IMG/VR virus record: IMGVR_UViG_3300028025_002446
Span: 1-32,284 of that record
Reading direction: 5' to 3' (one strand)
Origin: a virus
DNA length: 32,284 nucleotides
The notes under the pieces were generated by a model that had not been told where the DNA came from, did not search any database, and was given only the letters and a program-made list of their open reading frames with translations. Below are positions 1-32,284 of the stretch, in pieces. Within the stretch, counting starts at the first letter, position 1, and every line of letters starts with the position of its first letter. The position numbers were made by a program, and so were the translations under genes.

Positions 1-46
1 TTGACCAGTCAGTCAATCCTGATAGTGAGCTTGTTTGTTTGGAATG
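1..46. repeat. 46-bp inverted copy of 4307-4352
   Basis: The first 46 bases are an exact reverse complement of 4307-4352, inside the zinc-knuckle gene at 4198-4419. Identity starts at base 1 and stops abruptly at base 46, so the repeat may extend outside the window. Read on the plus strand it encodes the same peptide stretch as that gene (DQSVNPDSELVCLE), then meets a stop directly after the junction. It is either a gene fragment duplicated in inverse orientation or a chimeric join made during amplification or assembly. Confidence 0.9.
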
Positions 47-67
47 AGATTTTTGCCCACTCCTCGG

Positions 68-385
68 TTATGCCGTAGGGGGTTTGTTGCCTCTTGAGCT
101 GTTACAGGATTTATGAGCTGGTAATAGTGGTGATTGTGGGACACCAGGGTAGTAGTGGTCTGCTGTGATTTGTTTTGTGTCTGTGAATGGTTGTTTACAT
201 AGCCAACATATTGTGGCTGATTCTCTTACTTGTTTTGCTCTTTTGCGATAATCGCCTGAATAGTGTGTTCTGTTTGGTTTACGTCTTTCGTCTAACTTTG
301 CAATGTATTCGCTCTGGTGTTTAACGCAACGGTTTCCTTTCTCAACGAGTGTGCCACAGGTGAGGCAAGGTCTTTTGAATCCCAT
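68..385 (-). CDS. HNH endonuclease with N-terminal zinc finger
   Basis: A 105-aa HNH-family nuclease. Residues 7-23 hold a Cys-x2-Cys...Cys-x2-His set that looks like a small zinc-binding knuckle. The HNH part follows: C60-x2-C63, the D76-H77 pair of the first histidine, and H91-x2-C94-N95 at the end of the beta-beta-alpha-metal fold. In many phages such a free-standing HNH gene lies directly before terS/terL and helps terminase-dependent packaging; here it is the last gene before the window edge, with terL at the opposite edge. The start at 385 lies 94 nt inside the upstream peptidase gene. The HNH assignment is clear; the packaging role is inferred from position. Confidence 0.85.
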   Translation of the reverse strand: MGFKRPCLTCGTLVEKGNRCVKHQSEYIAKLDERRKPNRTHYSGDYRKRAKQVRESATICWLCKQPFTDTKQITADHYYPGVPQSPLLPAHKSCNSSRGNKPPTA

Positions 386-981
386 TGTTTAATTGTCCCA
401 TTGGTTTGGGAAACCCATCCGTAGATTGGTGGGTGGGAAAAGCTGTCGTGGGTGGTTGCTGTTTCGATTGCATCATATAAATATTTAGTGTGATTGGTGT
501 TCCAGTCTTTTGTTGTTCTGAATGCTGTTGCAAGTGAACCTAAAGCTAGTGAGCCACCTGAACCTATTGCCCAATATGGTGTGCATCTACTAATACCTAG
601 TGTGTTGCTGATGCTGAATGCTTTGCCGTGTGTTACAAGTAGTAGTTCTGATTCTGGTAGTTCGGCTACACCATCTTTAACATCTAGTGTTAATTGTTCT
701 TGTGCAACCTTTCTAATTAAAGGAATGATTCTTTTTGCTACCCATTGATACCAACTCATTATGTCCTCTTTCTTTTTTAGTTGTGGTGGAACTGCTGGAT
801 ACTTAACTAAATATTGCAACACGTCACAAACACGGTCAGCACCTGCTGCAGCGATAAGCCATTCACCTTGGCGAATAATCTTATTCATTGGTGGTGCTGT
901 GTGATAAGACTCGTCAGTTATCCCTGATTCTGACATCATCACGCATTGTTTGTTTGTTGATGCAATTCCTATTGTTGTCAT
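292..981 (-). CDS. HslV/20S proteasome-beta-like Ntn-hydrolase
   Basis: A 229-aa protein with the pattern of the HslV/proteasome beta family, threonine peptidases that use an N-terminal Thr as nucleophile. Removing the first Met exposes Thr1 (TTIGIA). In that numbering Glu is at 17, where the family has Asp, the catalytic Lys is at 33 (MNKI), and Gly is at 46 in AAAG, near the family's Gly47. A later WAIGSGGSLALGS block closely matches the AIGSGG block of HslV. No propeptide is present, as in HslV. The last 30 or so residues extend past the usual fold and overlap the HNH gene. The start overlaps the stop of the upstream 35-aa gene (ATGA). No HslU or other unfoldase is visible, so it may act alone, on peptides, or with host ATPases. 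The substrate is unknown. Confidence 0.78.
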   Translation of the reverse strand: MTTIGIASTNKQCVMMSESGITDESYHTAPPMNKIIRQGEWLIAAAGADRVCDVLQYLVKYPAVPPQLKKKEDIMSWYQWVAKRIIPLIRKVAQEQLTLDVKDGVAELPESELLLVTHGKAFSISNTLGISRCTPYWAIGSGGSLALGSLATAFRTTKDWNTNHTKYLYDAIETATTHDSFSHPPIYGWVSQTNGTIKQWDSKDLASPVAHSLRKETVALNTRANTLQS

Positions 982-1085
982 TTAACTTTTAGGCTCTCTC
1001 GGTCAATGGATATGTTTGCAGCCTGTAAACATTCGGCATAAGTGTTGTGGTCTTGTGTTTCGCAACCTGAACGACAATTACTCAT
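978..1085 (-). CDS. 35-aa actinophage Cys-motif microprotein
   Basis: A 35-aa ORF that starts with ATG at 1085 inside the end of the upstream basic-protein gene and ends in TGA overlapping the next ATG (ATGA), a tight coupled arrangement. The peptide carries CRSGC, then TQDHNTYAECLQAAN. I recall this pattern (C-x2-GC-x-T-x-DH...ECL) from many small proteins of actinobacteriophages. The three cysteines and the histidine could bind a metal. No function is known to me. The coupling on both sides and the recognisable motif argue that it is real despite its size. Confidence 0.75.
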   Translation of the reverse strand: MSNCRSGCETQDHNTYAECLQAANISIDRESLKVK

Positions 1086-1314
1086 CAGTTGCCTCAGCTT
1101 CTTTTAACGCTTCTATGGTGATTTCATTAGGAGTGTGTGTTTTAACATAAGCACGTTTCTGTTCACGAATCTTTAACTTTGCTGGGCTATAACCACCAAT
1201 GGTTCTACCAGTTTTGCGTTGCTTGCGAGGATTCTTCTTCCACGCTTTGCCACACTTACGATTGTCATTACGAGCACCACCAGACTTACCTCTACCTTTA
1301 CCCTTACCCATCAC
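1078..1314 (-). CDS. small basic protein, function unknown
   Basis: A 78-aa protein with a very basic, glycine- and lysine-rich first half (a GKGKGRGKSGG-type run, then many K/R) and a more acidic helical C-terminus. It resembles nucleic-acid-binding tails but no family is recognised. Two Met codons open the frame; either could be the start. Its start overlaps the stop of the upstream gene at 1311-1313 by four bases, and its end overlaps the 35-aa microprotein gene, so it belongs to the same coupled series. Confidence 0.6.
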   Translation of the reverse strand: MMGKGKGRGKSGGARNDNRKCGKAWKKNPRKQRKTGRTIGGYSPAKLKIREQKRAYVKTHTPNEITIEALKEAEATDE

Positions 1315-1628
1315 TCACCTTTTCCAATAACAGAACCTTTACCTGCAGCAACATCAGCAGCGTGCAACACACCAGCAATGAACAAAGTTGGTATCTGATG
1401 GTCACTTGAATTGACGTTACGAAAAGTCATAACCTCAACCTCAGCCATCAAAGAATCAATAACTGCTTGACGAGTGAAACCAACAATCATATGAGTTTGG
1501 TTAATACCTGGCTCAAGTTGTTCAGGTGTGCTCTCGTAATGTTCCAAAGCATAATTCATCAACAGAGCTTTAATCCTCTGCCCAACAGGGTCATCAAAGA
1601 TTTCTATTCCCACGAATGTTTTAACCAC
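1311..1628 (-). CDS. hypothetical protein, 105 aa
   Basis: Begins with GTG at 1628, 25 nt inside the upstream HNH gene, and ends overlapping the next gene by four bases. The protein is mixed alpha/beta without Cys motifs, signal peptide or membrane segment; it ends in a glycine-rich GKGSVIGKGE tail. I do not recognise the family. Its place in an unbroken coupled run between an HNH nuclease and a basic protein supports it as a real gene. Confidence 0.6.
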   Translation of the reverse strand: MVKTFVGIEIFDDPVGQRIKALLMNYALEHYESTPEQLEPGINQTHMIVGFTRQAVIDSLMAEVEVMTFRNVNSSDHQIPTLFIAGVLHAADVAAGKGSVIGKGE

Positions 1629-1885
1629 CCTTGTTGATACGCTTCTTCAGGATTACAAGTAACCCAGTTATGGCACTTACGACAAAGAGCAACCAAGTTT
1701 TCCTCATCAGTAATCGAACCACCTCTGGCACGCGATTTGATTTCGTGAATATCTTGACTTCTATCTGACAAACATCTTTGACAAACAGGTCTATCAGCCA
1801 ACATCTTGCGAACAAGATTCCTACGCTTTGTGGCGTAAAGATTCTCCATTTTCGCTGAGCGTGGTCTGATAGGTTTCCTGTTCAT
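1604..1885 (-). CDS. HNH endonuclease
   Basis: A 93-aa compact HNH nuclease. A basic N-terminus (residues 1-33) precedes C35-x2-C38, then the HE pair at 47-48 (DIHEIKSRARGG), N63 in the EENLVAL helix and C68-x2-C71-H72 that closes the beta-beta-alpha metal site. All catalytic and zinc-binding positions of the family are present. It lies just downstream of the SSB gene in the coupled small-gene series. It could cut host or phage DNA in recombination, or be a homing-type element without its intron; the sequence does not decide. Confidence 0.88.
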   Translation of the reverse strand: MNRKPIRPRSAKMENLYATKRRNLVRKMLADRPVCQRCLSDRSQDIHEIKSRARGGSITDEENLVALCRKCHNWVTCNPEEAYQQGWLKHSWE

Positions 1886-1894
1886 AAGCTAATC

Positions 1895-2314
1895 CTAAAA
1901 GGTATCTGATACCCAAGGATTGTTCTCAGATTGTGTAGCGTGAGGCTTATCCCTCATAATCTCAGCCTGTGGTGCAAATGCTTTACGTCTAAGTTCAGCA
2001 CCAACAGAATCAGCTTCTACTTCAAAAACTGTTTTCTCTGTGCCATCTTTGGCTGTGTAGGAGCGTTGTTTGAATTTACCTGTGATGACAACTGTGTCGC
2101 CTTTAACAACTGTTTTAGTTGTGTTCTCTGCTGTGTCATTCCAAACGTTCACGTTCAAATAAACTTTATCTCCATCAACCCATTGACCTGCTGGGTCTTT
2201 CTTTCTCTCAGAACAAGCAACACGGAGTGAGGCAACTGCTTTACCTGTTGTTGTGAAACGTAGTTCTGGGTCTTGCGTTAAATTACCTACGATAATGATT
2301 GTTGGTAATGGCAT
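1895..2314 (-). CDS. ssb: single-stranded DNA-binding protein (SSB)
   Basis: A 139-aa SSB with one OB fold. The N-terminus has the usual NLTQDPELRFTTTGKAV block, followed by VNVWNDTAENTTKTVVKGD and the GKFKQRSYTAKDG strand pair. Cellular SSBs end in an acidic DDIPF-like tip that recruits partners; here the end is NPWVSDTF, which keeps an acidic residue and a final Phe but has lost most of the charge. The ATG at 2314 overlaps the preceding stop as TAATG. It probably protects ssDNA during recombination-driven replication together with the annealing protein at 8954-9601. Confidence 0.95.
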   Translation of the reverse strand: MPLPTIIIVGNLTQDPELRFTTTGKAVASLRVACSERKKDPAGQWVDGDKVYLNVNVWNDTAENTTKTVVKGDTVVITGKFKQRSYTAKDGTEKTVFEVEADSVGAELRRKAFAPQAEIMRDKPHATQSENNPWVSDTF

Positions 2315-2718
2315 TATTTTTCTCCTTTTATTTTTGTTAGACGACTTCCCCTGGTTATAGGAAAGAAACCAACAGACTTAGTTCTCTTTGTTCTGTTTTC
2401 GAACTCTGTTGTTGTTGGTAAATCAGTTTGGTCTTTCCACTCTGGTTCAAAAAGACGCAAATCAAAAGCCCACACACCTTGAGGTGTTGAACAAATATAA
2501 GTAGGAATCATTCCACGTTCACCAGCCTCATATTTGAGTCGAGCATATTTTGATTGCTCAATCATCAAGTTCTCATAATGAGACTTACGGCACTTCAGCT
2601 CAATAAATAATTGTCTTGCATTAGAAAAGCAATCATATGAATCATAAATACCTGATGATTTAACTAAGTCAGGCATATAAAACTCTTTTAGCTTATTAAA
2701 TAATTCTTTTTCGTTCAT
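2314..2718 (-). CDS. putative PD-(D/E)XK nuclease-like protein
   Basis: A 134-aa protein. The first half has the spacing of a small PD-(D/E)XK nuclease: an Asp-rich region around YDSYD (residues 25-29), then LFIELKCRKSHY, where E-L-K would be the (D/E)-x-K core on a beta strand, followed by a helix with conserved-looking polar residues (MIEQSKYARLKY). The C-terminal half is basic. Its start overlaps the stop of whiB as ATGA and its stop overlaps the ssb start as TAATG. Family assignment rests on the motif alone. Confidence 0.5.
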   Translation of the reverse strand: MNEKELFNKLKEFYMPDLVKSSGIYDSYDCFSNARQLFIELKCRKSHYENLMIEQSKYARLKYEAGERGMIPTYICSTPQGVWAFDLRLFEPEWKDQTDLPTTTEFENRTKRTKSVGFFPITRGSRLTKIKGEK

Positions 2719-3053
2719 AATCTGTGCGCAATCACTCGAATAACTTTTCTTTTATGTTTAACATCATTTGGCATAGGAAACGCTTTCCTTAACCTTTCAC
2801 GTTCTGCAGCAGTAAAACTTCCCCAAATACCCCACTTGTTTGACCAACCATCTTCTAAACAAAAACCACGAACAGGGCAACCTAAACAAATCCTTATCGC
2901 TGATTTAATTGCAGGAACATCATCTGCTTCACAGAAAAACATTTCAGGGTCAGCATCAAGGCATTTAGCGTGTGTTTGCCAATCATCTGGTTTTGGGCAT
3001 TCTGCGCAGATTTGAGTGCCATCAATCACGGGATGACTGCAATCTTTTAGCAC
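2715..3053 (-). CDS. WhiB-like Fe-S transcription factor
   Basis: A 112-aa member of the WhiB family, which is confined to Actinobacteria and their phages. Cluster ligands are C31 (AKCLDADPEMFF), then C56-x2-C59-x5-C65 (CLGCPVRGFC). The turn motif is GIWGSF at 75-80, in place of the usual G-I/V-WGG. A basic tail (KHKRKVIRVIAHR) follows and would contact DNA. Extra cysteines at 5, 16 and 19 make a possible second metal site. The start is GTG at 3053, 32 nt inside the preceding nuclease gene. It probably acts with the host sigma factor to alter transcription; known phage WhiB proteins can block host WhiB function. This gene is the strongest host marker in the window. Confidence 0.93.
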   Translation of the reverse strand: MLKDCSHPVIDGTQICAECPKPDDWQTHAKCLDADPEMFFCEADDVPAIKSAIRICLGCPVRGFCLEDGWSNKWGIWGSFTAAERERLRKAFPMPNDVKHKRKVIRVIAHRL

Positions 3054-3387
3054 TTTCTAAATCCTTAATTAGCTTTGTAATGGTTTCTAAACTTACAACA
3101 GCCCACCATTGATTAACCTTTGACACACCCACACCATTCGGCTTGATGACTAAAACACCTAGTTCTTCTTGAGCATTTAGGCGCTCAGTTTCGGTTTCTT
3201 TCATCCATTCGTGAATCTTGTATGAGCGTTGATTTTTGACTTCTATAACGCTGAATGGGACATTGCTAATATCGCCTTTATCATTAACTCCAGCGAGAGC
3301 ACGTCTTTCAACTGCTGGGAAAGTTTGCTTCAAATAATCAGCAACAGCAGTTTCAGCCAATGTCCCTTTCTGCTTTGATTTACTCAT
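3022..3387 (-). CDS. Holliday-junction-resolvase-like PD-(D/E)XK nuclease
   Basis: A 121-aa protein of the type often found in actinophages. The order fits an archaeal-Hjc-like PD-(D/E)XK fold: KGTLAETAVADYL with E12 in the first helix, then GDISN (D39) and SVIEVKNQ with E49-x-K51, and a helix with WMKETETERLNAQEE. Such enzymes cut branched DNA so that recombined or replicated phage DNA can be packaged. The start is coupled to a tiny upstream ORF by an ATGA overlap, and the end overlaps whiB by 32 nt. Hjc-type activity is inferred; other branched-DNA or exonuclease activities are possible. Confidence 0.7.
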   Translation of the reverse strand: MSKSKQKGTLAETAVADYLKQTFPAVERRALAGVNDKGDISNVPFSVIEVKNQRSYKIHEWMKETETERLNAQEELGVLVIKPNGVGVSKVNQWWAVVSLETITKLIKDLESAKRLQSSRD

Positions 3388-3452
3388 TTAGCAAGTAGCT
3401 TTACGAGTAGATACATAATTACGATTTGCATACCGATAATGATTGCTTCCAT
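3384..3452 (-). CDS. 22-aa hydrophobic microprotein
   Basis: Starts with ATG at 3452 and ends in TGA overlapping the next ATG (ATGA). The peptide is almost wholly a hydrophobic helix of Ile, Val, Leu and Met with a Lys near the end, so it could span a membrane. Its translation could also serve mainly to couple the nuclease downstream. The evidence is an open frame plus tight overlap, so confidence is limited. Confidence 0.4.
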   Translation of the reverse strand: MEAIIIGMQIVIMYLLVKLLAK

Positions 3453-3596
3453 TTAATAACCCCAGATTCTTTCATCTGCTCTGTCCTTGGAATATAAATC
3501 AGCATCAGGTTGCCAAGTTGGTTCAGATTTAACTAACTCATCCCAAGACTCATAAATGAAAGTTATTGAACCATCATCATTCTTTCTTGTAATCAT
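3453..3596 (-). CDS. 47-aa hypothetical protein
   Basis: An ORF of 47 aa with ATG at 3596 preceded by a strong AGGAAAG ribosome-binding site. The peptide has several Trp and acidic residues (SWDELVKSEPTWQPDADLY, DERIWGY) and no Cys. Its stop lies one base before the start of the 22-aa hydrophobic ORF. No family is recognised. The ribosome-binding site and the absence of any other reading of this gap support it. Confidence 0.55.
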   Translation of the reverse strand: MITRKNDDGSITFIYESWDELVKSEPTWQPDADLYSKDRADERIWGY

Positions 3597-3685
3597 TTGT
3601 TCTTTCCTGGCAGTTTATGAATTGTCCAAGGAAGTGTTAGAAGAAACAAATAAACCATCCAGATTGCGTAATCGTAGAAAGTCAT
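3593..3685 (-). CDS. 30-aa membrane microprotein
   Basis: The ATG at 3685 overlaps the preceding stop as TAATG, and its TGA overlaps the following ATG. The peptide is one predicted membrane helix (YAIWMVYLFLLTLPWTI) ending in a basic KLPGKNK tail, consistent with an inner-membrane peptide whose C-terminus stays in the cytoplasm. Function unknown. Confidence 0.5.
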   Translation of the reverse strand: MTFYDYAIWMVYLFLLTLPWTIHKLPGKNK

Positions 3686-4086
3686 TATCTGACCGCGCAA
3701 TCGTGTGAATCGCCCTTAACAAAACCTTTTTGGCATTCAACACAAATCTTTACTAAACGAAGTGTTGGTTTCTCGTTAGTTTTTATGACAGGCCCAAAAC
3801 CCTCTGGTTTCTCATCATAAATAACATCAGCTAACTCATCACATAACGCCAAAGCCTCAGCACCATCTAAAACTAAAGCCCAATCATCAATACCAAGGGT
3901 TTCAATCAAAGATTGCGCATAAAGGTCTTGTAAAGATAAATCACCCTCAACAATCTTGGTTGATAAATCTTTAATACGCTCAGACTTATTAACCACATTA
4001 TGAGCAATCCATCTAGCCATAGAATCCAAATCAGCTTGAGGAATATGCACAACAATATGCTCACCATCTCTTTTCACACTACGCAT
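3685..4086 (-). CDS. hypothetical protein with C-terminal Cys/His knuckle
   Basis: A 133-aa protein, mainly acidic and helical. The last 30 residues carry C-V-E-C and SHDC, a C-x2-C...H-x-C set that could bind zinc. The start overlaps the stop of the upstream zinc-ribbon ORF (4079-4198) by a few bases. No known family comes to mind; its neighbours are all short, coupled, Cys-containing genes, which suggests nucleic-acid or host-factor binding. Confidence 0.65.
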   Translation of the reverse strand: MRSVKRDGEHIVVHIPQADLDSMARWIAHNVVNKSERIKDLSTKIVEGDLSLQDLYAQSLIETLGIDDWALVLDGAEALALCDELADVIYDEKPEGFGPVIKTNEKPTLRLVKICVECQKGFVKGDSHDCAVR

Positions 4087-4198
4087 TTACTTTGTCCTTT
4101 TCCGTTAATTGTTCAAAACACCAACCACAAACACTATTGTCCGTTATACGACTGACATTTATTACCCAACTGCAACCAGAACAAACAATTTCAATCAT
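4079..4198 (-). CDS. 39-aa zinc-ribbon microprotein
   Basis: ATG at 4198 overlaps the stop of the preceding gene (TAATG) and the frame closes with TAG at 4079, inside the start region of the next gene. The peptide has two clean C-x2-C knuckles (CSGC near residue 6 and CGWC near residue 25), the plan of a minimal zinc ribbon. Not assigned to a family. Confidence 0.65.
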   Translation of the reverse strand: MIEIVCSGCSWVINVSRITDNSVCGWCFEQLTEKDKVNA

Positions 4199-4419
4199 TA
4201 GAAATCCCTTTGGTTCGCAGGATGGTTTGCAAAGTAATGGTCAATGACAACTGTTCCAGCTAAAACTTGACCACTCCAAGAATTGTCGTGCTTGAAACCA
4301 AAACCACATTCCAAACAAACAAGCTCACTATCAGGATTGACTGACTGGTCAATAATTGATGCAAATAAATCAAAGTTCTCATAAATTGCATCAGGTAATG
4401 CTTCTTTTGTCTTACTCAT
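4198..4419 (-). CDS. 73-aa zinc-knuckle protein
   Basis: A small acidic protein with C-L-E-C at residues 35-38 followed by FKH, and HYFANH near the end, so a C2H2-type metal site is possible. A ribosome-binding site (GGAAAGAGGG) precedes the ATG at 4419. A hairpin at 4442-4479 separates it from the gene upstream. Part of its coding sequence (4307-4352) recurs in inverse orientation at the left edge of the window. No family is recognised. Confidence 0.65.
   Translation of the reverse strand: MSKTKEALPDAIYENFDLFASIIDQSVNPDSELVCLECGFGFKHDNSWSGQVLAGTVVIDHYFANHPANQRDF
4307..4352. repeat. internal copy of the 46-bp inverted repeat
   Basis: The partner of bases 1-46, exact over 46 bases, lying within the coding sequence of the zinc-knuckle gene. 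This copy sits in an intact reading frame, so it is the parental sequence and the copy at the window edge is the derived one. Confidence 0.9.
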
Positions 4420-4441
4420 TTTTCCCTCTTTCCTTTTTAGG

Positions 4442-4479
4442 TTCTGCTGGCAGACAACGCAGGAAGCCCACCAGCAGAA
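4442..4479 (-). terminator. intergenic hairpin, 9-bp perfect stem
   Basis: TTCTGCTGG at 4442-4450 pairs with CCAGCAGAA at 4471-4479 around a 20-nt loop. It lies between the stop of the gene at 4485 and the ribosome-binding site of the gene starting at 4419. No T-run follows, so it could be an actinobacterial-style terminator without a U-tract, a processing site or an attenuator. Confidence 0.5.
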
Positions 4480-4484
4480 GTTTG

Positions 4485-4853
4485 TTATTTGAATATACGA
4501 ATATATGGACTTTGAGCAAAACCTGTATTTGGGTGTCTACCAGGTTTAACTAATTCGTATTTAATATTGTTTTTTAGAAAATAAAGTTCTAAAGTCTGTT
4601 CAAAACATTTCCAAGACAATCTAAGAATTGTGCTTGAATCGTGTTCATTTTTACCTGATGAATCAACATAACCAACAATTTTGATTTCAGATAAATCGTG
4701 ACGATTAGCTTTGAAACCAATGCCATATCTCAAATAATCATTTTGAGCGTAATAATGAACACCAATTTTATCTGCTAAGGCTTTGATTGCTTGCCAAGTA
4801 AATTCTTGATATTCAACTGCTGTGTCTTGCTTTTGCATTACTAATGTTGCCAT
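4485..4853 (-). CDS. hypothetical protein, 122 aa
   Basis: A 122-aa soluble protein with alternating helices and strands (WQAIKALADKIGVHYY, then LSEIKIVGYVDSS and ILRLSWKCFEQTLELYFL). No catalytic motif, signal or membrane segment is visible and I do not recognise the family. It has a strong ribosome-binding site (AAGGAAAGGG) before the ATG at 4853 and is flanked by hairpins on both sides, so it may be a single-gene transcript or a differentially processed unit. Confidence 0.65.
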   Translation of the reverse strand: MATLVMQKQDTAVEYQEFTWQAIKALADKIGVHYYAQNDYLRYGIGFKANRHDLSEIKIVGYVDSSGKNEHDSSTILRLSWKCFEQTLELYFLKNNIKYELVKPGRHPNTGFAQSPYIRIFK

Positions 4854-4873
4854 TTTTTTGTCCCTTTCCTTGG

Positions 4874-4920
4874 ACTAAGGGCTGGCATTGTTACCAGCCC
4901 AAATCTTTTCGACCCTTAGT
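4874..4920 (-). terminator. two-part hairpin around the 58-aa gene's stop
   Basis: An outer stem pairs ACTAAGG (4874-4880) with CCTTAGT (4914-4920), and an inner stem pairs GGGCTGG (4879-4885) with CCAGCCC (4894-4900); the two share a couple of bases, so they compete or stack. The outer arm contains the stop codon of the upstream 58-aa gene. There is no T-run. It is probably a terminator or RNA-processing structure. Confidence 0.5.
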
Positions 4921-5092
4921 TACTTTGCTCTCTAGCTGAATCAACAATCTTCCAGAATCTTTTTTGAATGTAACTTGTTTGCCAAGACATCAAATTCATC
5001 AATGGGCGCATATCGTCAGCATTGAATCCTGATGCTATAAAAGCTTGTGCTGCTTCTTGTACTTCTGTTGTCTTTAGTCTTGCTGCGTTCAT
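4916..5092 (-). CDS. 58-aa helical protein, first gene after an intergenic region
   Basis: An ORF of 58 aa with ATG at 5092 and a strong AGGAAAGGA ribosome-binding site. It is Ala-rich and helical at first (VQEAAQAFIASGFNADDMRP), then has LMNLMSWQTSYIQKRFW. It is the first minus-strand gene after the large intergenic region with the LexA-like box and shared leader elements, so it is probably made from a dedicated promoter. No family recognised. Confidence 0.65.
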   Translation of the reverse strand: MNAARLKTTEVQEAAQAFIASGFNADDMRPLMNLMSWQTSYIQKRFWKIVDSAREQSN

Positions 5093-5098
5093 TTTTGG

Positions 5099-5143
5099 TC
5101 CTTTCCTTGACCTTGTATAACAATACTAAACGAGAGGTATAAC
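5099..5143 (-). promoter_or_regulatory. shared leader and GTTATACA-type half-sites
   Basis: The plus-strand sequence cctttccttgaccttgt (from 5100) is identical to that at 6728-6744, upstream of another minus-strand gene, and includes the ribosome-binding site. Next to it is TGTATAAC (5114-5121), identical to a half of the 18-bp palindrome at 6743-6760, and a second near-copy GGTATAAC (5136-5143). A weak minus-strand promoter can be read as TTGCTT, 17 bp, TAGTAT. These are likely promoter or operator parts. Confidence 0.5.
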
Positions 5144-5167
5144 AAAAGCAAGCTATTTCAAGCACAT

Positions 5168-5189
5168 TTTGATAACAATTTGATAACGA
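5168..5189. repeat. two tandem 11-bp TTTGATAACRA units
   Basis: TTTGATAACAA (5168-5178) is followed directly by TTTGATAACGA (5179-5189), one mismatch. Direct repeats one helical turn apart can be protein-binding sites. Only two units are present, so chance is possible. Confidence 0.45.
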
Positions 5190-5206
5190 TTTATGTCCGA
5201 AATGTC

Positions 5207-5222
5207 TAGAACACCTGTTCGA
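5207..5222. promoter_or_regulatory. LexA (SOS) box-like palindrome
   Basis: TAGAACACCTGTTCGA matches the actinobacterial LexA operator TCGAAC-N4-GTTCGA at 11 of the 12 fixed positions and contains the full GAAC-N4-GTTC core. It lies in the large intergenic region, 115 bp before the minus-strand 58-aa gene. Host LexA could repress a phage promoter here until DNA damage. No transcription start is known, so function is inferred. Confidence 0.5.
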
Positions 5223-5455
5223 CAGATTTTACGTTCAGGCGGGGCAAAACAAGGCAGAGGATGGCGAATAATTCAACCACCCTCAATTACGCCCAGTATG
5301 GGTATAAAGGAGTCAGATGGGGGCTATTTCAGCCCGATTGCGCCATTTGTAGAGGTAAGTCCCTAGTCAATATCAGGCAACCCGTTTTGACATTCTCACA
5401 ACTACTCGCAGATTATCGATTTTCTGCTCGCTTGATTATTTTCTTGCAAGATTAA

Positions 5456-5478
5456 ATATCTGCCTCAAACGCAGATTT
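5456..5478 (-). terminator. hairpin downstream of the gene at 5553-5918
   Basis: ATCTGC (5458-5463) pairs with GCAGAT (5471-5476) over a 7-nt loop, with A/T flanks that extend the stem on the minus strand. It lies about 75 bp after the stop of the nuclease-like gene and is a plausible weak terminator. Confidence 0.35.
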
Positions 5479-5552
5479 AACGTGGGATTAGCACGCCCAG
5501 AGATTACGCAGAGCCTCTGTCACTCGACTACAAGTTCTATCACAAGCTGGAA

Positions 5553-5918
5553 TTAAATACCAACATCAGTCCAGTTAATCAAATAACCGCGTGTCGAATA
5601 CTCAGGTCGAATCATCTCTATCTTTCTACCCTTAGCCGCAACAACATCTTTGAGCTTCAATGTTGGAACAATTAAAACAATGTCCTCTAACACAAAAGCC
5701 CAATGAGATGCCTTAGTTGTACTCAAACCCGATAAATACCAGGAGTTAATCTTTTTAGAGAAACAAGCCATCTCAATATAAAGATTCTTTGTTTCTTTCC
5801 AACGCCTATCACGCTTTACTTCAACAGTTTCAATTGAAGCTGTTAAAAGTTCATTGACCTGGACTTCACCAGCTTTACCAAATGATAAATCTAAATCCCA
5901 ATCAGATTGATTTGTCAT
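5553..5918 (-). CDS. PD-(D/E)XK nuclease-like phage protein
   Basis: A 121-aa protein of a family I know from actinophages. Features are an early acidic DWDLDLSFGKAGE block with the helix Glu, then IETVEVKRDRRWKETKNLYIE, where E33-V-K35 fits the (D/E)-x-K core and the basic follow-up fits DNA contact. Further on, GLSTTKASHWAFVLEDIV resembles the typical last strand-helix part of these nucleases. It lies after the small helical gene at 5921-6214 and before the large intergenic region. Its target is unknown; recombination or host-DNA breakdown are possible. Confidence 0.6.
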   Translation of the reverse strand: MTNQSDWDLDLSFGKAGEVQVNELLTASIETVEVKRDRRWKETKNLYIEMACFSKKINSWYLSGLSTTKASHWAFVLEDIVLIVPTLKLKDVVAAKGRKIEMIRPEYSTRGYLINWTDVGI

Positions 5919-5920
5919 TC

Positions 5921-6214
5921 TTAAACTAGATTTTCCTCAAGCCCTAAATCGTTGTACAACATATTTAGTGACAAAGCCACAACACGCTTTTCATCTTGTG
6001 ATAAAAGATTTATCTCAGACAAACGCATCAAAGACTCACCACAATTGATAAAACGAAGAACCTCAATTAAAACAAGTTGAGTGCGATTCCATTCAAACTT
6101 GTCAATTGTTTTCCAATCAATCTGGTTTATATCTAAGTCGGTTGTTGCTAATGCTGGATGGTCACGCAACCAAGTCATTTTTACAAGATTTGATGCAACT
6201 TTTGCTCTGTTCAT
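5921..6214 (-). CDS. hypothetical helical protein, 97 aa
   Basis: A 97-aa mostly helical protein with no Cys and a balanced charge. The start overlaps the end of the ribbon-helix-helix gene by four bases, and the next gene begins two bases after its stop, so it is translated with them. Nothing in it identifies a family. Confidence 0.6.
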   Translation of the reverse strand: MNRAKVASNLVKMTWLRDHPALATTDLDINQIDWKTIDKFEWNRTQLVLIEVLRFINCGESLMRLSEINLLSQDEKRVVALSLNMLYNDLGLEENLV

Positions 6215-6366
6215 CTTTTAGCCTCTGGAATCATCATCTCTATTGAAATACGGATTACTTCAGATATTGATGCGTTGTGTTGTTTTGCGAACGCTTTGAT
6301 TGCACGCATTTGAGTATTGTTCAAGCGCAGGGCAATCAGGTTTTCTTTCCCTGATTTGTCAGACAT
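6211..6366 (-). CDS. ribbon-helix-helix DNA-binding protein
   Basis: A 51-aa Arc/CopG-type protein. The strand LIALRLN is followed by two helices, MRAIKAFAKQHN and SISEVIRISIEMMI, with the turn between them as in the ribbon-helix-helix fold. I chose the ATG at 6366, which has an AAAGG ribosome-binding site; an in-frame upstream ATG at 6414 lies inside the preceding gene and would add an unrelated basic stretch. As a dimer it would bind inverted half-sites, so the shared palindrome at 6743-6760 just upstream is a reasonable operator candidate (inference). Confidence 0.8.
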   Translation of the reverse strand: MSDKSGKENLIALRLNNTQMRAIKAFAKQHNASISEVIRISIEMMIPEAKR

Positions 6367-6386
6367 TATTACCTTTCTTTGTTTGT

Positions 6387-6551
6387 TTATTCTTCTTCTA
6401 GTTGTAAATACCAACCAACTAAATCTGCTTCAAATCTCCAAACACCATTTGTTTCTTTTTCATTTAATCTGATGCAAGCATTCCAAGCACTTTGATATGA
6501 AGCGTAATATTTTGTTTCACCTTTAGCGTTCTTATGAAGTATTTGATTCAT
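6387..6551 (-). CDS. 54-aa hypothetical protein
   Basis: ATG at 6551 overlaps the stop of the preceding gene (ATGA). The peptide contains several Trp and Tyr residues (ETKYYASYQSAWNACIRLN, then GVWRFEADLVGWYLQ) and an acidic end, consistent with a small folded alpha/beta domain. No family assigned; the coupling supports that it is expressed. Confidence 0.6.
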   Translation of the reverse strand: MNQILHKNAKGETKYYASYQSAWNACIRLNEKETNGVWRFEADLVGWYLQLEEE

Positions 6552-6721
6552 TTGTTTGGCCATTCACACTTTGGACAAATCTCGAAAGTAAAACGACCCT
6601 CTAATGATTTGCGTGTACCTTGTACAAAATAATTATGTTCGTCACAGAATGCACAAAATTTGCCACCATCTGTTTCACAAGCTCCGATTTCTGAAGCTCT
6701 TACGATTGTTACCTTGTTCAT
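6548..6721 (-). CDS. 57-aa double zinc-knuckle protein
   Basis: A 57-aa protein with C-A-F-C and C-P-K-C knuckles about 25 residues apart, the layout of a zinc ribbon, with FVQGTRKSLEGRFTFEI between them. I place the start at the ATG at 6721 with its AAGGAAAGGG ribosome-binding site; a longer frame from 6781 would run through the promoter and operator described next. It is the first gene of the unit 6721-5553. Confidence 0.7.
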   Translation of the reverse strand: MNKVTIVRASEIGACETDGGKFCAFCDEHNYFVQGTRKSLEGRFTFEICPKCEWPNK

Positions 6722-6726
6722 CTTGG

Positions 6727-6781
6727 CCCTTTCCTTGACCTTGTTATACAAGTGTATAACGACAGGGGGTAGGTCTGTCAA
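6727..6781 (-). promoter_or_regulatory. strong promoter with 18-bp palindromic operator
   Basis: On the minus strand, TTGACA (6776-6781) and TATACA (6753-6758) are 17 bp apart, a near-ideal vegetative promoter. A perfect palindrome, GTTATACA-AG-TGTATAAC (6743-6760), covers the -10 and start region and looks like an operator. The leader up to the ribosome-binding site is the same as at 5100-5116. The -35 segment gggtaggtctgtcaa (6767-6781) recurs with one mismatch at 9778-9792. Confidence 0.75.
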
Positions 6782-6787
6782 GGGGGG

Positions 6788-6849
6788 TGTCTAAGGTGTG
6801 TCGGGTCAGCAGGAAAGGGGACACAAGAGCCAACCCGACACTTAGGACA
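6788..6849 (-). terminator. long bulged hairpin (second of a tandem pair)
   Basis: CTAAGGTGTGTCGGGT (6791-6806) pairs with ACCCGACACTTAG (6833-6845), a 13-bp stem with a 3-nt bulge, and further pairs are possible outward. In transcription order it follows the hairpin at 6849-6876 and lies just before the promoter at 6781. No T-run follows. It probably ends the transcript of the gene at 6871-7107. Confidence 0.55.
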
Positions 6850-6876
6850 TCTGAACCACTAGGGAATGGCTCAGAT
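6849..6876 (-). terminator. 10-bp hairpin over the stop codon
   Basis: On the minus strand ATCTGAGCCA pairs with TGGTTCAGAT over an 8-nt loop; one pair is G-U, so all ten pairs form in minus-strand RNA, while the plus strand would have an A-C mismatch. The stem includes the stop codon of the upstream gene. With the next hairpin it forms a structured end of that transcript. Confidence 0.55.
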
Positions 6877-7107
6877 GACATCTTTGAGATTCGCACGCAG
6901 CTTTTGAACCCTAATCCTAGTCCAAGCTACATAAGCTAGACAATCATCAAGTTCCTCAAGTGCATCATCTAAAACCTCTGCTGGTGTCTTATCCTCAATT
7001 TTTTGTCGCTCGCCAGAGTCGTATTGAGAAGCACCAATGCTGAGTATCCGTTTCTCAACATTAGAGATGGCGTGACTTATCGCTTTTGCTAGTTGCTCAC
7101 TTGTCAT
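6871..7107 (-). CDS. hypothetical helical protein, 78 aa
   Basis: A 78-aa acidic helical protein (QLAKAISHAISNVEKRIL at the start, LDDALEELDDCLAYVAWTRIRVQKL later) that may form a coiled coil. Its ATG overlaps the stop of the phosphoesterase gene by four bases, which suggests coordinated translation. No known family. Its stop codon is inside a hairpin. Confidence 0.6.
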   Translation of the reverse strand: MTSEQLAKAISHAISNVEKRILSIGASQYDSGERQKIEDKTPAEVLDDALEELDDCLAYVAWTRIRVQKLRANLKDVI

Positions 7108-8456
7108 AACGAAATGTCACTCCATTTCTTTTTATCGTGCTGACCTACCAGCAGGGTTAAAGTACCTGGACTTGATGACCATTGTCCAGACATATCGGTA
7201 AACCATTTACTGCCGTTACTTGAATGTTCACCATCTGTATCCATTGACGGAGCTTGAAATCTTGTAAATGGCCCAAAATCTGTTGCAAGAAAATGATGCT
7301 TATGACCTTGAAACCATAATTGAGGTTCAGAACCATTGTCTTTTAACAGTCTTAATGTTTGTCCTCGCAACCATTCAAATTCTTTTCCAGAAATTTTATG
7401 TCCGTGAGTGAACGCGCATTCAACACCTGAAAGATTAACTTGAGTTGTCATTTCATCGTGAGGTATATGCCATTCATCAATCAAGTCATAACCATTCAAA
7501 ATTCTTTGCAAAGCATCTGACAAAAATCCGTCAGCAGAATCAGAATCAGTTGTTTGTGCTTTTCCTGAACCATTCCTAGTCCATTCTCCGTGATTGCTTA
7601 AAGTAGAAATGAATTTACGTTTAGGAACAAGTGGACTTAGTGTGTTTATTCCTAGGGTAAATAAATCCAAAGCCAAAAGCAGTTGCTGCCTCATAGTTAA
7701 TTCAACTGAAAAATTTTGACTTGCATAATGACCCGAAACGCACTCAATTGGGTCACCGAGATTTACAAAAGCTATTTGCTCAATATTTCGACCTGCTTTT
7801 TGTAGCTCTTTAATTCTTGTAGCAGTTTTATCAAAAGAATTGATAATGCGTTGAGTTGTGCCTTTTACTCCAATAGATGATTTTCCTAATTGCCAATCAG
7901 ACCACAACACCACAAAAGTTGATGGTGCTTCCGCAGTAGCCTTAGAAGTGCCTTTAGAGGGCTTAAAAGCCCTAATACTGGAACGTATCTCTTTGATGTC
8001 ATCCTCAGACACCCTAGACACATTCCTACGCATAAAAGTTGCTTTATATGAATAAAGCCAAATCAAATCCCTATCGCCATTTTCTAAACGCTTAGAAGAT
8101 TGCCATTTAGACATTTTGACTTTGTCATCAGCAATCTCAAAAATACTTGGGTCTAAACCAAAACTTAAAAGAATAGAATCCCAATCAGTAATCGGTTTAT
8201 CAACAACACCAGTAGAAATCTCAGCCGTATCCTTTGTCATTTCAACAAAAGGTTTAGATGCTTGCCCTACAACATCCTCAACTTCCTCAACCTGAACAAT
8301 ATTATTTTTTTTCATATAATCTTGCAGCGCCCTTTCAGCTTCCTCTTTAGTATCGAATTGACCCAAAGAAATCTTTGACTCGCCATCTGTAAATCTGGCA
8401 CGAAATTTACCTGTATCGCGTTTCTCAACGCTTCCAAAACTTCTAATGTTTTTCAC
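7104..8456 (-). CDS. metallophosphoesterase with AP2-like N-terminal domain
   Basis: A 450-aa protein. Residues 5-48 (RARFTDGESKISLGQFDTKE and neighbours) look like an AP2/Arm-type three-strand DNA-binding domain. After a linker and a helical middle, the region from about 180 on shows calcineurin-like phosphoesterase blocks in order: WSDWQLG, NLGDPIE, SNHGEW, FTHGHKI and WFQGHKHH, giving the usual Asp, Asp, Asn-His, His and His-x-His metal ligands, although the first motif is D-W-Q instead of D-x-H. Related phage proteins are probably Mre11/SbcD-like nucleases or RNA/DNA phosphatases. GTG start at 8456 has an AGAGGA ribosome-binding site and overlaps the preceding stop. Confidence 0.75.
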   Translation of the reverse strand: MKNIRSFGSVEKRDTGKFRARFTDGESKISLGQFDTKEEAERALQDYMKKNNIVQVEEVEDVVGQASKPFVEMTKDTAEISTGVVDKPITDWDSILLSFGLDPSIFEIADDKVKMSKWQSSKRLENGDRDLIWLYSYKATFMRRNVSRVSEDDIKEIRSSIRAFKPSKGTSKATAEAPSTFVVLWSDWQLGKSSIGVKGTTQRIINSFDKTATRIKELQKAGRNIEQIAFVNLGDPIECVSGHYASQNFSVELTMRQQLLLALDLFTLGINTLSPLVPKRKFISTLSNHGEWTRNGSGKAQTTDSDSADGFLSDALQRILNGYDLIDEWHIPHDEMTTQVNLSGVECAFTHGHKISGKEFEWLRGQTLRLLKDNGSEPQLWFQGHKHHFLATDFGPFTRFQAPSMDTDGEHSSNGSKWFTDMSGQWSSSPGTLTLLVGQHDKKKWSDISL

Positions 8457-8572
8457 TTGTCCTCTTTCTCAGTCAAATCACAATAGCGTTTGAAATTAAA
8501 AAAAATGGTTACAAAACCAGCGATTCCAAGAATAATTAAAATACTTGCTTGAAAGATGAGCGCAGGATTCAT
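8453..8572 (-). CDS. 39-aa membrane microprotein
   Basis: ATG at 8572; the stop overlaps the GTG of the phosphoesterase gene (GTGA). One hydrophobic helix (LIFQASILIILGIAGFVTIFF) is followed by a polar, charged tail that would face the cytoplasm. It lies beside the transglycosylase gene, so a role in lysis or at the membrane is possible but unproved. Confidence 0.55.
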   Translation of the reverse strand: MNPALIFQASILIILGIAGFVTIFFNFKRYCDLTEKEDK

Positions 8573-8575
8573 CTT

Positions 8576-8941
8576 TTAGTACCAGCCTTTTCTGTCGTGA
8601 AATGCTAACGCCCTACAAGGATTTCCAAATCTTTTGGAAATGTAATCCATTCCCCAATTTACTTGGGTGTAAGGATTGGTTGAAAAATCAACCCCGTGAG
8701 AAACCATTTTTGAAGCAGGTAATGCTTGCGGTATTCCGTAAGCACCACTTGATGCGTTTCTGGCTCTCCAAGGTTTCTTTTTCGTCTGCCACGAACTTTC
8801 TCTTTGCCACAACTCGTCAATACATTTCCATTGTGTTGCAGAGTATTGCTCGCGCACATACTGTCTAACTGCTGTTATTGCTACTTTCTCATCTTGTTCA
8901 ACATAAGTTGGCGCAAGTAATAGGAGTAGTTTTTCTAGCAA
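8576..8941 (-). CDS. lysozyme-like transglycosylase
   Basis: A 121-aa protein with the lysozyme-like fold common in actinobacterial secreted factors and actinophages. Key stretches are CIDELWQRESSW, with the probable catalytic Glu in RES, then NASSGAYGIPQALPASKM, NPYTQVNWGMDYI and the C-terminal GWY. The N-terminus (LEKLLLLLAPTYVEQ) is hydrophobic but short for a secretion signal. The start is TTG at 8941, supported by AAGGA six bases upstream. It probably cuts the glycan chains of peptidoglycan, either in lysis next to the M23 enzyme or during DNA entry. Confidence 0.8.
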   Translation of the reverse strand: MLEKLLLLLAPTYVEQDEKVAITAVRQYVREQYSATQWKCIDELWQRESSWQTKKKPWRARNASSGAYGIPQALPASKMVSHGVDFSTNPYTQVNWGMDYISKRFGNPCRALAFHDRKGWY

Positions 8942-8953
8942 TAGATTCCTTAC

Positions 8954-9601
8954 CTAGTTGTTAGGCGTAGCCCAAGGGTCATAATCTGCGCCTTTCTTGG
9001 CTCTCACCAAGTTATAGAACACAGACGATTCGCCTTGTTGCTTTGTTTTTTGCAAATCTGCAATGAAATGTGAAATTTGTTTCATAGAGAAATCTTCAAG
9101 TGTTTGGCACTTGTATTCCTCACACGCCCATTTCATTACATCCTCAAAGCTAAATTCCAATCGTTGTGCGATTTCTTTTAGCATTGAGATTGCAAAACCT
9201 ATTTGTTTTTCTGTTGCTTTAGCACGACCCATAGGGCCATCTGTAAAATTCATTGGTTTAGATTCTTTGGCAACAACACGTTCCATTTCTTCGCGTGATG
9301 GTCTCGGTTCATTTTTACGAGTTGAAAGACCAAGAGTTGCAATGCACCTACCAATCGCAGAAGTGCTACAAGTCTCCAATGGAAAGTTCTTTGTGGTCAT
9401 TGATGCCCCAACAGTTTCTTGAGCATAATCAGTTGCACTAGGAAACTGGTCAGTAGCATTCTTATACGCTGATGCTTTCACAATGTAAGAAGTATCAGAA
9501 TGGTAAACAAGTTCAGTTTCTAAACGACCATTTGGGTAAAGCGACCAAAATTCGGCAATTCTTTCTTGAACGGTGGCATACGAACTCAAATCGAAACCCA
9601 T
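8954..9601 (-). CDS. Erf/Rad52-like ssDNA annealing protein (putative)
   Basis: A 215-aa protein of a type common in actinophages. The opening VQERIAEFWSLYPNG, the strand pair LETELVYHSDTSYIVKASAY, the YAQETVG stretch and the SAIGRCIATLGLS block are the pattern of Erf-like single-strand annealing proteins, where the last block sits at the core of the fold. The C-terminal third is helical and ends in DPWATP, a short tail like those that dock partners. It would anneal SSB-coated strands during recombination. Placement among SSB, resolvase and nuclease genes fits. The family call is from remembered similarity, so it is moderate. Confidence 0.65.
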   Translation of the reverse strand: MGFDLSSYATVQERIAEFWSLYPNGRLETELVYHSDTSYIVKASAYKNATDQFPSATDYAQETVGASMTTKNFPLETCSTSAIGRCIATLGLSTRKNEPRPSREEMERVVAKESKPMNFTDGPMGRAKATEKQIGFAISMLKEIAQRLEFSFEDVMKWACEEYKCQTLEDFSMKQISHFIADLQKTKQQGESSVFYNLVRAKKGADYDPWATPNN

Positions 9602-9745
9602 TTAGAAGTCCTCTCCGCAGGTGCAAGTGTATTGATAGCACGTTGAGCATCTTGCTTCTGCTAAATCAGCTTGAATTGAAAGCCATTTAACTTTAGCTTT
9701 ATCCGATAGTTTGTCCCAGATTTCTGGGTCAGTAATATTAGGCAT
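9602..9745 (-). CDS. 47-aa Cys-rich protein
   Basis: ATG at 9745, stop just before the start of the annealing protein gene. The N-terminus is helical (DPEIWDKLSDKAKVKWLSIQ) and the C-terminus has four Cys in C-x2-C...C-x-C arrangement (ARCSTCYQYTCTCGEDF), so it may hold a metal. It is the first gene after a promoter region that shares a -35 block with 6781. No family recognised. Confidence 0.6.
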   Translation of the reverse strand: MPNITDPEIWDKLSDKAKVKWLSIQADLAEARCSTCYQYTCTCGEDF

Positions 9746-9749
9746 TTCT

Positions 9750-9792
9750 GTCCTTTCCCTGTTATACACAATATAAAGGGTAGGTCTGACAA
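9750..9792 (-). promoter_or_regulatory. promoter region sharing blocks with the one at 6781
   Basis: The -35 region TTGTCAGACCTACCC (minus strand, 9792-9778) matches 6781-6767 in 14 of 15 bases. A GTTATACA half-site (9761-9768, plus strand) is also shared. A usable -10 is TGTATA 18 bp from TTGTCA. The leader carries an AGGAAA-like GGGAAAGGAC ribosome-binding site. It overlaps the end of the membrane-protein gene at 9796. Confidence 0.55.
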
Positions 9793-9795
9793 TTA

Positions 9796-10062
9796 TTAGA
9801 CTTGGGGGACTTTCAGCGTGTCCTCAAGAACCTGCACACGCGCATCCATCTTTTCCAACTTTGTTTCAATCCTTTTAATCCCACGAATAGCATCAGGCAA
9901 CGATTTACCGCCATTACTTGTAGGGGAAATTGGGTAAGTAGCCTTATCAATATAATTCTGAATCGGTTTAACAACCACATATTTAACAATCACAAAAACA
10001 ACAGCGCCAATAGCCGACAAAGCACCAGCAACCTGACCAGCCATAATAATTGCGTTAGTCAT
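9796..10062 (-). CDS. holin-like membrane protein with coiled coil
   Basis: An 88-aa protein with one N-terminal membrane helix (AGALSAIGAVVFVIVKYVVV) and a C-terminal coiled coil (IKRIETKLEKMDARVQVLEDTL), the layout of the DUF2746-like small membrane proteins near actinophage lysis genes. Its ATG at 10062 overlaps the preceding two-helix protein gene by eight bases. Probably part of the holin system; which of the several membrane proteins makes the holes is not determined. Confidence 0.65.
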   Translation of the reverse strand: MTNAIIMAGQVAGALSAIGAVVFVIVKYVVVKPIQNYIDKATYPISPTSNGGKSLPDAIRGIKRIETKLEKMDARVQVLEDTLKVPQV

Positions 10063-10234
10063 CAGAATCCCTTATAGGCAGAGTTACTAGCCATATTACA
10101 AGACCACCGAGGATAAGAACACCAGTTACTTGCTTTGCTGACCCATCCAAAGTGAAATAAGCAATAAGCAAACCCACATAAGTCCAAGTATCACCTGTAA
10201 TAGCAACAACATATTTTTTAACCCAATTCAACAT
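10055..10234 (-). CDS. 59-aa two-helix holin candidate
   Basis: ATG at 10234. Two hydrophobic segments (WTYVGLLIAYFTL and VTGVLILGGLVIWLVTLPI) are joined by a short polar turn, with a basic N-terminus and acidic RDSDD end: a compact class II holin-like plan. The start abuts the stop of the stalk-protein gene and the end overlaps the coiled-coil membrane gene. Role inferred from topology and from the M23 enzyme nearby. Confidence 0.65.
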   Translation of the reverse strand: MLNWVKKYVVAITGDTWTYVGLLIAYFTLDGSAKQVTGVLILGGLVIWLVTLPIRDSDD

Positions 10235-11215
10235 TTATTTTCTATTCCTTTGACTTTGTGATACAGAAACAGATGCCATAGAAGCAATTTGTGTAACAAT
10301 GATTGCGCCCACAACAACAGTTTGTGATTCTTCCCGTTGTTCTTGAGTCATATCTGAACCAACATTCAAAATCGCTTCTGTTGCTGCAAAAATTTGTGCA
10401 GCACCTGGTATATCTGCAAGCGCAGTTGGTACTTGTAATTCTATTGTATTTTCTGCAATGTATTCAGCGTTTATTTGTTCTTGTATTTGTTCTACACTTA
10501 ATGCAGGTTCTTCGATAGGAGTTTCAATTGTTTCTGGTTCAACAATTTCTTCAACTTGTTCTAATTCTGGGATTGCTGTCTCTATCAGCTCTGGGGTTAC
10601 TTCTAGGGTCGGAGTTGCCTGAGTTTCGTTATTTGAGTTATCTATTATTGGTTCTTGGGTTGGTTCTGGCGTTGGTTCTGGTGTTGGTGTAGGTGAAACT
10701 TCTGTTGGTGTTGGTTCGGGTGTTGCGCTGGGAGTTGGCTCACTTGTGGGAGTCGGCTCTGCTGTCGGCTCTGGGGTTGTTGTTGGTGTTGGCGTGGCTG
10801 TTGGAATGGTTGTAACACCAGACCAAGTTAAAAGATAACTTCCATAAGGTTGCTGATTACAACACATATAAGCAAAAGAAGTAGCGCGAATAAAATAAAT
10901 TCCTGAATCAATAGGTGCAGTAATAATTGATGCTAAAACATTTGTTGCAGAATGCGCACCATCATCATTAGCGAAAAGTTTTGTTGTGCCTTGCCAAAGT
11001 TCAATCCACGAATCAATAAATCCAGGATTTGTCTGGGGTGTGCCAGTAGTTGTTTGCACAGTTAAAGTTGTTGGCTCAGTAGCTTCAACAGGTACATCAA
11101 TATAAGGTGTTTGTTGGTCTAAAACAATTGTTGTTTCATCAGCAAACGCTGGAGACATAACAAAACCCAGTAAGAGTAAAGAAAGAATTAAGCGCAGTTT
11201 TGTGCGCCTATTCAA
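10235..11215 (-). CDS. secreted protein with Pro/Thr-rich stalk
   Basis: A 326-aa protein with a typical signal peptide (basic RRTKLRL, hydrophobic ILSLLLLGFVM, then SPAFA before DE, cleavage near residue 25). A beta-sandwich-like domain (about 26-135) has a DSWIELWQGTTKLFANDDG strand pair like bacterial pre-peptidase C-terminal domains. A stalk of about 60 residues rich in TPEPTP units follows, then an acidic segment and a less polar, Ala/Val-rich C-terminus (VVVGAIIVTQIASMAS) that could sit in a membrane. The start is TTG next to the M23 stop, with GGAAG upstream. It lies among lysis genes and may act at the cell surface, for example in lysis control or in blocking superinfection (inference). 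Confidence 0.7.
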   Translation of the reverse strand: MNRRTKLRLILSLLLLGFVMSPAFADETTIVLDQQTPYIDVPVEATEPTTLTVQTTTGTPQTNPGFIDSWIELWQGTTKLFANDDGAHSATNVLASIITAPIDSGIYFIRATSFAYMCCNQQPYGSYLLTWSGVTTIPTATPTPTTTPEPTAEPTPTSEPTPSATPEPTPTEVSPTPTPEPTPEPTQEPIIDNSNNETQATPTLEVTPELIETAIPELEQVEEIVEPETIETPIEEPALSVEQIQEQINAEYIAENTIELQVPTALADIPGAAQIFAATEAILNVGSDMTQEQREESQTVVVGAIIVTQIASMASVSVSQSQRNRK

Positions 11216-11611
11216 TTATGCTTCCAGAATCGCTTTCGGGTCTTGTGCTTTACCAGCAGACCAACGCACATTGTTTCTAGCTTCAAAATGTAAATGTGGA
11301 CCAGAAGAATTACCAGTATTACCTGATTCGCCTATGTGCTGACCTTTTTTAACTTCATCACCAGGTTTAACAAGTGATTTAGAAAGATGCGCATAAATAA
11401 CCCAAGTATCTTGACCATCAATTTTTTGAACTATTTGCACACCATAGGCTTTGCCCCAATTAGCGTTTGCAACTTTTCCGTCAGCAACAGCAACAATGTC
11501 AGTACCAGATGGAACTGCAAAATCTACCCCAGTATGAGCACCAGAGGACCACATCTTGCCTTTTTTACCAAAAGGTGTTGTGATTTTGCCGTCTTTAATA
11601 GGTAAACCCAT
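11216..11611 (-). CDS. M23 (LytM) endopeptidase, probable endolysin
   Basis: A 131-aa zinc peptidase that is nearly all catalytic domain. Metal ligands are H26 and D30 (HTGVD) and H108 in the HLH pair (GPHLHFE), and the second catalytic His is H75 in YAHLS. The ITTPFG start and the KPGDEVKKGQHIGESGNTGNSSG loop are typical of LytM-type enzymes that cut peptide bridges of peptidoglycan. No signal peptide or wall-binding domain exists, so export would depend on holins. It lies between two holin-like genes, which supports an endolysin role. Confidence 0.88.
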   Translation of the reverse strand: MGLPIKDGKITTPFGKKGKMWSSGAHTGVDFAVPSGTDIVAVADGKVANANWGKAYGVQIVQKIDGQDTWVIYAHLSKSLVKPGDEVKKGQHIGESGNTGNSSGPHLHFEARNNVRWSAGKAQDPKAILEA

Positions 11612-11613
11612 TA

Positions 11614-11868
11614 TTACTTGCCACCCTCACCTTTTTTATTAGCACGTTTGAATACAGCATCAACTTCATCTTGTGTAAGTTGTCCATCATCCAAGAATGC
11701 TTTGGCTAAATCTGTAAGCACCTTAGACACACCAAGCGCCCCAGCAATAAGAGCTGATTGAACTGGTTCAACACCAGCAAAAGCACCAGCACCAATAGCA
11801 GGAAGTGCCATAGTCATAAATAAAGCTATTGAGCGAAATACTACGTCTTTAATAATTGATAACTTCAT
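11614..11868 (-). CDS. holin-like protein, 84 aa
   Basis: An 84-aa protein with hydrophobic parts at about 10-30 (FRSIALFMTMALPAIGAGAF) and 34-56, followed by LDDGQLTQDEVDAVF, an acidic helix, and a basic GKKG tail. This order resembles r1t-type phage holins of actinophages. It is directly upstream of the M23 gene and coupled to the preceding tail-type gene by TAATG. Probably the holin of the endopeptidase. Confidence 0.7.
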   Translation of the reverse strand: MKLSIIKDVVFRSIALFMTMALPAIGAGAFAGVEPVQSALIAGALGVSKVLTDLAKAFLDDGQLTQDEVDAVFKRANKKGEGGK

Positions 11869-12215
11869 TATTGCTCCTCAAGGGGTATATGAATAACATC
11901 TTTCCACAGGTTTTCTTCTTGATGCCAAAACCAATCACCCTCTGGTTCTTCTGTTGGTTTAGGTAAAGGTGGATTCCATTGATTGTTGTCATCTAAAACC
12001 CAGTTGGAATGTGGTTGTGGGGCAATCCAAGCATCTTTTGCTTCATTCCAAGACCAGCCAATATTAGGCTCTGTCTCAGACTCGCTGAGTAATACATAGT
12101 TATCTGTAATGTCTAAATTTCCTGAAAGCCAAGTATCTTTTTCTAATTCGGTTGTAACAACAACCTGCTGAACTGTTTTAGAATCATCAAATATTGCTAG
12201 TTTTATGAGTGTCAT
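11868..12215 (-). CDS. small fibre-associated protein, aquatic-phage type
   Basis: A 115-aa protein with Trp-rich repeats in its second half (SNWVLDDNNQWNPPLPKPT and WFWHQEENLWKDV). These align with the C-terminus of 15949-16299, so the two are paralogues. The family is common next to tail fibres in cyanophages and pelagiphages. Function unknown, perhaps fibre assembly or attachment. Starts at the right side of the 35-bp gap shared with the plus-strand gene. Confidence 0.55.
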   Translation of the reverse strand: MTLIKLAIFDDSKTVQQVVVTTELEKDTWLSGNLDITDNYVLLSESETEPNIGWSWNEAKDAWIAPQPHSNWVLDDNNQWNPPLPKPTEEPEGDWFWHQEENLWKDVIHIPLEEQ

Positions 12216-12216
12216 A

Positions 12217-12244
12217 TTGAAATAATATCACGCAAGAGTATGCT
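12217..12244 (+). promoter_or_regulatory. promoter for the plus-strand gene, likely leaderless
   Basis: TTGAAA (12217-12222), a 16-bp spacer and TATGCT (12239-12244) end six bases before the GTG at 12251. Transcription would thus begin at or next to the start codon. Leaderless mRNAs with GTG starts are frequent in Actinobacteria. No ribosome-binding site is seen. The -10 is only a fair match. Confidence 0.5.
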
Positions 12245-12250
12245 GGTTTT

Positions 12251-12952
12251 GTGCCAAAAATTAAATTTAACCCCATTTTGGGGTATGAGAATTTAGCATT
12301 ACGCCCTAAACCAGCCAAAATTGAAACACCTGATTGGTATAAAAAAATGCCAATGCAAATGCTTCATATGAACACCCCAGTTGGTAAAGAATTTGGGCCA
12401 AATAGCCATACGGTTAAAAGATGCATTCCTTTATTTGACGGAATGACAAGTGGATATTTATTTTTTTCTTACGCAGACATAATTGTCAAAGTAGAAAATG
12501 GTTGTTCTCGGATTACTTGGTCACACGAAAGCAACGTTGTTGAAGTTCACGAAAAAAATCAATTACAAGGTATGCCTTTACCTATGGGTTATTACAAAGA
12601 TGAGGCTTTCAAATGGTTTAACCCAATTAAAATACAAACCCCTAAAGGATACAGCAGCTTGTTTGTTTCTCCACTAATTAGAAATGAACTTCCTTTTCAA
12701 TGCTTTCCAGCAATTGTTGATACTGATACTTACACTTCTGCAATTCACTTTCCGTTTTTAATTAGAAAAAATTGGGAAGGAAAAATTCCTAGAGGAACAC
12801 CTATTATGCAAGTTATTCCTTTTAAGCGTGAAGATTGGAAAATGGATTATTCAGATGAGCCAATAGATAATGATAAAGAAATTTCTTTATTAAAAACTAT
12901 GTTCAATAGTGCTTATAAAAAAATGTATTGGCAGAAAAAATATTACATTTAG
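12251..12952 (+). CDS. DUF6065-like protein, only plus-strand gene
   Basis: A 233-aa protein resembling an uncharacterised family that I know from cyanophages and other aquatic phages (DUF6065-like). Marks are TPDWYKKM near residue 30, TVKRCIPLFDGMTSGYLFF, TPKGYSSLFVSPL, IVDTDTYTSAIHFPF and KIPRGTPIMQVIPF, which suggest a beta-rich, cupin-like fold, although no metal set is clear. GTG start at 12251. The gene is opposite to all its neighbours, overlaps the end of the first glycine-rich gene by four bases and has its own promoter. This is the pattern of a moron. Function unknown. Confidence 0.75.
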   Translation: MPKIKFNPILGYENLALRPKPAKIETPDWYKKMPMQMLHMNTPVGKEFGPNSHTVKRCIPLFDGMTSGYLFFSYADIIVKVENGCSRITWSHESNVVEVHEKNQLQGMPLPMGYYKDEAFKWFNPIKIQTPKGYSSLFVSPLIRNELPFQCFPAIVDTDTYTSAIHFPFLIRKNWEGKIPRGTPIMQVIPFKREDWKMDYSDEPIDNDKEISLLKTMFNSAYKKMYWQKKYYI

Positions 12953-13764
12953 TAGTTGTATTTAATTATTACGATTCCGCTACCACCAGAACCACCAACA
13001 GAATCTATACCTGAACCTGTTCCACCTGAACCTGTGAATGGCGCACCACTACCTTGTCTATAGTCTCCACCACCTTGATTTCTTCCACCACTTCCACCAA
13101 TACCAGAACCGCCAGCAGTAGCAGTAGCGTTATCTCTACCTGCTAAACCACCACCACCTGCGTAAAATTTTGCAGTACCAGTTATTGAATAAGACAAACC
13201 TGCTCCACCTGCACCGTTATTGTTTCCAGCAGCACCAGCTCCACCGCCTGAACCACCTTGACCATTTGAAGTATTTTGTGCTGGAGAGTTTCCACCAGCA
13301 AATCCTTGACCTGCTGTACCTGCTCCACCGTTTGCACCAAAACCGTTATCTCCACCTGAGCCACCACCTGAGCCACCAGAAACACCATTAGCCCTTGATT
13401 GTCCTGCGCCACCGCCAATAGCAGTTTGTGAACCAAAAACAGAATTTGCGCCACTAGCATTTTGACCACCACCAGCACCAACAGTTACCGTGTAAGAAGT
13501 TCCACCTGTTACAGCAAAGTTTGCGTTATAAATTAAACCACCTGCGCCACCACCACCAGGTTGAACAGTTGCGCCTGCGCCACCGCCACCACCGCCACCA
13601 ACACATAAAAGTTCAACACTTGTAACACCTGGTGGGCAAACCCAAACTGTGCTTGCGCTAAAAACTTCTAATCTTGTATTAACTTGTCTAGCATTCATTT
13701 GAACGTTAGGTGAATCAAATGCTCTCAAACCTAAACCTTGATATGTTGCTCTACGAATACCCAT
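12949..13764 (-). CDS. glycine-rich adhesin A
   Basis: A 271-aa tail-tip protein. After an N-terminal beta domain (about 1-55, VWVCPPGVTSVELLCVGGGGGGG), a long glycine-rich body with repeated GG-x-GG blocks continues to the end, closing with SGIVIIKYNY. Glycine-rich sequences of this type form polyglycine-II sandwiches in phage adhesins such as T-even gp38 and bind receptors on the cell surface. Paralogues lie at 13764-14600 and 16299-17177. The start is coupled to the paralogue (TAATG). Confidence 0.75.
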   Translation of the reverse strand: MGIRRATYQGLGLRAFDSPNVQMNARQVNTRLEVFSASTVWVCPPGVTSVELLCVGGGGGGGAGATVQPGGGGAGGLIYNANFAVTGGTSYTVTVGAGGGQNASGANSVFGSQTAIGGGAGQSRANGVSGGSGGGSGGDNGFGANGGAGTAGQGFAGGNSPAQNTSNGQGGSGGGAGAAGNNNGAGGAGLSYSITGTAKFYAGGGGLAGRDNATATAGGSGIGGSGGRNQGGGDYRQGSGAPFTGSGGTGSGIDSVGGSGGSGIVIIKYNY

Positions 13765-14600
13765 TACACACCAACCTTGTATTTTAAGATGACAACACCG
13801 TTACCGCCAGAAGTTGCTGAAACTCCTGCGCCACCACCGCCACCTAAACCATTTGTTCCAGAGTTAGGTGTTCCAGTATTTGCTGCTGAGCTGTTACCGC
13901 CACCGCCAGCACCGCCTGAACCAGAATTATTATTTTGACCATTTTGTCCCCAACCACCAGCACCACCACCAGCGTAAGTTACAGAAGTTCCAGTTATTGA
14001 ATAAGCAACTCCAGCACCACCGTTAAAAGTATTTGAATTTGAACCAACAGCGCCAGCTCCGCCACCACCACCGCCACCATTGTTTTGTAAATTCTGCGCA
14101 CTTGAACCACCACCTGCAAAACCTTGACCTCTAGTAAAAGCGCCACCTGTGCCGTTATATCCGCCATTTTGTGAACCTGCACCACCACCTGAACCGTGAA
14201 CACCGTTTGATGGAGCAGCATTACCCCCAGCGCCACCACCAAAAGCTAACATTTCTCTAAATTGAGAACTATTACCCGAAGCACCACTAACGCCACCAGT
14301 TCCAACAGTTACAGATACAGAAGTATTTTGCCAAACATTCAAAGCAGATTCGTATAACAATCCACCTGCTCCACCGCCACCACGACCAACAGTTGAACCT
14401 GCGCCACCAACTCCGCCTGCTCCACCGCCAACAACAAGAATTTCAACAGTTCTTACGCCCCTAGGTCTTACCCAAGTCCCACTAGAAGTAAAAGTTTGAA
14501 CAACAAAATGATTAGCACCAATGCCTTGAATAATGGTGTCTTTATACCCATCAGGGCTATTCAAAGTTAGATTGCCCTCAGAAGCTCTCTTAATGGCCAT
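13764..14600 (-). CDS. glycine-rich adhesin B
   Basis: A 278-aa protein closely similar in layout to the adhesin at 12949: an N-terminal segment (LTLNSPDGYKDTIIQGIGAN), the WVRPRGVRTVEILVVGGGAGG strand, a long glycine body with Asn/Gln-rich turns, and the closing GGNGVVILKYKVGV. The DNA around the YSITGT block is similar in both genes, which points to tandem duplication. Start and stop overlap neighbours as TAATG, so all are translated together. Confidence 0.75.
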   Translation of the reverse strand: MAIKRASEGNLTLNSPDGYKDTIIQGIGANHFVVQTFTSSGTWVRPRGVRTVEILVVGGGAGGVGGAGSTVGRGGGGAGGLLYESALNVWQNTSVSVTVGTGGVSGASGNSSQFREMLAFGGGAGGNAAPSNGVHGSGGGAGSQNGGYNGTGGAFTRGQGFAGGGSSAQNLQNNGGGGGGGAGAVGSNSNTFNGGAGVAYSITGTSVTYAGGGAGGWGQNGQNNNSGSGGAGGGGNSSAANTGTPNSGTNGLGGGGGAGVSATSGGNGVVILKYKVGV

Positions 14601-14947
14601 TATTTAACTTCCTCAAAAATAGTTTTATTTCCAATAACAACTTTATCATTCAACTCAAAATCGTAATTGTGGTCTTTCAAATAAGACTCAATTTCATTTA
14701 TAGCATTTTCCCCAAAAAAAGTTACAACCTTGGTTTTATCTGTAATCATATAAAGTTCCCCAAAAGGGTCAAAAGAAGCATAAATGCCTAAATCAATTCC
14801 ATCATTAGAATTTTTAACCTCGTGCAAAATTTCCCAAACATCAACTTCTGTATAGTCAATTTCTTCATTAGTAAAAGACATTGTCCAAGGGTCTTTTAAG
14901 TATTGGTTATTAAAAAATATATTTAGGTTTGATTTATAAGACGGCAT
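14600..14947 (-). CDS. fibre-module protein, paralogue of the next
   Basis: A 115-aa acidic protein with VDVWEILHEVK...GIYASFDPFGELYMIT, which aligns with VDFWEVIKESG...GIYAAYQPYAEIYLVR of the gene at 14934-15290. It is coupled to adhesin B by TAATG and overlaps the upstream paralogue by 14 bases. It may act as a fibre chaperone or accessory; no known enzyme motif is present. Confidence 0.55.
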   Translation of the reverse strand: MPSYKSNLNIFFNNQYLKDPWTMSFTNEEIDYTEVDVWEILHEVKNSNDGIDLGIYASFDPFGELYMITDKTKVVTFFGENAINEIESYLKDHNYDFELNDKVVIGNKTIFEEVK

Positions 14948-15290
14948 AAATCACGTCATTAGTTTTAGGATAAGAAATATTCATTTTTGCACAAAACTGT
15001 TCAGCCCTCAAATTAGCATTTTTGCCTGAAAAAACTTCAACTAAAGTATCGTGATGCCTCACTAAATAAATTTCTGCATAAGGTTGGTAGGCTGCATAAA
15101 TCCCATTGCCCCCACCAGATTCTTTAATGACTTCCCAGAAATCAACATCTTCAACTTTTATTTCTTGTTTAGGATTCCAAAACCCATCAGGCATTGGATA
15201 ATCAAAATGACCCTCTGGAACATCAAGCCAGTTATCATCAAAAACTAAACCGCCCTTAAATATCTGTTCAGTTGTTCTAAACATTGGCAT
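14934..15290 (-). CDS. fibre-module protein, paralogue of the previous
   Basis: A 118-aa protein; the conserved core is about residues 45-100, as described for 14600-14947, ending with FSGKNANLRAEQFCAKM. An AGGAG ribosome-binding site precedes the first ATG. The N-terminal half (FRTTEQIFKGGLVFDDNWLDV) differs from the paralogue. Marine phages carry similar small proteins beside fibres, to my memory. Function unknown. Confidence 0.55.
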   Translation of the reverse strand: MPMFRTTEQIFKGGLVFDDNWLDVPEGHFDYPMPDGFWNPKQEIKVEDVDFWEVIKESGGGNGIYAAYQPYAEIYLVRHHDTLVEVFSGKNANLRAEQFCAKMNISYPKTNDVIYAVL

Positions 15291-15304
15291 ATTCAGAACT
15301 CCTG

Positions 15305-15655
15305 TTAAGCAGTTATTTCAGAACCAAATGCATTAAAAGTTAAACTTGCATTTCCTGCATAGGCAGCCAAAATGTCTGCGCCATCAAGAGTAATACCAAG
15401 TGTTAAAAATACAGAATCGTTTGCTGGAATAGTGGCATCATAAACAAGATAATGTTGATTATTAACTGCTGTTCCATCAGGTCTTACAGCAAGACGATAA
15501 GTAGTTGATGCTGTTCCACGATTGCAAACAGATACAGTTGAAACAACAGTTTGTGTTGCTGTTCCAGATGCTGTTCCTGCTTGATAAATTGTCTCAGTTG
15601 CGGCAACAGCAGATGCTGCAGCAAGCTGACCTAAAACTTTGTAAGTTGTTGGCAC
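15305..15655 (-). CDS. small beta-structured tail/fibre protein
   Basis: A 116-aa Ala/Thr-rich protein of beta strands: YKVLGQLAAASAVAATETIY, then TASTTYRLAVRPDGTAVNNQHYLVYD and DSVFLTLGITLDGADILAAYA. This is the pattern of small structural proteins found beside tail fibres of aquatic phages. It follows the next gene in transcription order with no gap. Possibly a fibre cap or decoration protein; not proved. Confidence 0.6.
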   Translation of the reverse strand: MPTTYKVLGQLAAASAVAATETIYQAGTASGTATQTVVSTVSVCNRGTASTTYRLAVRPDGTAVNNQHYLVYDATIPANDSVFLTLGITLDGADILAAYAGNASLTFNAFGSEITA

Positions 15656-15925
15656 TTATGCTCCCATCAAAAGAAAATTAGATTCAAAACCACTTGAACC
15701 GCCGCCACCAGAGGTAAAGGCTACCCAAGCAACTCCATTATAGGTATATAACGTGGAATCGGCAGTTAGGTATGAGAACATTCCTTGTGATGGGGTTGGT
15801 ATTGCTGAACTTCTTGCTGCACTTGAAGCAAAAACCATTATCGATTGGTCTTGCAAATAACCTTGAACCTGAGCTGCAGTTAAAATATCTCCAGCAACAA
15901 ACGTTTTTCTACCTAAACCAGCCAT
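15656..15925 (-). CDS. minor tail/fibre protein, 89 aa
   Basis: An 89-aa protein with KTFVAGDILTAAQVQGYLQDQSIMVFASSAARSSAIPTPSQGM-type motifs that are common at the N-terminus of actinophage fibre proteins; here it stands alone and ends shortly after a YNGVAWVAFTSG turn and a glycine run. It probably connects fibres to the tail tip. Confidence 0.65.
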   Translation of the reverse strand: MAGLGRKTFVAGDILTAAQVQGYLQDQSIMVFASSAARSSAIPTPSQGMFSYLTADSTLYTYNGVAWVAFTSGGGGSSGFESNFLLMGA

Positions 15926-15948
15926 TATTTTCCTTTTCTATGTTCTTA

Positions 15949-16299
15949 TTATAGGGGTATCTCTACCCAATTTTTAAGTGTTTCATTCCACAAATAAAAT
16001 TTTTCATCTGTAGGTTTTTCTATTGGGGCTTCCCATTGACAAGTATCTAAATTTAATACCCAAGACTCAAAAAGTTTTGGTGAAATAAAAGCATCTAAAT
16101 TTTCATCATAAAAGAAACCAATGCCAGCATAATTCTTTCTGATAGAACCATTATAAGAAGTCCTCACACATTTTTGACCTTTTAAGTCGCCATAGAATTG
16201 TTCCCAATCAGAAATGCCAGCAATTACTTCATCCTCATTACGACCTGTTATAACTTCTGTAACAATATTGTTTTCATCTAAAAAAGCGTAATGCGCCAT
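15949..16299 (-). CDS. conserved aquatic-phage fibre-associated protein
   Basis: A 116-aa protein starting MAHYAFLDENNIV. NGSIRKNYAGIGFFYDENLDAFI and SWVLNLDTCQWEAPIEKPT are a hallmark family in cyanophages and pelagiphages next to tail genes. I use the ATG at 16299 (TAATG overlap with the adhesin upstream) since the family starts there, not the upstream Met. A shorter paralogue is at 11868-12215. Function unknown; its presence in an actinophage suggests gene exchange among aquatic phages. Confidence 0.7.
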   Translation of the reverse strand: MAHYAFLDENNIVTEVITGRNEDEVIAGISDWEQFYGDLKGQKCVRTSYNGSIRKNYAGIGFFYDENLDAFISPKLFESWVLNLDTCQWEAPIEKPTDEKFYLWNETLKNWVEIPL

Positions 16300-17177
16300 T
16301 ACCAACTCACAGTTCCAGTTCCAGCAGTAAATTTATATACAATATATCCTGCCCTTGTTGAAGTGTCTTTTGTATAAGTTAATCCAGCACCAATACTAAC
16401 TAAATCAGCAAATCTATCTTCATAAGCAATAATCACAATTCCTGAACCACCACTAAAACCACCACCTTCTGCGCCTCCTCCACCACCACCAGTATTTGCC
16501 GTTCCATTACTTCCAACTAAATCACCTTCACCTTGACCCCCACCACCATTACCACCATAACCAGCACCAGCAGAAGTTCTATCAGTTCCACCTCTTGCGC
16601 CTCCTCCACCACCAGAGTAATAAGTATTTACACCTGTTATTCCAAGTTGTAAACCAATTCCACCACTAGGTCTTGTTGTTGTACCAGCACCCCTAGTACC
16701 TTGTGCCATAGCACCACCACCACCACCAGTATTTCTAGGGTCATCAGAACCTTGATTTCCTGAACCTGCTCCAGCATTACCTTGTCCAGCCGTAGGATTA
16801 CCACCAGTAAAAATTAAATTTGAATAGTTCATTGCAGCGCCACCACCAGAACCACCAGCACCACCATTGTCATTATTGGTATGTGAGCCACCACGACCAC
16901 CACCTGTAGCAGTTGCACTAGAAAAAACAGAATTGCTTCCTTGAGTAGCAATTGCGCCACCACCACCAACGGTTATTGTGTAATTAGTACTAACAGAAAT
17001 GCTTGTTGTATTTGTTAAATATCCACCAGCACCTCCACCTCCACCTCTGCCTTGCCCTCCTCCACCACCACCAGCAATTACAAGATATTCAACAGAAGTA
17101 GGTGCTAACTTTTTAGAAGAACCTTGAAAACCAAAATTTCTTGAAGATACTGCACCAAAAGTTGCTGTTAATGGCAT
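16299..17177 (-). CDS. glycine-rich adhesin C
   Basis: A 292-aa member of the same glycine-rich group: N-terminal SSKKLAPTSVEYLVIAGGGG, a glycine body with GGxGG blocks to about residue 235, then an extra C-terminal domain (SGIVIIAYEDRFADLVSIG, TYTKDTSTRAGYIVYKFTA) that the other two lack and that could be the host-facing tip. Start and stop overlap neighbours as TAATG. Confidence 0.75.
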   Translation of the reverse strand: MPLTATFGAVSSRNFGFQGSSKKLAPTSVEYLVIAGGGGGGQGRGGGGGAGGYLTNTTSISVSTNYTITVGGGGAIATQGSNSVFSSATATGGGRGGSHTNNDNGGAGGSGGGAAMNYSNLIFTGGNPTAGQGNAGAGSGNQGSDDPRNTGGGGGAMAQGTRGAGTTTRPSGGIGLQLGITGVNTYYSGGGGGARGGTDRTSAGAGYGGNGGGGQGEGDLVGSNGTANTGGGGGGAEGGGFSGGSGIVIIAYEDRFADLVSIGAGLTYTKDTSTRAGYIVYKFTAGTGTVSW

Positions 17178-17866
17178 TAGGCAAATCTTGTCTGCGAAGC
17201 CAAAACTGTGTAAGTAGGAGTAGAGGCAGTTTTAATTACAGTAAAAGCATAAGCATCAACAGAATTAGTATTTCCAGAACTAGGAGTGCCTGCTGCTTGC
17301 CAACGAGGAGTAATTGCTGTTCCATCAATTCTAAAAGCAGTTGGGTAATAAGCTGTACCACCATTTGTATTCAAATAAGTATGAGAAATTGCTTGACCGA
17401 CAGTAAGTAAAGAATCAAGTGTTGTACCAGAGTTACCTCTTATATTTACAACCCAGTTTGCTGTTGCGTTAGCAGTTGCAAAAGTGACACCTGCTGTTAA
17501 AAAGTCTGTGTTTACAGTTCCAGATGAAGCTGTCGCCACAATGTTTACAGTTTCTTCTGGAGCAACAAACATAGGATTAGATGCTGTACCACCTGAGATA
17601 AAAGCGCCAGTCACAGTTCCACCTGAAACTAAACCATTTGTAACCGTGCCAACATTTGCCCAAACGGAAGTACCACCAGTTCTGGCCATCAAAACTTGAC
17701 CGCTAGTAGCAGAAGCGGCTGTTGCTGTCCCAATACCTATTTTGGCTTCTACGGCTTCAATTGCGTCATTTGCATCAGCGTGTTGTAAAAAATGAGACGG
17801 GTTATTTAAGTTATCTGTTGAAATTGGATTAGTAAAATTATCTAAAGAAGTAGGAAAATTAGCCAA
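17177..17866 (-). CDS. tail fibre protein
   Basis: A 229-aa protein with the usual actinophage fibre start, MANFPTSLDNFTNP, then NNPSHFLQHADANDAIEAVEAKIG and a beta-rich repeat body (GTVTNGLVSGGTVTGAFISGG) and a C-terminal jelly-like domain. I place the start at TTG 17866, with AGGA seven bases upstream, which gives the conserved N-terminus and an 8-bp overlap; a longer frame from 17899 would add 11 unrelated residues. Confidence 0.7.
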   Translation of the reverse strand: MANFPTSLDNFTNPISTDNLNNPSHFLQHADANDAIEAVEAKIGIGTATAASATSGQVLMARTGGTSVWANVGTVTNGLVSGGTVTGAFISGGTASNPMFVAPEETVNIVATASSGTVNTDFLTAGVTFATANATANWVVNIRGNSGTTLDSLLTVGQAISHTYLNTNGGTAYYPTAFRIDGTAITPRWQAAGTPSSGNTNSVDAYAFTVIKTASTPTYTVLASQTRFA

Positions 17867-19169
17867 GTGAGTATCCTGTAATCGTAGTGGTGTTTCCATT
17901 ATATGTTAGCAAATCGTCATAAGTTAGAGTTGAATCGTTATACAAAGTTGTTCCTATTGTTCCACCTAGAACACCGAACACAGGGTCATCAAGAACAAAT
18001 GGAGCAAAATCCAAAGTATCGAGATTCAAACTTACTTTATGAGTAAAGTTACCAACATTATGACTAATGCCAATAATTCGAGCATATTTTTCAATAGGAG
18101 AACCAATGTTGTTAGGTGTAAATTTAATTTTTACAATATCTGTAAGTTCTAAGCCTAGTATTTGATTTTGTTGTCCTGTTGTTAATTCTGCTAATTCAAT
18201 TGAAATTGAATCAAATCTGTATTCTGGGTTTGCATATTTTGCTAAAAGAGCATCAGCAATATTTGCTACATCAACATCAGAATTGTTTAATAAATTATCA
18301 ATTTCATAAGTTGTAATTCCATAAAATGCTTGAGAAGTTAAATCATCAACAATCTGGCTTGCCCCACCAAGTCTTGTTAAAGATATTCTGTTGTAAAGCA
18401 ATTCAGAACCATAAACAACAGATAAATCAGTAAACTTTATTCCAGAACTATCGTCAGCAAAAGATACTGCACCTGTACTGCTTGGGCCAACAGAAGCATC
18501 TTGAAAATTCAAGTAACCATTCTTACCTATAAATAAAGAACCTTGCTCACTTTGAGTCACTTGATTCAAATAATCTAAAACAATTGTTCCATTATCAACA
18601 ACATCTGCCTGCATTTGATATTGACCCGTATCAATGTTTCTTTCAACTAAAGACCAATCAACTTCAGGTCTGGAAAGAACAGAATTAACCCTATCTCCAG
18701 AATTTTGCACAACAGCTGTATGCGCAGTCATAGTTTGTTGAGCTAAAAGTGAAAATTTGTCAGCAACTTCAGCAGTAGTTGTGTTATCTCCACTAGGGTT
18801 GTAAGCCAAATTCCAATCTTGAACAATTCCTTGATAAACAGCAGAACCACCTGAAAATATCCTTAAACCACGCCTAGGTAAAAGTTGTTCAGAATATGGG
18901 CTTGCAGTATTTAATGGGTCAAAAAGACGAGTTGTGTTGTCAAAAACTACCGAAGCCAAACCAGAGTTATATCTATCTAGTAAACGACTTGAACCACGAT
19001 TGGTTGAATAACCAATAACATAAGGCGTTACATCAGCCCAAATTAAACCACCAAGAATTGCATCAGGTGAATCTAATACACCTAATGTTGGTGAATCTAA
19101 AGTAAAAAAAGGTTGTAAGCCTGCATTTGGGTCTATTTCAATTTCAATGCGTTTTGATGGCAGACTCAT
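17859..19169 (-). CDS. minor tail protein (distal tail/hub type)
   Basis: A 436-aa protein following the tape measure, where actinophages keep the baseplate hub. Indicators include IWADVTPYVIGYSTNRGSSR, RYNSGLASVVFDNTTRLFDP, LLPRRGLRIFSGGSAVYQG and VADKFSLLAQQTM. These match the long minor-tail proteins that form the tail tip. The last 50 residues (DDPVFGVLGG, LYNDSTLTYDDLLTYNGN) may attach the fibres. Confidence 0.8.
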   Translation of the reverse strand: MSLPSKRIEIEIDPNAGLQPFFTLDSPTLGVLDSPDAILGGLIWADVTPYVIGYSTNRGSSRLLDRYNSGLASVVFDNTTRLFDPLNTASPYSEQLLPRRGLRIFSGGSAVYQGIVQDWNLAYNPSGDNTTTAEVADKFSLLAQQTMTAHTAVVQNSGDRVNSVLSRPEVDWSLVERNIDTGQYQMQADVVDNGTIVLDYLNQVTQSEQGSLFIGKNGYLNFQDASVGPSSTGAVSFADDSSGIKFTDLSVVYGSELLYNRISLTRLGGASQIVDDLTSQAFYGITTYEIDNLLNNSDVDVANIADALLAKYANPEYRFDSISIELAELTTGQQNQILGLELTDIVKIKFTPNNIGSPIEKYARIIGISHNVGNFTHKVSLNLDTLDFAPFVLDDPVFGVLGGTIGTTLYNDSTLTYDDLLTYNGNTTTITGYSLG

Positions 19170-21518
19170 TTATGACCTAGCGAAAACTTGACCAGATGAG
19201 CGTTCGTATTTTTGGATAGCATCAACAATTTCTTTACCAACTTGTGCGCCAGAAGTACCAATACCTGCATTAACAACTATGTTAAAAGTGCTACCCATTT
19301 TTGCTGAGTTAGCACCAGATAGAGGAATAACGGCTTCTGGGCCTGCTTCACCGATAAGTGCGTTAGTTGGGCCTGTAACAATTCCACCTTTAGCCATTCG
19401 AACAGTTTTATTTTGTAAGGCATAAGCTAAAGCCGTATAAGAAGCAGCAGCAGTTCCAGAGGTTTTCAAAACATTTGCTGCTTTAGCAAATTGTGTAGAG
19501 GTTAAAAGTTTTCCTGGTTGTAATTTTGTTCCTGTATCAGTTTTACGCGATTCTGCGCCTGTATCAGTAGATGGTGCTGTTGGTGTTGCGCCTGTTGGGA
19601 GAGTTTCAACAACAAGTTTCAGTTCTGCTTTTGCTCTTTCTAATTCTGCTTTGATTCCAGCAACCATTGCTTCTGCTTGTTTAACACCAGCATCATAGAA
19701 AGCAACAGCACCAAATTCACCAACTTGGTCAGCAACAGTAAACACGGAATCAACAAGAGTATTTATTTGCTCAACAACAGTTGAACCACCAATAATGATG
19801 CTGTCAGCAATCTTAGAACCAGCCTCAAAACCAGCATCTAATACTTGACGGATAGCACGTTCGTTTAAGCCAAGAACAACAAGTTGTTTTACTTTGTCAG
19901 CAAACGCAGTAGCTTGAGTTGCTTGGTCTGCAAGTCCTTTTAAGAAATCCTCAGATTCGGCTGCTTTACCAAAATTCAAAATACCCGTGATTGTGCTTCC
20001 AATCGCGCCTTTGAAATCATTAAACTTGCCTTTAACATCTTCAAGAGCTGACTCTGCTTTTCGTAAAGAATCCTCAAGATTATCAACAATAACTTGAGCG
20101 GCTTTTTTCGCAGCATCTTTAGCCTTGTCCATAGCAGTAGAAGATTCGTTTAATCCTTGATTCATATCGTCAATGGCTGGAACAACTTGGTCAGCAACGT
20201 TCATACCTAAAGTATCTGTTTGTGCTGCTAAAGCACCCATTGAGTTTTTGGCTTCAACTGCGCTAAAAGATAAACGACCAAAAGCTACTTCTGATATTTC
20301 ACCGATTTCTTCAATATCAACACCAAAGAACTTTAAGCCTCTGATGACTTTGTTTATAGTTTGTATAAAGAAATTCAAACCTTTGATTGCGTAATTTATT
20401 GCACCCTCAACGAATCCAATGAATGCGTTTCCTAGTTTGGCTATTCCTTGACGGAATGTGTCAGAGGTTTTCCAAGCCCTAATAACAACTATTGATAGAG
20501 CAACAAGTCCTGCGATTACTAAACCAACAGGGCTTAACAAAAATGTTAAGTTAAGAATTTTGAAAACTTCAATAAATGTTTTTATAGAGCCAATTAAACT
20601 TCCAAAAATAAATAGCAATGGGCCAACAGCGGCAACAAATAAACCAATTTTGAGACCGACTTCAATAAATTTAGGATTTAGGTTTGTCATAAAGTCAGCA
20701 AAACGTTGGACTAGAGGAATGACATCTTCTCTTAAAACATCAACAAATTGAAGAACGACTGGAAGTAATGCAGTACCAAGTTGGGCTTTAACGTTAGAAA
20801 CTTCAGCTTGTAAGAATTTCATTTGAGCAGCAAAACCCTCAGAGGTTCTTGCTACGTCACCTTGTTGTAATGCTGTGTCTTTCAAAATTAGAGAATAAGC
20901 TGCTTGCGATTTGATAGCAATAGGTAAAGTTCCAGAAGTAGTTTCAATTAAACCAAGTCTTAATGCTTCTTCTTTTAGACGTGCATCATTTAGAGCAACA
21001 CCGAAACGTTTTAGTGGCTCAGTTTCACCTGATAGACCTGAACGTAATGCAGTTAATGCGTCATCAATTGGTACGTTGTTAAAGGAAGCCATATCTGCTG
21101 CAAGTTCAACAAGATTTTGTGACATATCTTGTGCTTGTTTTGAACCAAGACCAAATGCTCTGAAAAGGTTTCCGTAAGTTCCAGCAGCTTCAAGTGCTTG
21201 TTGTTGTGAAACACCAAAAGCGGCACTTGTTGTTCTTGACCAATCTTGAACTTCTCTGGCATTAGCACCAAATACAGCGTTAGTTTTAGAAATAGATTCT
21301 TGAAGTGTTGAACCTGCTTGAACAAGTTTGTATATACCAGCGCTTGCAACAGCCAAAGGAAGTGTGACGTTTCTTGTAAGACTTGTTCCTACTGCTTTGA
21401 AACCCTCACCAACAGCAGCGAACTTACCTAAGCTGGTTTTAGCTCTTTCAAATTCTCTTACAGCAGACTTGATTCCTTTATCATCAAATTGCGTGAGAAT
21501 CGGGACAATAATTGCCAT
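19170..21518 (-). CDS. tape measure protein
   Basis: A 782-aa tape measure that sets tail length. N-terminal coiled coil (FDDKGIKSAVREFERAKTSLG), then the TP901-type core (about 50-250) with LQESISKTNAVFGANAREVQDW and ALRSGLSGETEPLKRFGVAL. Two hydrophobic segments at about 290-350 follow, then long helices, and the C-terminal GGIVTGPTNALIGEAGPEAVIPL motif found in many tape measures. At about 0.15 nm per residue, tail length would be near 115 nm. The longest gene in the window and a sign of a long-tailed siphovirus. Confidence 0.95.
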   Translation of the reverse strand: MAIIVPILTQFDDKGIKSAVREFERAKTSLGKFAAVGEGFKAVGTSLTRNVTLPLAVASAGIYKLVQAGSTLQESISKTNAVFGANAREVQDWSRTTSAAFGVSQQQALEAAGTYGNLFRAFGLGSKQAQDMSQNLVELAADMASFNNVPIDDALTALRSGLSGETEPLKRFGVALNDARLKEEALRLGLIETTSGTLPIAIKSQAAYSLILKDTALQQGDVARTSEGFAAQMKFLQAEVSNVKAQLGTALLPVVLQFVDVLREDVIPLVQRFADFMTNLNPKFIEVGLKIGLFVAAVGPLLFIFGSLIGSIKTFIEVFKILNLTFLLSPVGLVIAGLVALSIVVIRAWKTSDTFRQGIAKLGNAFIGFVEGAINYAIKGLNFFIQTINKVIRGLKFFGVDIEEIGEISEVAFGRLSFSAVEAKNSMGALAAQTDTLGMNVADQVVPAIDDMNQGLNESSTAMDKAKDAAKKAAQVIVDNLEDSLRKAESALEDVKGKFNDFKGAIGSTITGILNFGKAAESEDFLKGLADQATQATAFADKVKQLVVLGLNERAIRQVLDAGFEAGSKIADSIIIGGSTVVEQINTLVDSVFTVADQVGEFGAVAFYDAGVKQAEAMVAGIKAELERAKAELKLVVETLPTGATPTAPSTDTGAESRKTDTGTKLQPGKLLTSTQFAKAANVLKTSGTAAASYTALAYALQNKTVRMAKGGIVTGPTNALIGEAGPEAVIPLSGANSAKMGSTFNIVVNAGIGTSGAQVGKEIVDAIQKYERSSGQVFARS

Positions 21519-22078
21519 TATTTAACCACCAATAAGTTTCGGTTCACCTTTGCAGATGCTTCTTGTAAAGAACGTTCAATACTATTATCAATCAAATTTT
21601 GATTTTTCAAAGCGGCAGGCCAAACGAAACGAGATGCCCCGTGAATGTTATTTAAGTTACGAATCAATGCTGTGCCTTGACCATTTATTCTGTAACCAGT
21701 TGGTCTGCGAGCAGATGGCTTAGAACGACCAGATGAACGACCAGTAGTTTTCTTTCTACCAGCCATATCAGCGATAGCCAATCCACGACCTTTAACGACA
21801 ACTTTTAATAAAGCTGTTGGTGTGTTTCCTCTAGGTTTTTTTCTACCAGTTTTAACTTCAGTTTTATTATCAGATGACCTAAAAGCGGTTTCACCACTAT
21901 GAGTAAAACCAGAAAGAGGAACAGATTTAGGTAAAGCGTTTTCAATTCCTTTAGCAAAAGGTAAAGAATAATTTTTAATGTCAGAATTTAATTGGTCATA
22001 TAAAGTTTTGTCTAATGTTTTGAGTTCAATTAAGGTTTCTCGGAGACCACGAACTTCCGTTGAAAGCCCAATAGCCAC
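21518..22078 (-). CDS. basic minor tail-module protein
   Basis: A 186-aa protein between the chaperones and the tape measure. N-terminal helix (RGLRETLIELKTLDKTLYDQL) resembles the start of HK97 gp10-like tail-completion proteins, the middle is a very basic, Ser/Arg-rich loop (GRKKTTGRSSGRSKPSARR), and the C-terminus is mixed. GTG start at 22078 with AGAGG upstream. It could be a tail-completion protein or bind nucleic acid; the family is uncertain. Confidence 0.6.
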   Translation of the reverse strand: MAIGLSTEVRGLRETLIELKTLDKTLYDQLNSDIKNYSLPFAKGIENALPKSVPLSGFTHSGETAFRSSDNKTEVKTGRKKPRGNTPTALLKVVVKGRGLAIADMAGRKKTTGRSSGRSKPSARRPTGYRINGQGTALIRNLNNIHGASRFVWPAALKNQNLIDNSIERSLQEASAKVNRNLLVVK

Positions 22079-22080
22079 AA

Positions 22081-22487
22081 TTACCTCTTATTTTGTTCGG
22101 ATGCTCTCCAACGCAAGTACATTCCTAATGTGAAAAGCATACGGTCAGACTCTTGTAAAAGCAAAGAGGGAGCAATCCCAGTTTCACAGGCCAAATAAGC
22201 GATATACCAATGCTCAGAGTTTTCTCCGAGCGGCTTTATTTTGGGTCTGAGTCGCTTACACCAATTTCATCAACTTCGTCTAACCAATTATCAAATTCTT
22301 TTTTAGTTGCATTGGTTCTTTTCTCAGAATGCCAAGCAAGAAAAAGCAGGTCAGTAAGTTTGAACTCTGATTCGAGTTTCGCTACCGACCTGCTGTACTT
22401 TTCTTCAAACGCAACTAAGTCTCTTGCTGAACAAACTATTTCTTTAGAATTACCATCATTGTAATTCACGCGCAGGTTGATTTTCAT
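22081..22487 (-). CDS. tail assembly chaperone, frameshifted long form
   Basis: The gpG-GT-type product by a -1 slip on CCCAAAA (22239-22245), just before the stop of the short form. The continued frame runs to TAA at 22081-22083 and adds 52 residues (PLGENSEHWYIAYLACETGI, LLLQESDRMLFTLGMYLRW), typical of the T part. Total is about 135 aa. Such fusions are conserved in long-tailed phages and guide the tape measure. Only the slippery heptamer and open frame are seen, but the fit is very good. Confidence 0.88.
22236..22487 (-). CDS. tail assembly chaperone, short form
   Basis: An 83-aa gpG-like chaperone. The strand pair MKINLRVNYNDGNSKEIVC is followed by helices (LVAFEEKYSRSVAKLESEF, then LLFLAWHSEKRTNATKKEF) and an acidic DEVDEIGVSDSDPK tail with the slippery site on its last codons. 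A ribosome-binding site AAGGAAA precedes the ATG at 22487. The gene lies between the major tail protein and the tape measure as expected. Confidence 0.88.
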   Translation of the reverse strand: MKINLRVNYNDGNSKEIVCSARDLVAFEEKYSRSVAKLESEFKLTDLLFLAWHSEKRTNATKKEFDNWLDEVDEIGVSDSDPK

Positions 22488-22503
22488 TTGTTTCCTTTTT
22501 TAA

Positions 22504-22914
22504 TTACGCAGCAGTTCCGCGAACTACTGAGCCAGATACAGGCCAAGTAACAGAAAGTGTAGCAATATCGCCAACGCTTGATGCGAATGGTGAGTATTGG
22601 GTTACCAATGCTGTCATTGTGTAAGTTGGGTTTGTTGCAGTTACTGTTCCACTTGTAGGTTTGATTACAACTGTTGCAATTGAACCTAGTAATGGGTTAA
22701 GTGTTGCATCAACTGAACCTGCACCGAAATCTTGCATAAAGTTTAGTGTTAGTGATGCTTGTTTTAATCCACCGATTCTGGTTCTCCAAGTCGAACCAAA
22801 AGCTGTGGTCTCTAAATCGTCAGCCTCTTGTGACAATTCAACTGAGTTAAGATTTACAGAGAAATCTGAACCATTGATTTTGACATCATAGTCTGTTGCA
22901 GCAAATTTTGCCAT
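22504..22914 (-). CDS. major tail protein
   Basis: A 136-aa tube protein with an N-terminal strand (YDVKINGSDFSVNLNSVELS), a loop with TTAFGSTWRTRIGGLKQASLTLNFMQDFG that is conserved in small actinophage tail-tube proteins, and C-terminal strands (IATLSVTWPVSGSVVRG). Gene order and size fit. Strong ribosome-binding site (TAGGAG) upstream. Confidence 0.88.
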   Translation of the reverse strand: MAKFAATDYDVKINGSDFSVNLNSVELSQEADDLETTAFGSTWRTRIGGLKQASLTLNFMQDFGAGSVDATLNPLLGSIATVVIKPTSGTVTATNPTYTMTALVTQYSPFASSVGDIATLSVTWPVSGSVVRGTAA

Positions 22915-22926
22915 TTGTTATTACTC

Positions 22927-23334
22927 CTAGTCTGCGTAGCAAAGAACTGTAAACTCTGCTGTTAGATATGTTACCTCACCAACAGGTAGTTGGCCGTAGT
23001 TTCTCATCTCACTAACTCTTGTATCGAACACAACTCCACCAAGAGTTTTGTCACCCTCAATTGCTCGTTTGATGCTTGAAGTGCCTGTGCTTGAAACATA
23101 GGCATCAAGATTTGATTGCGCAGTTCTTTCATCTACCCTGCCAACAATGACAAGGACATTGAAAACATAAGTCTGCATTCCTCTTTTGAAAGTATCGTCA
23201 TAAGAAACACTTGATGGCATAACAACAGCAATAGGTGGATTTGGATTATCTGGCATAAAAGCTGAAGTTCTCAAACCTGTAATAGTTCCAAGTCTTGTTG
23301 CAAGACCAGTTCTAATTGAGGATACGGATGCCAT
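22927..23334 (-). CDS. tail terminator/completion protein (putative)
   Basis: A 135-aa protein starting with the helix SVSSIRTGLATRLGTITGL, then PIAVVMPSSVSYDDTFKRGMQTYVFNVLVIVGRVDERTAQSNLDAY, which is typical of tail-terminator-type proteins of actinophages with the helix-strand-strand layout. Placed between the connector and major tail protein as expected. Coupled to the connector (TAATG). Confidence 0.72.
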   Translation of the reverse strand: MASVSSIRTGLATRLGTITGLRTSAFMPDNPNPPIAVVMPSSVSYDDTFKRGMQTYVFNVLVIVGRVDERTAQSNLDAYVSSTGTSSIKRAIEGDKTLGGVVFDTRVSEMRNYGQLPVGEVTYLTAEFTVLCYAD

Positions 23335-23939
23335 TAAATAAAGTTTCTCAATCTTCTGTAAGGCATTACAAGTTGTGCAACGTCTGGGTCAAGTTGTGAT
23401 GAAACACGGATAGCACCAAGGTCGCCAAAGCCTGCAACACCTAATGGACTGTCTAAACGTTTGTAAATCCTTGATGACTGGATAACGCAAGCCTGTTTAA
23501 TTGCGATAGGTACAGATGGCCAACCATAAGTTCCTTGAACTTTGATTAACGCTTCTCCACCCTCAATAGGCCATAGGTAGTCGCCAACAGCACGGATTGT
23601 TGTGAAAGGCCAAGGAATGCCATCAAGAACACCATTCAAAGGTTCAAGTTGGTAATCATCAGTTCCCCAAGTTGTATCAAAAACACCATCAGCGTCTTGA
23701 GCTGTTGTGATTGTTACTGTTCCATTTGCAAGGTCGTCTACTTCTACAACAAAATCATCTTGGGCAACAAAGTATCTTGTAGCAGTTCCAGATGAATAAA
23801 ATTGGCGTGCTGCATATCCGTCTATAAGTCTTGATGCAGATTCAATTGCCATCTCTAAAAGAGAATCGTCAATAGAGTCTGTGATGCGTAAGGCTGCTTT
23901 CACTTCGTTGAGTGAGGCATAGCCATTTGTTATAGCCAA
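23334..23939 (-). CDS. head-tail connector (gp6-like adaptor)
   Basis: A 201-aa protein. The start SLNEVKAALRITDSIDDSLLEMAIESASRLIDGYAARQF is a classic gp6-type helical adaptor, followed by a beta insert and C-terminal helices (AIKQACVIQSSRIYKRLDSP, DPDVAQLVMPYRR). It would dock under the portal. TTG start with GGAG upstream. The gene is separated from the head genes by the sugar-modifying cluster. Confidence 0.82.
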   Translation of the reverse strand: MAITNGYASLNEVKAALRITDSIDDSLLEMAIESASRLIDGYAARQFYSSGTATRYFVAQDDFVVEVDDLANGTVTITTAQDADGVFDTTWGTDDYQLEPLNGVLDGIPWPFTTIRAVGDYLWPIEGGEALIKVQGTYGWPSVPIAIKQACVIQSSRIYKRLDSPLGVAGFGDLGAIRVSSQLDPDVAQLVMPYRRLRNFI

Positions 23940-23970
23940 AATAACTCCTAAGTCTTAGCCCTAGTTTAGA

Positions 23971-24507
23971 CTAAGAAACCTGACCCCAAAAATATAAATC
24001 GTGGTGATTAGGGTCTACTCCAAAACCATATTCTACAAATAAGTCATCAAAATCAAAATGTTTTTCAAAATCGTCTTGAGTTAGATTCCGATAATAGTTG
24101 ATAGTAAAAGGGCTTGACCCAGCGTCAGTTGCAAGCGTTCCGTGCTCTGCTCTCCCAGTTGTAGCACAACTAAAAACAATCATTCCTTTTGGTTTTACTA
24201 AATCAATCATTTTTTGAAAAGTTTGCACCCAATGTTGGTCGTGTTCAAAACATTCAGCAGATAAAGCTACATCAAAAGAATCATTAGGAAATTCTACTTC
24301 GTGACCTCTTGAAATTAAATCAACTCCAAGGCCTGCGCCAATATCTACGCCAAGATAGCTTTTAGGCTGTAAAAAAATATCTCTTAATGAACCATTTATT
24401 ATCAAAGAACCAATTTCAATTATGTTTTTATCAATAAATTTATCTTTATGTTTGTTAAATACGTTTGTAAAAAAATTTACCTGTTCTTGATGGCTCAAAT
24501 GTGCCAA
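23971..24507 (-). CDS. class I SAM-dependent methyltransferase
   Basis: A 178-aa methyltransferase. The glycine motif is partly changed (IIEIGSL), then YLGVDIGAGLGVDLI carries the acidic ribose-binding Asp, FPNDSFDVALSAECFEHD has the motif IV-type region and MIDLVKPKGMIVFSCA the following strand. It lies after two glycosyltransferases, so it may methylate a sugar or a protein on the capsid, or help in a surface glycan (inference). TTG start; overlaps the upstream gene by 13 bases. Confidence 0.72.
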   Translation of the reverse strand: MAHLSHQEQVNFFTNVFNKHKDKFIDKNIIEIGSLIINGSLRDIFLQPKSYLGVDIGAGLGVDLISRGHEVEFPNDSFDVALSAECFEHDQHWVQTFQKMIDLVKPKGMIVFSCATTGRAEHGTLATDAGSSPFTINYYRNLTQDDFEKHFDFDDLFVEYGFGVDPNHHDLYFWGQVS

Positions 24508-25163
24508 CCTAATTGTCTGGTTCGTTTAATATCCCATTTACCCTCAGAAAAATCTTGATTATTTATCTTTGAAGTGAAATATTGACTGTTTGCTGCAAAA
24601 CTTAAATCGTTTTCTCTATGAAATCCAGCTTTAAGTGTTGAAGAATTGTCGTGAGCAACAGGAATAAATGAACGTTCTATGTTACAACCAGCAAATTCGG
24701 CTCTGCGTTCATAATCTGTGTCCTCAAAATAGGCTGGAACGAAAGATTCATCAAATAGTCCAACCTTTTGAACAACTTTTGACCCAAGACTAAAAGCGCA
24801 CCATTCAGGACTTCCATTAGAAAGCAATAATGTATGAGGATTTGATTTTTCAGCAAAAAGTTTTAATGAATCGCCACCCCATTCAATATCAAAGTTTGCA
24901 ATTAACCAGTAATCGCTGTTAGGAAGTGATTTAATTCCAAGATTCCAAGAAACAGGGACACCAAGATTGCTTGGAAACTTCAAATGCCAGATTTTTGACA
25001 CCCATTGATTCCAAGTTGGTGACCAATCAGTCTGTTTTGCCCCATTATCAATAATGATTAAGTCTTTAACTGCATAGTTAATTGACCCAATCATCCTGTC
25101 TAATAGGTCATATCTTGTTAAAACAGGCACAATCATTGCTGGTATCAAGTTACTTATCCCCAA
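24495..25163 (-). CDS. GT2-like glycosyltransferase
   Basis: A 222-aa GT-A-fold enzyme. MIVPVLTRYDLLDRMIGSI begins the nucleotide-sugar domain; FPSNLGVPVSWNLGI is the usual helix; NFDIEW carries a D-x-E in place of DxD for metal; then FDESFVPAYFEDTDYERRAEFAG is the acceptor-site part with the ED pair. The start is either TTG at 25163 or ATG at 25136, which opens at the conserved strand. Likely adds a sugar to a virion protein or host glycan together with the neighbour. Confidence 0.78.
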   Translation of the reverse strand: MGISNLIPAMIVPVLTRYDLLDRMIGSINYAVKDLIIIDNGAKQTDWSPTWNQWVSKIWHLKFPSNLGVPVSWNLGIKSLPNSDYWLIANFDIEWGGDSLKLFAEKSNPHTLLLSNGSPEWCAFSLGSKVVQKVGLFDESFVPAYFEDTDYERRAEFAGCNIERSFIPVAHDNSSTLKAGFHRENDLSFAANSQYFTSKINNQDFSEGKWDIKRTRQLGWHI

Positions 25164-25189
25164 TCATTAAGTTCGTTAATTTTGCCCTT

Positions 25190-26464
25190 TTAAGCCTTTT
25201 TAGAGGCATCAGAAGCCACTCTGGCAAATATGCTGTCTAAAGTAGGTTTCCAATGCTTTTCGTAAACTAAATCAGCATCATATTGCTTAGCAAAATCAAC
25301 AGCCTTTTGAGAAGTACCACGACCTCTGTTATACGCCTGTGTTAAAGCATCAACTATTTCTGGAACAGATGGAATATGAAACCAAGACTTCTGTGGCGCA
25401 TCCCAATAAGGCTGACCGCCAATTTTCCAACCATCTTCTGCACAAAGTTCAGCAGAAGCAGCAAAATCGGAAACAATAACAGGAGTACCACACGCTTGCG
25501 CTTCAACAGTCGGAATACCAAAACCCTCACCCATACTTGTTGCTAATAAAACATCAATATCAGAATATATGGCTGCAAGAATTTCTTGATTTATTCCAGC
25601 TCTTAACAAATAAGCATCAGGGAAAATAACTTTCTCAAGTGGAATACCACAAGACAAAATTAAATCAGTCAATCTAATTCCACCCATAGAACCAGATGGG
25701 TCAGTATGCAAATACAAAACTGCATCATCATACTTTTTAGCAAACATAGAAAAAGCCAAAAGATTTTCACCAAACGCTTTACGAACAGGTGACACACCTT
25801 TATTGGCTGCATTCATTCCAACAATAAATTTATCTTTACTAATTTTCATAAATTCTCGACCAGTAAAAGTATCGCCATTTATTGTTTTGAAAGTTGGAGT
25901 TGGTTTGAAAACTTTTTCAATTCCGTGAGGAACATACCAAGATTCAATTCCAACATTCTCTAACATTGCTTTACCAAATTCGCTCATAGCAATTGGATAA
26001 ACAAAAGGTAAACGACACCAAGCAGCAACTTCAGGTGGTGCAGGAACGTGGTCAATCGGAGTCCAAGAAGCAACAGGGAACTCTGCCCACTTTTCACCTT
26101 TGAAAACCCAAACATCAAACAAAGTCATCAACAAATGTTCAGCATCTTTATCACGTTGAGACCAATCGTGCATATGTGCAGGAATAACATCATTAGACCA
26201 TTGCTCCATCCCTCTTGGATAAACAGGGATTCCACCAGCAGGAGAGTTCCACATAGTTGCAGATGCCTCTAAACCATAGTTTGCAGCAACAGCAACTTCA
26301 TTGCCATCTGCTTTAAGTCTTGTTATCGCTTGAGCAGTTTGCTGACCATAACCAGTCGCAGCCCAAGGTGCATTAGAAACCCAGAGTATTCGTCTTGGGT
26401 GTTGTACAACATTTTGTACATTTTTGTTTTGTTTTGCTAAAGCTCTTTTTTGTTCACGATTCAC
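25190..26464 (-). CDS. GT4-like (GT-B) glycosyltransferase
   Basis: A protein of about 424 aa. The N-terminal Rossmann-type domain begins RRILWVSNAPWAATGYGQQT, a segment that I know in glycosyltransferases beside actinophage capsid genes. Middle: FVYPIAMSEFGKAMLENVGI and VPHGIEKVF; C-terminal: DVLLATSMGEGFGIPTVEAQACGTPVIVSD, the donor-site E-x7-E region. GTG at 26464 with GGAG six bases before it is preferred to the ATG at 26476. It may glycosylate the capsid, the next gene upstream. Confidence 0.82.
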   Translation of the reverse strand: MNREQKRALAKQNKNVQNVVQHPRRILWVSNAPWAATGYGQQTAQAITRLKADGNEVAVAANYGLEASATMWNSPAGGIPVYPRGMEQWSNDVIPAHMHDWSQRDKDAEHLLMTLFDVWVFKGEKWAEFPVASWTPIDHVPAPPEVAAWCRLPFVYPIAMSEFGKAMLENVGIESWYVPHGIEKVFKPTPTFKTINGDTFTGREFMKISKDKFIVGMNAANKGVSPVRKAFGENLLAFSMFAKKYDDAVLYLHTDPSGSMGGIRLTDLILSCGIPLEKVIFPDAYLLRAGINQEILAAIYSDIDVLLATSMGEGFGIPTVEAQACGTPVIVSDFAASAELCAEDGWKIGGQPYWDAPQKSWFHIPSVPEIVDALTQAYNRGRGTSQKAVDFAKQYDADLVYEKHWKPTLDSIFARVASDASKKA

Positions 26465-26489
26465 GCAGGACTCCATAAGAACGCAGGGT

Positions 26490-26517
26490 GTCTCCCACCT
26501 TATTACAGATGGGAGAC
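26490..26517 (-). terminator. 8-bp hairpin, second after the capsid gene
   Basis: GTCTCCCA (26490-26497) pairs with TGGGAGAC (26510-26517) over a 12-nt loop. In minus-strand order it follows the hairpin at 26525-26558 and precedes the glycosyltransferase ribosome-binding site. No T-run. Confidence 0.55.
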
Positions 26518-26524
26518 GAGTTAT

Positions 26525-26558
26525 GTCTGAGACACGGCCTGCGCTCCGTGTCCCAGAC
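26525..26558 (-). terminator. 13-bp hairpin downstream of the major capsid gene
   Basis: On the minus strand GTCTGGGACACGG pairs with CCGTGTCTCAGAC over an 8-nt loop; one pair is G-U. The plus strand would carry A-C there, so the structure suits minus-strand RNA. It begins about 20 bp after the capsid stop and could end most capsid transcripts or protect their 3' end. Confidence 0.65.
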
Positions 26559-26580
26559 GATTTTTCAAATCAGACTCGGA

Positions 26581-27765
26581 TTAGGAGTTTGCTGACTTGA
26601 AGTATTTAACGTGACTTGTTTGGATTAAGTTTCCATCAACACGGAATGTTGCACGGAAAGTTACCAAATCAGATGAGAAAGCGAAATCATCTGAACGGTC
26701 TAACTTCAATCCACCAACTTGGCGAACATAGTAGCTTGGCAAGTTACCGAAGATAACTGGCTTGGCTGCTGATGCTGCTGATGCCATTGCTGGGTTTTCG
26801 AATATTGGGTATCCAAGTAGCAAGTCGCGAGCATCTGCTGAAAGAGATGGTGTGAACAAGTATTGTCCAGCGTTATCTTTCAACTTACGCACGTTTGCAA
26901 TAGATGAAGAATTCATTTGGAAACCAGTTCCAGGAAGTCTACGACCCATTGTGTCAATGCTGTAAACAAGGTCAATCAAGTTATCAGCAGTTGGATTTAA
27001 TGCAGTTCCAGTTACAGCAGAACCTGCTCTATTGACTAGACCATTTGGTTCTACAGTACCTGTACCTGTAGTTAATGCAGCGTTTACTGCGTAACCCATT
27101 GCGTTACCTGTTTGAGTTGCTAAGAAACCAAGAATATCTACGCCAGCATCTTCAATCAATTCGCGTGAAACTTGGGTCAAGAATGAGTACTTGAATGCAC
27201 CAAGAGTTACGAAGTTGTTGAATGTTGGGTCAGATTCTCCGATTGCGTTGCCCTCTGAAGTTACAGTTCCAGTTGAGTATGCACTCAATGATGGAATTTG
27301 TAGGTTTTCGCCACCTGCTGTATTCAAGATGGTTGAGGTTTCTAGCATTGGGCCAACTGTTCTAGCCAACATAATTACTTGGTTATAGAAAGAAGTTGGA
27401 ACTGGTGAACCAGTTGAACCCTTAGTTACATCACGCTTTTCGAAATCGTATGAACGGATTTCACCGCGTGCCATAGCACGGATTGCTTCTGCATCATCTT
27501 TTTCGTTGCGTACTTCTGCAACTGGGCGTGCTTGGTTTTCTAAACCTTTCATTGCTTCAGCAGCGCGCATTTCGCGTTCTGCATCTGCTTTTAAGGTTTC
27601 GATTACCTTTGCGCGTGAATCTAGGTCAGCAGAAATACGTTCGTATTTTGCATTTTCCTCAGCAGTTAAATCGCGCTTTTCTGCTGCTGCTCCGTCAAGA
27701 AGTGCTTTGGCTTCTGCCCAAGCATTTTGACGTGCTTCGTGCTGTTGTTTAATGTATTCAGACAT
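26581..27765 (-). CDS. major capsid protein (HK97 fold)
   Basis: A 394-aa major capsid protein. The first 100 residues are a charged coiled coil (AEEKNAKYERI-like delta domain; for example LTAEENAKYERISADLDSRAK), removed by the protease in this fold type. The coat part begins near SYDFEKRDVTKGSTGSPVPT and has the usual TILNTAGGENLQIPSL, FNNFVTLGAFKYSFLTQVSREL and FGNLPSYYVRQVGGLKLDRS blocks. An AAGGAG ribosome-binding site gives strong initiation, as expected. Confidence 0.95.
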   Translation of the reverse strand: MSEYIKQQHEARQNAWAEAKALLDGAAAEKRDLTAEENAKYERISADLDSRAKVIETLKADAEREMRAAEAMKGLENQARPVAEVRNEKDDAEAIRAMARGEIRSYDFEKRDVTKGSTGSPVPTSFYNQVIMLARTVGPMLETSTILNTAGGENLQIPSLSAYSTGTVTSEGNAIGESDPTFNNFVTLGAFKYSFLTQVSRELIEDAGVDILGFLATQTGNAMGYAVNAALTTGTGTVEPNGLVNRAGSAVTGTALNPTADNLIDLVYSIDTMGRRLPGTGFQMNSSSIANVRKLKDNAGQYLFTPSLSADARDLLLGYPIFENPAMASAASAAKPVIFGNLPSYYVRQVGGLKLDRSDDFAFSSDLVTFRATFRVDGNLIQTSHVKYFKSANS

Positions 27766-27828
27766 TCTGAATCTCCTTATAGGATTGATTTGTGTTTATG
27801 TAATCTGCGAGGCTCACTCGACAGTAAA

Positions 27829-27858
27829 AATGGTGGTGGCATCCACGCAACCACCATT
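27829..27858 (-). terminator. hairpin with T-run before the capsid gene
   Basis: On the minus strand AATGGTGGT pairs with ACCACCATT over a 12-nt loop and is followed by TTT, giving an ATTTTTAC run. It lies about 15 bp after the stop of the small gene at 27873 and some 60 bp before the capsid start. It could limit read-through or set the level of capsid mRNA. Confidence 0.65.
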
Positions 27859-27872
27859 AGTCTAACAAACTT

Positions 27873-28055
27873 TTAACGTATCTCTTTTACTTCTTGAATT
27901 CTTGTTTCTTTAACAGGTTCAAACTTTTTTGTTTCAACAGGTTTATCAATATTGATTACAGCTTCAGCCATAGCATCTGCTAAATCAGCAATGATTCCTG
28001 CTTCTGGATAACCTGCTGTTTTAAGAATTGCGTCTTTAACTTTTGCCTTATCCAT
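27873..28055 (-). CDS. small protein between protease and capsid
   Basis: A 60-aa protein starting with ATG 28055 (AAGG upstream) and not at the longer frame start at 28082. Helical first half (KVKDAILKTAGYPEAGIIADLADAMAEAV), charged second half (KKFEPVKETRIQEVKEI). Position suggests a scaffold fragment or head accessory protein. No family recognised. Confidence 0.6.
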   Translation of the reverse strand: MDKAKVKDAILKTAGYPEAGIIADLADAMAEAVINIDKPVETKKFEPVKETRIQEVKEIR

Positions 28056-29670
28056 TGTGAGTCGCCTTGAAAAGTAAATCAAGATGCTTACGTTTGATTT
28101 CTAGTGAAGCTAGTTCGTCTTTCACGATTTCGTCAATCATTGAGATTGGCTCAATAGGTTGCGCATCAGCCATTGGTGAGTCCTTTCGTAATTTTGAAAC
28201 AATTTCTATTATTAAATCTGCTTGGTCACCTGATAATGGTTCGCCATCCTCAAGTTTTCCAATAACAAAATCCAACATATCGGCATCCATACCAAGGACT
28301 TGTGCCAAGGTATCTAATGAACGAACTGAAGCAGTTGTTGCTTCGTATGCTGGAAATCCTGTAACAATAGAAACTTCGTGTAAACGAATTTCTTTTAATT
28401 CTCTTGTTGTTCCATCAGCAGACCAAGAGTCTCCGCCAGATGGTACTGAGAAACCAAAAGACATTGCGTGAACATCTCCACGTTTCATAAGCACAGCCAA
28501 ATCTCGACCTGCTGTTGTATCAGGCAAAGTTGCTTCAGCAAGCAAACCTTTTGAATCTTCTGTAAGTCTTAAAGTTTTTGAGCGAGTAGATGCAAGCACT
28601 TCATCCATATTATGATTCTTGAAAAGTTTTACTTCGTTGCGTGATTTAAGTGAACGTTTGAAAGCGTTTGGCATAATTCGTTCGATAAAAGGAAGTGGCT
28701 CAGAGTCGCTGTTAAATACTGCGGCATAACCAGTAAATCTCATACCATCTGCTTCAGCGTTTTCAACTCTTAATTCAAAATCAACATCTGTTTTAATACG
28801 TCTTTCAACTTTATTCACGTTGTTTTCCTTATCTGTCTTATTTGATTTTACATTGATACTTAACCACCTAGATTTATTTTCTTCGGCATCTAATTGATTA
28901 ACAACTTTTTGGGCATAATCTAAAGTTCTTTGCGCTGCAAGTTTGGATGGGCCACTTCCCCAAAGTAAATGAGCTACAAGCCCAGCACCAGGATATTCTG
29001 GGTCATCAGAATTACTATTCTTTGGCGCATCTAAATCAACAAGATGACGAGCAATCCAAGGAGCAATCCTGCGCCACTTATCCTCAGACACACGACCATC
29101 AGCCATATCTCTTGCTTCTTGTTTAGTTTTATCAGTTAAACCGTCTCCACCAAAACCTTGACGATTGTATTCAAGACCTTTACGAGCAGCTTCACGCATA
29201 TAAGCTGGTGGAGCTATATTTACTTGACGTTCTTGGTCATCATCTGAAGTGTTCTCAGGTAAATCATCAATCTTAGTTAATGTAGAAAATTTGTGACCAA
29301 CTAAAGTTTCTGTCTCACTCCAACCATTACCTTGTGGTCTATAAATTCTGATTAAAGCAGCAGGGTCATCAGGTGTAGCTTTAATAGAAAAATCTGATTC
29401 AGGAACACCAAGAGTTCCCTCTTTCATAACATATTCGATACGACCACGAGCGCGACCACCACTAGAATTCCAAGATACAAAATCGCCCTCTTTTAATTCA
29501 TCTGGTTTAGCACGTTCTCCACCTGGTTCAATTTCTTCAGCAATAGAAACAGCAACCATCTGGTCAATTGCATCTTGTTTAGTTGTGTGGCAACCAATAA
29601 CTTCGCCATCTTCTTTTATTGTTGCCCAGCCTGAACAGTCAGGTGATGAATCAGTTATGAAATAAGGCAT
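28048..29670 (-). CDS. multidomain HK97-type prohead protease
   Basis: A 540-aa protein. The start is ATG 29670 (TAATG with the upstream gene). N-terminal small domain (PYFITDSSPDCSGWATIK), then a Tudor-like DUF2945-type piece (EGDFVSWNSSGGRARGRIEYVM), then a helical part with MADGRVSEDKWRRIAPWIARHL and AGLVAHLLWGSG. The protease follows from about 300: ERRIKTDVDFELRV, FTGYAAVFNSDSE, FKNHNMDEVLAST with the catalytic His, DVHAMSFGFS with the catalytic Ser and LHEVSIVTGFPAY. Most HK97-type proteases are about 200 aa, so this is a long fused form. It cleaves scaffold and delta domain in prohead maturation. Confidence 0.85.
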   Translation of the reverse strand: MPYFITDSSPDCSGWATIKEDGEVIGCHTTKQDAIDQMVAVSIAEEIEPGGERAKPDELKEGDFVSWNSSGGRARGRIEYVMKEGTLGVPESDFSIKATPDDPAALIRIYRPQGNGWSETETLVGHKFSTLTKIDDLPENTSDDDQERQVNIAPPAYMREAARKGLEYNRQGFGGDGLTDKTKQEARDMADGRVSEDKWRRIAPWIARHLVDLDAPKNSNSDDPEYPGAGLVAHLLWGSGPSKLAAQRTLDYAQKVVNQLDAEENKSRWLSINVKSNKTDKENNVNKVERRIKTDVDFELRVENAEADGMRFTGYAAVFNSDSEPLPFIERIMPNAFKRSLKSRNEVKLFKNHNMDEVLASTRSKTLRLTEDSKGLLAEATLPDTTAGRDLAVLMKRGDVHAMSFGFSVPSGGDSWSADGTTRELKEIRLHEVSIVTGFPAYEATTASVRSLDTLAQVLGMDADMLDFVIGKLEDGEPLSGDQADLIIEIVSKLRKDSPMADAQPIEPISMIDEIVKDELASLEIKRKHLDLLFKATHNG

Positions 29671-29936
29671 TAGAGAACCTGCGCAATCCAACTAACAGAA
29701 TGGTTATTTTTTGTTGATATGCACCAAATTGTATTTCCTTGATGCAAAGTTAGTTCAATAGAATCTAATTTAGGAATAATCATTCCTGTAGTAGAACTTA
29801 CAGATTCGTTTCCAATGTAAAGATTATCTGTGTTGTCATTGTTATGAATATGTAAAATTACAGGATTATTTGACTGACCATCAATTCTTGTTGCTGCTGT
29901 ACCGACAGCCAATTGACCTGAAAGTAATTGCCCCAT
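29670..29936 (-). CDS. small beta protein near the portal
   Basis: An 88-aa all-beta protein (LLSGQLAVGTAATRIDGQSNNPVILHIHN, NLYIGNESVSSTTGMIIPKLDSIELTL). The pattern resembles small phage structural or decoration proteins. Genes before and after (portal and protease) place it in the head. It may be a capsid or tail decoration protein (uncertain). Confidence 0.65.
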   Translation of the reverse strand: MGQLLSGQLAVGTAATRIDGQSNNPVILHIHNNDNTDNLYIGNESVSSTTGMIIPKLDSIELTLHQGNTIWCISTKNNHSVSWIAQVL

Positions 29937-31292
29937 TTAATCTACCTTGTAAACACTTGCTGGGTCTTGTGCATCAATTTGGGCAACCTGTTGTAATTGT
30001 GTAGATGGAACACCTGTGTGTGTGATTGCTGGGAGTCCAAGAGCTAAAAGAACGCTTGCTGGGTCAAAGCCTGTTTGTACAAGTCTTGTAGCCATTTGGA
30101 CACGTTTGTCTTGTTCAACAACATCTGCTTCAGCCAAGTTAATATTTGCTAGAGGTACACGGAATTGGTCTCCTGCATCAACAGGTCTTAAGTCCTCAAA
30201 TCTGCGAACGTCATTTACGGAATAAAAACCTGCTTGTAAACCAATTGAGTAACCTTGAATTCTTGTTGTGTAATCACCGCGAAGTAATCCATCAACGTTG
30301 AACTTTAAGAATGCTTCTGTTGGTAAAAGTATTGAGTAAGCGTATTCAATTTTTTCAATGTATGGTCTTAAAGTATGAACAACAAACTGAATATTGTTTT
30401 GTTCAACTGAGGCATAAGATTGCGCACCAGGTGTTGTAACACCAATCATATGAGGTGGTACACGGAACATTCTGGCTATTGATTCAACAACAAACTTCTG
30501 TGAATCAAGCATTTGTGCTTCGTCAGGATTTACACCAGTTTTAACATATTTAGCACCAGCAGAAAGAACACCAGTCTTGTGTGATTTTTTATAGCCTTTA
30601 TGTGCATTATCAAATCCTGCTTGTAAATCTTTAGCTTGCTCGCGAGTTAAAGCACCAGGGAACTCAATGATTCCTTGTGTAGTTGCACCTTGACCAAAGA
30701 AACGTGCAGCGAATGATTGCAACGCTGAAGCAAGTCCTAGGTTTTCTTTTAATTCATTAACTCTTGAAGTACCGCGCAATGCACCAGGTTTACGGATTTC
30801 AGTAATGTGCAACATATCTCTTGCAGGAACAACACCTGCTTCACCGTTGTCAATTAAATATTCAATTTCACGAGTTCTAGGATTTCTTTGAACTTGTACT
30901 CTTAAAGGGTCAAGGCAAACAAGGTTTGCAACATCTCCACGACCATCACGATAAATACGAGTGAAAGAGTTGCCATCAAGTAAAAGTGAAATAAGAACTT
31001 GTTGATAATGTTCGCTTCTTAATAAACTTACATCTGGTTTAACAACCCAATCAGGTCTTGGGCGATAAGGAACACGACTTCCATCTCTACGAATATAAGC
31101 ATCAACTGGAAGTGTTGAAATAGTGTCAGAAATTAAAAGAACACAAGCGTAAAAAGCACCAATACTCATAGACGTTGATTCGTCTATATTTGCGCCTGAC
31201 TCAGTTGTAAAAGCGAAAGTATCGCCTGCACCCCAAATAGATTGAAATGATATTGCGCGATTTTCGTTTTGACCGAAAAGATTACCTAACAT
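29937..31292 (-). CDS. portal protein (HK97 family)
   Basis: A 451-aa portal. Conserved blocks include FQSIWGAGD at the start, MSIGAFYACVLLISDTISTLPVD, HYQQVLISLLLDGNSFTRIYRD, DMLHITEIRKPGALRGTSRV, QKFVVESIARMFRVPPHMIG and NNIQFVVHTLRPYIEKIEYA. Length and order are typical of the HK97-type portal (dodecamer at the vertex, channel for DNA). ATG coupled to the small membrane gene (TAATG). Confidence 0.93.
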   Translation of the reverse strand: MLGNLFGQNENRAISFQSIWGAGDTFAFTTESGANIDESTSMSIGAFYACVLLISDTISTLPVDAYIRRDGSRVPYRPRPDWVVKPDVSLLRSEHYQQVLISLLLDGNSFTRIYRDGRGDVANLVCLDPLRVQVQRNPRTREIEYLIDNGEAGVVPARDMLHITEIRKPGALRGTSRVNELKENLGLASALQSFAARFFGQGATTQGIIEFPGALTREQAKDLQAGFDNAHKGYKKSHKTGVLSAGAKYVKTGVNPDEAQMLDSQKFVVESIARMFRVPPHMIGVTTPGAQSYASVEQNNIQFVVHTLRPYIEKIEYAYSILLPTEAFLKFNVDGLLRGDYTTRIQGYSIGLQAGFYSVNDVRRFEDLRPVDAGDQFRVPLANINLAEADVVEQDKRVQMATRLVQTGFDPASVLLALGLPAITHTGVPSTQLQQVAQIDAQDPASVYKVD

Positions 31293-31429
31293 TATTTACC
31301 TCTCTCAAGCGCAAGACCGACTAAAACACAAGAAACACCTAATACTGTTATACCTGCTGGAACATATATAAGTCCAATACCAAAAGAAACTACTAGAAGT
31401 CCGATTGCTTGGATGATTGATGGAATCAA
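31292..31429 (-). CDS. 45-aa two-helix membrane protein
   Basis: TTG start at 31429 with AGGAG six bases upstream; the stop overlaps the portal ATG. Two hydrophobic stretches (IIQAIGLLVVSFGIGLIYV, GITVLGVSCVLVGLAL) end in a basic ERGK tail. The small membrane gene between terL and portal is known from several phages but its role is not. Confidence 0.6.
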   Translation of the reverse strand: MIPSIIQAIGLLVVSFGIGLIYVPAGITVLGVSCVLVGLALERGK

Positions 31430-31437
31430 AAAATCTC

Positions 31438-32284
31438 CTAAAAGAAAAATTCTGGAACTAGAGGTTCAGAATCATTGCGTGAAACTGTTGCCCTATCAAA
31501 AGCAATGATACTAGCAACTGCGGCATCTATCTTTCTAGGTGAGCCTCTGTGTTCTTTAACAATCCTTGGCCCAAGTCTGTCTATCTTTACAACAGCGTTT
31601 GAGATATGTCTTGTTAAAAGAGGTGAACCATCTTGCGTAAGTTTTTCCCCAACAACTGCATCATAAAACTTTGCGCAAGCTGGAATCATACGAGCAGCAG
31701 AAGTTGAGGGCCATTCAACAACAGGTAAACCAGCATCTTGTAAAACTTGCATACTTCTCTGCCAACGGAAAGGGTCACAAGCAATCTCTTTAACGTTATA
31801 TCTTTGACACGCTTCAATGATTGCGTTTTCAACTTCTAAAGAATCAACTCGCCATTCATCAGAATCGTTTGGTTGTTTTTCCCAAGCCTCTACAAGAAAG
31901 ACGTGAGGTTCATCCTCAATAGTTACACCCATAATTACAGAAGCATCACCAGAAAACGAACCATCAAAACCTAAAATAACTGGAACATCTTTATCAATAT
32001 CTTTCTTGATAATTCTTGATTCCCAAGCGCCATTAGGCAACCACGCTGTTTGAGATGAAACCCAAGCGTTAGTTCTCTTAGTACGAAACTCAGCTTCAGG
32101 TGTTCTCTTAACAGCAGATTCAAAATCTTCAATAGAGTTCAAATCACCAAATGCAGGATTGGCAAGTTTCCAAGTCTCAGGGTCACGGTGGTCTGATTCA
32201 AGAGATGCTTCCCACCAAGCCATAAAAAAAGATGGGTCATCATATTCACCACGAATAACCTTTTGACCATATTGATACAAAGAG
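31438..32284 (-). CDS. terL: terminase large subunit, C-terminal part (cut by edge)
   Basis: The frame stays open through base 32284, so the N-terminal ATPase domain is outside. About 281 residues remain. The nuclease domain is complete: LGFDGSFSGDASVI (first Asp), EIACDPFRW (second Asp), and KIDAAVASIIAFDRA (third acid). The stretch LANPAFGDL and FRTKRTNAWVSS before it are the conserved linker. Terminase packages DNA through the portal. Missing parts would be about 250 aa plus the small subunit. Confidence 0.93.
   Translation of the reverse strand, partial: SLYQYGQKVIRGEYDDPSFFMAWWEASLESDHRDPETWKLANPAFGDLNSIEDFESAVKRTPEAEFRTKRTNAWVSSQTAWLPNGAWESRIIKKDIDKDVPVILGFDGSFSGDASVIMGVTIEDEPHVFLVEAWEKQPNDSDEWRVDSLEVENAIIEACQRYNVKEIACDPFRWQRSMQVLQDAGLPVVEWPSTSAARMIPACAKFYDAVVGEKLTQDGSPLLTRHISNAVVKIDRLGPRIVKEHRGSPRKIDAAVASIIAFDRATVSRNDSEPLVPEFFF

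Follow-up and report, generated by a model that had tools for sequence, protein, structure and literature searches.

The window analysed here, a stretch of viral DNA of 32,284 nucleotides (IMG/VR record IMGVR_UViG_3300028025_002446), carries on its minus strand an open reading frame (981..292) encoding 229 amino acids and beginning MTTIGIAS. In mature numbering, with Met removed, the protein has Thr1, Thr2, Glu17, Lys33, a YWAIGSGG block and the motif HDSFS, whose Asp178 is the equivalent of Asp166 in the proteasome Asp166-x-x-Ser169 arrangement. The initial annotation of this frame had correctly listed the MTT start, Glu17, Lys33 and WAIGSGG; the HDSFS motif was absent from it. It had also proposed a phage-encoded proteasome/HslV-like threonine peptidase, and this assignment stands, as the PHROGs family phrog_1040 ('peptidase HslV family') matches the protein (E=1.4e-11) and the predicted fold finds a proteasome homologue with E=3.8e-10. 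The same PHROGs family matched each of the 12 sequences in a diverse alignment of relatives (best E 9.7e-19), while Pfam gave zero matches for the window protein. The profile match, the fold match and dN/dS rule out a chance frame, and 981..292 is a real gene for an N-terminal-nucleophile peptidase of the proteasome/HslV superfamily, a genuine and conserved peptidase that is probably active. The features of the locus are collected in Table 1.

Table 1 Features of the peptidase locus and of other relevant genes in the window.
Feature	Position	Strand	Basis or remark
HNH endonuclease, directly downstream of the peptidase	68..385	minus	phrog_338, E=1.1e-7
Variable C-terminal ~22 codons of the peptidase frame	292..360	minus	within the HNH overlap
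Conserved proteasome/HslV-like threonine peptidase domain, 207 aa	361..981	minus	profile, alignment, fold model, dN/dS
Acidic pore-loop-like insert, about codons 96-111, LTLDVKDGVAELPES	649..696	minus	Glu17 subclade only
Predicted catalytic Glu17 (mature numbering), codon 18	928..930	minus	counted from the ATG at 981
Predicted nucleophile Thr, codon 2	976-978	minus	
Small basic protein between helical gene and peptidase	1078..1314	minus	kept by most members of the Glu17 subclade
Upstream conserved neighbour, 105 aa, all-helical, function unassigned	1311..1628	minus	synteny, fold; not an ATPase
WhiB-like regulator, actinobacterial-host marker	2715..3053	minus	Pfam Whib, E=2.5e-14
Separate head maturation protease	28048..29691	minus	phrog_80, E=4.1e-71

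The order of genes around the peptidase is the same at nearly every locus, namely the helical protein of unassigned function, where present the small basic protein, the peptidase and the HNH endonuclease, followed by TerS, TerL and portal where the contig continues past HNH. The helical neighbour has 98-105 aa across loci and lies almost always beside the peptidase. Among contigs of at least 32 kb found via TerL, the peptidase is present in five of six and missing from one (34,153 bp), a prevalence estimate limited by the fact that most contigs end just upstream of TerS. Its absence from one of these six near-complete genomes shows that the group does not strictly require the gene. The window itself is cut inside TerL (1-385 and 31438-32284), with TerS and the TerL N-terminus missing; in the relatives L013 and L002 these lie between HNH and TerL. 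Many independent TerL contigs have their start upstream of the TerL match at a distance of about 1.64-1.67 or 2.3-2.4 kb. This pattern suggests fixed genome termini lying between HNH and TerS, in which case the right end of the genome would carry the peptidase and HNH genes. Positions 1-46 of the window repeat 4307-4352 exactly in inverted orientation. This probably arose in the assembly of the contig end, because the alignment with L002 (which encodes a 98%-identical protein) stops at about window position 43.

In order to assess conservation, we assembled about 55 distinct IMG/VR sequences by pattern and profile scans, down to ~37% identity. Scans of genome contigs gave zero cellular relatives, and a plasmid scan likewise gave zero. 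Counting only alignment rows not truncated at the given site, Thr1 (53/53), Asp or Glu at position 17 (53/53), Lys33 (54/54), Gly47 (55/55), Ser129 (56/56), Asp166 (55/55) and Ser or Thr at position 169 (54/54) are invariant. Comparison of the window peptidase with close relatives gave dN/dS values of 0.07-0.17, indicating that the gene is under purifying selection.

The initial annotation had called Glu17 unusual, a view that cannot be kept, since the catalytic triad of core particles in all domains of life comprises Thr1, Lys33 and Asp/Glu17 (PMC4792962) and, in the family alignment, Glu is fixed in 21 sequences and 32 have Asp. The 21 Glu17 sequences, which include the window protein, form a subclade of frames of 205-251 aa, all with an acidic KDGVAELP insert at the pore-loop site of proteasome homologues (net charge of the loop segment -4 to -6). 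The Asp17 subclade has about 183-188 aa and lacks this insert. From these alignments, Glu17 is best read as a subclade trait inherited along with the acidic insert, with no predicted loss of function.

Phages can use inactive homologues of cellular proteins, and the gene could in principle encode a catalytically dead structural or inhibitory mimic, a decoy subunit that poisons the host proteasome. We consider this very improbable, as a decoy would not need its catalytic residues, which are invariant over the about 55 sequences in a gene with low dN/dS.

An AlphaFold2 model of the window peptidase, built from a 12-sequence alignment (pLDDT 86.1, pTM 0.85), predicts a proteasome-type fold, with a beta-sandwich core flanked by helices, and with helices 51-58, 66-69 and 74-97 preceding the pore loop. 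With this fold, and with Thr1 and Lys33 invariant, neither of the two results named in the initial annotation as counting against it was obtained. The top Foldseek match in the PDB was 5ovs (E 3.8e-10), a Thiobacillus structure of the betaproteobacterial proteasome homologue (BPH), further best matches being the Thermoplasma acidophilum proteasome (1pma) and HslV (6kui, 1g3i, 1m4y), and the best 50 matches were proteasome-like throughout. Identity to these solved relatives is only 12-20%, and TM-scores are about 0.6-0.7, the query TM-scores being moderate (0.58-0.66). In a viral structure library, the best match was an unnamed phage protein (42% identity) and the second a phage protein named HslVU peptidase subunit; a protein of Gordonia phage Daredevil also matched.

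The protein had been described as a close match to HslV, which the searches do not support. Like HslV (ClpQ), it has the proteasome-type fold, a Met-Thr-Thr start, Lys33 and GSGG, but it has a longer pore loop and Glu17, its phage encodes no HslU, and the NCBIfam HslV model matched neither the window protein (E<=10) nor 12 relatives (E<=0.1), Pfam being equally silent. The NCBIfam model of archaeal proteasome beta, TIGR03634, matched weakly (E about 1e-3 for the window protein; 11 of 12 relatives, best 1.5e-7). The family shares with archaeal 20S beta the D-S-x-S signature at 166-169, and Glu17 is present in Thermoplasma proteasome beta too; the window peptidase differs in having neither propeptide nor alpha partner, and the match lies far below the family cut-off (19 against 224 bits). 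Bacterial 20S beta (PrcB) was ruled out, since Met directly precedes Thr1 without a propeptide and the window contains a single proteasome-like match. BPH (5ovs, 5ovt, 5ovu) is the best fold match and appears to share with the window peptidase a long acidic pore loop, a Met-Thr start and the absence of an unfoldase. However, identity is ~18%, Td-BPH has Asp17 and a lysine at position 37, the BPH gene is cellular, and profile matching gave E of only 2.8e-4 to 5e-3. The peptidase is about equally near to BPH, archaeal 20S beta and HslV.

Phage-borne relatives are more numerous than anticipated by the initial annotation, which held that phages seldom carry such peptidases: the homologue of Xanthomonas phage XacN1, which a search with the window protein had retrieved, alone has matches in 176 phage records, the majority from phages of Salmonella and Escherichia. 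Furthermore, the phage-borne proteasome homologues PPH and AAH, which have no AAA+ partners, were described by Fuchs, Alva and Lupas in 2021 (PMC8665760). Like the window peptidase, PPH and AAH are Group I proteasome homologues found in phages without an AAA+ partner; the 2021 survey found AAH in no phage specific to Actinobacteria and gave no hint of function, and we found no literature on the function of phage PPH/AAH beyond it. PPH proteins have ~140 aa and lack helix H2, whereas the window peptidase has a 207-residue domain with helices before the pore loop and lies apart from the proteobacterial and Firmicute phage homologues in the tree, which speaks against PPH membership. The phrog_1040 phages (such as XacN1, PBECO4, T5-like Sw2 and Vibrio henriette) encode peptidases with Thr1, Asp17 and Lys33, and this family also matches the window protein. 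In our alignment, however, the sampled homologues from outside actinophages have Ala or Cys at mature position 2 instead of Thr and Ser or Thr in place of Gly47, and their Asp166 column lacks Asp, while the actinophage side keeps Gly47, Asp166 and Ser/Thr169. A tree with several long branches, and hence an unsure inner order, groups the window family with homologues from Planktophila, Microbacterium and Actinomycetia phages and separates this actinophage side, with support 100/100, from the homologues sampled in phages of Proteobacteria and Firmicutes. Such phage peptidases are thus known as a kind, and the actinophage branch without its own unfoldase looks undescribed.

The nearest cultured phage to the window is Pontimonas phage phiPsal1 (TerL 62.5%, MCP 46.7%), in which the peptidase profile had no match. 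Together with the WhiB-like regulator, this nearness in TerL and MCP points to an actinobacterial host. Cultured carriers of the peptidase were reached with an Asp17-subclade query, which matched OX376640.1 and OX376641.1, the 'Ca. Planktophila' phages LanE43-AprE7 (E7) and LanE43-AprF5 (F5) of Kavagutti et al. 2023 (PMC10202952); the main text of that paper makes no mention of a proteasome-like protein or protease. In both phages the peptidase is unannotated and has a full active site. These two proteins, gp135 of Microbacterium phage Pumpernickel and the homologue of Actinomycetia phage DSL-LC01 have T1-T2, D17, K33, G47, D166 and T169 and fall on the same side of the tree as the window protein, from which they differ in Asp17, in their gene neighbours and in sequence (roughly 30% identity or less).

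The initial annotation had also noted that no ATPase partner was visible, and our search agrees, as neither the window nor near-complete relatives yielded an AAA+ unfoldase. AAA_2 (ClpX/HslU type) had no match in 20 phage records, and PF00004 had none in the window or in 17 contigs of viruses, whereas 14 of 14 control genomes gave matches. Among phages, PF00004 matched only in the two from Planktophila, where it hit a RecA-like protein at a distance from the peptidase; this gene (W01 33290-33706) is not an evident unfoldase, having by sequence a RecA/RepA-like P-loop and lying about 25 kb away. No Walker A motif occurs in window frames of at least 60 aa (the TerL N-terminus lies outside the window). 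The helical neighbour was ruled out as an unfoldase, being of 105 aa, all-helical and with no PDB match better than E=3. A defence-system protein was also considered, and PADLOC gave no match.

The end of the peptidase gene overlaps the HNH gene, the peptidase stop lying 94 bp inside the HNH frame. The last ~22 codons are missing or divergent in relatives, and substitutions in the overlap spare the HNH frame; 7 of the 11 in the most informative pair fall at HNH third and peptidase second positions, the other two pairs having few changes. Both the sparing of the HNH frame and the loss or variation of the tail among relatives place the probable end of the functional domain near residue 207 (window ~361), and the tail itself is probably unconstrained and not functional.

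The peptidase could nevertheless make use of a host unfoldase, as the initial annotation had proposed. One possibility is that it docks on a host AAA+ unfoldase, with Mpa/ARC (Pup-proteasome system) and ClpX/ClpC as candidates, and turns it against defence or regulatory proteins, a scenario consistent with the lack of a phage unfoldase and with the actinobacterial host inferred from WhiB, TerL and MCP. However, no docking motif was identified, the C-terminal tail is variable and unconstrained, and neither BPH (PMC5777263) nor the new homologues (PMC8665760) have a co-occurring AAA+ protein, and we regard such docking as rather unlikely.

We consider it probable that the gene encodes an active, self-assembling BPH/HslV-like threonine peptidase of an actinophage branch, working without a dedicated phage unfoldase. 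Host methionine aminopeptidase would remove Met1 and expose Thr1, there being no propeptide, similarly to what was seen for BPH, which also loses its Met (PMC5777263). Lys33, placed by Glu17 (Asp17 in the sister phages), would deprotonate Thr1, with Gly47 forming the putative oxyanion hole and Ser129, Asp166 and Ser/Thr169 predicted to hold the Thr1 amine. The subunits would most likely assemble into a double ring whose internal chamber the acidic loop constricts. Because the phage encodes no ATPase, action without a dedicated phage unfoldase is most likely, and it may be BPH-like, the substrates being host or phage proteins that are unfolded, short or delivered in a special way. BPH, which has no unfoldase and a long acidic pore loop, is inert on standard peptides and casein, yet epoxomicin labels its Thr1 (PMC5777263). 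Proteolysis by the window peptidase therefore cannot be assumed, given that its nearest solved relative is inert on standard substrates, and a narrow substrate range is plausible. Possible roles include turnover of the host proteome, removal of host regulators or defence proteins, and processing of phage proteins.

The inertness of BPH on generic substrates is also compatible with a specialised N-terminal-nucleophile hydrolase, that is, a specific processing peptidase, an amidase or a connectase-like ligase, perhaps acting on the product of the neighbouring HNH or terminase genes. The highly conserved position beside HNH-TerS-TerL would fit such a role, and connectase exemplifies the same fold turned ligase (PMC8665760). 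Nevertheless, the peptidase retains the complete set of proteasome catalytic residues, D166 and S/T169 among them, and connectase differs in lacking the first pair of helices and in its S3/S4 insertion (PMC8665760), whereas the peptidase model has the helices and carries its insert at the pore loop. Moreover, a distinct head maturation protease is encoded elsewhere in the window, which rules out a prohead-protease role. We consider a specialised hydrolase unlikely.

Extending the preferred reading of an active threonine peptidase, we tentatively propose an actinophage-specific family, near-core beside the packaging genes of a widespread aquatic group and possibly dedicated to ATP-independent degradation or specific processing, in which the variant with Glu17 and acidic loop may represent a new architecture. 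With the window gene, the proteasome homologues borne by phages reach into a widespread group of actinophages, most of them uncultured, and the link to the cultured phages E7 and F5 makes the role of unfoldase-free phage peptidases testable. Whereas the 2021 survey offered no functional clue, here the gene neighbourhood is conserved and the active site is under strong selection.

Two further observations concern the structural genes of the window. Three glycine-rich tail-like proteins (12949-13764, 13764-14600 and 16299-17177) have similar composition and are apparently paralogous, and a lone plus-strand frame of 233 aa (12251-12952) lies among the minus-strand structural genes.
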